This document shows positions 1 to 50,052 of a stretch of DNA of 50,052 nucleotides, piece after piece. The notes beneath the pieces were generated by a model that was not told the origin of the DNA, made no database searches, and worked only from the letters and a program-made list of their open reading frames with translations. How positions within the stretch are numbered: the stretch's first letter is position 1; each line of letters begins with the position of its first letter. The translations under genes were made by a program, and so were the position numbers. This DNA is from Lishizhenia tianjinensis. GTDB taxonomy: Bacteria; Bacteroidota; Bacteroidia; Flavobacteriales_D; Crocinitomicaceae. The stretch is taken from NCBI GenBank assembly GCA_945902115.1, contig CAMDLY010000015.1, positions 1-50,052 on the forward strand. The letters are read 5' to 3'.

Positions 1-630
1 CTTTATGTATTCAATTTGTCGCAAGTCAAGGGGTGGAATTTGCATAATACTTAAACTTCCTGAAAAGCCACCATACAAAGGAAATCCATCTTAGAGAATT
101 TGTGTATATCTACCGTCAAGCCCTTGTATTCTCACATTTGCAGTATTACTGGTTGCAGAGGTTTGTTGCACTTGAATCCCTGTGCTATGCGTAAGTAAGT
201 GTGCTATTTTACTGGGATCCATAGTGGCTGCTTCGTCTATTTCTTCGGTAAGCACTTCCACCCTTGTAGGTGTTTTAGCGATACTTCTGTTACTTCTAGT
301 TCCTACCACCACTACTTGTTCCATTTCTTTATTCGCAGGTTCCATAAAAATAAAAGGGATCGCTTGGCTTAAGGGAAAATCTAATACTAATTCCAGCTTT
401 TCGTAACCAATATAGGAGCAAACGATGGTTTGCTTTCCATTTGGAATATTGCTAATAGTAATTTTTCCTTCATTGTCCGCTAATACACCATTTTTTGTGC
501 CTTTAAGTTTTGCGGTTGCCCTAGGAATCCCATCATTTAACATGCTGTCTTTGAGAAGGGTTACAAAGGTGTTTTGACTGAAGGCAAATGATGATAAAAG
601 CACTGTCAACACCAATAGGTAATTCTGCAT
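1..630 (-). pseudogene. TonB-dependent receptor, N-terminal part, interrupted by an in-frame stop
   Basis: Outer-membrane receptor of the TonB-dependent family, seen only at its front. From the ATG at 630 the frame reads a signal peptide (about residues 1-19, ending FAFSQ), a carboxypeptidase-D-like beta-sandwich with DNEGKITISNIPNGKQTI and CSYIGYEKLEL, and the start of the plug domain (VVVVGTRSNRS, NVRIQGLDGRYTQIL). A TAA at 93-91 stops it after 179 codons, but the same frame stays open for 30 more codons to the window edge and reads on with plug-like sequence (DGFPLYGGFSGSLSIMQIPP). A glutamine is usual between QIL and DG, so one CAA-to-TAA change explains the stop. It is therefore a fresh nonsense allele, a sequencing error, or a read-through case. 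The substrate cannot be told. Family assignment is firm; the pseudogene status is an inference because the rest of the gene lies outside the window. Confidence 0.8.
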
Positions 631-911
631 CTGTTTTCGTTTTGGGTAAATTAACGTGATTTAATCTCCCTAACCGATACAACAGCAAGACAGGGAATAA
701 AGATTACATAAAAATAATTAATATAGTCCAATATATAAAAACTACAGTCCTCAATTTGTGAGAATAATTGAAGTACTTATTTATGATAAATTTCTGAGTA
801 AATTTATTAAAATAGATGTGTAGTCGCCAAAAAATTAACTTTTTAAACGATTTTTCTTCTAGAGATGCTTTTACAAGAAAGGAATTACTAAGTTTCTAAT
901 AATTAGGTTAA

Positions 912-3728
912 TCAATGAGCCTCTAGCCAGTTTTGTGCTAACTTTAATTCTATCTCCATTGGAACAACAAGTTGAACGGCATTTTCCATAGCTTCTTTCA
1001 CCAATAATTGCATCAACATCTCTTCTGAGATGTCCACGTCAAAAACCAATTCATCATGAACCTGTAAGATCATTTTAGATTTCACCTTCTCTTCTTTCAT
1101 TTTTTGGTGAACCGCCACCATGGCCAACTTGATTATATCCGCAGCAGAACCCTGTATTGGCGCGTTAATAGCATTTCTTTCTGCATAACCACGAACCACC
1201 GCGTTTGCAGAGTTGATGTCTGGTAAATAGCGGCGGCGCATCATTATTGTTTCAACATATCCAACTTCTCTAGCTTGGGCAATAGCTCCGTCCATGTAGT
1301 GTTTTATGGTGCCGTATTGGTCGAAATACGCATCAATAATACCTTTCGCCTCTGTACGAGATATATTCAAATTCTGTGCAAGGCCAAAAGCTGATTGACC
1401 GTAAATAATCCCAAAGTTTACTGCTTTTGCCGCGCTGCGTTGATCTCGTGTAACGTTTTCTAGCGCAACATTAAATACTTTTGACGCAGTTGCCACGTGA
1501 ATGTCTTGACCCTCTCGAAAAGCCGCAATCATATTCTTATCTCCACTCAGCGCCGCAATGATGCGCAACTCAATTTGAGAATAGTCCACCGCCATTAACT
1601 TAAATTGAGGCCCTCGAGAAACAAAAGCTCTTCTAATTTCTCTTCCTTTTGCCGAACGAATCGGGATGTTTTGAAGATTGGGGTTGTTAGAACTAAGCCT
1701 TCCTGTGGCTGTTACTGTCTGCATAAAATTAGTGTGAATCCTTCCGTCCACAGGGTCACACAATAGGGGAAGCGGATCAACGTAAGTGCTTTTCAACTTT
1801 CTAAGTTGGCGGTATTCTAAAATAAGGGGAACTATGGCGTGTTCATGTTCTAATTTTTGTAGAACATCTTCAGAGGTGGCATACTGTCCTGTTTTCGTTT
1901 TCTTGGCTTTATTGGAGATTTTTAAATGGTCAAACAATACCTCCCCGAGTTGTTTCGGCGAGTCTATATTAAAAAGTATTCCCGCAAGCGCCTTAATTTC
2001 ACTATCCAGATTTATCAAGGTGGCGTCAAGTTCTTTCGAGTATTCCTCCATGGCAGGGACATCGATAGATATTCCTTCTAACTCAATATCTTTCAGAACT
2101 TCAACCAGGGGCATCTCTAAGTTATAAAAAAGCTCCTTGAGGTGTGGTTTTTGTATCTCTACAGAAAATAATTGTTTTAGCTGAAATGTGATGTCGGCGT
2201 CTTCACAAGCATATTGATAAACCTCTTCAGGTAATAAGTCCCGCATATTTCCCTGACTTTTTCCTTTTTTTCCTATGAGGGTCTCAATAGAAATTGGCTG
2301 ATATTGGAGATAATAGGTTGCTAAAAAATCCATACCGTGTTTCGACTCTGGATTAATTAGGTAATGCGCTATCATCGTATCAAAGGTGGGGCCGGTTACT
2401 GTTACACCATATCTATTCAACACCTTTAGATCATATTTTATGTTATGAGCAATCTTTTCAATCCGTAAAGCAGTAAAAAGCGGGATAAATTCATGCAGGA
2501 TTTTTCTCGCATCTTCAAAATTCTCGGGGACAGCGACATAAAACGCCTCTCTCTCCTTATAGGAGAACGAAAACCCAACCAATTCAGCATGCATAGCCTC
2601 TATATCTGTCGTTTCTGTGTCAAAACAAACTTGGGTTTGTTGCAATAATATACCAAGCAATTCTGCGCGTTCTTCGGGCTGTGTGATTAAATGATAACTC
2701 GGCTTTTCAGTTACAATAGTTTTGTAATTAACTGTTTCAACGGGCTCTTGAGTTTCCACCATGCTTTGTACGCCAAACAAGTCAAGTTGATTTGCTTCGG
2801 TGGCTCTTATGCTCTGTGGTTCGGACTGAACAATGATTTCTTCTCCTAAAATTCTCCTTGATAAATTTCTAAACTCGAGGTCTGTAAACACTTGTTTTAC
2901 CCTCTCGATGTCTGGTTCACACATAGTTAAGGCGTCTTCATTAAAGTCTATCTCAACATCCGTTATTATCGTAGCAAGTCGTTTAGAAATAAGTCCTTGT
3001 TGCTCAAATGCTATTACATTTTCCTGCTGCTTACCTTTCAATTCTTGCGCATTCGCAAGGAGATTCTCAAGAGACCCGTATTTTGCTATCAGTAGCTTAG
3101 CTGTTTTTTCTCCAATTCCGGGAATTCCGGGAATATTATCTGAAGCGTCGCCCCATAAACCTAATATGTCGATTACCTGCGACGGGTGTTGTACTTCAAA
3201 TTTATCACAAACTTCTTTTACGCCCATTATTTCTGGGGGATTTCCACCCCTTCCTGGCTTGTATATAAAGGTTGTTTCAGTAACCAATTGTGCATAATCT
3301 TTATCTGGGGTCATCATATACGTCACAAATCCCCGTTGGTCGGCTATTTTCGCGATGGTTCCAATCACGTCGTCTGCTTCAAATCCAGAAACCTCGAGGA
3401 CAGGAATATTGAATGCTGATACAATTTCTTTAATCGGCATAATCATCGACCTAATATCTTCTGGCATTTCTTCGCGATGTGCCTTATATGCCTCAAATTC
3501 TTCTAAACGTTGGGTCGACCCCCCTGGTGGATCAAAAACAACCGCTAAATGGGTTGGTTTTTCATTTTTTATAACATCAATCAGAACGTTTGTAAAACCA
3601 AAGGCGGCTGAGGTATTTTGACCCTTGCTGTTTACTCTTGGGTTTTTTGCAAAGGCAAAGTAAGCCCTGTAAATTAATGCGTAGGCGTCTAGAAGAAATA
3701 ATTTTTTTGGAAACTCTTTGGATAGCAT
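912..3728 (-). CDS. polA: DNA polymerase I
   Basis: Repair polymerase that fills gaps and removes RNA primers. The 938-residue length is usual for the family. The N-terminal 5'-3' nuclease (about 1-300) carries FLLDAYALIYRAYFAF, VVFDPPGG, GFEADDVIGT and the helix-hairpin-helix GIPGIGEKTA. The 3'-5' exonuclease domain keeps its DxE motif (FDTETTDIE), so proofreading is probably active. The polymerase domain has motif A (VDYSQIELR), motif B (RSAAKAVNFGIIYG) and motif C (LQVHDELVFD). It is the last gene of a reverse-strand group: its ATG lies only 4 bases after the stop of the LEA14-like lipoprotein, so it is probably co-transcribed with that gene and the M20 peptidase. No clear terminator was found in the 281 bases between it and the TonB receptor gene. 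Confidence 0.98.
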   Translation of the reverse strand: MLSKEFPKKLFLLDAYALIYRAYFAFAKNPRVNSKGQNTSAAFGFTNVLIDVIKNEKPTHLAVVFDPPGGSTQRLEEFEAYKAHREEMPEDIRSMIMPIKEIVSAFNIPVLEVSGFEADDVIGTIAKIADQRGFVTYMMTPDKDYAQLVTETTFIYKPGRGGNPPEIMGVKEVCDKFEVQHPSQVIDILGLWGDASDNIPGIPGIGEKTAKLLIAKYGSLENLLANAQELKGKQQENVIAFEQQGLISKRLATIITDVEIDFNEDALTMCEPDIERVKQVFTDLEFRNLSRRILGEEIIVQSEPQSIRATEANQLDLFGVQSMVETQEPVETVNYKTIVTEKPSYHLITQPEERAELLGILLQQTQVCFDTETTDIEAMHAELVGFSFSYKEREAFYVAVPENFEDARKILHEFIPLFTALRIEKIAHNIKYDLKVLNRYGVTVTGPTFDTMIAHYLINPESKHGMDFLATYYLQYQPISIETLIGKKGKSQGNMRDLLPEEVYQYACEDADITFQLKQLFSVEIQKPHLKELFYNLEMPLVEVLKDIELEGISIDVPAMEEYSKELDATLINLDSEIKALAGILFNIDSPKQLGEVLFDHLKISNKAKKTKTGQYATSEDVLQKLEHEHAIVPLILEYRQLRKLKSTYVDPLPLLCDPVDGRIHTNFMQTVTATGRLSSNNPNLQNIPIRSAKGREIRRAFVSRGPQFKLMAVDYSQIELRIIAALSGDKNMIAAFREGQDIHVATASKVFNVALENVTRDQRSAAKAVNFGIIYGQSAFGLAQNLNISRTEAKGIIDAYFDQYGTIKHYMDGAIAQAREVGYVETIMMRRRYLPDINSANAVVRGYAERNAINAPIQGSAADIIKLAMVAVHQKMKEEKVKSKMILQVHDELVFDVDISEEMLMQLLVKEAMENAVQLVVPMEIELKLAQNWLEAH

Positions 3729-3732
3729 ACGT

Positions 3733-4197
3733 TTACGGGCGATTGAATGGGTTTAACATTTTTGGGCTGATTTTTCTCTCGACCTCAATGGGGAATTTCT
3801 TCGTTATAAAATAAACTCCTCCTTTGATTTCTCCGCTCAATTTTAAATTAATTGAATCTTTTAATGCGAGAGACATTAACTTCATTAACGCGCCATTCTC
3901 AAGTTCAATCCTCAGAGGAAGTAATATTTCACTGGTCTTTTTAGCCTTAACTTTAATTGCTTTGTCTAAATGAACATTTCCGAAAGGCTGTCTTTCTATC
4001 GCTAAAATAAGACTAGATTTTTTAACCTTGATCGCATAAAAATTCGGGTTGTAAACAATGGGTTTTAAGGTCACCATGACTTCCGAACCCGCTAACTTTC
4101 CTATTTCGTAACCATTAAAGCCTTTAAGTTCTGGTTCTTTAAATGAAATACATGATGTGATAAATATCAAGAGAAAGAGTAAGGTTCCTAATTTCAT
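3733..4197 (-). CDS. LEA14-like (WHy-domain) lipoprotein
   Basis: Small predicted lipoprotein of 154 residues. The signal peptide MKLGTLLFLLIFITSC ends in a lipobox, with Cys16 as the lipidation site. The rest looks like a single late-embryogenesis-abundant type 2 (WHy) beta-sandwich: alternating hydrophobic strands with the usual NPNFYAIKVKKSSLILAI stretch, followed by LPLRIELENGALMKL and a strand pair near the C-terminus. No enzyme motif is visible and the biochemical role is unknown. Its ATG overlaps the stop of the M20 peptidase as ATGA and its stop is 4 bases from the polA start, so the three genes look like one translationally coupled unit. The lipoprotein call is strong; the LEA14 fold is inferred from pattern. 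Confidence 0.75.
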   Translation of the reverse strand: MKLGTLLFLLIFITSCISFKEPELKGFNGYEIGKLAGSEVMVTLKPIVYNPNFYAIKVKKSSLILAIERQPFGNVHLDKAIKVKAKKTSEILLPLRIELENGALMKLMSLALKDSINLKLSGEIKGGVYFITKKFPIEVERKISPKMLNPFNRP

Positions 4198-5585
4198 TGC
4201 CGCGATAAATTAGAAAACGCTTCGTAAAAATAGGGTATTGTCTCAATGCCTTTGTAAAAGTTGAACAAGCCATAATGCTCATTAGGGGAATGAATAGCAT
4301 CACTGTCTAATCCAAAACCCATCAGTATTGTCTTTAATCCTAATTCTTTTTCAAACATTGCAATTATAGGGATGCTTCCCCCACTTCTAACAGGAATAGG
4401 TTTCTTGCCAAAAGACTTTTCATAAGCAATGCTGGCCGCCTTATACCCTATCGAATCTATAGGAGTAACAGCAGCTTCTCCGCCGTGATGTGGCTTTACC
4501 TCAACCTTAACGCCCTTGGGTGCTAAAGACTCGAAATGTTGTTTGAATAGCACTGTTATTTCGTTTGGATCTTGATCTGGCACCAACCTCATAGAGATTT
4601 TAGCATATGCCTTTGAGGCAATCACGGTTTTGGCTCCTTCTCCTGTATATCCTCCCCAAATACCGTTTACATCTAATGTTGGCCTTATAGATCCTCGCTC
4701 GCGCGTTGTATAACCCTCTTCTCCGGAAACATCATGGATGGCTAATGCACTGCAATAGGCCTCATGTGAGTATGGGGCCTTGGCCATTTCCTCCCTCTCC
4801 TCATGAGATAAATCAACAACTTTGTCGTAAAACCCGGGAACAGTAATTTTACCCTGGTCATCGTGAAGTGAAGCTATCATTTGTGCTAAAACATTAATAG
4901 GGTTTGCCACGCAACCACCATATAATCCAGAATGTAAATCACGGTTTGGGCCGGTAACCTCTACTTCAACATAACTCAAACCCCTTAAACCCGTCGTAAT
5001 AGAAGGAATGTCATTGGCTAACATTCCTGTATCAGAAACAAGAATAACGTCTGCTTTTAATTTTTCTCTATTCGCTTTTACAAAGTCCCCTAGATTCTCA
5101 CTTCCAATTTCTTCCTCTCCTTCAATCAGAAACTTTACATTACACGGAAGTTCTCCTGCGTTAATCATGGCTTCTACCGCCTTTATGTGCATGAACATTT
5201 GACCTTTGTCGTCACAAGCTCCTCTCGCAAATATTGCTCCGCCAGGGTGAATGGTTGTGTTTTTTATTTCAGGTTCGAAAGGAGGAGAATGCCATAAATC
5301 TATAGGGTCTGCTGGCTGAACGTCGTAATGACCATAAACCAAAACTGTTGGAAAGCTTTGATTCACTATCTTCTCTCCATAGACTAATGGGTGACCCTCT
5401 GTTGAACATATCTCGACACAATCAATACCCATGTGCTTCAATTGATCGGCGATTGCTTCAGCACAATCGTTCACGTTTTTTTTATATTTGGGGTCAGCTG
5501 ACACTGAAGGGATTCTTAACAGAGATATTAGCTCTTGAAGAAAGCGCGTGCTCTCTTGGTTTATGTAATTTTGTGTCTTTTGCAT
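4194..5585 (-). CDS. M20 family dipeptidase (zinc metallopeptidase)
   Basis: Cytoplasmic M20/M28-clan peptidase of 463 residues, probably cleaving dipeptides or other small peptides. The dinuclear-metal ligands are in place: His86 in VYGHYDVQPAD, Asp125 in ARGACDDKGQM, the catalytic and ligand glutamates 157-159 in IEGEEEIGS, Asp185 in LVSDTGM, and the late His in IHSPNEHYGL. The dimerisation domain inserts from about residue 200 (GLRGLSYVEVEVTGPNRDLH). No signal peptide. It heads the group that includes the LEA14-like lipoprotein (ATGA overlap) and polA. The region upstream (5586-5684) is shared with the divergent T9SS gene. Similar enzymes are annotated as dipeptidase or as succinyl-diaminopimelate desuccinylase-like; the exact substrate is not certain. 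Confidence 0.92.
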   Translation of the reverse strand: MQKTQNYINQESTRFLQELISLLRIPSVSADPKYKKNVNDCAEAIADQLKHMGIDCVEICSTEGHPLVYGEKIVNQSFPTVLVYGHYDVQPADPIDLWHSPPFEPEIKNTTIHPGGAIFARGACDDKGQMFMHIKAVEAMINAGELPCNVKFLIEGEEEIGSENLGDFVKANREKLKADVILVSDTGMLANDIPSITTGLRGLSYVEVEVTGPNRDLHSGLYGGCVANPINVLAQMIASLHDDQGKITVPGFYDKVVDLSHEEREEMAKAPYSHEAYCSALAIHDVSGEEGYTTRERGSIRPTLDVNGIWGGYTGEGAKTVIASKAYAKISMRLVPDQDPNEITVLFKQHFESLAPKGVKVEVKPHHGGEAAVTPIDSIGYKAASIAYEKSFGKKPIPVRSGGSIPIIAMFEKELGLKTILMGFGLDSDAIHSPNEHYGLFNFYKGIETIPYFYEAFSNLSRQ

Positions 5586-5655
5586 TCTTTATATAGTCTA
5601 TCTAGTCTTCAAAGTTGCGAAAAAGTAATGATTTTCTAATATGAAAACAAAACAT

Positions 5656-5663
5656 TAATTTTG
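5656..5663 (+). promoter_or_regulatory. Promoter -7 element (TAATTTTG)
   Basis: TAATTTTG matches the Bacteroidota -7 consensus TAnnTTTG and ends 21 bases before the ATG at 5685. A TTG-started reading of the downstream gene from 5661 would begin inside this element, which favours the ATG at 5685. Confidence 0.55.
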
Positions 5664-5684
5664 ACATGCAACTTTGGTTTGTTT

Positions 5685-7985
5685 ATGGTCGTCAAACGAT
5701 TATTAAAAATTTTTATTTTGAATAAACTCTTTCTTTTTACACTGCTATTTCTGCTTTGTAATTCTCTAACTTTTGCGCAAAGCATTGCCGTAAATACGGG
5801 ACAGACACCTACACAATTGGTTAACAATGTACTACTCGGTTTTGGAGTACAGGCGTTTAACATAACAATTAACGGCAGCGCAGCTTCTTCAAATACTCCT
5901 GTTAATAATGTAACCTCATTTACCAATACAAATCCAGCATTTCCTTTCGGCGCTGGTTTACTTTTAACTACAGGAAATGGTGTAGGCGCTCAAGGACCCA
6001 ACAATTCAACAAGCTCCACGAATAATACTCCTGCAACACCAAATGTTTCTGGAGACCCTCATCTTAACGCAATAGCTAATGGAACGGTCACAAATGGTGT
6101 TGTACTAGAATTTGACTTCATCCCATCTGGAGACACCTTGAGTTTCCGATACATCTTTGGTTCAGACGAATACCCTGAATTTTCACCGTCTTCTTTCAAT
6201 GATGCATTTGGTTTGTTTTTATGGGGCCCTGGGATTTCAGGTGCTTATCCTCTTGGGGGATACCCTGCTGGAGGTGCGAATATTGCAACGATTCCGGGAG
6301 GCATTCCGGTTACAATAAACAATGTTGGCGACGCATCAAACACGGCCTATTATGTTTTTAATGATAATGGCTCAACGTATGGAACAGCTATTCAGTATGA
6401 TGGTGCCACCGTGGTGTTAACCGCTGCAGCAACGGTGCAGTGTAATCAATTGTATCACATAAAGTTGGCTATTTCCAACGTTGGGGACCAATCATATGAT
6501 TCGGGAGTTTTCTTAGAAGCTGGGAGTTTTGCTTCTGATGCTGTCGCAGTTACTGTTGCTACTGTTTCTGGTGATACAACTATTGTTGAGGGGTGTACAG
6601 ATGCAAACTTTATTTTTACCCGTCCCGCTGGACAGTTAGATGATACATTGCTAATTAATTATACTATCACCGGTGTTGCTATAGAGGGTGTTGATTATAA
6701 TTTCTTACCAGACACCATCATTTTCCTACCTGGAGAAGACTCTGTTGTAATTAATTTAACCCCTACACAAGATGGTATAACCGAAGGTTTTGAATCGGTT
6801 ATTATTACTGTGGAAATTATTAATCCTTGTAACGACACCATTTTCTCACAAGGAACAATCTATATTGGAGAAGGCCCTATTATAAATATTACTGAAAACG
6901 ATCCGACTGTTCTTTGTGCAACAGATAGTATTCCTCTGGTTGCATCTGCTTCTGGAGGGTATGCGCCTTACACATATGTTTGGACAGACATTGGGGGGTC
7001 TCCTTTGGGATCTGGTGATACAATTACAGGGGAAATTGTCGAAAATGGTTCTATTCTTTTTCTTGTGACGGCAACTGATTTTTGTAATTTTTCATCGGTT
7101 GATACGGTTACACTTACAATGAACCAAGCCTTATCCATTGACACAATGGGGACTGTTCCCTCCAGCTGTCAGCCAACAGGCGTGGTTTGGGGTATTGCAA
7201 CAGGAACAGTAGGTATTCCTTCTTACAATTGGTCTGGGCCAGGAGCAAACAACTCAAATTTTATTGATGCTTCTGTGTGGGAAAATATTCCGTCAGGTTG
7301 GTATTATTTCGTTGTTAGTGACAATGTTTGTGAAGTAAACGATAGTGTTTTTGTAGATTTACTTGATCCTCCTGTCGCTTCTTTTACTGTTACGCCACTA
7401 AGCGGGTGTGCCCCATTGGAGATAACTCTTGCCAACAATAGTCAGAACGGTACTGCATATATCTGGTCTCTTGGAGATGGCGCCATTCAAACGACAACAG
7501 AACTTGGCTCTTTCACGCATACTTTCCAAGACACAACACAAAACCAAGGATATACTATTCAGTTAATCGTCCAACAAGGAGTCTTGTGTAGTGATACGGC
7601 AGTGATAGGTATTGTTACAACCGTTTGTGGGTGCACAGATCCCGATGCGATAAATTATAACCCTTTAGCCACGGTGAATAATGGTAGTTGTATATTCCCA
7701 AATCCCGTAGTAAACGCTCCAAATGTATTTACGCCAAATGACGACAACGCAAATGAGATATATATACTCGATTGGAAAAACCTTGTGAAACTGCGTTTAG
7801 TTGTTTTGAATCGGTGGGGTAATGTTTTGTTCGATGAAACTAGCAGTGATCTTGTGAATTTCAATCCAGGCTGGGATGGTTACCAAGCACAAGACGGTGT
7901 TTACTTCTATCGGTACGAAGCCGAAGGCATTTCTGGGTCGACAATAGAAGGGCACGGCTTTTTTCATTTAATTAGAAATGAGTAA
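5685..7985 (+). CDS. Secreted protein with choice-of-anchor L, PKD and T9SS type B sorting domain
   Basis: Exported adhesin-like protein of 766 residues. A long signal peptide ends near LTFAQS. Next comes a choice-of-anchor L domain (about 35-260, with LEFDFIPSGDTLSFRYIFGSDEYPEF split over two motifs: LEFDFIPSGDTLSF and YIFGSDEYPEF), a Calx-beta-like stretch (about 285-390, VEGVDYNF-type GVAIEGVDYNFLPD), a PKD domain (about 565-640, ending in a HTFQDT strand), a GCTDPDAINYNP...NGSC cysteine motif, and a gliding-motility-type C-terminal domain (APNVFTPNDDNANEIY, LNRWGNVLF, WDGYQAQDGVYFYRYE). That tail is the type B T9SS signal that usually goes with PorP/SprF-like partners. I chose the ATG at 5685 because the TTG at 5661 lies within the -7 box. 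A hairpin terminator follows. Confidence 0.9.
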   Translation: MVVKRLLKIFILNKLFLFTLLFLLCNSLTFAQSIAVNTGQTPTQLVNNVLLGFGVQAFNITINGSAASSNTPVNNVTSFTNTNPAFPFGAGLLLTTGNGVGAQGPNNSTSSTNNTPATPNVSGDPHLNAIANGTVTNGVVLEFDFIPSGDTLSFRYIFGSDEYPEFSPSSFNDAFGLFLWGPGISGAYPLGGYPAGGANIATIPGGIPVTINNVGDASNTAYYVFNDNGSTYGTAIQYDGATVVLTAAATVQCNQLYHIKLAISNVGDQSYDSGVFLEAGSFASDAVAVTVATVSGDTTIVEGCTDANFIFTRPAGQLDDTLLINYTITGVAIEGVDYNFLPDTIIFLPGEDSVVINLTPTQDGITEGFESVIITVEIINPCNDTIFSQGTIYIGEGPIINITENDPTVLCATDSIPLVASASGGYAPYTYVWTDIGGSPLGSGDTITGEIVENGSILFLVTATDFCNFSSVDTVTLTMNQALSIDTMGTVPSSCQPTGVVWGIATGTVGIPSYNWSGPGANNSNFIDASVWENIPSGWYYFVVSDNVCEVNDSVFVDLLDPPVASFTVTPLSGCAPLEITLANNSQNGTAYIWSLGDGAIQTTTELGSFTHTFQDTTQNQGYTIQLIVQQGVLCSDTAVIGIVTTVCGCTDPDAINYNPLATVNNGSCIFPNPVVNAPNVFTPNDDNANEIYILDWKNLVKLRLVVLNRWGNVLFDETSSDLVNFNPGWDGYQAQDGVYFYRYEAEGISGSTIEGHGFFHLIRNE

Positions 7986-7989
7986 ATTT

Positions 7990-8010
7990 AAACCCCGGAA
8001 GGGGTTTTTT
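7990..8010 (+). terminator. Intrinsic terminator after the T9SS type B protein gene
   Basis: Stem AAACCCC / GGGGTTT (7990-7996 and 8001-8007) with a GGAA loop, followed by T residues. It begins 5 bases after the stop codon at 7985. The T tract runs into TAATTTTA (8010-8017), a one-mismatch copy of the -7 consensus in front of the next gene. Confidence 0.8.
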
Positions 8011-8021
8011 AATTTTAGCTT

Positions 8022-10850
8022 ATGAAGTTTTTATTTTCTAGTTGTTTTCTAATTAGTTGTTTTTTAGGTATTGCGCAACAAAGCACTACTTGGCAAACAC
8101 TTACGGATTCCATACAATCTTTTTCGTCCCCGCGTGCCTGTGATTTGAATAATGATGGCATACTAGATATTGTTGTTGGGGGAGGAACAGACGGTGTGGC
8201 TAGTAATAATGGGATTATGGCATACAACGGTGCTAATGGCGCGCTTCTTTGGAAGAGGGGCTCTAGAAATGAAGTCTTCGGAAGTGCTGTCTTTCAGGAT
8301 ATAACTAATGATGGAATTAAGGATGTTTATATTGCGGGGAGACAAGCACAGCTTTTAGCAATTAATGGCGCAAATGGGCAATTGTTGTGGGACTTTTTTC
8401 CACACCCTGTGAATCCTGCAGATAGCGGACTTTATAATTTCTACAATCCACAGATCATCCATGATGTAAATAACGACGGCACTAATGACTTGTTGGTGGC
8501 TAATGGTGGTGATCACGCTGCTCCTGATTGGCAAACAAATAGACCTCCTGGTCACTTAATGGTGATCAGTGGCTTAACGGGTAATCTGTTAGCTAAGGCT
8601 GTCGTTCCGGATAGCGCGGAAATTTATTGTTCGCCTATTGTTTTGGACGTTCAAAATAATGGGACCCAATGGGTCTTGTTCGGAACCGGGGGAGAAAACT
8701 TGGGGGGCTCCTTTTGGGCGTGTCCTCTATTAGACTTGATAAATACTCAATCTCTTCTTGGTTCTATCAATTTAGTAACAGACCCCAACAAAGGATTTAT
8801 CGCCCCTACGTCTGTGCACAAAACACAAGACGGCTCCTTTGATTTTTACGTTTTAGGATTTGGCGGGAAACTAACAAAGTTTAAAGGGTTAGACTGGTCG
8901 ACAGCGTGGTCTTATCAACATTTAAACACTGAATCAAGCGCGGCTCCTGTAATTGGAAATTTCGTAGGTGGGGATATGATTCCCGACGTTTTTATATCCC
9001 TATACAAGGGTTCGGCGTCTTCCTACAGTGATTTTTATCAAATCATGCTAAACGGACATAATGGGCAAGTAATATTTAAAGACAGCCTTGGTACTATGGG
9101 CTATCCCTCTGCAAATGCTGTTGACCTCAACAATGATGGGCGTGATGAAGTTGTGGTTTCGTTAACATATTTTCAAAATGGACATTACAAACATAAATTA
9201 CAAGCCATAAACTTTCAAACAAACCAAGTATATCAGTTGGGAAACACATTGGCTGGAGTAAATTTAGGCTGCACACCTTTTATTGGAAACCTTGACTTCG
9301 ACTCAGAATTGGAACTTGTTTTTGTTGTGAAGAGAGATTCCATTAACCCTGTTGGTTGGAAGGGTATTTTTGTAAATAGAATGGATTTGTCTAGTGTTTT
9401 TCCAAATTCCGGGGTGGCATGGGGCTCATATATGAGTGGGATGGCAGATGGGCAATATCAATATTCTCCCATAAATTGTGGGCAAGGAAGTATAGTAATT
9501 AGCGGTGCTGTTATTAATCCGAGTTGTAATGGACTCAGTAATGGACTCATTGACCCTGTCCTTTCAGGAATAGGGCCTTACACATACTTGTGGTCTAATG
9601 GGTCCGCCGACTCAGTATTACTAAATATATCAGCCGGGGCCTATTGGTTAAGGGTTACGAATGCCTTTGGTTGTTATGAAGAACGCAATATAATGCTCGT
9701 TGATCCATATACGATAAGTTTCGGCGGAATTATTCCACCGGTTTGTCCTGGAGGAACAAATGGTTCAGCCACGTTAAGTTCTACGGGTTGTCCCTGTCAA
9801 TTTAGCACCTGTACATACCTTTGGGATAATGGTGTTACTACAAAGCCAAATAATTCTTTAACGAGTGGCTGGCATTCTGTAAATGTAAACCACCCCGACG
9901 GATGTGTAGTTGTTAGTAATGTCTTTATTCCCTATCCCCTGCCTATTGTTGTGGATACTGTTATTATTCAAAATGTCTGTTTTGGTGAAAATTTCGGCTC
10001 CATTGAATTAATTAGTTCCAATTATCAACCTGTCACTTATAATTGGTCTAACGGTGGGCTAATCAATGAAATTGACAGTTTGTCGGTAGGGAGTTATACT
10101 GTTTTTGTTTCTGATGCTAGAGGGTGTTTTGATTCTTTACAATTTAACATTACGCAACCAGAGGCGTTGATTGTTACGGCCGAAACAACTCCTATTCAAT
10201 GTGCTGGCGATAATAATGGGCAAATAATGATCGGCGGGCAAGGTGGTACAGGAAATTATACTTATTGGTTAAATGAGCAGTTGACAAGCCCCTTAAATTC
10301 ATCTTTAACATCCGGGGATTATGTTATTTCCTTGATGGATGAAAATGCTTGCTCGTCTCAAGATCTTAGCGTTACAATTATTGAGCCCGAGCCATTGGTC
10401 TTGACATTAACCTCAACCCCTCAAGAAAATGTTTTAGACGGAACAGCAAGCGCGTCTGTCACGGGAGGAACAGCTCCTTATTCTTACAGTTGGAACGATA
10501 TTAATAATCAAACTGAGGAGGTGGTAGTGTATTTAAATTCTGGATGGTACACCGTTAATATTACAGACGCAAATGGGTGTCAAGTAACTGACTCAGTGTT
10601 TGTTGAATATAACGCGGGAATAGCCGAGCCTCTCTCTCAGTCTATTGGTGTTTACCCAAACCCAGTAGACGATTTATTGAATATTTCCGTCATGGTTGAT
10701 TTCATAACAATATTTGACGCCTCAGGACGAGAATGCGGACGTTATGTTTGTGGGGAACAATTCGATGTGAGTCGCTTACAAAGCGGGGTATACCAACTAT
10801 TTATTGAAAGAAATGGCATATTTGTTCATCTTCCGATGGTTAAAAAATGA
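8022..10850 (+). CDS. Secreted FG-GAP/SprB-repeat protein with T9SS type A sorting domain
   Basis: Exported 942-residue protein. A signal peptide (about 1-19, FLISCFLGIAQQ) leads into a beta-propeller-like region of FG-GAP/VCBS type with calcium-loop motifs DLNNDGILD, DITNDGIKD, DVNNDGTND and DLNNDGRDE between about residues 36 and 380. From about 495 to 865 there are five SprB-type modules, each with a pattern of C..G..NG......G...Y.Y.W..G..........L..G.Y.V.V.D..GC. The C-terminus (about 874-942) starts IGVYPNPVDDLLNIS and ends SGVYQLFIERNG..., a type A T9SS sorting domain. SprB modules are known from the mobile gliding adhesin SprB; here they suggest a surface adhesin. The stop overlaps the start of the next gene as ATGA, coupling it to a solute-binding lipoprotein. 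Confidence 0.9.
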   Translation: MKFLFSSCFLISCFLGIAQQSTTWQTLTDSIQSFSSPRACDLNNDGILDIVVGGGTDGVASNNGIMAYNGANGALLWKRGSRNEVFGSAVFQDITNDGIKDVYIAGRQAQLLAINGANGQLLWDFFPHPVNPADSGLYNFYNPQIIHDVNNDGTNDLLVANGGDHAAPDWQTNRPPGHLMVISGLTGNLLAKAVVPDSAEIYCSPIVLDVQNNGTQWVLFGTGGENLGGSFWACPLLDLINTQSLLGSINLVTDPNKGFIAPTSVHKTQDGSFDFYVLGFGGKLTKFKGLDWSTAWSYQHLNTESSAAPVIGNFVGGDMIPDVFISLYKGSASSYSDFYQIMLNGHNGQVIFKDSLGTMGYPSANAVDLNNDGRDEVVVSLTYFQNGHYKHKLQAINFQTNQVYQLGNTLAGVNLGCTPFIGNLDFDSELELVFVVKRDSINPVGWKGIFVNRMDLSSVFPNSGVAWGSYMSGMADGQYQYSPINCGQGSIVISGAVINPSCNGLSNGLIDPVLSGIGPYTYLWSNGSADSVLLNISAGAYWLRVTNAFGCYEERNIMLVDPYTISFGGIIPPVCPGGTNGSATLSSTGCPCQFSTCTYLWDNGVTTKPNNSLTSGWHSVNVNHPDGCVVVSNVFIPYPLPIVVDTVIIQNVCFGENFGSIELISSNYQPVTYNWSNGGLINEIDSLSVGSYTVFVSDARGCFDSLQFNITQPEALIVTAETTPIQCAGDNNGQIMIGGQGGTGNYTYWLNEQLTSPLNSSLTSGDYVISLMDENACSSQDLSVTIIEPEPLVLTLTSTPQENVLDGTASASVTGGTAPYSYSWNDINNQTEEVVVYLNSGWYTVNITDANGCQVTDSVFVEYNAGIAEPLSQSIGVYPNPVDDLLNISVMVDFITIFDASGRECGRYVCGEQFDVSRLQSGVYQLFIERNGIFVHLPMVKK

Positions 10851-12517
10851 TTCGTTACTGCATTATAGTTTGTTTTACCCTCGTCGCGCTACTGTCATGT
10901 AAAACAGGAAATGATGAATCCGACTCCTCGATAAATGCCAAAGGAGGCATGACTTATGGGGGTGTTTTTAAATTTTCAATACCGAATAAGCCCCTTCGTT
11001 TATTTCCTTATGCATCGAATAGTTATTACGAACAACTTCTGATTTCACAGCTTTATGAAACGTTATTTGTGACCGACTCTATGCAACAAATAATCGGGAA
11101 TTTAGCACAAAAATATGAGGTGAGAGATAAGGGGAAAACCCTAAGGGTTGTTTTGCAAAAAGGTGTTTTATTTCATGGCGGGGGACAACTAACGACTCGA
11201 GACGTTTTATTCTCCATTGCTTTTGCTTGCTCAAAATCTTCTCATAACAAATATGCCTATCTTTTAATTGACAAAATTCTCGGGGGCAAAGAATTCTACG
11301 ATACTTCTTCAGACGGACAATTAGACCTCGCAAAATTCAAGGGGGCTAAAATAATTAATGAACAAGTAATTGATGTCTATTTAGTGCGGCCTTATTCACA
11401 ATTTACTAAGCTGCTTACACACCCTAACCTAGTGATTTTAAGTTTTCAAGATTATGTGACAAATTCTACTAATTTTTTTGACAATGCAAAAGGGACTGGC
11501 CCGTTTCAACTAGAAAGTATTTCAAATGAAAAAACCATATTGACTAGGAATAATTCTTATTGGAAAAAGGACTCCTGCGGAAATAAGCTCCCTTTTCTAA
11601 GCTCAATCGAAGTGTATTATTCAGTCAATGAAAGTGCCTTGTTTCAAGAAGGAAAATTAGACTTAATTCAAAATGTCCGCGCGGATAAACTAAACGCATT
11701 ATTCGGAAGCCTTCAAGAGGCCCAGGGTGGAAAAAACTTGCTACACCGTTTGTTTCAACAGCAAGATAAAAAGCTCAATTTTCTTGTTTATAACACAAAA
11801 AGCGCCGTCTTTAATACTCTTGCTAAGCGTTTAGCGGTTGATCAAGCTATTGACAGGGCTTCCCTTTGTGCCAATATATTAGATGGAGACGGAGAGGCTT
11901 GTTTAGGCACCTTCGTGCCTATAAATTATTATCGCCCTATAGAGAAGTTGTTAGGTGATAACACTACTCGTCAAGGGCAGAAGCAAGGAAAGGCAAAAAG
12001 AGCAAAAGGTAAAAATGCAGAAATACTTAATTTTTTTATTAATAAAAACACCTCGGAAATAGGCAGATTATGGGCCAAAGAGGTTGCCCATCAAATTGAG
12101 AACGCCACCAATTATAAAGTTACAATCGTTTCGGGTAGTGATGCAGACCTTGAAAAAATGTGGAAAACGGGAGAAGTTCACCTTGCAAAGTATGGTTGGG
12201 TAGCGGACTATTTAGACCCAGATGCTTATTTAGGATTGTTCTATAGCAAGTCTTCTTTAGCAAGAGACTTAGAGATTAATTTACCGATATTCGATAGTCT
12301 ATATCTGAACACTTTTAAAAAAAACACCTTTAAAGATCACTTGTTTGCGCAATATGTATGTGATCAATATTTAATCAAACAGGTTTTAGTCACACCTGTG
12401 TTTCTTCAAGATTTTATTTTTGTATTAAATGTTAATATGCGTGGTTTTCATATCAACACCTCTGGTCAGTTTAATTTGTCGACTGTTTATTTCAAGCCTA
12501 TTCAGAAGCTGTATTAA
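10847..12517 (+). CDS. Peptide ABC transporter substrate-binding lipoprotein (SBP_bac_5 family)
   Basis: Extracytoplasmic solute-binding protein of 556 residues, family 5 (OppA/DppA-like). The N-terminus has a lipobox (VALLSC, Cys18), so it is probably a lipoprotein. The family body is clear: GGVFKFSIPNKPLRLFPYASNSYYEQLLISQLYETLF (read in two parts: GGVFKFSIP and ISQLYETLF), GVLFHGGGQLTTRDVLFSI, KGTGPFQLESI, YYSVNESALFQEGKLDLIQ, and YGWVADYLDPDAYLGLFYS. No permease or ATPase gene lies beside it; the partner is unknown. It overlaps the SprB-repeat gene by 4 bases (ATGA), so the two are translated together, an unusual pairing. Its last 20 bases overlap the 3' end of the convergent tryptophan dioxygenase gene. 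Confidence 0.88.
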   Translation: MIRYCIIVCFTLVALLSCKTGNDESDSSINAKGGMTYGGVFKFSIPNKPLRLFPYASNSYYEQLLISQLYETLFVTDSMQQIIGNLAQKYEVRDKGKTLRVVLQKGVLFHGGGQLTTRDVLFSIAFACSKSSHNKYAYLLIDKILGGKEFYDTSSDGQLDLAKFKGAKIINEQVIDVYLVRPYSQFTKLLTHPNLVILSFQDYVTNSTNFFDNAKGTGPFQLESISNEKTILTRNNSYWKKDSCGNKLPFLSSIEVYYSVNESALFQEGKLDLIQNVRADKLNALFGSLQEAQGGKNLLHRLFQQQDKKLNFLVYNTKSAVFNTLAKRLAVDQAIDRASLCANILDGDGEACLGTFVPINYYRPIEKLLGDNTTRQGQKQGKAKRAKGKNAEILNFFINKNTSEIGRLWAKEVAHQIENATNYKVTIVSGSDADLEKMWKTGEVHLAKYGWVADYLDPDAYLGLFYSKSSLARDLEINLPIFDSLYLNTFKKNTFKDHLFAQYVCDQYLIKQVLVTPVFLQDFIFVLNVNMRGFHINTSGQFNLSTVYFKPIQKLY

Positions 12518-13460
12518 GCGTTGTTTCTACCCAGCCCTTTCCCCACTCATTAACTTCTTCTTCCGACCACAAAGAGGGGTAAAAAATGCGTTTTTGAAAT
12601 CTTGGTGGTAAATATTTTTGCCAATTTGTACCTCCTGTTGCTGCTATGTCACTTGATGATTTTGATAAATATTGCACCGCAGACTTGTAATGCGCTAAGG
12701 GCCAATTAACATTTACATTTGTGTCATTACGCTTTAAACATTGAATTACTTTTGGGTCCTTTTTATCCTCATCGGACAACCTATTATATACCTGCCAAAG
12801 ATTATTACCGCGACAGGATTCTCCTAAAACTATAAAAGACTCCTTGTACCTCTCTTCAAACTGGGTAAGTGTTAGTGTTTTTTTCTGCGTATCAGATTCT
12901 GTCGCTCCGTACTTCCAATATATTTCTTCAAACATTTCTCTAATGCTTGAGGATGGGTTATATAAGGCGCGTTTGTCTTTTGCTACTAAATTTATGAAGT
13001 CCGTACTGTAAATCTCTATTTCCCTATATTGAGCGGATTGAAAGCCACTCGCTGGTAGCAGCGACATGCGAAACTTGAGGAATTGCTCTTTTTCCATGCC
13101 GTCAACCATAATTTCAAAACTATGTATCAGCGCATCAAAATATCGGTTAATTCTAGAAACCCTCGCGATAAATAATTTTTTGGTTAGCTCTTCAGCGTTC
13201 GCTAATTGTTCAAATTCTCTTAAACATAGCTTAAAATACAATTCGGTGATTTGATGGTAAATAATGAACACCACTTCATCCGGAAACTTCGTCTTTGGGC
13301 TTTGTAAACTAAGTAAGGTGTCAATCTTTATATAATCCCAATAAGTGGTCACATCAGCATAAAGCAACCCATCTAAATAAGATAATAAATCTTGGCCTAG
13401 CGCCCCATATTTACCGTTAAGCTTCTCGAGTCTTTCATGTATTTCTGGTGTTATCTCCAT
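12498..13460 (-). CDS. kynA: Tryptophan 2,3-dioxygenase
   Basis: Haem enzyme that opens the indole ring of L-tryptophan to N-formylkynurenine, the first step of the kynurenine route. The 320-residue protein shows the family signatures YHQITELYFKL (68-78), FRMSLLPASGFQSAQYREIEI at 130-150 (substrate pocket), the probable proximal haem ligand His257 in WPLAHYKSA, and the conserved TGGTNWQKYL segment (275-284). Cytoplasmic, no signal peptide. No other kynurenine-pathway gene (formamidase, kynureninase, kynurenine monooxygenase) is in the window. It converges on, and overlaps by 20 bases, the solute-binding lipoprotein gene. No matching -7 box was seen upstream of 13460. Confidence 0.95.
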   Translation of the reverse strand: MEITPEIHERLEKLNGKYGALGQDLLSYLDGLLYADVTTYWDYIKIDTLLSLQSPKTKFPDEVVFIIYHQITELYFKLCLREFEQLANAEELTKKLFIARVSRINRYFDALIHSFEIMVDGMEKEQFLKFRMSLLPASGFQSAQYREIEIYSTDFINLVAKDKRALYNPSSSIREMFEEIYWKYGATESDTQKKTLTLTQFEERYKESFIVLGESCRGNNLWQVYNRLSDEDKKDPKVIQCLKRNDTNVNVNWPLAHYKSAVQYLSKSSSDIAATGGTNWQKYLPPRFQKRIFYPSLWSEEEVNEWGKGWVETTLNTASE

Positions 13461-13510
13461 TCAATTTAAGGTTTTTTTGAACTAAATTAAAGAAAAAGAG
13501 GGAAGTGTAG

Positions 13511-13518
13511 TACTTTTG
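13511..13518 (+). promoter_or_regulatory. Promoter -7 element (TACTTTTG)
   Basis: Exact match to TAnnTTTG, 22 bases before the ATG of the bestrophin-like gene at 13541. No good -33 TTTG at the expected spacing. Confidence 0.6.
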
Positions 13519-13540
13519 TGCTTCTTTAAAAATATTTTGA

Positions 13541-14374
13541 ATGATTCATTACAATCCAAAGAACTGGTTAACGCTAATTTTTTCATTAAGTCATAGTGAC
13601 ACCATTCGTATTTTATGGAAGCAGCTTTTATTTATCTCCATATTAACTGCATTATTGGTGTATGCTGAGCAAAACCTTTTTCATACTTTGCTCTTTGAAA
13701 AACTCCCAACTGTTTTTCAGTTGCTCGGATTTGTTATTTCTTTATTACTAATTTTTAGAACAAATACCGCTTATGACCGTTGGTGGGAAGGGAGAAAACT
13801 TTGGGGCGCTACGGTAAATGACAGTAGAAACTTTATGCTAAAAATAAAAGCCGCGTTGCCTTTTGAGGAGGTGGAGTGGTACCAAACACATATTCTTCAT
13901 TTTGTGTTTTCTATGAAAGATCATTTACGAAGTGTTCCATACGAAAACACCCCTGGATTAGGAGAACATGCTCCATTGTATTTTATGAAGAAAATTCAAA
14001 CAAGACTGTGTGAGGCAAAAAACACTGGATTAATTTCTGAAGTCGGATTCCTATCTATTGAAAAACATTTAAGTGGTTTAATCGATAATCTTGGTGGCTG
14101 TGAACGAATTAAGAACACGCCGATTCCATACTCTTATAGTATGTTTTTTAAAAAATTTATTTTTATTTATGTGGTTACTTTACCCTTGGCCTTTGTTGTA
14201 CAATTTGGGTATTATTCTATCATAATTTCCGTGTTCTTCTTCTATGTTTTAGTAAGTATTGAAGTTTTGGCAGAGGAAATAGAAGACCCTTTCGGTGTTG
14301 ACGATAATGACCTTCCTATTGATGACATCTGTGCGCGAATTAAACAGAACATCTCTGAAATAGTCACAAAATAA
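13541..14374 (+). CDS. Bestrophin-like ion channel (UPF0187 family)
   Basis: Membrane protein of 277 residues in the bestrophin/YneE family, whose members form pentameric anion or cation channels. The family start is clear: NWLTLIFSLSHSDTIRILWKQLLFISILTALLV, then the first membrane hairpin (about 25-45 and 60-78) and the hallmark FRTNTAYDRWWEGRKLWG (about 78-95), with asparagine-threonine-alanine-tyrosine-aspartate as the gating-neck region. Two further hydrophobic segments lie at about 205-235, followed by the typical EIEDPFGVDDNDLPIDDICARI ending (about 245-267; read EIEDPFG and NDLPID). It is transcribed from its own promoter and ends at a hairpin shared with the small reverse-strand gene. 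Ion selectivity cannot be told from sequence. Confidence 0.92.
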   Translation: MIHYNPKNWLTLIFSLSHSDTIRILWKQLLFISILTALLVYAEQNLFHTLLFEKLPTVFQLLGFVISLLLIFRTNTAYDRWWEGRKLWGATVNDSRNFMLKIKAALPFEEVEWYQTHILHFVFSMKDHLRSVPYENTPGLGEHAPLYFMKKIQTRLCEAKNTGLISEVGFLSIEKHLSGLIDNLGGCERIKNTPIPYSYSMFFKKFIFIYVVTLPLAFVVQFGYYSIIISVFFFYVLVSIEVLAEEIEDPFGVDDNDLPIDDICARIKQNISEIVTK

Positions 14375-14376
14375 AA

Positions 14377-14395
14377 AAGCGGCTAATAGCCGCTT
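14377..14395. terminator. Bidirectional hairpin terminator
   Basis: Stem AAGCGGC / GCCGCTT (14377-14383 and 14389-14395) with a TAATA loop, directly after the stop of the bestrophin-like gene. The T run is best on the reverse strand (six T after the stem), so it should stop the small reverse-strand gene at 14405-14557 and probably also the forward gene. Confidence 0.75.
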
Positions 14396-14404
14396 CAAAT
14401 AAAT

Positions 14405-14557
14405 TTATTTTTTATCTTCAAAAATCCTTTTCGGACGAAGTTGTTCAAAAACTCCTAAGGTAATCCAATACGGGACAATAAATCCGAGTAAAAAAAACAA
14501 CAACCAAAACGCCATTCCTAGTATTAAAAAGAATAATACGATACCAAAACTGCTCAT
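14405..14557 (-). CDS. Small membrane protein, 50 residues, unknown function
   Basis: A short reverse-strand reading frame below the usual 60-residue cut-off. It reads MSSFGIVLFFLILGMAFWLL and continues with FFLLGFIVPYWITLGVFEQL and a charged end RPKRIFEDKK. The first 30 residues would make one long or two short membrane helices, with a positively charged tail facing the cytoplasm. Three things support it as real: it starts with ATG and stops 10 bases before a strong hairpin whose T run is on this strand; TACTTTTA (14593-14586), one mismatch from the -7 consensus, lies 28 bases upstream; and the protein-like hydrophobic/charged pattern. It sits divergent to fumC. I do not recognise a family and give no function. 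Confidence 0.6.
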   Translation of the reverse strand: MSSFGIVLFFLILGMAFWLLFFLLGFIVPYWITLGVFEQLRPKRIFEDKK

Positions 14558-14563
14558 CTTTAT

Positions 14564-14571
14564 TAATTTTG
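14564..14571 (+). promoter_or_regulatory. Possible promoter -7 element of fumC (TAATTTTG)
   Basis: TAATTTTG matches TAnnTTTG. It is 50 bases before the fumC start chosen here (14622) and overlaps the control region of the divergent small membrane protein gene. Confidence 0.4.
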
Positions 14572-14621
14572 CTTAATTCTACTTGTAAAAGTAAAAATTA
14601 AAAATGAATAAATCACAAATA

Positions 14622-16025
14622 ATGAATTATAGAATTGAAAAAGACACGATGGGTGAAGTAAGGGTTCCGGCAGAAAAATACTGGGGAGCACAAACCGAAC
14701 GGTCTCGAAATAATTTTAAAATTGGCCCAGAAGGGTCTATGCCCATTGAAATCATACACGCCTTTGCCTATTTAAAAAAGGCAGCTGCGCATGCAAATTA
14801 TGAATTAGGCGTCCTACCCGAAGGAAAAAAAGAGCTGATTTCACGTGTCTGCGATGAAATTCTAACAGGAATGCACGATCACGAGTTTCCCCTTGTCATT
14901 TGGCAAACCGGTTCGGGTACCCAATCGAACATGAACTGCAATGAAGTTATTGCAAATCGAGGTCACGTGCTTCAAGGCGGACGCCTAAATGATGAAGAGA
15001 AAACTCTTAATCCCAACGACGATGTAAATAAGTCACAATCCTCCAACGATACTTATCCCACGGCAATGCACATTGCGGCATACAAGGCAACAGTAGAAAA
15101 CACTCTTTCCGGACTATCCCATTTACGTGATATACTGCAACAAAAAGTACTAGAATTCAAAGATGTCGTTAAAACTGGAAGAACCCATTTCATGGATGCA
15201 ACACCATTAACACTCGGGCAAGAATTTAGCGGTTATGTGGCACAAATTGATAACTCTATCCGCGCAATAAACAATGCGTTGGAGGCCGTTACAGAACTTG
15301 CTCTTGGCGGGACAGCTGTTGGCACAGGCTTAAACTCACCAAAAGGATACGATGTGCTTGTGGCAAAAAAGATTGCAGACTTTACTGGTTTTCCCTTTAT
15401 TACAGCAAAAAATAAATTTGAGGCTCTCGCCGCTCATGACGCTATGGTAGAGCTCTCTGGAGCCCAAAAAAGAGCAGCTGTAGCACTTATGAAAATCGCT
15501 AATGATATTCGCATGTTGTCCTCTGGACCAAGATGTGGTATTGGTGAAATAATAATCCCAGATAATGAACCTGGATCATCAATTATGCCCGGAAAAGTGA
15601 ATCCAACACAACCCGAGGCGCTAACAATGGTTTGTGCTCAAGTTATGGGAAATGATGTAACGGTTTCAATCGCGGGGTCTAACGGTCACTTTGAATTAAA
15701 TGTTTTTAAACCCGTAATCGCCTACAATGTCCTACAGTCCGCAAGGCTTTTAGGAGACGCCTGTGTCTCATTTGCTGATAACTGCGCAGTGGGTATACAA
15801 GCGAATTTGCCTGTAGTAAAAAAACACCTCGAAAACTCATTGATGCTCGTAACTGCGCTTAACACAAAAATAGGGTATTATAAATCAGCCGAAATAGCCA
15901 AATACGCACACACACATGGAACCACGCTAAAAGAAGCTGCCGTAGGGCTTGGTCATGTAACAGAGGAAGAGTATGACCTTTATGTGGACCCGTCTAAAAT
16001 GATTGGAACAATAAACCCTGAATAG
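14622..16025 (+). CDS. fumC: Class II fumarate hydratase
   Basis: TCA-cycle enzyme that interconverts fumarate and L-malate, oxygen-stable and iron-free, normally a homotetramer. From the ATG at 14622 the protein has 467 residues, the usual length, and begins [25 protein letters not shown] (read [13 protein letters not shown] and [10 protein letters not shown]), which is the standard N-terminus; an ATG 18 bases earlier (14604) would add six residues. Motifs: [23 protein letters not shown], the [12 protein letters not shown] segment with the active-site histidine, and the fumarase/aspartase signature [15 protein letters not shown] (about residues 318-332). The gene stands alone between its own start region and icd, 134 bases downstream; the two TCA-cycle genes have separate promoters. 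Confidence 0.97.
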
Positions 16026-16044
16026 AATGCGTGATTCATAAGAC

Positions 16045-16076
16045 AAAAAGATTGGATATATTCAGTGTATCTTTTT
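16045..16076 (+). terminator. Weak hairpin after fumC
   Basis: Arms AAAAAGAT (16045-16052) and ATCTTTTT (16069-16076) with a 16-base loop; the stem is A/T-rich, so this is a weak terminator candidate only. Confidence 0.3.
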
Positions 16077-16133
16077 ATGGATACTACTATGATAACCCTG
16101 CTATTCATATACCTTCAGCGTGTAAAAAAACAT

Positions 16134-16141
16134 TACTTTTG
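16134..16141 (+). promoter_or_regulatory. Promoter -7 element of icd (TACTTTTG)
   Basis: Exact TAnnTTTG match, 18 bases before the icd ATG at 16160, leaving a short leader of about a dozen bases. Confidence 0.6.
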
Positions 16142-16159
16142 TAACTCAAATTTACCCCA

Positions 16160-17389
16160 ATGTCAAAAATTAAAGTTTTAAACCCGGTAGTAGAATTAGA
16201 TGGAGATGAAATGACCAGAATTATCTGGAGTTACATCAAAGAAAAATTAATCTTACCCTACTTGGATGTTGATATTAAATATTTCGACTTAGGTATTGAG
16301 AAAAGGGATGAAACAAATGACCAAATAACAGTAGATGCCGCTGAAGCTATTAAAAAATATAAGGTGGGTATTAAGTGCGCAACGATTACCCCTGACGAGG
16401 CGCGGATGACAGAATTCAACTTAAAATCCATGTGGAAATCTCCTAACGGAACAATCAGAAATATTCTTGATGGCACTGTTTTTCGTGAGCCTATCGTCAT
16501 GCAGAATGTTCCTCGCTTGGTTACAAATTGGACAGCTCCAATTATCGTGGGAAGACATGCTTTTGGTGATCAGTACCGGGCCACCGATGCTGTTTTTAAA
16601 GGTAAAGGAAAACTCACCATGACTTTTACACCTGAAGATGGTAGCGAGCCTCAATCTTTTGAAGTATACAATTTTAAAGGAGATGGGGTTGCATTAAGTA
16701 TGTATAACACAGATGAGTCTATTTGTGGTTTTGCTAGATCTTGTTTCAATATGTCTCTATCTAAGGGTTGGCCTTTATATCTCTCAACGAAAAACACGAT
16801 TCTTAAAAAATACGATGGCCGATTCAAAGATATTTTTGAAGAAATATATCAGAACGAATTTAAAGACGCTTTTCTTGCTAAAAACATTACCTATGAACAT
16901 CGTTTAATAGATGATATGGTAGCATCCGCATTGAAGTGGAGCGGAAATTTCGTTTGGGCCTGCAAAAACTATGATGGGGATGTTCAATCTGATACTGTGG
17001 CGCAGGGTTTTGGCTCACTTGGCCTAATGACGTCTGTATTAATAACTCCCGACGGAGAAATAATGGAATCAGAGGCAGCTCACGGGACTGTCACTAGACA
17101 TTTCAGAGACCACCAAGCAGGTAAAAAAACATCTACTAACCCAATTGCCTCTATTTTCGCTTGGACGAGAGGTTTAGCTTTCCGGGGAAAGTTAGACGAT
17201 AACCAGGAGTTAATTGATTTTTGCCGTATCCTTGAACGAGTTTGTATCGAAACCGTGGAATCTGGAACCATGACAAAAGATTTAGCTGTTTGCATTCATG
17301 GGAACAAGGTAAATCATGGTGAACATTATGTTTACACTGAGGAATTTTTAGACGCGTTAAATCACGGACTGAAAAACAAAATGGTGTAA
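16160..17389 (+). CDS. icd: NADP-dependent isocitrate dehydrogenase
   Basis: Oxidatively decarboxylates isocitrate to 2-oxoglutarate with NADP as cofactor. At 409 residues it is the dimeric, eukaryote-like type II form (like human IDH1), not the E. coli Icd type. The substrate-phosphate loop [12 protein letters not shown] places Ser94, Asn96 and Arg100 at the same positions as in IDH1; [14 protein letters not shown] and [16 protein letters not shown] follow, with the [10 protein letters not shown] arginine region. The metal-binding stretch [10 protein letters not shown] and the NADP-binding [24 protein letters not shown] region (read [22 protein letters not shown]) are intact. It has its own promoter and is followed by a hairpin. 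Cytoplasmic; supplies NADPH. Confidence 0.97.
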
Positions 17390-17419
17390 ATAAAGGCCAT
17401 AACGACCTTTATTATTTTT
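17389..17419 (+). terminator. Terminator after icd
   Basis: Stem AATAAAGG / CCTTTATT (17389-17396 and 17406-17413) with a 9-base loop, followed by ATTTTTA. It begins at the last base of the icd stop codon. Confidence 0.6.
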
Positions 17420-17596
17420 ATGAAGTTCTGTGTTTGTTTTCCGTTATTATCATTCGGTCTTTTGATCGAAAGGGTTTTGCCGAAAAACAGTCATCGTTTT
17501 TCACAAATACAGCATGTTGATCATCTGCAAAATAAACGATTTGTTTTCTTTAATAGCTTTACCCCTGGAGAAAGCTTAAATCATAATAACAAATGA
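17420..17596 (+). CDS. Possible 58-residue protein coupled to the DUF4403 gene
   Basis: Short open frame starting right after the icd terminator. It reads MKFCVCFPLLSFGLLIERVL, then PKNSHRFSQIQHVDHLQNKR and FVFFNSFTPGESLNHNNK. The N-terminal 20 residues are hydrophobic and could serve as a signal or anchor. Its TGA overlaps the ATG of the next gene as ATGA, the same coupling seen at several other junctions in this window, which is the main reason to report it. No family is recognised. It may instead be untranslated leader or a gene fragment; the good overlap is one in a few by chance. Confidence 0.35.
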   Translation: MKFCVCFPLLSFGLLIERVLPKNSHRFSQIQHVDHLQNKRFVFFNSFTPGESLNHNNK

Positions 17597-18975
17597 TGAG
17601 GTTTCTTATTCTCTTAGTACTCGTTTATGGTTGCAAAAGTATTACACCTGTGCCTCCAACTGTTATAAAAGTTTTTGCCCCTACTCCTAAAATTATAGTT
17701 TCCACTATTACACTTCCAATAGAAATAAATCTACAAGAAGGATTAAAAGAGGTAGAAAATCAGGTCCCCTTAAAATTTCAAGGCGCAGACCAACCGTGTG
17801 CTGGACTTGGTTATTCTTATATCTTTGAAAGAGACCCTATAAATTTTGAATTTCAAAAAAATGAAGTGTTTTTTTCTGTATCGGGCGGGCTTGGTTTAGA
17901 TGTAAATTACTGTCCCGGTTGTCACAGTTTATTTGGAGACGAACGCTGTATAATTCCCCGATTATATGGAAGTTGTGGTAAAAATGGCGAGCCTCAAAGA
18001 AAATTAATTACTAAATTTCAAACTTCCATTCAGCTGAATAAAAATTTCCAACTTGAGGCTAAAACGAAGCTAACCGATGTTAAACTAATCGATCCTTGTC
18101 AATTCAGTTTTATGAAAATAAATGTGACAAACGAAATTGAAAAAACCATACAAAATGAACTTATTAAACAAGAGAAAGAAATTGATCAACAAATAAGCTC
18201 TGTATCTATAAGGCCACAATTAATTTCTGCATGGGAAGAGCTCCAAAGGCCTATAACCCTTTATGAATTTGGGTATCTATACTTACAACCAAAAAGCATT
18301 GCTTTTGATAATATTAATTTTCAAAACCAAAAAGCCACGAGCAATCTTCAGATGACTTTAAGCCCAACCGTTCTCACGAATAAAAAAACCACGGTAAAAA
18401 AAACCACACTCCCAACAGCGATGCAACAACCTGTTGCCAATAAATTTGAATTATATATCGACGTTGTTGCCACTTATGATAGCCTAAACAGTTTAATTAA
18501 TAGTTCTTTAAAGGGGAAGCCTTTCGTAATTGACAAAAAAACGATTTATATTGATAGCGCTTCATTATTTCAGGTTTCGCTTGATACCCTTGGTGTAAAG
18601 GTCTCATTTTCAGGATATGCGAAAGGCGTCTTGTATTTTAAGGGCCTACCCCAATTGGACACACTTACACAACAGCTTCGTGTTACAAACCTATCTTATA
18701 CACTGTCCACAAAAAGCGTTTTACTTAATACCGCTAAATGGTTATACACTGATAAAATACTTACATACATTCAAAACAATAGTTCTTTTGATTTTTTGCC
18801 TTATCTTAACATAATAAAAACAACTATTTCAGAGAATCTTAACCAAGAGCTTTATGAGGGCGTATTCTTATCCGGAAAACTATTGGGCTTTTCTCCCAAA
18901 CAAGTCTTCATTCAAGATAAAGATATTATGGTGCGTTGTTTGATGAATGCTGATTTGAAACTAAAAATTTATTAA
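17593..18975 (+). CDS. DUF4403 family lipoprotein
   Basis: Envelope protein of 460 residues matching the Bacteroidota DUF4403 pattern. The N-terminus MMRFLILLVLVYGCKS has a lipobox-like end with Cys14. The body holds long alternating beta-strand and helix stretches, including STITLPIEINLQEGLKEVENQVP, the cysteine-rich VNYCPGCHSLFGDERCIIPR, an IEKTIQNELIKQEKEID helix, SAWEELQRPI, and C-terminal strands such as FSPKQVFIQDKDIMVRC. Function is not established for the family. It is followed after 13 bases by an OmpA-domain gene, so the two probably form an operon and act in the periplasm or at the outer membrane. The family call is from memory of the pattern. Confidence 0.7.
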   Translation: MMRFLILLVLVYGCKSITPVPPTVIKVFAPTPKIIVSTITLPIEINLQEGLKEVENQVPLKFQGADQPCAGLGYSYIFERDPINFEFQKNEVFFSVSGGLGLDVNYCPGCHSLFGDERCIIPRLYGSCGKNGEPQRKLITKFQTSIQLNKNFQLEAKTKLTDVKLIDPCQFSFMKINVTNEIEKTIQNELIKQEKEIDQQISSVSIRPQLISAWEELQRPITLYEFGYLYLQPKSIAFDNINFQNQKATSNLQMTLSPTVLTNKKTTVKKTTLPTAMQQPVANKFELYIDVVATYDSLNSLINSSLKGKPFVIDKKTIYIDSASLFQVSLDTLGVKVSFSGYAKGVLYFKGLPQLDTLTQQLRVTNLSYTLSTKSVLLNTAKWLYTDKILTYIQNNSSFDFLPYLNIIKTTISENLNQELYEGVFLSGKLLGFSPKQVFIQDKDIMVRCLMNADLKLKIY

Positions 18976-18988
18976 AACGTTAATAGTC

Positions 18989-20140
18989 TTGTTGAAAAGT
19001 GCTTGTTCCATATTGTTTTATTGGTGGTGGTGTTGTTGTTCTGGACAACAAACAAACACTAAAAACCCCTGTTTTGGAGGAATTAAAATTGTGGAAAATC
19101 AAGAGATTAACATCCCTTTTCAAGGATTGAAGGGCTTTGAAAAATCCGCTATTTCTTCTTACATTGAAAAAACAGACTTAGCCAAAAACAGTCTTTGGTT
19201 TTGGTATGAGCCCGCTCGAATTGGAAAGGTTAGCCTTTTATGTAAAACACAGATTGATAGCTTAGATTTGGTAATTATAAGAACTAATGCAGGTGTGGCG
19301 TGTGAAGAAATTGACACTAAAAAAGCCGTTCCTGTTTTTGTAAAGTCTAACACGAATTGTAGAGAACTTGAAAACATGAAGATAGACGTAGAAACGGGAT
19401 ATACCTATACGTTAGTTTATTTTACGAAAGAAAAAGAGGAAAGAAATCTCTCGTTAAATATTGACTTTCAATCAGTTGGTAAAAAAGGGGAAGAACTACT
19501 TGACACGTTAAGATTAAACCTGGTGTACGATAAAACCAAACCGGTTTATTCAATTCATGTACTAGACCAAGAAACAAAAAAACCCGTCTCCTCAAGAATT
19601 GTCATTTCCTCAACATTAGATTTAGATGGAACCTATTTAGCCAGTGACTTGTATATGAATATCGCAAGAAGCATAAAAAACGGGATGATAAAAGTGGACG
19701 CAGAAGGGTATTTATCGAGAGACTTCGAAAATCATTTCTTCAAAACTGATGGTAGAAAAAACACAAACGACACCTTATTTCTAAAAAAGATTACGCGTGG
19801 AACGGTTGCTAAATTAGATAAGATGTATTTTCAGGCGGGGAGTGATATTATCTTGGAAGAATCCCTTCCAAAACTGAGGCGTCTACGTGATTTTATGGTG
19901 TTAAACCCTTCTGTAAATATAGAGATTCAAGGACATGTTAATCTTGACGGCTCTAAAAAAGCAACCAAAAGACTTTCTAAAAAGCGAGCATATCAAATTC
20001 TGAAATATTTAGTCAACGAAAATATTCCCAGAAACCGTTTATCCGCGGTTGGTTTTGGTTTTGAAAAACCTGTGTTTAAAGACCCTATTAATGACGAGCA
20101 GAAAGAGGAGAATAGAAGGGTTGAAATCCTAATAAAATAA
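18989..20140 (+). CDS. OmpA-domain envelope protein
   Basis: Protein of 383 residues ending in an OmpA-like peptidoglycan-binding domain (about 275-383): FQAGSDIILEESLPKLRRLRDFM, IEIQGHVNLDGSKKATKRLSKKRAYQILKYL, RLSAVGFGFEKP and the terminal ENRRVEILIK. These fix the family. The start is uncertain: no ATG precedes the conserved part, the frame is open back to a stop at 18962, and TTG codons at 18989 or 18992 are the best starts. That gives MLKSACSILFYWWWCCCSGQ, an odd signal-like segment with three tryptophans and three cysteines in a row, one of which could be lipidated. It follows the DUF4403 gene by 13 bases. Probably periplasmic, anchoring to the cell wall; the first 270 residues are not assigned. 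Confidence 0.75.
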   Translation: MLKSACSILFYWWWCCCSGQQTNTKNPCFGGIKIVENQEINIPFQGLKGFEKSAISSYIEKTDLAKNSLWFWYEPARIGKVSLLCKTQIDSLDLVIIRTNAGVACEEIDTKKAVPVFVKSNTNCRELENMKIDVETGYTYTLVYFTKEKEERNLSLNIDFQSVGKKGEELLDTLRLNLVYDKTKPVYSIHVLDQETKKPVSSRIVISSTLDLDGTYLASDLYMNIARSIKNGMIKVDAEGYLSRDFENHFFKTDGRKNTNDTLFLKKITRGTVAKLDKMYFQAGSDIILEESLPKLRRLRDFMVLNPSVNIEIQGHVNLDGSKKATKRLSKKRAYQILKYLVNENIPRNRLSAVGFGFEKPVFKDPINDEQKEENRRVEILIK

Positions 20141-20143
20141 TTC

Positions 20144-20743
20144 TCATTTCGTAAAGACTTGTGTTAATTGAAAAGAATTGTTTAGTAAATCCTTGTACAT
20201 CACCTTGATTGTTATTTTGTTTCCCTTTTCAAGACGGAAAATTTGACTCCTTAGTTCATCGGTAAGTCTGTTTGATTTTACCGCCCACACTGTATTATCT
20301 AAAACAAGTTCGTATTCTAATATTTTTAAGCCCCTATTAAGCTCTCCGCAGATTTTTAACTCGATACTTTCTGGGTTTAATTCTTGGCTTAAATTTTCAA
20401 TACACAAAGAATCTTTTATTTCTTTCTCTACTATTGGAACCAAAAATTTATCCACAAACACCTTTTCTTGTTCCTGTGTTTCTGGATTTTGTAAATACGT
20501 TAGAATATAAATTATTGCCTGTTCCGTCTGTTTAAGCTGATTTACTTTAATGGCATAAACACGGGGGTCTTCTGTGCTATAAATCAAAACAGCCCCGTCC
20601 ATACTCATTGGTACACCTGTCTTTATATAAAAGCTGTTACAAACGTTTTTATATAATAGAGTGTCACCATTCCCATTAAATAAATAGTTTTGCGCTGTTA
20701 CGTAATAACAATTCAATATTAGCAACAATAAACTTAAACGCAT
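20144..20743 (-). CDS. Exported protein resembling the C-terminal domain of GldM
   Basis: Secreted or periplasmic protein of 199 residues. The signal peptide MRLSLLLLILNCYYVTAQN is clear. The remainder is beta-rich: DTLLYKNVCNSFYIKTG, then a middle stretch, and the last 70 residues with LKILEYELVL, SNRLTDELRSQIFRLEKGNKI and TIKVMYKDLLNNSFQL. That last part follows the pattern of the terminal domain of the T9SS motor protein GldM (a V.SF.V strand, a T.E....I..L..G.KI stretch, then the final strand pair), but without the GldM membrane helix and long periplasmic body. This is a pattern-based inference, not a proven homology. It overlaps rpiB by 10 bases on the same strand and so is co-transcribed with it. 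Confidence 0.6.
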   Translation of the reverse strand: MRLSLLLLILNCYYVTAQNYLFNGNGDTLLYKNVCNSFYIKTGVPMSMDGAVLIYSTEDPRVYAIKVNQLKQTEQAIIYILTYLQNPETQEQEKVFVDKFLVPIVEKEIKDSLCIENLSQELNPESIELKICGELNRGLKILEYELVLDNTVWAVKSNRLTDELRSQIFRLEKGNKITIKVMYKDLLNNSFQLTQVFTK

Positions 20744-21171
20744 GCTATTTTATCAATTCTGTGTTGGTGTCTCCCCCCTTCAAAATCCGTGTTTAAGAAA
20801 ACTTCTAAAATTTCTATCGCTTCTTGTTCTGTTAGGAAACGAGCTGGTAGAGCAAGAATATTTGCGTTGTTATGTTCTCTAGCTAATTGTGCTATCTCTT
20901 TTTTCCAACATAACGCACTTCTTATTCCTTTATGTTTATTTGCTGCCATATTAATACCATTCCCGGATCCACAGATAAGTAATCCTAACATTCCTGTATT
21001 TTGCTCAACGTGGTGTGCCACAGGATGAGCATAGTCTGGATAATCGATGCTTTCTTCTGAATGACAACCCATATCAATTACCTCGTAACCCAAGAATTCT
21101 AATTTCTGTTTTAACGTGTTTTTTAGCGTAAATCCTGCGTGATCACACCCTATTGGTATCTGTTTTTTCAT
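20734..21171 (-). CDS. rpiB: Ribose-5-phosphate isomerase B
   Basis: Interconverts ribulose 5-phosphate and ribose 5-phosphate in the pentose phosphate pathway. The 145-residue protein has the LacA/RpiB fold with CDHAG (Asp10, His11), the SIDYPDYAHPVA loop, the active-site Cys67 in LLICGSGNGINMAANK and the phosphate/sugar-binding EHNNANILALPARFL segment with His100. The family's usual CGTG motif is CGSG here. It starts at the edge of the 552-base A+T-rich gap and is followed by an overlapping gene (10 bases) for an exported protein of unknown role. A short GTTTTT repeat lies just upstream of its ATG. Confidence 0.93.
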   Translation of the reverse strand: MKKQIPIGCDHAGFTLKNTLKQKLEFLGYEVIDMGCHSEESIDYPDYAHPVAHHVEQNTGMLGLLICGSGNGINMAANKHKGIRSALCWKKEIAQLAREHNNANILALPARFLTEQEAIEILEVFLNTDFEGGRHQHRIDKIACV

Positions 21172-21238
21172 GTTTTTGTTTTTGTTTGTCTTCCGTAATA
21201 GTTATAAACAGGGAAGAAATATTATTAATTTAAGTTGT

Positions 21239-21268
21239 TGGTAAACAGTCTTTTACCATATTTTTTTA
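21239..21268 (+). terminator. Orphan terminator-like hairpin
   Basis: Stem TGGTAAA / TTTACCA (21239-21245 and 21252-21258), six-base loop, then TATTTTTTT. No forward gene precedes it within 1 kb, since rpiB and its neighbour are on the other strand. It may end a small RNA or be chance. Confidence 0.4.
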
Positions 21269-21428
21269 TACACGTCTTTCTTATATTATTATGCAAATCT
21301 TGTTTATAAGTATTAAGAAAAAAAATTGTTTTCTATGGTGTTTTTTATAAACCTAACTCTTTTTCATTTATGAGTAGAAAGTTAAGTATTTTTATACATT
21401 AGTTAACACCTTGTTTCACACATAAAAC

Positions 21429-21484
21429 TAATGAACACAATAAATATTCCTTAATGAAATTAAATATAAAGACTGTGTTCATTA
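21429..21484. repeat. Inverted repeat, 11-base arms
   Basis: TAATGAACACA at 21429-21439 and its exact reverse complement TGTGTTCATTA at 21474-21484, separated by 34 bases, inside the gene-free region. Confidence 0.6.
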
Positions 21485-21723
21485 ATGTAACTTTCTTTGT
21501 GTTTAGCTTCTATTCTATCTGTTAATATCTTGTGTGTTTCTATTAATAATTTTTTTACTATTCAAAGTTCCGTGTGTTATTAACATATTAACAAGCTTAA
21601 TAAGAATAATAAATTATTTATAAATTAACTTTTATTTAATATTATTATTTAAAGTAAGGGCTGCGTAAATTGAATGTCTGCATGATTTTTGACTAAAGAA
21701 ATTACGTAAATTAGCTACCTACT

Positions 21724-24700
21724 ATGAATCCATTTGAAAAACTTATCGATCAAGTTGACGCTTTCATAAGAAAGTATTACCAAAATCAAATTTTGAAAGG
21801 TTTGTTGTTATTTTCAGTAATCTTAGTATCTACGTTTTTAATAACTACGTCATTGGAATATTTCAATGAATTCAAACGAAATGGAAGGGCTCTATTGTTT
21901 TATGGTTTTATAGGTTCTAATCTTCTAGTTTTATTTTATTATATTGTATATCCAATCCTAAAATTATTTTCCTTTGGAAATAGATTAAATCGTTATCAAG
22001 CATCAGAAATAATAGGTAAGTTTTTTCCAGATATTGATGACAGATTAAAAAACACACTTCAACTGCAGCAAGAAATTGAAAACCAACAGGGAAATATAGA
22101 ACTTCTTAATGCAAGTATAAAACAACGGACTGATGCTTTATTAAAAATTCCTTTCGTTTCTGCAATAAAGTTTTCAGAGAATAAAAAATATCTACCCTAT
22201 GTTTTTTCAGTTTGTATTCTATTTGTATCCTTAATGATTTTTTTACCAAATTTCATAACAGAAGCTACCACTAGAATAGTAAATTACAATCAAGAATTTG
22301 CTCCATTTACTTTTGAATTAAAAACCACTGATTTATCCGTTGAAGAGGGGCAAGATCTGGAAATAAAGATTGAATTAAAAGGTAAAAAAATACCTGAACT
22401 TGTATACCTTGTTGGGGATAATGGAACGTTTTTAATGGAAAGAACCACCAAGAATACTTTTCGTTACATAATGAAACAGGTCAAAAAAGCAACAGTATTT
22501 CATGTGAAATCTAATAACTACAGAAGCCAAGATTTTAATATTAAAGTAACAGGAAAGTCTGCAATTAGTAAAATGGAGGCAAGAATTGAATATCCAACTT
22601 ATTTAGGAAAAAAGAATGAAATAATTCAAAATGTAGGAGATCTAGTTTTACCAGAGGGAACAAAAATAACATGGTTAGTAGCTTTAAAAAATACTAAGCA
22701 GTGTGATGTTTTATGGAATGGTAAAAAAAATGTTGAATTTGGTAATGTATTTACATTAGCAGCAACAGTGAAAAAGGATAACAAATTATCATTAAATTTC
22801 TTTAATAAATTTACAAATAAGTTAGATAGTAGTGTTCACCGTATATCGGTAATAAACGATGAATTTCCAGCAATAGCTATTCAAGAAAGTATAGATAGTC
22901 TAGCAGAAGGCATACGATATTTTACAGGTGAAGTAGGTGATGATTATGGGTTAACCTCGTTATACTTCAACTACTGTTTGATCGCAGAGGATGGAACAAA
23001 AAAGAATAATAAAATATTGGTAAGGCCCGTATCAGGAACCAAGGCTTCTTTTGATTTTGCAGTAGATTTTAGAAGGGAACAAGTTAAAATAAACGATAGA
23101 ATTGATTATTTCTTTACTGTAACGGATAATGACGGTGTAAATGGCAAGAAGGCTACTAAATCTCTCACGTCTTCTTATCAACTACCCAGCCTCACCGAAC
23201 TAAACGAAAAAAGGTCCGATCAACAAGAAAAATCAAAGGAAGATATTGAGAAATTGGTAAAAAGAACCAAAGAATTCCAAAAAAATATTGAAAAACTTAA
23301 AAAAGAAGCTCTAAATTCTAAGTCAACTGATTGGAACAAATTGAATCAAGTAAACCAACTGCAAGAAGAACAAAAAAACTTAGTGGAATCATTGGAGCAA
23401 ATAAAAGAAGAAATGCAACAGAGTGTTTCTGAAAAAAATCAGCTATCGGAGATGGATAAAGAGTTACTCGAAAAACAAGAAATGATAGAAAAGCTGTTGG
23501 AAAGTATAATGGATGAGGAATTAAAAAAATTATTAGAAGAGTTAGAAAAATTACTAGAACAAAATAATAAAGAGGATTTAAAAGAAAAAATGGAGCAGAT
23601 AAATCAGTCTACTGAAGACATGAAGAAACAGCTCGATAGAAGTTTGGAGATGCTTAAAAAAATGCAAGTCAATGAAAAAATCGATGATATAGAAAAAGAA
23701 TTAAAAAACTTAGCTGAAGAACAAAAAGAGTTAAAAAAAGAAATAGAGAAGAAAAGTTTATCAAAAGAAGAATCAGAGAATAAACAAAAGGAGATAAACG
23801 ACAAATATGAAGAAATAAAAAAAGATATTAAGGAGTTAGAGAAATTAAATAAAGAGCTGTCAAAACCACTCGATTTAGGAAATAATGAAGAAAGTAAAGA
23901 AAAAATATCCCAGGAATTGAAAGAAGCACAAGATAAATTAACTGATGGAAAGGAAAAGAAGGCTGGAGAAAATCAAAAGTCAGCCGCGGAAGAAATGGAA
24001 CAATTGGCAATGAGCCTGGATCAGAAGCAGCAGCAAGCAAATAAAAAAGAGCAAACAGAAGATATGGATGCTATAAGGTCCTTACTAGAAAGTTTAATGA
24101 CACTCAGTTTTGATCAAGAAAAAACGATGTATGATTTTGTAAGGATAAACACAAAAGACCCGGCGTATATAAAACACGGAAGAAGGCAAAGAAGAATTAT
24201 AGACGACACAAAAATAGTTAGAGATAGTTTACTGTCGTTGGCAAAAAGACAGGCCGCGATAACCACTTTTATAGATAATGAGTTAAATGCTATATCGACC
24301 AATCACAACCAGGTTGTTGATAATATAGACAACCACAATAAAGGGGCTATAAATAGGAACCAACAAGCCGTGATGACCGCCTATAATAACCTCGCTTTGT
24401 TGTTAAATGAGGCTTTACAAAACATGCAAAGTCAAATGCAGAGTCAAATGCAAGGTTCGGGTCAGTGTAACAATCCTGGAGCAGGAAGACCAAAGCCCGG
24501 CGGAGCGTCACCAGGAGACATGAAAGAGATGATTAAGAAGCAATTAGAACAGATGCAAAAAGGGATGAATTCTGGGGGCACTAAGCCAGGTGACAAACCC
24601 GGAGATAGCCCATCGGAAGGGGGTCAAAATATGTTAGGGCTGGGAAACAAACAAATCGCAAAAATGGCTGCAGAACAAACAGCCATAAGACAGAAACTTG

Positions 24701-25062
24701 AGCAGCTTAGAAATGAGTTAAACAAAGAGGGCCAGGGCCAAGGGAATAAATTAAACCCATTAATTAATGAGCTTGATAAGCAAGAGAAAGACCTTATAAA
24801 TAAACGTTTTAGTAGTGAGATGATAAATAGGCAAAAACAAATACTAACGAGATTATTAGAAAGTGATAAGGCTTTATTAGAGCGGGGGTTTGAAGAAAAA
24901 AGAGAGGCAAAATCCGGAAAAAATGGTCTATTAGGTAACCAAATACGATTTATTGAGTATAACAAACTTAAACTTAAGCAAATTGAAATAATCAAAACCG
25001 TTGACCCTTTTTACAATAAGTATTATAAGATAAAGGCGGGGGAATATTTCAATAGAAATTAA
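21724..25062 (+). CDS. DUF4175 family membrane protein with long coiled coil
   Basis: Large inner-membrane protein of 1112 residues. Three hydrophobic segments near the front (about 25-43, 57-80, 155-177) are followed by an extracytoplasmic Ig-like region (about 195-480, with TTDLSVEEGQDLEIKIELKG and a YFTGEVGDDYGL stretch). From about 490 to 790 it is almost wholly Glu/Lys/Gln-rich coiled coil. The tail (about 900-1000) has a low-complexity QSQMQSQMQGSG stretch and Gly/Pro-rich linkers around PKPGGASPGD and KPGDKPGDSPSEGG. Length and order match DUF4175 proteins of Bacteroidota, whose role is unknown. It starts the forward gene run DUF4175, RsbW-like, ybeY, mnmG, with only 12 bases before the next gene. 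Confidence 0.85.
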   Translation: MNPFEKLIDQVDAFIRKYYQNQILKGLLLFSVILVSTFLITTSLEYFNEFKRNGRALLFYGFIGSNLLVLFYYIVYPILKLFSFGNRLNRYQASEIIGKFFPDIDDRLKNTLQLQQEIENQQGNIELLNASIKQRTDALLKIPFVSAIKFSENKKYLPYVFSVCILFVSLMIFLPNFITEATTRIVNYNQEFAPFTFELKTTDLSVEEGQDLEIKIELKGKKIPELVYLVGDNGTFLMERTTKNTFRYIMKQVKKATVFHVKSNNYRSQDFNIKVTGKSAISKMEARIEYPTYLGKKNEIIQNVGDLVLPEGTKITWLVALKNTKQCDVLWNGKKNVEFGNVFTLAATVKKDNKLSLNFFNKFTNKLDSSVHRISVINDEFPAIAIQESIDSLAEGIRYFTGEVGDDYGLTSLYFNYCLIAEDGTKKNNKILVRPVSGTKASFDFAVDFRREQVKINDRIDYFFTVTDNDGVNGKKATKSLTSSYQLPSLTELNEKRSDQQEKSKEDIEKLVKRTKEFQKNIEKLKKEALNSKSTDWNKLNQVNQLQEEQKNLVESLEQIKEEMQQSVSEKNQLSEMDKELLEKQEMIEKLLESIMDEELKKLLEELEKLLEQNNKEDLKEKMEQINQSTEDMKKQLDRSLEMLKKMQVNEKIDDIEKELKNLAEEQKELKKEIEKKSLSKEESENKQKEINDKYEEIKKDIKELEKLNKELSKPLDLGNNEESKEKISQELKEAQDKLTDGKEKKAGENQKSAAEEMEQLAMSLDQKQQQANKKEQTEDMDAIRSLLESLMTLSFDQEKTMYDFVRINTKDPAYIKHGRRQRRIIDDTKIVRDSLLSLAKRQAAITTFIDNELNAISTNHNQVVDNIDNHNKGAINRNQQAVMTAYNNLALLLNEALQNMQSQMQSQMQGSGQCNNPGAGRPKPGGASPGDMKEMIKKQLEQMQKGMNSGGTKPGDKPGDSPSEGGQNMLGLGNKQIAKMAAEQTAIRQKLEQLRNELNKEGQGQGNKLNPLINELDKQEKDLINKRFSSEMINRQKQILTRLLESDKALLERGFEEKREAKSGKNGLLGNQIRFIEYNKLKLKQIEIIKTVDPFYNKYYKIKAGEYFNRN
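24424..24453 (+). repeat. Short in-frame tandem repeat in the DUF4175 gene
   Basis: The 12-base unit ATGCAAAGTCAA, with one base changed in the second copy, occurs twice and is followed by a partial third, coding for MQSQMQSQMQ. It sits in the Gln/Gly-rich linker near the protein's C-terminus and is a likely site of slippage. Confidence 0.6.
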
Positions 25063-25074
25063 TAGCGTTAAACA

Positions 25075-25488
25075 ATGAAGGAAGGCTATAAGATTATTGA
25101 AAAAGTACAATTACCTACAGACTATAATTCACTTGTCGATGTTGAGACAATAGTGGGCCGTGTTTGTGAAGAATTAGGGGTGTTAGAGGATGCTTACGGG
25201 AACGTGTTGATAGCCGTCACAGAGGCGGTGAATAATGCGATAGAGCATGGCAATGTTTTGAACACAGCCCTTACAGTCGATGTTGCTGTGGGAGATGAAA
25301 AAAATAGTTTTTGTTTCAATGTTAAAGATCAGGGAAAAGGTTTTGATTTTACATGCCTCCCCGATCCTACGGCACCGGAAAATATCCTGAAAGAAAATGG
25401 TAGGGGGATATATCTTATGAGAAATCTCTCTGAGGAGGTTGTGTTTGATTCTCCTGGTAACAGTGTCAATATCTATTTTAGTAAATGA
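25075..25488 (+). CDS. RsbW-like ATP-binding protein (anti-sigma factor/serine kinase type)
   Basis: Protein of 137 residues made only of a GHKL ATPase domain of the HATPase_c_2 type found in SpoIIAB/RsbW. The N box is EAVNNAIEHGN (50-60), the G1 box DQGKGFD (85-91) and the G2 box GRGIYLMRNL (109-118). Proteins of this type bind a partner sigma factor or phosphorylate an anti-sigma antagonist. No STAS-domain antagonist or sigma factor gene lies beside it, so the partner is unknown. It is placed 12 bases after the DUF4175 gene and overlaps ybeY by 4 bases (ATGA), which suggests translation as part of a housekeeping operon. ATP binding is well supported; regulation of a sigma factor is inference. 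Confidence 0.88.
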   Translation: MKEGYKIIEKVQLPTDYNSLVDVETIVGRVCEELGVLEDAYGNVLIAVTEAVNNAIEHGNVLNTALTVDVAVGDEKNSFCFNVKDQGKGFDFTCLPDPTAPENILKENGRGIYLMRNLSEEVVFDSPGNSVNIYFSK

Positions 25489-25925
25489 TATATATTGAAA
25501 ACATGAATGAAGTTATGCAAATTCCGGGTGTTGATCCGGAATTTTTCGTTAGCGTAATTCCTGAGTTAATATTGTCTGAGAATAAACAGTGTGGAGATAT
25601 ATCTTTGGTTTTCTGTACCGACGAATATTTATTAGAGTTGAATAATAAGCACCTTCAACACGATTATTATACTGATATTTTAACCTTTGAATACCCTGAT
25701 AATAAGGGTGTTAGCGGAGATTTGTTTATCTCAATAGACCGGGTAATCGACAATGCCGAGTTATTAACCGTTGAACCAAGAATGGAGTTAAACAGGGTGG
25801 TGTTTCACGGAGTATTACACTTATTGGGGTATTCTGATAAAACACCGGAAGAGAAAAAAGCAATGACAAGAAAAGAGGACGAGTATTTATTACGTTTTGT
25901 TTCACGTGAAACAAAACCAAATTAA
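25485..25925 (+). CDS. ybeY: Endoribonuclease YbeY, rRNA maturation factor
   Basis: Metal-dependent RNase used in 16S rRNA 3'-end maturation and ribosome quality control. The 146-residue protein keeps [14 protein letters not shown], the [10 protein letters not shown] strand and the metal motif [11 protein letters not shown]. In E. coli YbeY the motif is H-x3-H-x5-H; here the third ligand position is Asp118 after His108 and His112, a form I believe is usual for Bacteroidota. It overlaps the RsbW-like gene by 4 bases. Its last codons (residues Val-Ser-Arg-Glu-Thr) are laid over the first parS site, so the C-terminus is partly dictated by that site. Confidence 0.93.
25898..25913. other. parS chromosome-partition site 1
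   Basis: TGTTTCACGTGAAACA is a perfect 16-base palindrome identical to the consensus ParB (Spo0J) binding site. It lies inside the 3' end of ybeY, and three further flanking bases on each side extend the symmetry (TTT on the left, AAA on the right). ParB loads here and spreads, acting with ParA and SMC in origin segregation. parA and parB are not in the window. Confidence 0.92.
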
Positions 25926-25929
25926 TAGG

Positions 25930-25945
25930 TGTTTCACGTGAAACA
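25930..25945. other. parS chromosome-partition site 2
   Basis: Second perfect copy of TGTTTCACGTGAAACA, 16 bases after the first, so the centres are 32 bases apart or about three helical turns, placing both on the same face of the DNA. It sits between the ybeY stop (25925) and the mnmG ATG (25955). Confidence 0.92.
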
Positions 25946-25954
25946 AAAAGCGCT

Positions 25955-27826
25955 ATGTTAGCTCAATACGATATAATTGTTGTGGGTGCTGGTCACGCCG
26001 GTTGTGAGGCCGCTAACGCTGCTGCCTTAATGGGTAGCCGGGTATTACTCGTTACTATGAACATGAATACAATTGCTCAAATGAGCTGTAATCCCGCAAT
26101 GGGAGGTGTAGCAAAAGGACAAATTGTTAGAGAAATTGATGCTTTAGGTGGTGGATCAGGAATTGTTAGTGATAAAAGTGCGATTCAATTTAGAATGCTT
26201 AACCTTTCTAAGGGACCCGCTATGTGGTCGCCCAGAACACAAAATGATAGAATGTTGTTTGCCTCCGAGTGGAGGTTTTTGTTAGAAAATAATCCTTTAG
26301 TTGATTTTTGGCAAGACTCGTGTACGGGTCTTGTTGTAGAAAACAATAAAGTTGTGGCGGTAAAAACAGCACTTGGTATTACAATATACGGAAAAGCGGT
26401 TGTTCTAACGAACGGCACATTTTTAAACGGAGTAATACATCTCGGCGAAAAACAGTTTGGGGGCGGCAGAGCTGCCGAAAAAGCTTCCACGGGGGTAACA
26501 GAAGAACTACAAGGTCTAGGTTTTGAATCAGGGAGGATGAAAACAGGAACCCCTCCTAGAGTAGATGGAAGATCACTAGACTATAGTAAGATGGAAGAGC
26601 AGAAGGGTGATGAAAAACCTTCAAAATTCAGCTTCACAGACACAAAAGCTTTAGTAAAGCAACTGCCTTGTCACATTACCTACACCAACCCGGAAGCTCA
26701 CGATATACTACGCACTGGTTTTGATAGGTCTCCCATGTTTAATGGTGCAATAAAAAGTACGGGGCCAAGATATTGTCCTAGTATTGAAGATAAAATAAAT
26801 CGTTTTTCAGAAAGGGATAGGCACCAAATATTTGTAGAGCCCGAAGGCTGGAATACGGTTGAAATATATGTGAATGGATTCAGCACATCTTTACCTGAAG
26901 AAGTGCAATTAGATGCAATGAAAAAAATACCGGGTTTTGAGCATGCCAAAATGTTTCGGCCGGGATATGCGATAGAATACGATTATTTCCCCCCAACGCA
27001 ACTTCATCACACATTGGAAACAAAGTTGGTCGAAAACTTGTATTTCGCAGGTCAAATTAACGGAACGACCGGGTATGAAGAAGCAGCATGTCAAGGATTG
27101 ATGGCCGGAATTAATGCCCATTTAAAATGTAATGAAAAAGAACCCTTAGTGTTGTCAAGGAATGAGGCATATATTGGCGTGTTAATAGATGATTTGATTA
27201 CAAAGGGCACTAAAGAGCCCTATAGAATGTTCACAAGTAGAGCGGAATTCAGAATTCTTTTAAGACAAGATAACGCAGATATAAGACTTACACCAATCGC
27301 CCATTCTTTGGGTCTAAAAGACCATTCAGCAATGGAGAAACTGAATCTCAAAAAACAAGGCGTTTCAGAAATACATTCGGTTTTAAAGAAAATTGGTGTC
27401 ACCCCGGAAAAATTAAATCCAATGCTTACTCAGAAAGACTCTTCTCCAGTGAGTCAGCAAGTGAAGCTAGCAAGCATTCTTGCCCGTCCGAATATTAACA
27501 TGCTTGACATCGTCCCGTTATCAATAGAATTAGAAGAAAAACATACGTTTTGGTCTGAAATAAACCAAGATATCCCTGAACAAGCAGAAATACAGCTTAA
27601 ATATGAGGGATACATTGAACGCGAAGAGGAACACGCCTCTAAGATGTTGAGGCTTGAGGGCGTGAAAATACCCAAACACATTGATTACCAATTAATTAAA
27701 AGCCTTAGTTTAGAGTCTGTAGAAAAATTAAATAATATTCAGCCCACAACTATAGGCCATGCCTCAAGAATTTCAGGTGTATCACCAAGCGATATTTCTG
27801 TCTTACTCGTACACTTGGGTAGGTGA
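25955..27826 (+). CDS. mnmG: tRNA uridine-5-carboxymethylaminomethyl modification enzyme MnmG (GidA)
   Basis: FAD-dependent subunit that, with MnmE, installs the cmnm5 group on wobble U34 of several tRNAs. The 623-residue protein has the dinucleotide-binding [10 protein letters not shown] (residues 11-20), the [22 protein letters not shown] signature (read [12 protein letters not shown]), the LKTGTPPR-like [13 protein letters not shown] with the Cys-containing substrate loops, [10 protein letters not shown], the [13 protein letters not shown] second signature and MFTSRAEFR. The helical C-terminal MnmE/tRNA-binding region ends [17 protein letters not shown]. mnmE is not in the window. The gene often lies near the origin in bacteria, which agrees with the parS pair directly upstream. 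Confidence 0.97.
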
Positions 27827-27845
27827 AAAACACTATCTTTAAATC

Positions 27846-28799
27846 GTGTCAGTTAAAAAGGTTTATTTTATTGATACGGTTCATCCCGTCTTATCTGAAC
27901 GACTGTCAGAGAGCGGCTTTAGTTGTGTGGATGTGTCAAAGGAAAAAGCAGAAGATTTACCAGCTATATTAGTTGATGCTTTCGGCCTCGTTATCCGCTC
28001 TAAAATTTCATTAAGTAAAGAAGTATTATCGCATTGCAAGAGTTTAACATTTATAGCCCGATCAGGCTCGGGACTTGAAAACATTGATATAAATTTCTGT
28101 AAAGAAAAGGGCATTAGCTGCTACAATTCTCCTGAAGGAAATAGAAATGCTGTTGCGGAACACGCTCTTGGCATGCTTCTTTCTCTCTTAAATAAGATAC
28201 ACATATCCGATTTACAAATAAGAAATGGTATTTGGCAACGAGAACAGAATAGAGGCGAAGAATTAGATGGTAAAACAGTAGGCATTATTGGTTATGGAAA
28301 CAATGGTTCCGCTTTCGCAAAAAAACTTAAAGGTTTTGATGTTAAGGTAATGGCTTATGACAAGTATAAAAGCGGATTTGGCGACCACTTTGTTCACGAA
28401 TGTACGCTATCAGCCCTTCAAGAGCAAGCAGACGTTATTTCCTTTCACGTGCCATTGACCAAAGAAACAAAATACATATTCAATGAAACATTCATAGAAA
28501 ACATGAAAAACCCTTTCATTTTAATGAATTTAGCAAGGGGAAAGGTTGTTCAAACAACAGATTTAGTAAGTGGTTTAAAAAATGATAAAATAAGAGGGGC
28601 TTGTTTAGACGTTCATGAGTTCGAAAAAAAGAGTTTTGAATCTTTTTTCGAACAACATATGCCAGAGGAATTTTCGTTTTTAACCCAATCAGAAAGAGTT
28701 ATTCTTACGCCACATATTGCAGGTTGGACAAAAGAAAGTTATTATAAGTTAAGTAATGCGTTAGCCGATAAAATTTTAGAATATCACTCCCCCCAATGA
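27846..28799 (+). CDS. D-isomer 2-hydroxyacid dehydrogenase (phosphoglycerate dehydrogenase-like)
   Basis: NAD-dependent dehydrogenase of 317 residues. The Rossmann motif is GIIGYGNNGSAFAKKL (GxGxxG at 149-154), the catalytic arginine is Arg231 in NLARGKVVQ, the glutamate Glu258 in DVHEFEK, and the acid-base histidine His290 in TPHIAGW. Substrate-binding ARSGSGLENID is conserved. It lacks an ACT domain, so it resembles the short SerA forms; a glyoxylate or other hydroxyacid activity is possible. The start is GTG at 27846, 19 bases after mnmG; TATCTTTA (27834-27841) is one mismatch from the -7 consensus. Its 3' end overlaps the convergent S4-protein gene by 16 bases. Confidence 0.88.
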   Translation: MSVKKVYFIDTVHPVLSERLSESGFSCVDVSKEKAEDLPAILVDAFGLVIRSKISLSKEVLSHCKSLTFIARSGSGLENIDINFCKEKGISCYNSPEGNRNAVAEHALGMLLSLLNKIHISDLQIRNGIWQREQNRGEELDGKTVGIIGYGNNGSAFAKKLKGFDVKVMAYDKYKSGFGDHFVHECTLSALQEQADVISFHVPLTKETKYIFNETFIENMKNPFILMNLARGKVVQTTDLVSGLKNDKIRGACLDVHEFEKKSFESFFEQHMPEEFSFLTQSERVILTPHIAGWTKESYYKLSNALADKILEYHSPQ

Positions 28800-29161
28800 T
28801 CTAGAAATTCATCAAGCGATCTACGGTCTTTTTTGGTGGGTTTACCATCAGAGTCTTTGTAATGTTTTTGAGCCTCAATATAGGACTTATATTTTTTAAT
28901 TTCTTCTTCACTCGTTATATCTGTAATGTATTCACAAACTAAGGTTGCGGACAAACGCTTATCTATAAGTTTACACACCGTGTAGGAGAAAATAGCGTTG
29001 TTTTTGTAAACGTAAATGGTGTCACCAATACTTATTTCTTTGGCGGGTTTTACATCTTGTTTGTTGATTCTAATCTTGTGCTTAGTTATGAGGTCTGCTG
29101 CGGTAGACCGTGTTTTAGCTAGTCGGACACACCAAATAAACTTGTCAACCCGCAATTTCAT
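28784..29161 (-). CDS. S4-domain RNA-binding protein (Hsp15-like)
   Basis: Protein of 125 residues with an N-terminal S4 domain (about 3-60): MKLRVDKFIWCVRLAKTRSTAADLITKHKIRINKQDVKPA (read RVDKFIWCVRLAKTRS and INKQDVKPAKEI). The remainder is charged, with a KDSDGKPTKKDRRSLDEF tail, as in Hsp15/HslR, which binds the free 50S subunit carrying stalled peptidyl-tRNA. The specific role is inferred. It is the third gene of a reverse group with the desaturase and the MmcQ/YjbR protein, overlapping the latter by 17 bases, and overlaps the convergent dehydrogenase gene by 16. Confidence 0.85.
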   Translation of the reverse strand: MKLRVDKFIWCVRLAKTRSTAADLITKHKIRINKQDVKPAKEISIGDTIYVYKNNAIFSYTVCKLIDKRLSATLVCEYITDITSEEEIKKYKSYIEAQKHYKDSDGKPTKKDRRSLDEFLDHWGE

Positions 29162-29495
29162 TTTGTGTTTTCTTATTCAGTTTAGAAAAAACCAAGGCAT
29201 AGGATTGCTGAATTAAGTCATATAAATTTTTATCTGAAACATCTTGGTTAAGCATAATAGTGACCCAATGTTTTTTATTCATATGATAACCAGGACGCAC
29301 CGCTTGATATTTTTCTGTAAGCTCTACAATTTCTTCCGCAGGGTGTTTTATGTTGATAGAAATAAAGTTATTTAAACTACACAAACAAAAGATTTTTCCA
29401 CCAACTTTAAAAACGAGGGTGTATTCATCAAAAGGCATGGTTGTTTCTGCGGAAGGAAGAGTTAAACAAAAACCGATTAAATCTTCTAGATGCAT
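29145..29495 (-). CDS. MmcQ/YjbR family DNA-binding protein
   Basis: Small soluble protein of 116 residues of the MmcQ/YjbR (CyaY-like fold) family. Typical features are the LPSAETTMPFDEYTLVFKVGGKIF opening (read MPFDEYTLVFKVGGK), the central INIKHPAEEIVELTEKY, PGYHMNKKHWVTIML, and the final helix LIQQSYALVFSKL. Members bind DNA or carry no known role; function is not assigned. It lies 3 bases after the desaturase stop and overlaps the S4-protein gene by 17 bases, so the three are one transcript from the promoter upstream of the desaturase. Confidence 0.85.
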   Translation of the reverse strand: MHLEDLIGFCLTLPSAETTMPFDEYTLVFKVGGKIFCLCSLNNFISINIKHPAEEIVELTEKYQAVRPGYHMNKKHWVTIMLNQDVSDKNLYDLIQQSYALVFSKLNKKTQNEIAG

Positions 29496-29498
29496 GTT

Positions 29499-30602
29499 CT
29501 AAGCCACGACGACATCTTGATTTCCTAGCCTGTAAAGAAGCCTAGTGTGATCAGCAAGAGCGCCATAAAAAGTCTTGTAGGAATGATAGGGTAAACGGAA
29601 CTCTAAGGCGGTTTCCTCAACAATTTTCGCAATCTTTCGGTAGTGAATGTGACAAATATTCGGAAATAAATGATGTTCAATTTGATAATTTAATCCCCCT
29701 ACATACCAAGAAAAAAAACGTGCTTTAGGAGCAAAGTTAGCCGTATTGATTAATTGGTTAACAGCCCAGTCTGCATCAATATTCCCTGAATCATCGGGAA
29801 CAGGAAAATTAGAAGATGGAACCACATGAGCTGGTTGAAAAATCATAGACAATACAAGCCCGGATATAAAATTCATAATCAGAAATCCGAGTATAGAAAT
29901 ATACCAATATGTAGGGCTAAATATTACCGGTAAAATTATAAATAGCGTAGCATAAATTATTTTGAAGATGATGATTTTTGTCATGTGCGTGGAAAGTGTT
30001 ATTCCTTGGGACTTAAGAAGATCCTTCTTGTGATAACGAATGGCTTGATTAAAATCTTTAGTCACAAACCACATTAAAGTCATTAGGCCATAAAGAAACC
30101 AAGCATATAGATGCTGATACCGATGAATGGGGTATCTTTTTGCATGTGGAGAAAATCGTAATAAAAAAGAAGGAGGAGAGATGTCTTCGTCTACTTCATC
30201 TACATTCGTGTAGGTGTGGTGAATAACATTGTGTTGTATTCTCCAATTAACATCGCTTCCACCAAGAATCACCAAAACATGACCAACAATATTGTTTACG
30301 GTTTGGTTTTTAGAATATGTTCCATGGTTGGCGTCATGCATTACAGACAAACCCACACCAGCCATTCCAAATCCCATTATTACCCATAACCCGACGTAGG
30401 CCCAAGTACTAGAGAAATCCATAAATAACAAACAAAGTGGAACCAAATAAACCGCAAGTAAGACAATGGTTTTAAAAATCATCGCAGTATTTGCATGCTT
30501 TGATATTTTTTTTGTTTTAAAGTAATTGTTTACTCGTTGCTTTAGAACGGAATAAAATTCTTCATTATGATTTGAAGCGAAAGTAATAGTTTTAAATTGC
30601 AT
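29499..30602 (-). CDS. Membrane fatty acid (acyl-lipid or acyl-CoA) desaturase
   Basis: Di-iron membrane enzyme that inserts a double bond into a fatty acyl chain. The three histidine boxes are present in the 367-residue protein: HDANH (89-93), HNVIHH (124-129) and QIEHH (307-311). The QxxHH third box is typical of front-end (delta-6/linoleoyl-type) desaturases. Four or more membrane helices (about 43-62, 68-88, 165-182, 210-252). No cytochrome b5 domain. It begins the reverse group with the MmcQ/YjbR and S4 genes. TAATTTTG on the reverse strand (30614-30607) ends only 4 bases before its ATG, so the mRNA is probably leaderless. Regioselectivity cannot be told. Confidence 0.92.
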   Translation of the reverse strand: MQFKTITFASNHNEEFYSVLKQRVNNYFKTKKISKHANTAMIFKTIVLLAVYLVPLCLLFMDFSSTWAYVGLWVIMGFGMAGVGLSVMHDANHGTYSKNQTVNNIVGHVLVILGGSDVNWRIQHNVIHHTYTNVDEVDEDISPPSFLLRFSPHAKRYPIHRYQHLYAWFLYGLMTLMWFVTKDFNQAIRYHKKDLLKSQGITLSTHMTKIIIFKIIYATLFIILPVIFSPTYWYISILGFLIMNFISGLVLSMIFQPAHVVPSSNFPVPDDSGNIDADWAVNQLINTANFAPKARFFSWYVGGLNYQIEHHLFPNICHIHYRKIAKIVEETALEFRLPYHSYKTFYGALADHTRLLYRLGNQDVVVA

Positions 30603-30606
30603 GGCA

Positions 30607-30614
30607 CAAAATTA
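30607..30614 (-). promoter_or_regulatory. Promoter -7 element of the desaturase operon (TAATTTTG)
   Basis: Exact TAnnTTTG match on the reverse strand, only 4 bases (TGCC) before the ATG, which places the expected transcript start at the start codon. Confidence 0.55.
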
Positions 30615-30642
30615 CATAAATTAATCTGCATTCCTTATAATA

Positions 30643-32490
30643 TCAAGAAAAAATCCCCTGCAAAGCACAAAACCCATAATAAGCACCTTTAGCTTTAAAC
30701 AAGGCCTCGTGCGTACCTTGCTCTATTACAGACCCTTTAGATAAAACCACGATGTGATCTGCGTTCCGAATGGTGCTCAATCTGTGGGCCACAATAATTG
30801 TTGTTCTGTTCTGCATCAATTTATCTAAGGCCTCTTGAACCAATTTTTCCGACTCTGTGTCGAGGGCTGACGTAGCTTCATCTAAAATTAAAATTTCTGG
30901 ATTCTTATATAGGGCACGAGCAATGCAAAGGCGCTGCCTCTGTCCACCGGATAACTTATTCCCTCTTTCCCCGATATTTGTCTCGTAGCCATTTTCAAGG
31001 TCCAAGATAAACCCGTTTGCGTTTGCTGTTTTAGCAGATTCTGTTGCTTTTTCGAGCGAAGGGGACTCGTCGCCAAAGGCAATATTTTCAAGAACAGAAC
31101 CATTGAAAAGAATTGAGTCTTGGGAAACGATTCCAATTTTACCTCTCAAATCAAAGACCTTAAAGTCTTTTATGTTTTTACCATCAATAATAATTTCTCC
31201 CTCAACAACATCATAGAATCGAGGTAATAAATCAGTTAAAGTTGATTTCCCGCTACCCGACTCCCCGACTAAAGCAATCGTTGACCCCTTTGGAATAGTC
31301 AGAGAAATATTTTTAACGACCAACTCTTCCCCGTATTTAAAGCAAACATTTTTATACTCAATGGAGTGGACAAAATCGTTAAAAGACGTGGGCTTTTCAG
31401 GATCAATAATTTGGTCTTTTATGTTTAAGATTTCATTCACTCGGTCCAAGCTCACCCTAGCCTTTTGTAATACCGCAATTTGGTTTGCAATAGATTGTAT
31501 AGGCCTTAACAATTGGGAAAAAACAATAATGAACGTAATAAACAATTCTCCTGTTAATCCCCCACTAGAGGAAGAACCCTCTATAATCAAATTACCCCCA
31601 AACCACACTAAACACATCATAACGCCGGCCCCTAGAGTCTCACTGATAAGGGGAGAGACGTCTTTTTTTCTAAATGTTTTCGTAACTAGCTTTTGGTGTT
31701 TAAGATTTATCTTTTGAAATTGATTATTTATAAATGTCGCGGCATTAAAAGCCTTGATAATTCTCACACCGTTTAAGCTTTCATCCATAATTGAGTACAA
31801 CAACCCGAGTTGTTCTTGGCTGTTACGAACGGTTTTTTTGAGGCTTTTACCAATTCGGGAAACAACATAGGCCGTAATAGGCAATAAACAGAAGGAAACA
31901 AGGGTAAGCCATGGACTTATGTAAAACAAAGACAAAACATGAATTACAATTGCAATGGGGTCCCTGAACACTAATTCTAAAAAACCGACCACCCCGTTTT
32001 CTATTTCACCCACATCACTGTTCAGCCGCGCCATAAGATCTCCTTTTCTTTCCTGCGAATGAAAGGACAATGGAAGCGCTATAGATTTTTTAAAAAGGTC
32101 ATTTCTAACATCACGCACCACGGCCATGCGGAGTTCAGATTGATACCAAACGGCTAAGTAACGAGATGCGTTTTTAAGAAAAAAAGCGATGAATACACTC
32201 ACGCAGACAAATAGCAAGGCTTGTTTAGGATCACGGGAAACTAGTTCGTGCATGTAATAGTTGTAAGAATCCACAACGAATCCTCCAATCTCCGAAAAAT
32301 TTCCAGAGTAACTAGGTTTTTTAATGGCGACTTTAAAGTCATTTACCCTAAAAATCAATTGCAAGAAAGGAATAAAAAGAACTAAGGATAAAAGGTTGAA
32401 GATGGTAAACAATAAATTACCCAAAATGGTAACTAAGGCTAATCGCCTATATTTAAATGCATGTTTATAAATGTCTTTCCATGAAGTCAT
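30643..32490 (-). CDS. ABC exporter, MsbA-like (membrane domain fused to ATPase)
   Basis: Half-transporter of 615 residues. A six-helix type I exporter domain (about 1-340, with the coupling-loop stretch RNDLFKKSIALPLSFHSQERKGDLMARL, read LPLSFHSQERKGDLMARL) is followed by the ATPase: Walker A GESGSGKST (about 409-417), signature LSGGQRQR (about 513), Walker B ILILDEATSALD (about 533) and the H-loop VAHRLSTI. Close to MsbA lipid flippases; the cargo is not certain. The reading starts at ATG 32490: the TTG six bases earlier lies inside the promoter. A -7 box (TATATTTG) sits 3 bases before the ATG, a leaderless arrangement. It is divergent from rbfA. Confidence 0.9.
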   Translation of the reverse strand: MTSWKDIYKHAFKYRRLALVTILGNLLFTIFNLLSLVLFIPFLQLIFRVNDFKVAIKKPSYSGNFSEIGGFVVDSYNYYMHELVSRDPKQALLFVCVSVFIAFFLKNASRYLAVWYQSELRMAVVRDVRNDLFKKSIALPLSFHSQERKGDLMARLNSDVGEIENGVVGFLELVFRDPIAIVIHVLSLFYISPWLTLVSFCLLPITAYVVSRIGKSLKKTVRNSQEQLGLLYSIMDESLNGVRIIKAFNAATFINNQFQKINLKHQKLVTKTFRKKDVSPLISETLGAGVMMCLVWFGGNLIIEGSSSSGGLTGELFITFIIVFSQLLRPIQSIANQIAVLQKARVSLDRVNEILNIKDQIIDPEKPTSFNDFVHSIEYKNVCFKYGEELVVKNISLTIPKGSTIALVGESGSGKSTLTDLLPRFYDVVEGEIIIDGKNIKDFKVFDLRGKIGIVSQDSILFNGSVLENIAFGDESPSLEKATESAKTANANGFILDLENGYETNIGERGNKLSGGQRQRLCIARALYKNPEILILDEATSALDTESEKLVQEALDKLMQNRTTIIVAHRLSTIRNADHIVVLSKGSVIEQGTHEALFKAKGAYYGFCALQGIFS

Positions 32491-32493
32491 GGG

Positions 32494-32501
32494 CAAATAT
32501 A
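32494..32501 (-). promoter_or_regulatory. Promoter -7 element of the ABC exporter gene (TATATTTG)
   Basis: Exact TAnnTTTG match, 3 bases before the ATG at 32490. Divergent from the rbfA promoter, which starts 45 bases away. Confidence 0.6.
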
Positions 32502-32545
32502 CGCTAAAGAGGCTTCTTTTTTAAGCAACAATCTATCAGATTTAC

Positions 32546-32553
32546 TACCTTTG
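32546..32553 (+). promoter_or_regulatory. Promoter -7 element of rbfA (TACCTTTG)
   Basis: Exact TAnnTTTG match, 6 bases before the ATG at 32560, giving at most a few leader bases. Confidence 0.6.
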
Positions 32554-32559
32554 AGTTAT

Positions 32560-32898
32560 ATGTCAACAATTCGTCAACAAAAGATAGAATCAGCAATACG
32601 ATTGGAATTAGCTAACTTTTTCTTGCGGAGCGGCAGAGAAATATGTTTAGGCAGCATGGTAACCGTCACGAATGTGAGGATTACCTCTGACCTATCTTTA
32701 GCCCGTTGTTATTTAAGTATTTACAACACAAACGATAGTAAAGCAGTGCTTGAAAGCGTCAATATTAACAAAGGAAAAATAAAGTCAGAAGTTGCTAGTC
32801 GGCTTAAAAACATGCGTAAAACACCTGCTCTTAATTTTTTCATCGACGATTCATTAGACTATGCCATGAAGATCGACGAATTATTGAAAAAAAAATAA
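32560..32898 (+). CDS. rbfA: Ribosome-binding factor A
   Basis: Small KH-like protein of 112 residues that binds the 30S subunit late in assembly and helps 16S rRNA processing. The standard opening STIRQQKIESAIRLELANFF, the VTVTNVRITSDLSLARCYLSIY core (read VRITSDLSLARCYLS) and the closing DDSLDYAMKIDELLKK fit the family. I take the ATG at 32560; the TTG at 32551 lies in the promoter box. The next gene, a LolC/FtsX-type permease, follows in the same frame, separated only by the TAA stop and a proline codon. Confidence 0.93.
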   Translation: MSTIRQQKIESAIRLELANFFLRSGREICLGSMVTVTNVRITSDLSLARCYLSIYNTNDSKAVLESVNINKGKIKSEVASRLKNMRKTPALNFFIDDSLDYAMKIDELLKKK

Positions 32899-32901
32899 CC
32901 C

Positions 32902-34113
32902 ATCAAGATACCTTATTACATAGCAAAACGTTATTTTTTTTCAAAAAAAGATAGCAATATTGTTGCTGTCCTGACCAGAATCTCATGGATAGGCATGGCG
33001 GTTGTTTGTGCAGCATTGGTTATTTTATTATCTGCCTTCAATGGAATAGAGTCTGTAATACAGGAGATGTACGGTAAATTTGATACCGAAATTACTGTAA
33101 AACACAGCTCTCGAAAAACATTTTTACCATCTGAAATAGATGAATCCCATTTACAAAATGATAAAGTACTCAACTACGCTAAAGGAGTGGAAGAATTAGT
33201 GGTTCTTCAAAATGATACCAAATGGACTAACGCAAAGATAATGGGCGTTGAGCCAGGTTTTCTAAACATGGTGGATTATCCCAATAACACCCTTTTGGAA
33301 GAACCAATCTGTAAAAAAGATATTGCTTGTTTATTTAATCTCCTCAAATCGCAGGAGGTCTTCCTCGCGCCAGGATTAGTAGATAAATTGGAAATTAGAC
33401 CCAATCAAACAGAATTCTCAATTTTAGCGGGAAAGAGAGAAATGAAAATCCGGCAAGGTCAGGATATGTTCAAAAAAACAAGAGTGCAGTGTGCAAGTGT
33501 CTTTAATTACAATAGAGAAGTGAATGAAGAGGTGGTGATTTGGTCGCTTGAGCGAGCACAAGAACTATTAGGCTATCAAAACGAGATCACGCACATTTAT
33601 ATATCGCTTAAAGAAGGGGTAGATCAGGAGGTGTTTAAACAAGAACTGCAAAAAAAATTAGGAAATAATTTTAGGGTCAGAACCAATCTAGAGAAAAATG
33701 AGATGATATACAAAACCAGTAAGTCAGAGCGATTAATGGTTCTCATCATTTTAGTATTTGTATTCGTGTTTGCAGCAATTAACCTAATTGCATCCTTAAC
33801 AATCCAGTACATAGAGAAACAAAAAGATATCTTGTCTTTATCAGCCGTTGGCTTGACAAAAGTTCAAATTCAAAGGATTTTTATATCTAATGGAGTGTTC
33901 ATTTGTTTAGCAGGTTTGTTTTTCGGTTTGTTTTTGGGTTATGGTGTTTGTTTTATACAAATATGGACAGGAATGATTACTATGGGTGCTGTAAATGAAG
34001 GCTTCCCCGTGGTGTTTAAACTGATGGATTTCATTTTTATTATATCTATGGTTCTTGGATTAGGATTCTTGTTTTCTTGGTTGACCATAAAATCTCTTTC
34101 TAGAGCGCTTTAA
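32902..34113 (+). CDS. LolC/FtsX-type ABC transporter permease, apparent ATC start
   Basis: Inner-membrane permease of the MacB/LolCE/FtsX type, about 403 residues. A first transmembrane helix (WIGMAVVCAALVILLSAFNG) is followed by a large periplasmic domain and three C-terminal helices (about 262-285, 312-335 and 360-380: MVLIILVFVFVFAAINLIAS; LAGLFFGLFLGYGVCF). It probably works in lipoprotein release with a LolD-like ATPase, which is absent here. The frame upstream of the first ATG (32995) is clearly coding: IPYYIAKRYFFSKKDSNI is the conserved family opening. No ATG, GTG or TTG exists between the rbfA stop (32898) and 32995. Reading from ATC at 32902 gives MKIPYYIAKRYFF, so I use that, as an inference. 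A sequence error or stop read-through from rbfA is also possible. Confidence 0.8.
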   Translation: MKIPYYIAKRYFFSKKDSNIVAVLTRISWIGMAVVCAALVILLSAFNGIESVIQEMYGKFDTEITVKHSSRKTFLPSEIDESHLQNDKVLNYAKGVEELVVLQNDTKWTNAKIMGVEPGFLNMVDYPNNTLLEEPICKKDIACLFNLLKSQEVFLAPGLVDKLEIRPNQTEFSILAGKREMKIRQGQDMFKKTRVQCASVFNYNREVNEEVVIWSLERAQELLGYQNEITHIYISLKEGVDQEVFKQELQKKLGNNFRVRTNLEKNEMIYKTSKSERLMVLIILVFVFVFAAINLIASLTIQYIEKQKDILSLSAVGLTKVQIQRIFISNGVFICLAGLFFGLFLGYGVCFIQIWTGMITMGAVNEGFPVVFKLMDFIFIISMVLGLGFLFSWLTIKSLSRAL

Positions 34114-34148
34114 ATGCTTTTTTTGAATAACTATTTATATAAAAGTTG

Positions 34149-34156
34149 TATATTTG
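34149..34156 (+). promoter_or_regulatory. Promoter -7 element of atpD (TATATTTG)
   Basis: Exact TAnnTTTG match, 21 bases before the atpD ATG at 34178. A TTTG at 34122-34125 is 23 bases upstream, a little far for the usual -33 element. Confidence 0.6.
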
Positions 34157-34168
34157 CGCCAAATTTAA

Positions 34169-35680
<1,512 letters not shown>

Positions 35681-35685
35681 GTCGA

Positions 35686-35958
35686 ATGAAAGTAGAAATA
35701 ATAACTCCAGAGTCTCGTGTTTTTTCCGGCGAAGCTGCCGCTGTTTCTTTACCTGGATCAGACGGTGTTTTTCAAGTTTTAAACAATCACTCGCCAATAA
35801 TTTCGTCTTTAAAAGAAGGCTTGGTGAAAATAGAAGCTACTGGAACCAGCGAAAACACCCACCCCTCAGTAAAAAATAATGGAACTTCTATTGAAGTATC
35901 TATTAAAGGGGGTGTTGCAGAGTTAATGAATAATAAGCTAATCGTATTAGCAGACTAA
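35686..35958 (+). CDS. atpC: F1Fo ATP synthase epsilon subunit
   Basis: Short epsilon subunit of 90 residues. It has the N-terminal beta-sandwich only (KVEIITPESRVFSGEAAAVSLPGSDGVFQVLNNHSPIISSLKEG; read ESRVFSGEAAAVSLPGSDG and LNNHSPIISSL), then GGVAELMNNKLIVLAD. The C-terminal two-helix regulatory arm found in about 135-residue forms is missing, which is common in Bacteroidota. Epsilon couples gamma rotation to catalysis and can inhibit ATP hydrolysis; without the arm that inhibition may be absent. Cotranscribed with atpD; ends before a strong terminator. Confidence 0.93.
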   Translation: MKVEIITPESRVFSGEAAAVSLPGSDGVFQVLNNHSPIISSLKEGLVKIEATGTSENTHPSVKNNGTSIEVSIKGGVAELMNNKLIVLAD

Positions 35959-35975
35959 ACGAAATAATCACAATG

Positions 35976-36009
35976 AAAAGGGATTGGGCACAAACTGATC
36001 CCTTTTTTT
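35976..36009 (+). terminator. Intrinsic terminator after atpC
   Basis: Stem AAAAGGGAT / ATCCCTTTT (35976-35984 and 35998-36006) with a 13-base loop, followed by T residues, 17 bases after the atpC stop. Confidence 0.85.
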
Positions 36010-36042
36010 GTGTTAAGACATGTTAACTAAGTATTTTAAGAA

Positions 36043-36074
36043 TTTGATAGTACAATATAGATTAAGTACCTTCG
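36043..36074 (+). promoter_or_regulatory. Promoter of the uppS-bamA group
   Basis: TTTG (36043-36046) is followed 20 bases later by TACCTTCG (36067-36074), the best complete -33/-7 pair in the window. It ends 15 bases before the uppS ATG at 36090. Confidence 0.65.
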
Positions 36075-36089
36075 TTACCACACCTTGAA

Positions 36090-36824
36090 ATGAATCTAGA
36101 AAAGATCGACATAAATCCATCAAATATACCGCGTCATATTGCACTGATAATGGATGGAAATGGCAGATGGGCCAAACAAAGAGGGGAACACCGATTGTTT
36201 GGGCACACAAAGGGTGTGGACGCTGTGCGAGAGGTGTTGAAAGCTGCTAAGTCTTTCGGTGTAGAGTACCTTACACTTTATGCCTTTTCAACAGAAAATT
36301 GGAACCGACCGCAACAAGAAGTAGATGGTTTGATGAGTTTACTAGTAGATTCAATTACGAACGAATTACCAGAATTACAAAAGCAGGGGGTGAAATTGCA
36401 GGTGATAGGGGATTTTAAAGGGCTGCCGGAAACCTGTCAAGTAAGTTTATCTGAAGGCATGGAGTCCACGAAACATAATACGGAGATAAACTTAGTATTA
36501 GCCTTAAATTACAGTGCAAAATGGGAAATCACACAGTGTGTTCGTGAAATTTCATTAAAAGTTGCGAAAAACGAAATGATTATCGACGATATTACTCCGG
36601 AGCTTATTTCTTTACATTTAACAACAAAAGATATACCTGATCCCGAGTTGCTAATTAGAACAAGTGGCGAGCACCGAATTAGCAATTTTTTGCTTTGGCA
36701 GTTGGCATATGCAGAGTTTTATTTTACCGAAACCCACTGGCCCGACTTTGGAAAAGAAGAATTACGCGCCGCAATAATTTCTTATCAATCACGAGAGAGA
36801 CGATTTGGTATGGTCTCAGAATAA
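36090..36824 (+). CDS. uppS: Isoprenyl transferase (undecaprenyl diphosphate synthase)
   Basis: Cis-prenyltransferase that makes the C55 lipid carrier for peptidoglycan and glycan assembly. The 244-residue protein has the IPRHIALIMDGNGRWAKQRG opening with catalytic Asp22, the GHTKGVDAVREVLKAA helix, the LTLYAFSTENWNRP motif and the late DIPDPELLIRTSGEHRISNFLLWQLAYAEFYF region (read ELLIRTSGEHRISNFLLWQ). It overlaps bamA by one base (TAATG), so both are read from the promoter in front of uppS. Cytoplasmic, at the membrane. Confidence 0.97.
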   Translation: MNLEKIDINPSNIPRHIALIMDGNGRWAKQRGEHRLFGHTKGVDAVREVLKAAKSFGVEYLTLYAFSTENWNRPQQEVDGLMSLLVDSITNELPELQKQGVKLQVIGDFKGLPETCQVSLSEGMESTKHNTEINLVLALNYSAKWEITQCVREISLKVAKNEMIIDDITPELISLHLTTKDIPDPELLIRTSGEHRISNFLLWQLAYAEFYFTETHWPDFGKEELRAAIISYQSRERRFGMVSE

Positions 36825-39388
36825 TGTTTAAAATGAAGTATTACCTCTTTCTTTTATTTTTCATCTTTTCTAATGCCGTCTCATTAGCTCAAAACACTCC
36901 CATAACTATTGGAGGAATGGACTTCGGTTATGAGTCCCCAAGGGAGTATGAATTAGGCCCAATTAGGGTATTAGGGGCAGACAATTATGATCATCAGGCA
37001 ATTAAATTAATTGCGGGGCTCAGACAAGGCCAGAGGATTATGGTGCCAGGCCAACCCGTTACAAATGCAATAAAGAATTTATGGGCAGAGGGAATTTTTT
37101 CCAACGTTAGCATTTATGCTGAAAAAGAAATAGCAGGAGTGCTTTACTTAGTAATTGAGCTAGCTCCACGACCGAAGTTATCCAAGTACAAGTTCAAAGG
37201 AATTAACAGGAGAGAAGCAGATAAATTAAGAGAGGAAATAGCTTTGTATGCTGGGAAAACAATCACGGAAAATTTAGTTTTTCAAACAACTAATAAAATC
37301 AAGGGGTATTTTCGAGAGAAGGGATATTATGACACCAAAGTCAAAATAAACCGAGAAAAAGACACACTCATTAACGATTCGGAATTATTTTTAATTGACA
37401 TCGCTAAGGGTCCTCGAATAGGCATTAAAAAAATAGAAATTATAGGAAACAACACCGTTCCGTCATGGAAACTTAAAGCAGCCATGAAAGATACAAAAGC
37501 AAAACTTTTTTATCGGTTTTGGAAAAGATCTAAATTAACAGAGTCGGCATACGAGCGCGATAAACTTGCAATGATGCAAAAATTTAATAAGGCTGGGTTG
37601 AGGGATGCGATGATTATCAAGGACACGATTATTAAATTAGACGATAATAATTTAATGATAAAAATCAATATTCAAGAAGGTGAAAAATATTATTTTGGTG
37701 AATTTGATTGGATAGGAAACACAAAATATAGATCAAGTTTTTTAGACTCCTTGATTGGAATAAAAAAAGGAGATGTATACAATAATGCATTATTAGAACA
37801 GCGCTTGAACGGCAGCCCAGACGAAAGAGATGTAAGGTCTATTTACATGAATAGGGGGCACTTATTTTTCAACCTAATCGCTGTTGAAACGAACGTGACA
37901 AACAATCAAATAAACCACCAGATACGTATATTAGAAGGCAAAGAAGCCCGTATTGGCGACATAAGCATAAAAGGAAACACAAAAACGAACGATAAAGTTA
38001 TCCTCCGTGAAATAAGAACGAAACCGGGTGATATTTTTAATAAATCTGATATAATGCGCACGCAACGCGAATTGGCACAACTCGGGTTTTTTAATGAACA
38101 AGCGTTTCAAGTAAATCCGATACCAAATCCCGCCAACGGGACTGTTGATATTGAATATGTTGTAGAGGAGAAGTCGTCCGATCAGATTGAGTTATCAGGC
38201 GGTTACGGTGGGGCTGGACTAACTACTCGGGGCGGAATTATTGGCACATTGGGCTTGACTTTTAATAATTTTTCTACCCGAAACTTCTTTAAAAAAGAGG
38301 CTTGGTCACCACTTCCCGGAGGAGATGGGCAACGACTTTCTATCCGTGCCCAAACCTCAGGTAGATTTTATCAAGGGTACAACTTTTCATTCACTGAACC
38401 TTGGCTTGGTGGTAAGAAACCAAATTCTTTATCTTTTTGGGTTAATCATACAGCGCTTTCCTCAAGTGGAACTTTACGGACCGACCCCAATTATACAGGG
38501 GTGGGGATAACAGGTGTTGGTCTCGGTCTTGGTAGAAGAAAAAAGTGGCCAGATGATTACTTTTCTGCCTATTACGAATTAGGATATCAGTTCTACGATG
38601 TGGTAAATGACTTTAGGTTTCCCCTAATTGAAAAGGGAAAAGCCAATGATATTTCATTAAGATACACCTTACAAAGAACTTCTGTAAGCTCTCCAATTTA
38701 TCCTCAGAGCGGCTCTAACTTTTTATTTACAACGAAAGCAACATTGCCATATTCTCTCTTTACTGAGGTGGATTACGCAGGAGCCACAACAGCAGAAAGG
38801 ATTAGGTTCCTCGAGTATTACAAATTTAAGTTGACAGGCGAGTGGTTTTTACCTGTAAGCCCCGATAAAAAACTTGTGATAATGTCGCGTTTTGGTTATG
38901 GATTTATGGGCGCCTACAATAAAGAGAAAGGTGTTACTCCGTTTGATCGTTTTGTCATGGGAGGAAGTGGATTAACAGGCGTTGGTCAAATAGGCGGCCG
39001 AGAAATAATCGCAATGAGGGGTTATGAAGATCAAACCGTTTCTTCTGATGGAGGAGACCCCTTGATTGCTAAGTACACATTAGAGCTGCGCTATCCGATA
39101 TCGTTAAATCCTTCGGCTACTTTTTACGCGTTAACTTTTTTGGAAGCAGGGAACACCTACCCGTCGTTTCAAAAATTTAATCCATTCAATGTAAAAAGAG
39201 CTGCTGGCATCGGTATTCGTGTTTTCTTGCCTATGTTTGGAATGCTTGGTTTGGATTATGGTTTAGGTTTTGATGAGCTCGATAATTGGTCAAATGGATT
39301 TGGAAAAGCTTCCGACCAGTCAATCAAGCAAAAAGGATTTTATCCAAAGTTGAGTTTTACCATCGGAATGAACCTTGGCGAGTTATAA
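36824..39388 (+). CDS. bamA: Outer membrane protein assembly factor BamA
   Basis: Omp85 protein that inserts beta-barrels in the outer membrane, 854 residues. The start is ATG 36824, one base into the uppS stop, followed by a signal peptide ending near AVSLAQN. A longer reading from 36695 lies inside uppS and is not used. POTRA domains fill about 25-480 (VNQLIKGLRQGQRIM-like IAGLRQGQRIMVPGQPV, VILREIRTKPGDIFNKSDI, RTQRELAQLGFFNEQ), and the barrel follows with GGYGGAGLTTRGG, FTEPWLGG, the conserved FDRFVMGGSGLTG and MRGYEDQ. The last residue is leucine (SFTIGMNLGEL) rather than the usual aromatic. In flavobacteria bamA with uppS and skp is a common group. Confidence 0.97.
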   Translation: MFKMKYYLFLLFFIFSNAVSLAQNTPITIGGMDFGYESPREYELGPIRVLGADNYDHQAIKLIAGLRQGQRIMVPGQPVTNAIKNLWAEGIFSNVSIYAEKEIAGVLYLVIELAPRPKLSKYKFKGINRREADKLREEIALYAGKTITENLVFQTTNKIKGYFREKGYYDTKVKINREKDTLINDSELFLIDIAKGPRIGIKKIEIIGNNTVPSWKLKAAMKDTKAKLFYRFWKRSKLTESAYERDKLAMMQKFNKAGLRDAMIIKDTIIKLDDNNLMIKINIQEGEKYYFGEFDWIGNTKYRSSFLDSLIGIKKGDVYNNALLEQRLNGSPDERDVRSIYMNRGHLFFNLIAVETNVTNNQINHQIRILEGKEARIGDISIKGNTKTNDKVILREIRTKPGDIFNKSDIMRTQRELAQLGFFNEQAFQVNPIPNPANGTVDIEYVVEEKSSDQIELSGGYGGAGLTTRGGIIGTLGLTFNNFSTRNFFKKEAWSPLPGGDGQRLSIRAQTSGRFYQGYNFSFTEPWLGGKKPNSLSFWVNHTALSSSGTLRTDPNYTGVGITGVGLGLGRRKKWPDDYFSAYYELGYQFYDVVNDFRFPLIEKGKANDISLRYTLQRTSVSSPIYPQSGSNFLFTTKATLPYSLFTEVDYAGATTAERIRFLEYYKFKLTGEWFLPVSPDKKLVIMSRFGYGFMGAYNKEKGVTPFDRFVMGGSGLTGVGQIGGREIIAMRGYEDQTVSSDGGDPLIAKYTLELRYPISLNPSATFYALTFLEAGNTYPSFQKFNPFNVKRAAGIGIRVFLPMFGMLGLDYGLGFDELDNWSNGFGKASDQSIKQKGFYPKLSFTIGMNLGEL

Positions 39389-39406
39389 TTTTTAGCAATA
39401 AATGTG

Positions 39407-39414
39407 TAACTTCG
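39407..39414 (+). promoter_or_regulatory. Promoter -7 element of the skp pair (TAACTTCG)
   Basis: One-mismatch form of TAnnTTTG with the same TTCG ending seen before uppS, 26 bases before the first skp ATG at 39441. Confidence 0.4.
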
Positions 39415-39440
39415 CCGTTCCTTACAGACAATAAAGCACC

Positions 39441-39953
39441 ATGGTTAAATATTGTTTCGTACTTCTTTTTGTTCTTGGCATTACTTTTGTCAAGGGACAA
39501 ACTTATGCGTTTATAGATTCAGATTATATTTTAAAAAATGTTCCTGAATATATATCTGCTAAAGAAAAATTAGATAAGCTGGCAGAGAAATGGACAAAAG
39601 AAATAGAAGATAGATATGCCGCTGTTAAAACTAAGAAAGGAAACTTCGAGCGCGAAGAAGTTCTTTTACCCGCCGAGGAAAAGACAAAGCGAAAAGCGGA
39701 AATTGAAAAATTAGAAAAAGAGGCGGTAGATTTGCAAACACAACATTTTGGGGCTAACGGAGATTATTTTGAAAAGCGCCAAGAACTTGTGAAGCCTACT
39801 CAAGATAGGGTTTATACGGCAATGAAGAAAGTGGCAAAAAGAGACGGATATGCTTTTGTTTTCGATAAGGCCAATCAAAGTAATTTGCTTTATGCGGAGA
39901 AAGAGTACGACATAAGCGAGTCTGTTTTAGAAGAAATGGGAATAACTAAATAA
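39441..39953 (+). CDS. skp: OmpH/Skp family periplasmic chaperone, copy 1
   Basis: Exported chaperone of 170 residues that holds unfolded outer-membrane proteins in the periplasm. Signal peptide MVKYCFVLLFVLGITFVKGQ (about 1-20), then FIDSDYILKNVPEYISAKEKLDKL, a long charged coiled-coil (about 50-110, ERYAAVKTKKG-like DRYAAVKTKKGNFER), and the closing AMKKVAKRDGYAFVFDKANQSNLLYAEKEYDIS (read VAKRDGYAFVFDKANQ). Together with bamA and a second skp copy it forms an outer-membrane assembly group. A possible promoter (TAACTTCG) lies upstream. Confidence 0.9.
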   Translation: MVKYCFVLLFVLGITFVKGQTYAFIDSDYILKNVPEYISAKEKLDKLAEKWTKEIEDRYAAVKTKKGNFEREEVLLPAEEKTKRKAEIEKLEKEAVDLQTQHFGANGDYFEKRQELVKPTQDRVYTAMKKVAKRDGYAFVFDKANQSNLLYAEKEYDISESVLEEMGITK

Positions 39954-39961
39954 ATATAAAA

Positions 39962-40477
39962 ATGAAAAGAATAGTAACAATGTTATTTTTAGTAGTGGCG
40001 GTTGGGGTAAATGCTCAACAAAAAATAGGGCACGTCAATTCCCAACGTTTATTAGACACATTAGCGTCATATAAAGAAGCGGGAAAAAAACTAGAGCAAA
40101 AAAGAACAGAGGAAATCACAAAATACCAAACCTTGGAGAAAGCATTTCAAGCCGAGTACAATAGGTTGATGGAAGAGGCCCCAGAAATGCCAAAATTAAT
40201 GCTAGAGCAAGAGCAGCAAAAACTAATGGTTAAACAACAAGAGTTAGAGAACTTCGAACCAGAAATGACAAGAAAGCTGCAAATGTACCAACAACAATAC
40301 ATGGAGCCTATTTTAGAGAGAACCCAAAAGGCGATTGCCATTGTGGCAGATCGTAAAAAGTTGAATTATATTTTTGACGAAACTGTTTCACTTTATTTTA
40401 AAGGAGGAATAGATTGCACCGCTGAGGTGTTGTCGGAGTTGTTGAAGCTTGATGCGGAAGCAATGAAAATGAAGTAA
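39962..40477 (+). CDS. skp: OmpH/Skp family periplasmic chaperone, copy 2
   Basis: Second Skp-like protein, 171 residues, 8 bases after copy 1 and clearly a diverged paralogue. Signal peptide KRIVTMLFLVVAVGVNAQQ, then KIGHVNSQRLLDTLASYKEAGKKLEQKRTEEIT (read HVNSQRLLDTLASYKEAGKK), a glutamine- and glutamate-rich coiled-coil arm (about 45-120, with LEQEQQKLMVKQQELENFEPE), and a short head ending YIFDETVSLYFKGGIDCTAE (read LNYIFDETVSLYFKGG). The two copies may form mixed trimers. A terminator follows. Confidence 0.9.
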   Translation: MKRIVTMLFLVVAVGVNAQQKIGHVNSQRLLDTLASYKEAGKKLEQKRTEEITKYQTLEKAFQAEYNRLMEEAPEMPKLMLEQEQQKLMVKQQELENFEPEMTRKLQMYQQQYMEPILERTQKAIAIVADRKKLNYIFDETVSLYFKGGIDCTAEVLSELLKLDAEAMKMK

Positions 40478-40501
40478 AGTGATCTTATAATATTAAACAT
40501 T

Positions 40502-40527
40502 AGGCAACCCAACAGGTTGCCTTTTTT
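40502..40527 (+). terminator. Intrinsic terminator after the skp pair
   Basis: Stem GGCAACC / GGTTGCC (40503-40509 and 40515-40521), five-base loop, six T residues. Confidence 0.88.
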
Positions 40528-40529
40528 GT

Positions 40530-40537
40530 TAGCTTTG
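40530..40537 (+). promoter_or_regulatory. Promoter -7 element of murI (TAGCTTTG)
   Basis: Exact TAnnTTTG match beginning 3 bases after the skp terminator T run and ending 8 bases before the murI ATG at 40546, another very short leader. Confidence 0.55.
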
Positions 40538-40545
40538 ATTTTTAA

Positions 40546-41361
40546 ATGGGACCAATAGGAGTTTTTGATTCAGGGTATGGAGGATTAACAGTATTAAATG
40601 CCGTTAGAGAACATTTGCCCAACTACGAATACATATATTTAGGGGATAATGCTAGGGCTCCGTACGGCAGTCGTTCGTTTGACGTTGTCCATGAGTTTAC
40701 GTGGCAGGCTGTTGAATTTTTATTTAAACAGGGATGCCCACTGATTATTATTGCCTGCAACACAGCGTCGGCTAAAGCGCTCAGGACTATTCAACAAACA
40801 CAACTTTTGGACAGCTATTCTGGAAGGCGCGTGTTGGGCGTTATACGCCCGAGTACAGAAACCATTGGTGAGTGGACAAAATCCAACCATGTGGGTATTC
40901 TAGGAACATTAGGAACTATTCAGTCATGTTCTTACATTATAGAGTTAGAAAAATACGCCCCTCAAATAACCACGCACCAACTGGCCTGTCCTATGTGGGT
41001 TCCTTTGATTGAAAATAATTACCATAATACAGACGCGGGCAGAGCAATAATCAGAGAGGATGTTGATAAATTGCTGTCTATGAGTGCTGATATCGACACA
41101 ATAGTGCTTGCGTGCACACATTATCCAATAATCGAAAATCAGATTAAAGAATTAGTAGGACCTAGAGTCAAGGTTTTTTCTCAAGGTCAAATTGTAGCAA
41201 AGAAGTTAAAAGAGTATTTGGAGAGGCACACGGAAATTGATAATTTATTATCGAAATCCGGAAAGGTGTCCTACATTACTACAGAAAACACGGAGGTATT
41301 TAACGATAAGGCTTCTAAATACCTAGGTCTCCAAATACAATCTTTACACACCCATTTATAA
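40546..41361 (+). CDS. murI: Glutamate racemase
   Basis: Makes D-glutamate for peptidoglycan, 271 residues, cytoplasmic. Substrate and fold motifs: GVFDSGYGGLTVL (Asp8, Ser9), LGDNARAPYGSRS, the first catalytic cysteine Cys71 in IIACNTASAKAL, and the second Cys190 in VLACTHYPII. It is preceded by its own terminator-promoter junction and runs forward to within 1 base of the convergent DUF4296 lipoprotein gene, with no terminator between them. Confidence 0.97.
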   Translation: MGPIGVFDSGYGGLTVLNAVREHLPNYEYIYLGDNARAPYGSRSFDVVHEFTWQAVEFLFKQGCPLIIIACNTASAKALRTIQQTQLLDSYSGRRVLGVIRPSTETIGEWTKSNHVGILGTLGTIQSCSYIIELEKYAPQITTHQLACPMWVPLIENNYHNTDAGRAIIREDVDKLLSMSADIDTIVLACTHYPIIENQIKELVGPRVKVFSQGQIVAKKLKEYLERHTEIDNLLSKSGKVSYITTENTEVFNDKASKYLGLQIQSLHTHL

Positions 41362-41362
41362 A

Positions 41363-41686
41363 TTATAAGCCGTTGCGTTTTCTGTTTAAATTGGCTATAA
41401 TTTCATGTTGCATGTCTAGCAAAGTCTCAGGTTTATGGGCATAATAGGTGAAGCTTTCCTCGTATTGTTTTTTTGAAACACCGTGGCTTTTTAATAGCTG
41501 GGTATAGCTGCTGTCGAGAGAAACTTTATATACGCTTGGGCTTCCATAACTCAATTGGTAGTGGTTTTCTATAAGAAAAACATCCTCCATTATTTTTAAC
41601 ATCTTATCTTTTGGAATTACATCAGGCTCTTCATTGACCCCACAGCTAACAAATAGCAAAATAAGTATTAAATACAAGCACTTCAT
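41363..41686 (-). CDS. DUF4296 family lipoprotein
   Basis: Predicted lipoprotein of 107 residues. Signal peptide and lipobox MKCLYLILILLFVSCG (Cys15), then the DUF4296 opening VIPKDKMLKIMEDVFLIENHYQ and a helical body with GVSKKQYEESFTYYAHKPE. Function is unknown for the family. It is the last gene of the reverse group, overlapping the dihydroorotase stop by 4 bases (ATGA). I believe these two are often adjacent in flavobacteria. Confidence 0.8.
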   Translation of the reverse strand: MKCLYLILILLFVSCGVNEEPDVIPKDKMLKIMEDVFLIENHYQLSYGSPSVYKVSLDSSYTQLLKSHGVSKKQYEESFTYYAHKPETLLDMQHEIIANLNRKRNGL

Positions 41687-43017
41687 AAGTCAAACATCAG
41701 TCTTTCCCCCGCAGCATGGCTAACTATTCGATTATTATCCCAAACAATTTGTCCATTTACCAAAGTGGTGTTTATTTTATGTGAGAACGTATATCCTTCG
41801 AAAGGTGACCAACCGCATTGATACAATAGGTTGGTTTTATTTACAGGCGTTGTTGAATTTGGGTCTACAATCACGAGATCAGCATTATAACCCTCGCGAA
41901 TGAACCCCCTATTCTCTATCCTGAAGAGTATGGCTGGAGAATGAGACATTTTTTCCACTAACTTTTCGATGCTTATTTTCCCTTGTTTTACTTTTTCTAG
42001 CATGGCAAGGAGTGCGTGTTGTACCAAAGGCCCCCCAGATGGCGCATTGGAGTATGTTAACGATTTTTCTTCAAGAGTGTGTGGCGCATGATCGGTGGCA
42101 ATAACATCTATTCTATTATCCAATACCGCATCCCAAATCGCTTCGCGATCTTTTACAGATTTTACAGCGGGGTTCCATTTTATGAAATTACCTTTTTCAG
42201 GATAATCTTCCGTCGAGAACCATAAATGATGTACACAAGCCTCGGCAGTAATTTTTTTATCCGCTAATGGAGTGCTTTTATCGAATAAAGAGAGCTCTTT
42301 TTCTGTCGAAATATGCAGCACATGCAGCCTGGCACTGTGTTTTTTAGCTAGTGAAACCGCTAGTGATGAAGACAGGAAACAGGCGTTTTCATCTCTAATT
42401 AAAGGATGAGCTTCTACAGGGATGTTGTCGCCATAGATTTCTTTAAATTTCGCTAAATTAGTTTTAATTGTGTGTTCGTCTTCGCAATGCGTGGCAATGA
42501 GAAGGGGAACATTGGCAAAGAGCTTATTCAGGGTTTGCTCGTTATCTACAAGCATATTTCCTGTGGAAGACCCCATGAATACTTTTATCCCACAAACATT
42601 TTTAGCGTCTGTTTTTAGCACTTCTTCTAGGTTATCATTGGAGGCGCCCATAAAAAATGAATAATTAGCAGCGGAATGTTTAGCGCCCAAAATATATTTT
42701 TCTGCTAATAAATCTTGAGTTAAAGTGTTGGGGACGGTGTTAGGCATTTCCATGAAGGAGGTTATTCCTCCCGCAACAGCAGCTCTTGATTCAGTCCTAA
42801 TACAGGCCTTATGTGTTAGGCCGGGTTCTCTGAAATGAACTTGATCATCTATACAACCAGGCAAGACATAACAACCCTCAGCATTAATTTCTGTGCTATT
42901 TACAGGAGGATCAATTACGCTAGAAATTTTTTTGATTTTACCATTTTCTATGAGTAGATCCCCACTCCAAACAACCCCTTCATTTACAAAGGTTCCGTTC
43001 TTAATAACTACTGTCAT
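41683..43017 (-). CDS. pyrC: Dihydroorotase
   Basis: Zinc amidohydrolase for the third step of pyrimidine synthesis (carbamoyl-aspartate to dihydroorotate). I use the ATG at 43017, giving 444 residues; the ATG at 43041 would sit inside the upstream glycosyltransferase gene, whereas 43017 makes a 4-base ATGA overlap, as at other junctions here. Motifs: QVHFREPGLTHK (first metal ligands), MEMPNTVPNT, IKVFMGSSTGNM (metal-bridging lysine position), HCEDEHTI, LHVLHIST and DVIATDHAPHTLEEK. It precedes a DUF4296 lipoprotein. A catalytically active enzyme is expected. Confidence 0.93.
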   Translation of the reverse strand: MTVVIKNGTFVNEGVVWSGDLLIENGKIKKISSVIDPPVNSTEINAEGCYVLPGCIDDQVHFREPGLTHKACIRTESRAAVAGGITSFMEMPNTVPNTLTQDLLAEKYILGAKHSAANYSFFMGASNDNLEEVLKTDAKNVCGIKVFMGSSTGNMLVDNEQTLNKLFANVPLLIATHCEDEHTIKTNLAKFKEIYGDNIPVEAHPLIRDENACFLSSSLAVSLAKKHSARLHVLHISTEKELSLFDKSTPLADKKITAEACVHHLWFSTEDYPEKGNFIKWNPAVKSVKDREAIWDAVLDNRIDVIATDHAPHTLEEKSLTYSNAPSGGPLVQHALLAMLEKVKQGKISIEKLVEKMSHSPAILFRIENRGFIREGYNADLVIVDPNSTTPVNKTNLLYQCGWSPFEGYTFSHKINTTLVNGQIVWDNNRIVSHAAGERLMFDL

Positions 43018-43727
43018 AGCCTCATTGTTTTCATTTTCCAAACCCCAAAAAAGGCCTCTTTGAAGATTTTTGTACTCATTTTAGATTCACCAAATTCACG
43101 ATCTACAAATGTTATAGGAACCTCTGTTAATCGGAAGCCATTTTTTTTAGCGGCATATTTCATACACACCTGAAAAGCGTATCCTTTGAATGGTATATTG
43201 TCTAACTTGATAGACTCTAATACTGATCTCTTATAACATTTAAAACCAGCGGTTGTGTCTTTAATATTTATCCAAAGAATTAAACGCACGTAGACACTTG
43301 CAAAATATGACATCATCCATCGTGAAACAGGCCAATTGACAATTTTTCCTCCTTTACAATACCTTGAGCCAATAGCGACATCAGCCCCCTTTTCACAGGC
43401 ATTTTTAAGTCGAATTAAATCTGACGGATTGTGTGAAAAATCACAGTCCATTTCAAAAATGTAACCGTATCCCCTTTCAAGACAGTATTTAAATCCATGG
43501 ATGTAAGCGGTTCCCAAGCCCAGCTTTCCCGACCGTTGTTCTAAAAATAGTTTACCGTTAAACTCTTGTTGCAAAGAAATAATTTTGCTTGCAGTTCCAT
43601 CAGGGCTGTTATCATCGATAAATAAAATGTGGCAATCCAAGGATTCGTTAAAAATGGCACGCACCATATTTTCGACGTTATCGATTTCATTGAATGTGGG
43701 GATTATAATAATCGAGAGGTCACGCAT
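43014..43727 (-). CDS. Dolichol-phosphate mannose synthase-like glycosyltransferase (GT2)
   Basis: Family 2 glycosyltransferase of 237 residues, like Dpm1/polyprenol monophosphomannose synthase, using a nucleotide sugar to charge a polyprenyl phosphate. N-terminus LSIIIIPTFNEIDNVENMV, sugar-nucleotide residues IDDNSPDGTAS, the DxD-type motif FEMDCDFSHNP and the acceptor region GSRYCKGGKIVNWPVSRW. TTAGFKCYKR and the C-terminal FVDREFGESKMS follow. No membrane anchor. It opens a reverse group with dihydroorotase and the DUF4296 lipoprotein, from a TATCTTCG promoter. Confidence 0.9.
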   Translation of the reverse strand: MRDLSIIIIPTFNEIDNVENMVRAIFNESLDCHILFIDDNSPDGTASKIISLQQEFNGKLFLEQRSGKLGLGTAYIHGFKYCLERGYGYIFEMDCDFSHNPSDLIRLKNACEKGADVAIGSRYCKGGKIVNWPVSRWMMSYFASVYVRLILWINIKDTTAGFKCYKRSVLESIKLDNIPFKGYAFQVCMKYAAKKNGFRLTEVPITFVDREFGESKMSTKIFKEAFFGVWKMKTMRL

Positions 43728-43735
43728 ATATATAT

Positions 43736-43743
43736 CGAAGATA
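43736..43743 (-). promoter_or_regulatory. Promoter -7 element of the glycosyltransferase operon (TATCTTCG)
   Basis: TATCTTCG on the reverse strand, one mismatch from TAnnTTTG, ends 8 bases before the ATG at 43727. Confidence 0.45.
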
Positions 43744-43787
43744 CGTAATAATTAGCCTAAATTATCCGGTGAAAGAGGTAAAAATGT

Positions 43788-43819
43788 TGCAAAAAAAAGC
43801 CGCTCAAAAAAGCGGCTTT
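43788..43819 (-). terminator. Intrinsic terminator after rplY
   Basis: Stem AAAGCCGCT / AGCGGCTTT (43796-43804 and 43811-43819), six-base loop, followed on the reverse strand by a run of T. It ends the prs-rplY operon. Confidence 0.88.
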
Positions 43820-43835
43820 CAATATAACATACTTT

Positions 43836-44426
43836 TTACGCTTCTTCTTCCTCGTCATCCCCAGCATCAGCGCCTTTAATAGCACCTCTAGCCATTTTCA
43901 CAGAAACAACGACGGCATTCGCAGGGTCTAATATTTTTACCCCGGGAATTTCAATTGAATTAACACGAATAGATTGACCGATTTTCAACTTAGAAATATC
44001 CAAAGTAATCGCATCTGGTAAATCTTTCGGTAACCCAACACATTGTAAAAGTCTAAATACTGTCATAAGCTTACCACCAGCCATTACACCTCGAGAAGAA
44101 CCAACAACGCGCACAGGCAATTTCACACGAATCTCCTTAGTGTCTGTTAATTCTAAAAAGTCGACATGTTGAATGGTGTCTTTTGTTGGATGTTGCTGCA
44201 ATTCTTGAATAATACCTCTGGTTTTTTTTCCTTCGATACTAAGTTCAACTTGGTAGACATCAGGAGAAAATATTATTTTCTCGATTTCTACTCGCTTCAC
44301 AGAAAAGTGTGTTTGTTCACCCTGGCCATAAAGCACACAAGGCACGCGACCTGCATTTCGCAGAATAGCAGCGTCCTTTTTCCCTACGTTCGCTCTGAGC
44401 GAACCGCTCAATTGTGCTGTTTTCAT
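43836..44426 (-). CDS. rplY: 50S ribosomal protein L25/general stress protein Ctc
   Basis: Two-domain L25 (CTC type), 196 residues. The N-terminal 5S rRNA-binding domain (about 1-90) has MKTAQLSGSLRANVGKKDAA and VLYGQGEQTHFSVKR; the TL5-type C-terminal domain (about 100-180) has LTDTKEIRVKLPVRVVGSSRG and GVKILDPANAVVVSV. The tail is acidic (GDDEEEEA). It lies 14 bases after prs and ends at a strong terminator. Prs-rplY is a common bacterial gene pair. Confidence 0.96.
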   Translation of the reverse strand: MKTAQLSGSLRANVGKKDAAILRNAGRVPCVLYGQGEQTHFSVKRVEIEKIIFSPDVYQVELSIEGKKTRGIIQELQQHPTKDTIQHVDFLELTDTKEIRVKLPVRVVGSSRGVMAGGKLMTVFRLLQCVGLPKDLPDAITLDISKLKIGQSIRVNSIEIPGVKILDPANAVVVSVKMARGAIKGADAGDDEEEEA

Positions 44427-44440
44427 GTATATATATTAAT

Positions 44441-45370
44441 TTAAGAGATTACAAAATGAGAACTAATTGACTCGTTATTAATGAGCCTTTTGATGACGTC
44501 GCCGAAAAGTTCAGCCACACTAACCACACGAATTTTATCGCTAGTTATGGTAATTGGAATTGTGTCGGTAACAACCAACTCTGTTAAGCGGGAATTATGA
44601 ATTCGTTCATATGCAGGCCCACTAAGTACGGCATGCGTGCAGAAGGCCCGAACACTAAGTGCGCCCTTTTCCATCAATAAGTCTGCGGCCGTGGTTAATG
44701 TACCAGCGGTGTCACACATATCGTCTACGATTACCACGTCTTTTCCTGAAACATCCCCAATCACAGTCATTTCGGCTATTTCGTTCGCTTTTTTCCTGTT
44801 CTTGTGACAAAGTGCTAATCCAATGTTTAAGTTTTTAGCGTAGGAATTAGCTCTTTTTGCCCCACCAACATCTGGTGCGGCCATAATGAGATTGCTCGAG
44901 TCAAGCTTCCGGAGTTCATCTAAAAATAATGTTGACGCATATAAATGGTCCACGGGCACTTCGAAGAAACCTTGAATTTGATCAGCGTGTAAGTCCATTG
45001 TAATAACGCGATCCACCCCAGCGGCCATCAGCATATTTGCAATTAACTTTGATCCAATAGCCACCCTCGGCTTGTCTTTTCTATCTTGTCTTGCGAAACC
45101 AAAATAGGGGATCACGGCAATTATTTTTCTCGCAGAAGCCCTTCTAGCGGCGTCAATCATTAATAATAGTTCGAAAATATTTTCCGTAGGCGGCATAGTC
45201 GATTGAACCAAGAAAACGTCTTGCCCACGAACAGTTTCCTCAAATGATGGTTGAAATTCCCCGTCACTAAAAACAGTAACCTTAATATCTCCAAGGGATG
45301 TTCCATAAGATGCCGCAATTTTTTGCGCTAAATTCATTGTTTCACGACCGGAAAAAATTTTTACACCCAC
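44441..45370 (-). CDS. prs: Ribose-phosphate pyrophosphokinase
   Basis: Makes PRPP from ribose 5-phosphate and ATP for nucleotide, histidine and tryptophan synthesis; 309 residues. Motifs: FSDGEFQPSFEETVRG, the ATP-binding YFGFARQDRKDKPR, MDLHADQIQGFF and the PRPP loop VVIVDDMCDTAGTLT. Start GTG at 45370 gives MGVKIFSGRET, the usual opening. Co-transcribed with rplY (14 bases). The DNA around the start codon holds a 9-base inverted repeat (45360-45392), and TAACTTTA (45396-45389) upstream is one mismatch from the -7 consensus. Confidence 0.97.
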   Translation of the reverse strand: MGVKIFSGRETMNLAQKIAASYGTSLGDIKVTVFSDGEFQPSFEETVRGQDVFLVQSTMPPTENIFELLLMIDAARRASARKIIAVIPYFGFARQDRKDKPRVAIGSKLIANMLMAAGVDRVITMDLHADQIQGFFEVPVDHLYASTLFLDELRKLDSSNLIMAAPDVGGAKRANSYAKNLNIGLALCHKNRKKANEIAEMTVIGDVSGKDVVIVDDMCDTAGTLTTAADLLMEKGALSVRAFCTHAVLSGPAYERIHNSRLTELVVTDTIPITITSDKIRVVSVAELFGDVIKRLINNESISSHFVIS

Positions 45371-45392
45371 CTTGATAATTTGAGGGTGTAAA
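45360..45392. repeat. Inverted repeat over the prs start codon
   Basis: TTTACACCC (45360-45368) and its exact reverse complement GGGTGTAAA (45384-45392) with 15 bases between. One arm overlaps the GTG start and the first three codons of prs. Confidence 0.6.
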
Positions 45393-45396
45393 GTTA
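45389..45396 (-). promoter_or_regulatory. Possible promoter -7 element of prs (TAACTTTA)
   Basis: One mismatch from TAnnTTTG on the reverse strand, 18 bases before the GTG. The outer arm of the inverted repeat overlaps it. The rest of 45397-45667 holds only a loose direct repeat (AAAACACCTAGG and AAAACACCTGG, about 45500-45535) and nothing I can name. Confidence 0.35.
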
Positions 45397-45655
45397 AGGC
45401 AAAATAATCTTTTTCCCAAATGACTGAAAAATATAAATATTATTATCGCATTTGGAATTTATAAGGGCTATCAATAAAAATATTGTTTTTTTAGAAGAGT
45501 TAAAACACCTAGGTATAACAACTTAAAAACACCTGGATTCTTCCTTTTGCTAGTAACATGAATGATAGATTGACTAACCAAACAACAGGCGATTATTTGA
45601 CCCATAAAAGTCTATGATCATTCTTAAAAATAGCGATTCCCATAGGAAGGATTTG

Positions 45656-45663
45656 TATTTTTG
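45656..45663 (+). promoter_or_regulatory. Promoter -7 element of the ABC exporter gene (TATTTTTG)
   Basis: Exact TAnnTTTG match, 4 bases before the ATG at 45668. A longer reading of the gene, from 45614, would begin upstream of this promoter, so it is unlikely. Confidence 0.55.
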
Positions 45664-45667
45664 TAAT

Positions 45668-47431
45668 ATGGAAAAAAAGGGTCGTGTAGTTCCTTTGATG
45701 AAAAGACTTTTAATACTCATTAAACCGTATAAAAAGTATTTTATTTTATCTGGATTTGCTATTATAAGCCTTTCATTTTTAGCCCCTTTACGCCCTTATC
45801 TTATTTCTCAAATGGTTGATCGTTTTATCATCCAAAGTCAAGACAGTAAGCAACTTTTGATATGGTCACTGTTAATTGTCTCCTTGCTTCTTTTGGAAGG
45901 AGGGCTGCAAGTACTGTCTAGTTTCTTTTCAAATCTACTTGCACAAAGCTTGATTCGTGATCTTAGGAAAAAAGTGTTTTCTCATATTTTGTCGTTTAGG
46001 ACGAGGTACTTTGATAAAAATCCGGTGGGTGCGTTGGTAACCAGAGTTGTATCAGATTTAGAGGCAATTACAGAGGTGTTTTCGGCAGGTTTAATGGAGA
46101 TTACGGGGGATGTTATCTCGCTTTTTTTTATTTTAGGATTGATGTTTTACACGGATTGGGAATTGGCATTAATGACCTTGATCCCAATTCCGCTACTTAT
46201 AATGGCTACCAGGATTTTTGCCAGAGCAATGCGGGATTCATTTCAAAAAGAAAGAACAGCGGTAACAGGGTTAAACACCTTTGTCCAAGAGCATTTATCA
46301 GGAATGTCAATTGTTCAATTGTTTAACAGGGAGAAACACGAGTTTGAGGCCTTTAATAAAATAAACAAGGAGCATAAAAATGCTCATATCCAAGCAATAT
46401 GGGCAAACTCTATCTTCTTTCCCGTGGTGGAGTTTTTAAGTTCCTTGTCAATAGCTTTTTTATTGGTTTGGGGGGCTTTGAAGGTTGAGGGAAGAACACA
46501 AGAAGAAATTTATTTAATGTATGGAGAAATCATCGCATTTACCTTGTGGATAAACCAACTTTACAGACCAATTAGGCAATTAGCAGATAAATACAACGTC
46601 TTGCAACGTGGTGTGGTTCGCGCAGAACGGATATTTGAAATTTTAGACGATGATACTGAGGTTCAATACGGCGGGAGTATCACTGACACAAGTTTCAACC
46701 AGCCCATCAGATTTGAAAACATACGATTTGGTTACAAAAAAGACCAGCAGGTAATTGATGGGTTTTCATTGATTATTCAACAGGGAGAGACCATAGCTTT
46801 TGTAGGTGCCACGGGATCCGGGAAAACAACCTTAGTTAATTTACTATCGAGAATGTATGAGTATGATGAGGGGAGAATATTAATTGGGGAAACGCCTTTA
46901 GACCAAATTTCGTTGAGTAAAATAAGAAAAGAGGTTGCGGTTGTATTACAGGATGTTTTCTTATTTTCTGGGACTGTAATGGATAATATTACTTTGAGCA
47001 ATATTCATATAAGGGAGGAGGATGTGTTTAATGCGGCGAAAGAAGTGGGGCTACATGACTTCATTTTATCATTACCTGGGGGTTATTCTCATGTTATTAG
47101 TGAAAGGGGCACATCGCTTTCCGTGGGCCAACGCCAGCTTCTATCCTTCATACGCGCATATGTATACAACCCAGCAATACTTATCCTCGATGAAGCGACA
47201 TCAAGTATAGACTCAGAATCGGAGGCATTGATTCAGGCGGCAACTGTTAAAATCACTCAAGGCAGAACTTCTATAGTTGTCGCGCATCGACTTTCAACGA
47301 TTCAGTCAGCAGACAGAATAGTGGTGTTAGAAAAAGGAAAGCTTGTAGAGTCGGGGAATCACGAAACCCTATTTCAGAAAAACGGTGCCTATAGGAAATT
47401 ATACGACAAACAATATTTCTCTCATGAGTAA
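45668..47431 (+). CDS. ABC exporter, MdlB/MsbA-like (membrane domain fused to ATPase)
   Basis: Half-transporter of 587 residues from the ATG at 45668 (another ATG at 45698 would also clear the promoter). Six-helix membrane domain (about 10-305; LFNREKHEFEAFNKINKEHKNAH is the intracellular loop, read LFNREKHEFEAF) then the ATPase: Walker A GATGSGKTT, signature LSVGQRQLLSF, Walker B ILILDEATSSID and VAHRLSTI. The signature has LSVGQ instead of LSGGQ, a known variant. Cargo unknown. Its last 8 bases overlap the next gene, a solute-binding-like protein, so they form a coupled unit. Confidence 0.9.
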   Translation: MEKKGRVVPLMKRLLILIKPYKKYFILSGFAIISLSFLAPLRPYLISQMVDRFIIQSQDSKQLLIWSLLIVSLLLLEGGLQVLSSFFSNLLAQSLIRDLRKKVFSHILSFRTRYFDKNPVGALVTRVVSDLEAITEVFSAGLMEITGDVISLFFILGLMFYTDWELALMTLIPIPLLIMATRIFARAMRDSFQKERTAVTGLNTFVQEHLSGMSIVQLFNREKHEFEAFNKINKEHKNAHIQAIWANSIFFPVVEFLSSLSIAFLLVWGALKVEGRTQEEIYLMYGEIIAFTLWINQLYRPIRQLADKYNVLQRGVVRAERIFEILDDDTEVQYGGSITDTSFNQPIRFENIRFGYKKDQQVIDGFSLIIQQGETIAFVGATGSGKTTLVNLLSRMYEYDEGRILIGETPLDQISLSKIRKEVAVVLQDVFLFSGTVMDNITLSNIHIREEDVFNAAKEVGLHDFILSLPGGYSHVISERGTSLSVGQRQLLSFIRAYVYNPAILILDEATSSIDSESEALIQAATVKITQGRTSIVVAHRLSTIQSADRIVVLEKGKLVESGNHETLFQKNGAYRKLYDKQYFSHE

Positions 47432-48290
47432 TCCAGTTAGATTTAAAATCGGCGGAGTTCCAGAACACTTTAACCTGCCCTGGAAGATGGCTATTGAAGA
47501 GGGGGCTTTTAAAAAGTTAGGTGTTGAATTACATTGGTCAGACATGACGGGGGGGACGGGGCAAATGATTAAAGGTCTTCAAACGGGCAGTCTTGATATT
47601 GCTGTATTATTGACAGAGGGGATTACAAAGGCGATTCTACAAGGGTTGAACGCTAAAATAATTATGGTCTATGTAACCTCTCCTCTTCGCTGGGGAATAC
47701 ATGTTCCGTATGCTTCAGATATAACGAAGGTTTCGCAATTAAGAAACAGGACGTTTGCTATTTCTAGAGAAGGTTCGGGGTCTCATTTAATGACTTACAT
47801 CAAAGCGCATCAGGAGGGTTGGAATAAAAACGAGCTGTCTTTTAATGTGGTTGGAGATATCTATGGGGGTTTGTGGGCATTAGAAAATAATGAGGCTCAG
47901 GGATTTTTATGGGAGAAGTATACCACATTCCCATATACGGAACAGAAAAAATGTAGATATATCGGAGAGGTTGTTACCCCATGGCCCTGTTTTGTTATCG
48001 CAGCAAGGGGAGATATATTGACGCAGCACAACGATATTTTATCAAAGGTTTGTGCGGTTGTGCACCATAAAGCATTCGAATTAAAAAATAATATTGAAGC
48101 ACCAGAAATAATTTCTTGGAGATATAATTTAAACTTAAGTCAAGTGAAAAACTGGATGAATGAAACAAACTGGAATTATCAAAGTGAAAAAGACGTTAGT
48201 CAATTTGAGGGCGTTGTTTCCTATTTACGCGAAATTGAGTTGATTTCTGCGGAAGAAGCTGAGGGTTGGCTTACTAAATTAGTGGTGTAA
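47424..48290 (+). CDS. Solute-binding-like protein without signal peptide
   Basis: Protein of 288 residues of the periplasmic-binding-protein-II type (nitrate/sulfonate/thiamine-precursor NMT1-like). Conserved parts: RFKIGGVPEHFNLPWKMAIEEGAF, GTGQMIKGLQTGSLDIAVLLTEGITKAI (read MIKGLQTGSLDIAVLLTEG), RNRTFAISREGSGSHLM and GDIYGGLWALENNEAQGFLWEKY. The start at ATG 47424 overlaps the ABC exporter gene by 8 bases; no signal peptide or lipobox precedes the domain, so it is probably cytoplasmic, unlike a transporter-bound binding protein. The role may be ligand sensing or an enzyme-like one; not known. Its stop overlaps the next ATG as TAATG. Confidence 0.8.
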   Translation: MSNPVRFKIGGVPEHFNLPWKMAIEEGAFKKLGVELHWSDMTGGTGQMIKGLQTGSLDIAVLLTEGITKAILQGLNAKIIMVYVTSPLRWGIHVPYASDITKVSQLRNRTFAISREGSGSHLMTYIKAHQEGWNKNELSFNVVGDIYGGLWALENNEAQGFLWEKYTTFPYTEQKKCRYIGEVVTPWPCFVIAARGDILTQHNDILSKVCAVVHHKAFELKNNIEAPEIISWRYNLNLSQVKNWMNETNWNYQSEKDVSQFEGVVSYLREIELISAEEAEGWLTKLVV

Positions 48291-49492
48291 TGCGATCCAT
48301 CCTTTTATATTTCTTTTTAAGTCCCGCTGTTTTAAATGCACAGGCAGGGTGCACAGATCCGCAAGCTCAGAACTACGATGCGTCAGCCTTGGAAAATGAC
48401 GGAACATGCGAATATGCGACCACTAATTATGTTACAGAAATTATTTCAACTCTACCAACAGAAATTTCGGAGTCTTCCGCTATGGTATGGTATAATAATA
48501 TACTTATCACACTGAATGATTCAGGAGGGGAAAATGTTATCTATATCATGGATACTCTTGGGCAATTGATGGAAACCTGCACACTACAAAATTCGGTTAA
48601 CATTGACTGGGAGGCGCTGGCGATTTCTGATTCTCTATTGTATATTGGCGATATCGGAAATAACAATGGTACAAGGCAAAATCTCAGTCTCTATTCTCTT
48701 AATTTATCTTCACTTCAACAAGGGGCCGACACCATAAGCGCAACACGAATGGTATATAAGTACCAAGACCAGACAAATTTTATTTCACAACCAAATGCCA
48801 CGAATTTTGACGCAGAGGCTATGATCTATTTTCAAGACAGCATTCATATTTTTAGTAAAAGTTGGGCGTCTTTTTATTGCAAACATTATGTTTTACCTGC
48901 GTTTTGGGCAGACACTGCCGTTGCCTATTTAAGAGACAGTGTTTTTGTAAATGGACTTATCACTGATGCTACAGTCGACAAAGAAACTGGAAAAGTAATA
49001 TTATTAGGCTATAAATTAGACACTCCAACTACAGAAGGTGATTTTTACTCGTGTTTTCTCCATTTGTTATATGATTATCCTGGACAGCAATTTTTCAAAG
49101 GCAATAATCGTAGGATCGAAATTGGTGGTGTGCTTTCGTTGGGTCAGACAGAGGGAATATCATGGTCGCTATTCAATAGGGGTTATATTTCGTCAGAAAC
49201 AGTTGTTTCTCCAATACAAATAAGTTCAAAATTAAGAAGTTTCGATTTTCAAGCTTTTTTCGCGCAGGGAGAGCTAGGTGTTCTAAATGAGTCATCACCC
49301 GTTTATCAAATTATAAAGAATGGAGACGATGTGCTGTTTAAAACCACAACAGAATACATTAGGCGAATTGGTTTAGTTGGAGAAGAAATCCCACTTTTGA
49401 AAACAAGTGAAGGTTGGCGCTTACAAAACGCTAAGTCCGGGGTTTATTGGTTATATATTGATAATAAGTTAATTAGCATATTTATTCAATAA
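48290..49492 (+). CDS. Secreted protein with GCTDP motif and possible T9SS tail
   Basis: Exported protein of 400 residues. Signal peptide MRSILLYFFLSPAVLNAQA, then GCTDPQAQNYDASALENDGT with a Cys pair, the same module found near the C-terminus of the 5685-7985 protein. The middle (about 45-320) looks like a beta-propeller: repeated SDSLLYIGDIGNNNGTR-type and LNDSGGENVIYIMDTLG strand patterns. The last 60 residues (YQIIKNGDDVLFK, SGVYWLYIDNKLISIFIQ) resemble a degenerate type A T9SS sorting domain. It overlaps the preceding gene by one base (TAATG). No catalytic residues are recognised. Export is well supported; T9SS use is a moderate inference. Confidence 0.78.
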   Translation: MRSILLYFFLSPAVLNAQAGCTDPQAQNYDASALENDGTCEYATTNYVTEIISTLPTEISESSAMVWYNNILITLNDSGGENVIYIMDTLGQLMETCTLQNSVNIDWEALAISDSLLYIGDIGNNNGTRQNLSLYSLNLSSLQQGADTISATRMVYKYQDQTNFISQPNATNFDAEAMIYFQDSIHIFSKSWASFYCKHYVLPAFWADTAVAYLRDSVFVNGLITDATVDKETGKVILLGYKLDTPTTEGDFYSCFLHLLYDYPGQQFFKGNNRRIEIGGVLSLGQTEGISWSLFNRGYISSETVVSPIQISSKLRSFDFQAFFAQGELGVLNESSPVYQIIKNGDDVLFKTTTEYIRRIGLVGEEIPLLKTSEGWRLQNAKSGVYWLYIDNKLISIFIQ

Positions 49493-49599
49493 ATACGGAA
49501 TATTCATTGTATGATTAGTTGTTTTCGTTTGAATGACCTAACTATTCATAATCGTTTGAAAAACAGAGATATAAATAGTAACTTCTGTAAAAACAACCG

Positions 49600-49692
49600 A
49601 TGTCAGCAGAAATTATTACAGCAGTTATTATTGTGTCTGTGTTAGTTTTGGTTTTATTAGGCCTTTATCTATTAGATAAAAGAAATAATTAA
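49600..49692 (+). CDS. Possible 30-residue single-helix membrane peptide
   Basis: Short open frame reading MSAEIITAVIIVSVLVLVLL and ending GLYLLDKRNN. One hydrophobic helix with a positive end, as in small membrane proteins. It starts with ATG 107 bases after the preceding gene and stops 38 bases before the next. TAACTTCTG (about 49580) is only a loose promoter match. No family recognised; it may be chance. Confidence 0.4.
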   Translation: MSAEIITAVIIVSVLVLVLLGLYLLDKRNN

Positions 49693-49730
49693 AACTTAAA
49701 CACTTTAGTGAAAAACTTGTTACAGATGAT

Positions 49731-50052
49731 ATGTTACGCTTGTTATTGTCTGTTGTTTGTTTTATTTCTTTTAGTTCTCTTGCACAATCAAAGAGGGAAG
49801 CCGCATATTTTGCAAGTGGGTGTTTTTGGTGTGTGGAGGCAATTTTCGAATCTGTCAAAGGGGTATATTTTGCGGAATCTGGTTATTGTGGAGGCACAAC
49901 CAAGAACCCAACATATGATCAGATTTGCACAGGAAAAACCGGTCATGCAGAAACGGTCAAAGTTGTCTACAATCCAAAACAAATTTCATACGAAACACTG
50001 TTGCGTGTTTTTTTCAATTCACACGACCCTAGCACATTGAATAAGCAAGGCC
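49731..50052 (+). CDS. msrA: Peptide methionine sulfoxide reductase MsrA, exported form, 3' end beyond window
   Basis: Reduces methionine-S-sulfoxide in proteins. The frame from ATG 49731 runs off the window after 107 codons. A signal peptide MLRLLLSVVCFISFSSLAQS precedes the catalytic domain, so the enzyme acts outside the cytoplasm. Active-site motif ASGCFWCVEAIFE (Cys31), then GVYFAESGYCGGTTKNPTYDQICTG (read ESGYCGGTTKNPTYDQI), TGHAETVKVVYNP and HDPSTLNKQG, all typical. The catalytic Cys is present; the resolving cysteines lie beyond the window. Confidence 0.93.
   Translation, partial: MLRLLLSVVCFISFSSLAQSKREAAYFASGCFWCVEAIFESVKGVYFAESGYCGGTTKNPTYDQICTGKTGHAETVKVVYNPKQISYETLLRVFFNSHDPSTLNKQG

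Follow-up and report, generated by a model that had tools for sequence, protein, structure and literature searches.

Two parS sites at the ybeY–mnmG junction as the probable centromere of a Flavobacteriales chromosome

The window (the whole stretch of DNA analysed here, 50,052 nucleotides of contig CAMDLY010000015.1 from Lishizhenia tianjinensis) carries two exact copies of the palindrome TGTTTCACGTGAAACA, at positions 25898-25913 and 25930-25945, 32 bp apart from start to start. With a probability of about 0.94 we regard this pair as the chromosomal centromere (parS) of the Flavobacteriales bacterium, with oriC ∼4.3 kb away. The reading draws on the two sites themselves, a ParB with parS-type residues, an oriC-like element, a switch in skew and a place at the junction that is conserved among relatives. 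The activities themselves (binding, loading of clamps, spreading, segregation and the firing of the origin) are projected from established knowledge of ParABS and DnaA: each palindrome would be bound by ParB dimers that, with CTP, form sliding clamps and spread across the ybeY-mnmG region, and ParA would draw newly copied origin regions apart; replication would begin in the AT-rich stretch that separates rpiB from a DUF4175-containing gene, with DnaA attaching to two boxes there and opening the adjoining trio tract.

The first copy lies within the 3′-end of ybeY (25485-25925, forward strand), the gene of an rRNA maturation RNase (TIGR00043, 92 bits against a cut-off of 45; PF02130), and is read there as T-GTT-TCA-CGT-GAA-ACA, that is, VSRET, followed by KPN and the stop codon. 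The second is held by the 29-bp gap between ybeY and mnmG (gidA) and starts 25 nt ahead of the mnmG ATG at 25955; neither copy is assigned a strand. The gene beside which such sites recur, mnmG (25955-27826, forward strand), encodes a tRNA-modifying enzyme (TIGR00136, 839 bits, above cut-off; PF01134). Upstream of ybeY is the gene of an RsbW-like ATPase (HATPase_c_2; 25075-25488, forward strand; PF13581, 82.7 bits, with RsbW models below cut-off), and between the predicted oriC and parS is that of a large DUF4175-containing protein (21724-25062, forward strand; PF13779, 38 bits against a cut-off of 27.3).

Assignment to parS was judged against the palindromic consensus TGTTTCACGTGAAACA, which both copies match exactly. 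The sequence-only reading had placed two perfect parS sites at this junction, with no further full copy in the window; both copies were recovered, and no other is found in the window or in the 2.52-Mb genome (2,517,389 bases in 105 contigs, 99.94% complete), so that exact copies are not scattered. It had also held that the first copy fixes the last residues of YbeY: this is borne out for VSRET, which the site dictates, and not for the final three residues, KPN, which come after it. Allowing up to three mismatches adds a single 3-mismatch match in the window, at 6563, and three matches at this threshold were reached in 0/100 shuffles of the window. Elsewhere in the genome there is one 2-mismatch match, on another contig and with its centre altered to CACCTG, where ∼0.7 matches at up to two mismatches are expected per genome by chance (arithmetic, with equal base frequencies); by the same kind of arithmetic, 2.5 Mb should contain an exact 16-mer ∼0.0006 times.

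The placement of the sites recurs across Bacteroidia. Defining a junction site as one located between the start of the ybeY match and mnmG, we found sites at 59 of 62 usable named junctions, the exceptions being L089, L104 and L114; this is the less biased of our figures, and the related species within it are not independent. The named MnmG loci number 80, 65 with a ybeY match and 15 without; the 18 unusable ones are these 15 together with L041, L055 and L102, which carry sites and failed the gap rule. A site at up to two mismatches occurs somewhere in the locus in 62/65 loci with a ybeY match and in 0/15 without, a contrast confounded by ancestry because most of the 15 are Saprospiraceae (among them Portibacter, Phaeodactylibacter and Lewinella, which we take to belong to that family). 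The full set of 84 junctions comprises the 62 named ones, the window and 21 loci chosen for carrying a site, a biased addition that may repeat some of the named. Single-contig genomes of the class (27 listed: 22 searched, G020 handled earlier, and G687, G703, G720 and G728 left out) carry sites under GTTYCACGTGRAAC in 16 of the 22 searched; mnmG lies within the 3-kb locus in 15 of these 16, and ybeY does so too in 6. The remaining six (G454, G472, G741, G573, G733 and G651) have ParB and no site under the pattern used, and are outside the count of parS–parB distances given below. A search of one library of open-access papers returned no account of parS placement at ybeY-mnmG.

In some relatives further parS-like sites stand at or just past the mnmG stop codon (L047 at 11871, L063 at 11865, L083 at 11857, and similar loci), such that mnmG is flanked by sites on both sides.

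The manner in which the sites are read varies. Over the 84 junctions ybeY wholly contains 51 sites, of which 46 are in the VSRET/VPRET frame (a reading that applies to the exact or near-exact site) and five in the frame giving FHVK/FHVE. Five further sites cover the ybeY stop codon, and in four of these the TGA of the site is itself the stop. In the named set a copy is inside ybeY or over its end at 34 of 62 junctions, and the position can be well upstream: 132 nt ahead of the ybeY stop in a Brumimicrobium-like group and 342 nt ahead in L010. The fact that sites are found in all three ybeY frames implies that it is the DNA, rather than the protein, that is selected, and that the protein bends to the site. 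Neighbouring sites among relatives are 24 to 379 bp apart, and the 32-bp spacing is not conserved. The sequence-only reading had described the two copies as 32 bases, or about three helical turns, apart; the distance is correct, and any meaning in it finds no support, spacing being variable and without significant phase. Helical phasing was tried on 26 distinct spacings (24-136 bp, with 365 and 379 left out) and rejected (R = 0.23 at 10.5 bp, p = 0.25).

The distance to mnmG is more regular. The site nearest to mnmG starts 22-26 nt ahead of the ATG at 34 of the 59 named junctions with sites and at 51 of 81 overall, with a mode at −24 (26 of the 81); at Cytophagales-type and Chryseobacterium-type loci it is farther from the start codon, in the ranges of about −29 to −37 and −64 to −66, and some lie beyond these. 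A start at −24 puts the AAA of the site on −13 to −11 of mnmG. According to a study of Flavobacterium johnsoniae, adenines are over-represented there at −14 to −11, and those at −12 and −13 accompany higher ribosome density (PMC6847099). The position of the AAA relative to this adenine zone suggests that the mnmG-side half-site may be put to dual use. In its full form the idea is that the mnmG-proximal parS of Bacteroidia, through its 3′ half GAAACA, sets AAA at −13 to −11 (within about two bases), an adenine-rich zone favouring translation in bacteria that do without Shine-Dalgarno sequences; the centromere would thereby be fixed relative to a start codon, linking ParB occupancy with the synthesis of MnmG at the origin, with parAB far away and, in the window's own family, near the terminus. 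We put this forward as a speculation that is rather unlikely to hold in full.

A ParB is present, as a search for parB in the genome established: there is one ParB_N gene, on a contig other than the window's (positions 290-1180 of locus L119, contig C54), with the end of parA directly upstream. Its product carries the domains ParB_N, HTH_ParB and ParB_C above cut-off (PF02195, PF17762 and PF23552) and the motifs GERR and ENIQR, which we take to have a role with CTP. Aligned with Noc (7ng0), it carries R and G at two columns that are Q and R in Noc, and the ParB family protein 7bnk in the PDB also has R and G; these are presumably the columns that separate parS from NBS specificity. Two other columns, which we likewise assume to be diagnostic for the parS as against the Noc type, hold H and K, the K being common to Noc. 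A Noc-type identity for this ParB was considered and rejected, given the R and G in place of the Noc residues and a nucleoid_noc score of 238.9 bits, below the cut-off of 315. The ParA fragment consists of the C-terminal 99 residues at the contig start, the remainder of the gene being outside the contig; it matches ParA/Soj structures (best PDB entry 8ray, E 4.6e-20; also 1wcv), and a Pfam search of the 99 residues gave no match. A canonical Smc, the usual partner of ParB, was not found in the genome, where the best score with TIGR02168 (SMC_prok_B) is 25.6 bits against a cut-off of 567. Throughout the order ParB_N is present in 363/399 genomes; parS at up to one mismatch is present in 284/399 and missing from 115/399, counts to be read beside a reversed-pattern control that was positive in ∼25/399 rows.

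We predict oriC in the gap between rpiB (20734-21171, reverse strand; profile matches) and the DUF4175-containing gene: positions 21172-21723, 552 bp at 22% GC, at a skew change point and ∼4.3 kb from the parS pair. Alignment of this gap with the corresponding gaps of ten relatives, all of which rpiB adjoins as it does in the window, revealed a strongly conserved element near the right end, at 21574-21621 on the forward strand. It contains the DnaA-box-like sequences TTATTAACA (21577-21585) and ATATTAACA (21585-21593) and, 12 bp beyond the first of these, five trios, TAA-TAA-GAA-TAA-TAA (21598-21612), the layout in the window being TTATTAACA TATTAACA AGCT TAA TAA GAA TAA TAA; L040 and L043 carry TAATAGTAGTAGTAAA at the element, with trios TAG-TAG-TAG. 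The window boxes are two and three bases off TTATCCACA, the two mismatches being those of TTATTAACA, and TTATCCACA may not be the species' own box. At up to one mismatch of TTATCCACA there is no box in the window gap, and one or two are present in 6 of the 10 relatives; because a box-only search was unsuccessful, the aligned element (11 copies) was used instead. A leave-one-out matrix built without the window gives the window copy 42.4 bits and the next best place in the window 2.8. The gap had gone unnamed in the sequence-only reading.

Applied to 200-kb stretches, the matrix made from the window and ten relatives returned one outstanding match in each of three genomes: in G106 (44.6 bits) 11.9 kb, in G130 (42.0 bits) 12.1 kb and in G109 (42.7 bits) 7.7 kb upstream of mnmG. 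In G100 the match is weaker (27.5 bits, next best 10.2) and 21.9 kb from mnmG. The motif was not found in a number of other scanned loci, several of which cover the stretch before mnmG incompletely. By eye, L074, L075, L078, L080 and L088 show a box/trio-like stretch near 14670-14862, ∼2.8-3 kb downstream of mnmG, with low matrix scores (−0.7 to 16.8 bits); in these genomes oriC may be on the opposite side of mnmG.

The element may be compared with the basal unwinding system (BUS) of bacterial origins, described in PMC8287927 as DnaA boxes followed by trios of consensus 3′-GAT-5′, with spacers peaking at 10-13 bp, and recognised by three or more trios no farther than 16 bp from a DnaA box. The layout here resembles it in the two box-like sequences in tandem, the 12 bp that separate the first of them from the trios, and a run of three trios or more, whereas the boxes here are diverged from TTATCCACA and dnaA is distant. 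The gap is a strong candidate for oriC on sequence grounds, and DnaA binding and origin firing there are predictions taken from what is established for DnaA.

Skew points to the same place. Plain GC skew of the window is noisy owing to gene strand, and we therefore used third-position GC skew per gene, corrected for gene strand. The best split falls between the genes centred at 20969 and 23387: 12 of the 15 genes on the left have negative skew, 20 of the 26 on the right have positive skew, and 2/400 permutations of gene order equalled it. The earlier claim that the sites are origin-proximal is upheld by this sign change, 4 kb away at the AT-rich gap with its DnaA-box/DnaA-trio-like element. 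As the genome itself is in 105 contigs, genome-wide skew was sampled in relatives only. At 20 places each in G106, G109 and G100, strand-averaged third-position skew takes, with a few exceptions, a negative sign on one flank of mnmG and a positive sign on the opposite flank, some sampled windows having too few genes on one strand; the change lies near mnmG in G106 and G100 and is weakest in G109. Skew in G020, from another family, is noisy and weakly in line. Local change points are 11.9 kb from mnmG in G106, 9.7 kb in G130 (its second- to fourth-best splits fall at 10.9-13.3 kb) and 11.4 kb in G100, where a split at 20.8 kb is nearly equal and the oriC motif is at 21.9 kb; in G109 the local fit failed, its best split being 45 kb away with the sign reversed. 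The element is at or near the skew minimum in the window, G106 and G130, is not so in the local fit of G109, and is ambiguous in G100.

In most described species parAB lies near the sites, an arrangement that is usual and not defining, parS being defined by ParB binding. A reading that had ParB genes near the sites finds no support: parB is on another contig here and far off in closed relatives. Among 22 single-contig genomes with both, parB is 300 kb to 2.3 Mb from parS, or 0.15-0.99 of a half-chromosome with a mean of 0.62 (genome lengths are exact for G100, G106 and G109 and rounded for the other 19); compared with a uniform distribution these distances give a Kolmogorov–Smirnov p of 0.046 (n = 22; the genomes are related and do not count as independent). 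In the window's own family, taken as Crocinitomicaceae and represented by four single-contig genomes, parB is separated from parS by 0.88-0.99 of a half-chromosome, which puts it close to the antipode, and dnaA by 0.75-0.83. The same range for dnaA holds in five of the six genomes checked, the sixth being G002 at 0.22. The single-contig records of G106 and G100 start at dnaA, 1.6-1.7 Mb from the skew switch at parS/mnmG.

Several other explanations for the palindromes deserve weighing. Each site could be read as a pair of DnaA boxes (TGTTTCACG twice), a part of oriC and not a centromere, as Ori-Finder proposed for an identical 16-mer next to gidA in Bradyrhizobiaceae (PMC2275245). Against this, the genome encodes a parS-type ParB, a separate DnaA-box/trio-like element lies 4.3 kb off at the skew switch, and in G106 and G130 both skew and element point to a position ∼10-12 kb from parS; moreover, PMC7022226 gives the 16-mer as the Hyphomonas neptunium parS, with close variants in Caulobacter and Burkholderia. 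We consider it very improbable. Better placed, if still improbable, is the proposal that the sites are mainly a regulatory operator, with ParB at the second copy repressing or tuning mnmG and segregation secondary: the mnmG-side start keeps to 22-26 nt ahead of the ATG in the proportions given above while the other copy moves, and in P. aeruginosa ParB bound to the intergenic sites parS3 and parS4 acts as a repressor of the gene that follows (PMC7022226). Copies within ybeY and at the end of mnmG would however make poor mnmG operators, and placement adjacent to oriC is what a centromere needs.

That the first copy merely reflects a VSRET motif needed by YbeY, its match to parS being incidental, draws on the recurrence of VSRET or VPRET at the YbeY C-termini of relatives. 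Yet the same DNA also appears as FHVK/FHVE, in the third frame as the source of the ybeY stop codon, and at positions 132 or 342 nt ahead of that codon, and the probability that VSRET would be spelled as it is here is 0.0034 (from the codon usage of 17 window ORFs); this explanation is more doubtful again than that of DnaA boxes. As for a short palindrome arising by chance, the exact 16-mer is hardly expected even once in a genome of this size, two are found 32 bp apart, and the arrangement is conserved in Bacteroidia, which leaves chance a negligible share.

The centromere reading stands well ahead of these. The element itself is ordinary and of a known kind, a canonical chromosomal parS pair; the added interest lies in its recurring place beside mnmG, its near-fixed distance from a start codon and its separation from parAB. 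Together, parS and the DnaA-type element would allow origins to be placed from sequence alone in such genomes, where dnaA misleads. With parS anchored at ybeY-mnmG and parAB far away, it may be asked how centromere and protein genes came to part in a bacterial class, and whether a parS can double as a translation signal.

Set beside chromosomal ParABS systems such as those of Bacillus subtilis (Spo0J) and Caulobacter (ParB), the present one shares the palindrome, a ParB built of ParB_N, HTH and C-terminal domains, a parA end directly upstream of parB and a cluster of sites near the predicted oriC; it differs in that one copy is coding and a canonical Smc was not detected in this genome, and, unlike in most described ParABS species, parAB is not near the sites. 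A study of gut bacteria including two Bacteroidetes found no known condensin in those two, with which our lack of an SMC_prok_B match above cut-off agrees, and located ori from parS clusters together with Hi-C, ori not necessarily being at dnaA (PMC10197239). The likeness is that a parS cluster marks ori and dnaA does not always do so; the difference is that the words 'gidA' and 'mnmG' are absent from the text of that study, with no statement on placement at mnmG seen in it. Origins adjacent to gidA/mnmG are known from Bradyrhizobiaceae and, as gidA-mioC, from the E. coli type, and resemble the present case in having mnmG/gidA beside the origin region. The Ori-Finder case in Bradyrhizobiaceae shares the very same 16-mer: there it was read as DnaA boxes (PMC2275245), whereas here a separate element of DnaA type accompanies it.
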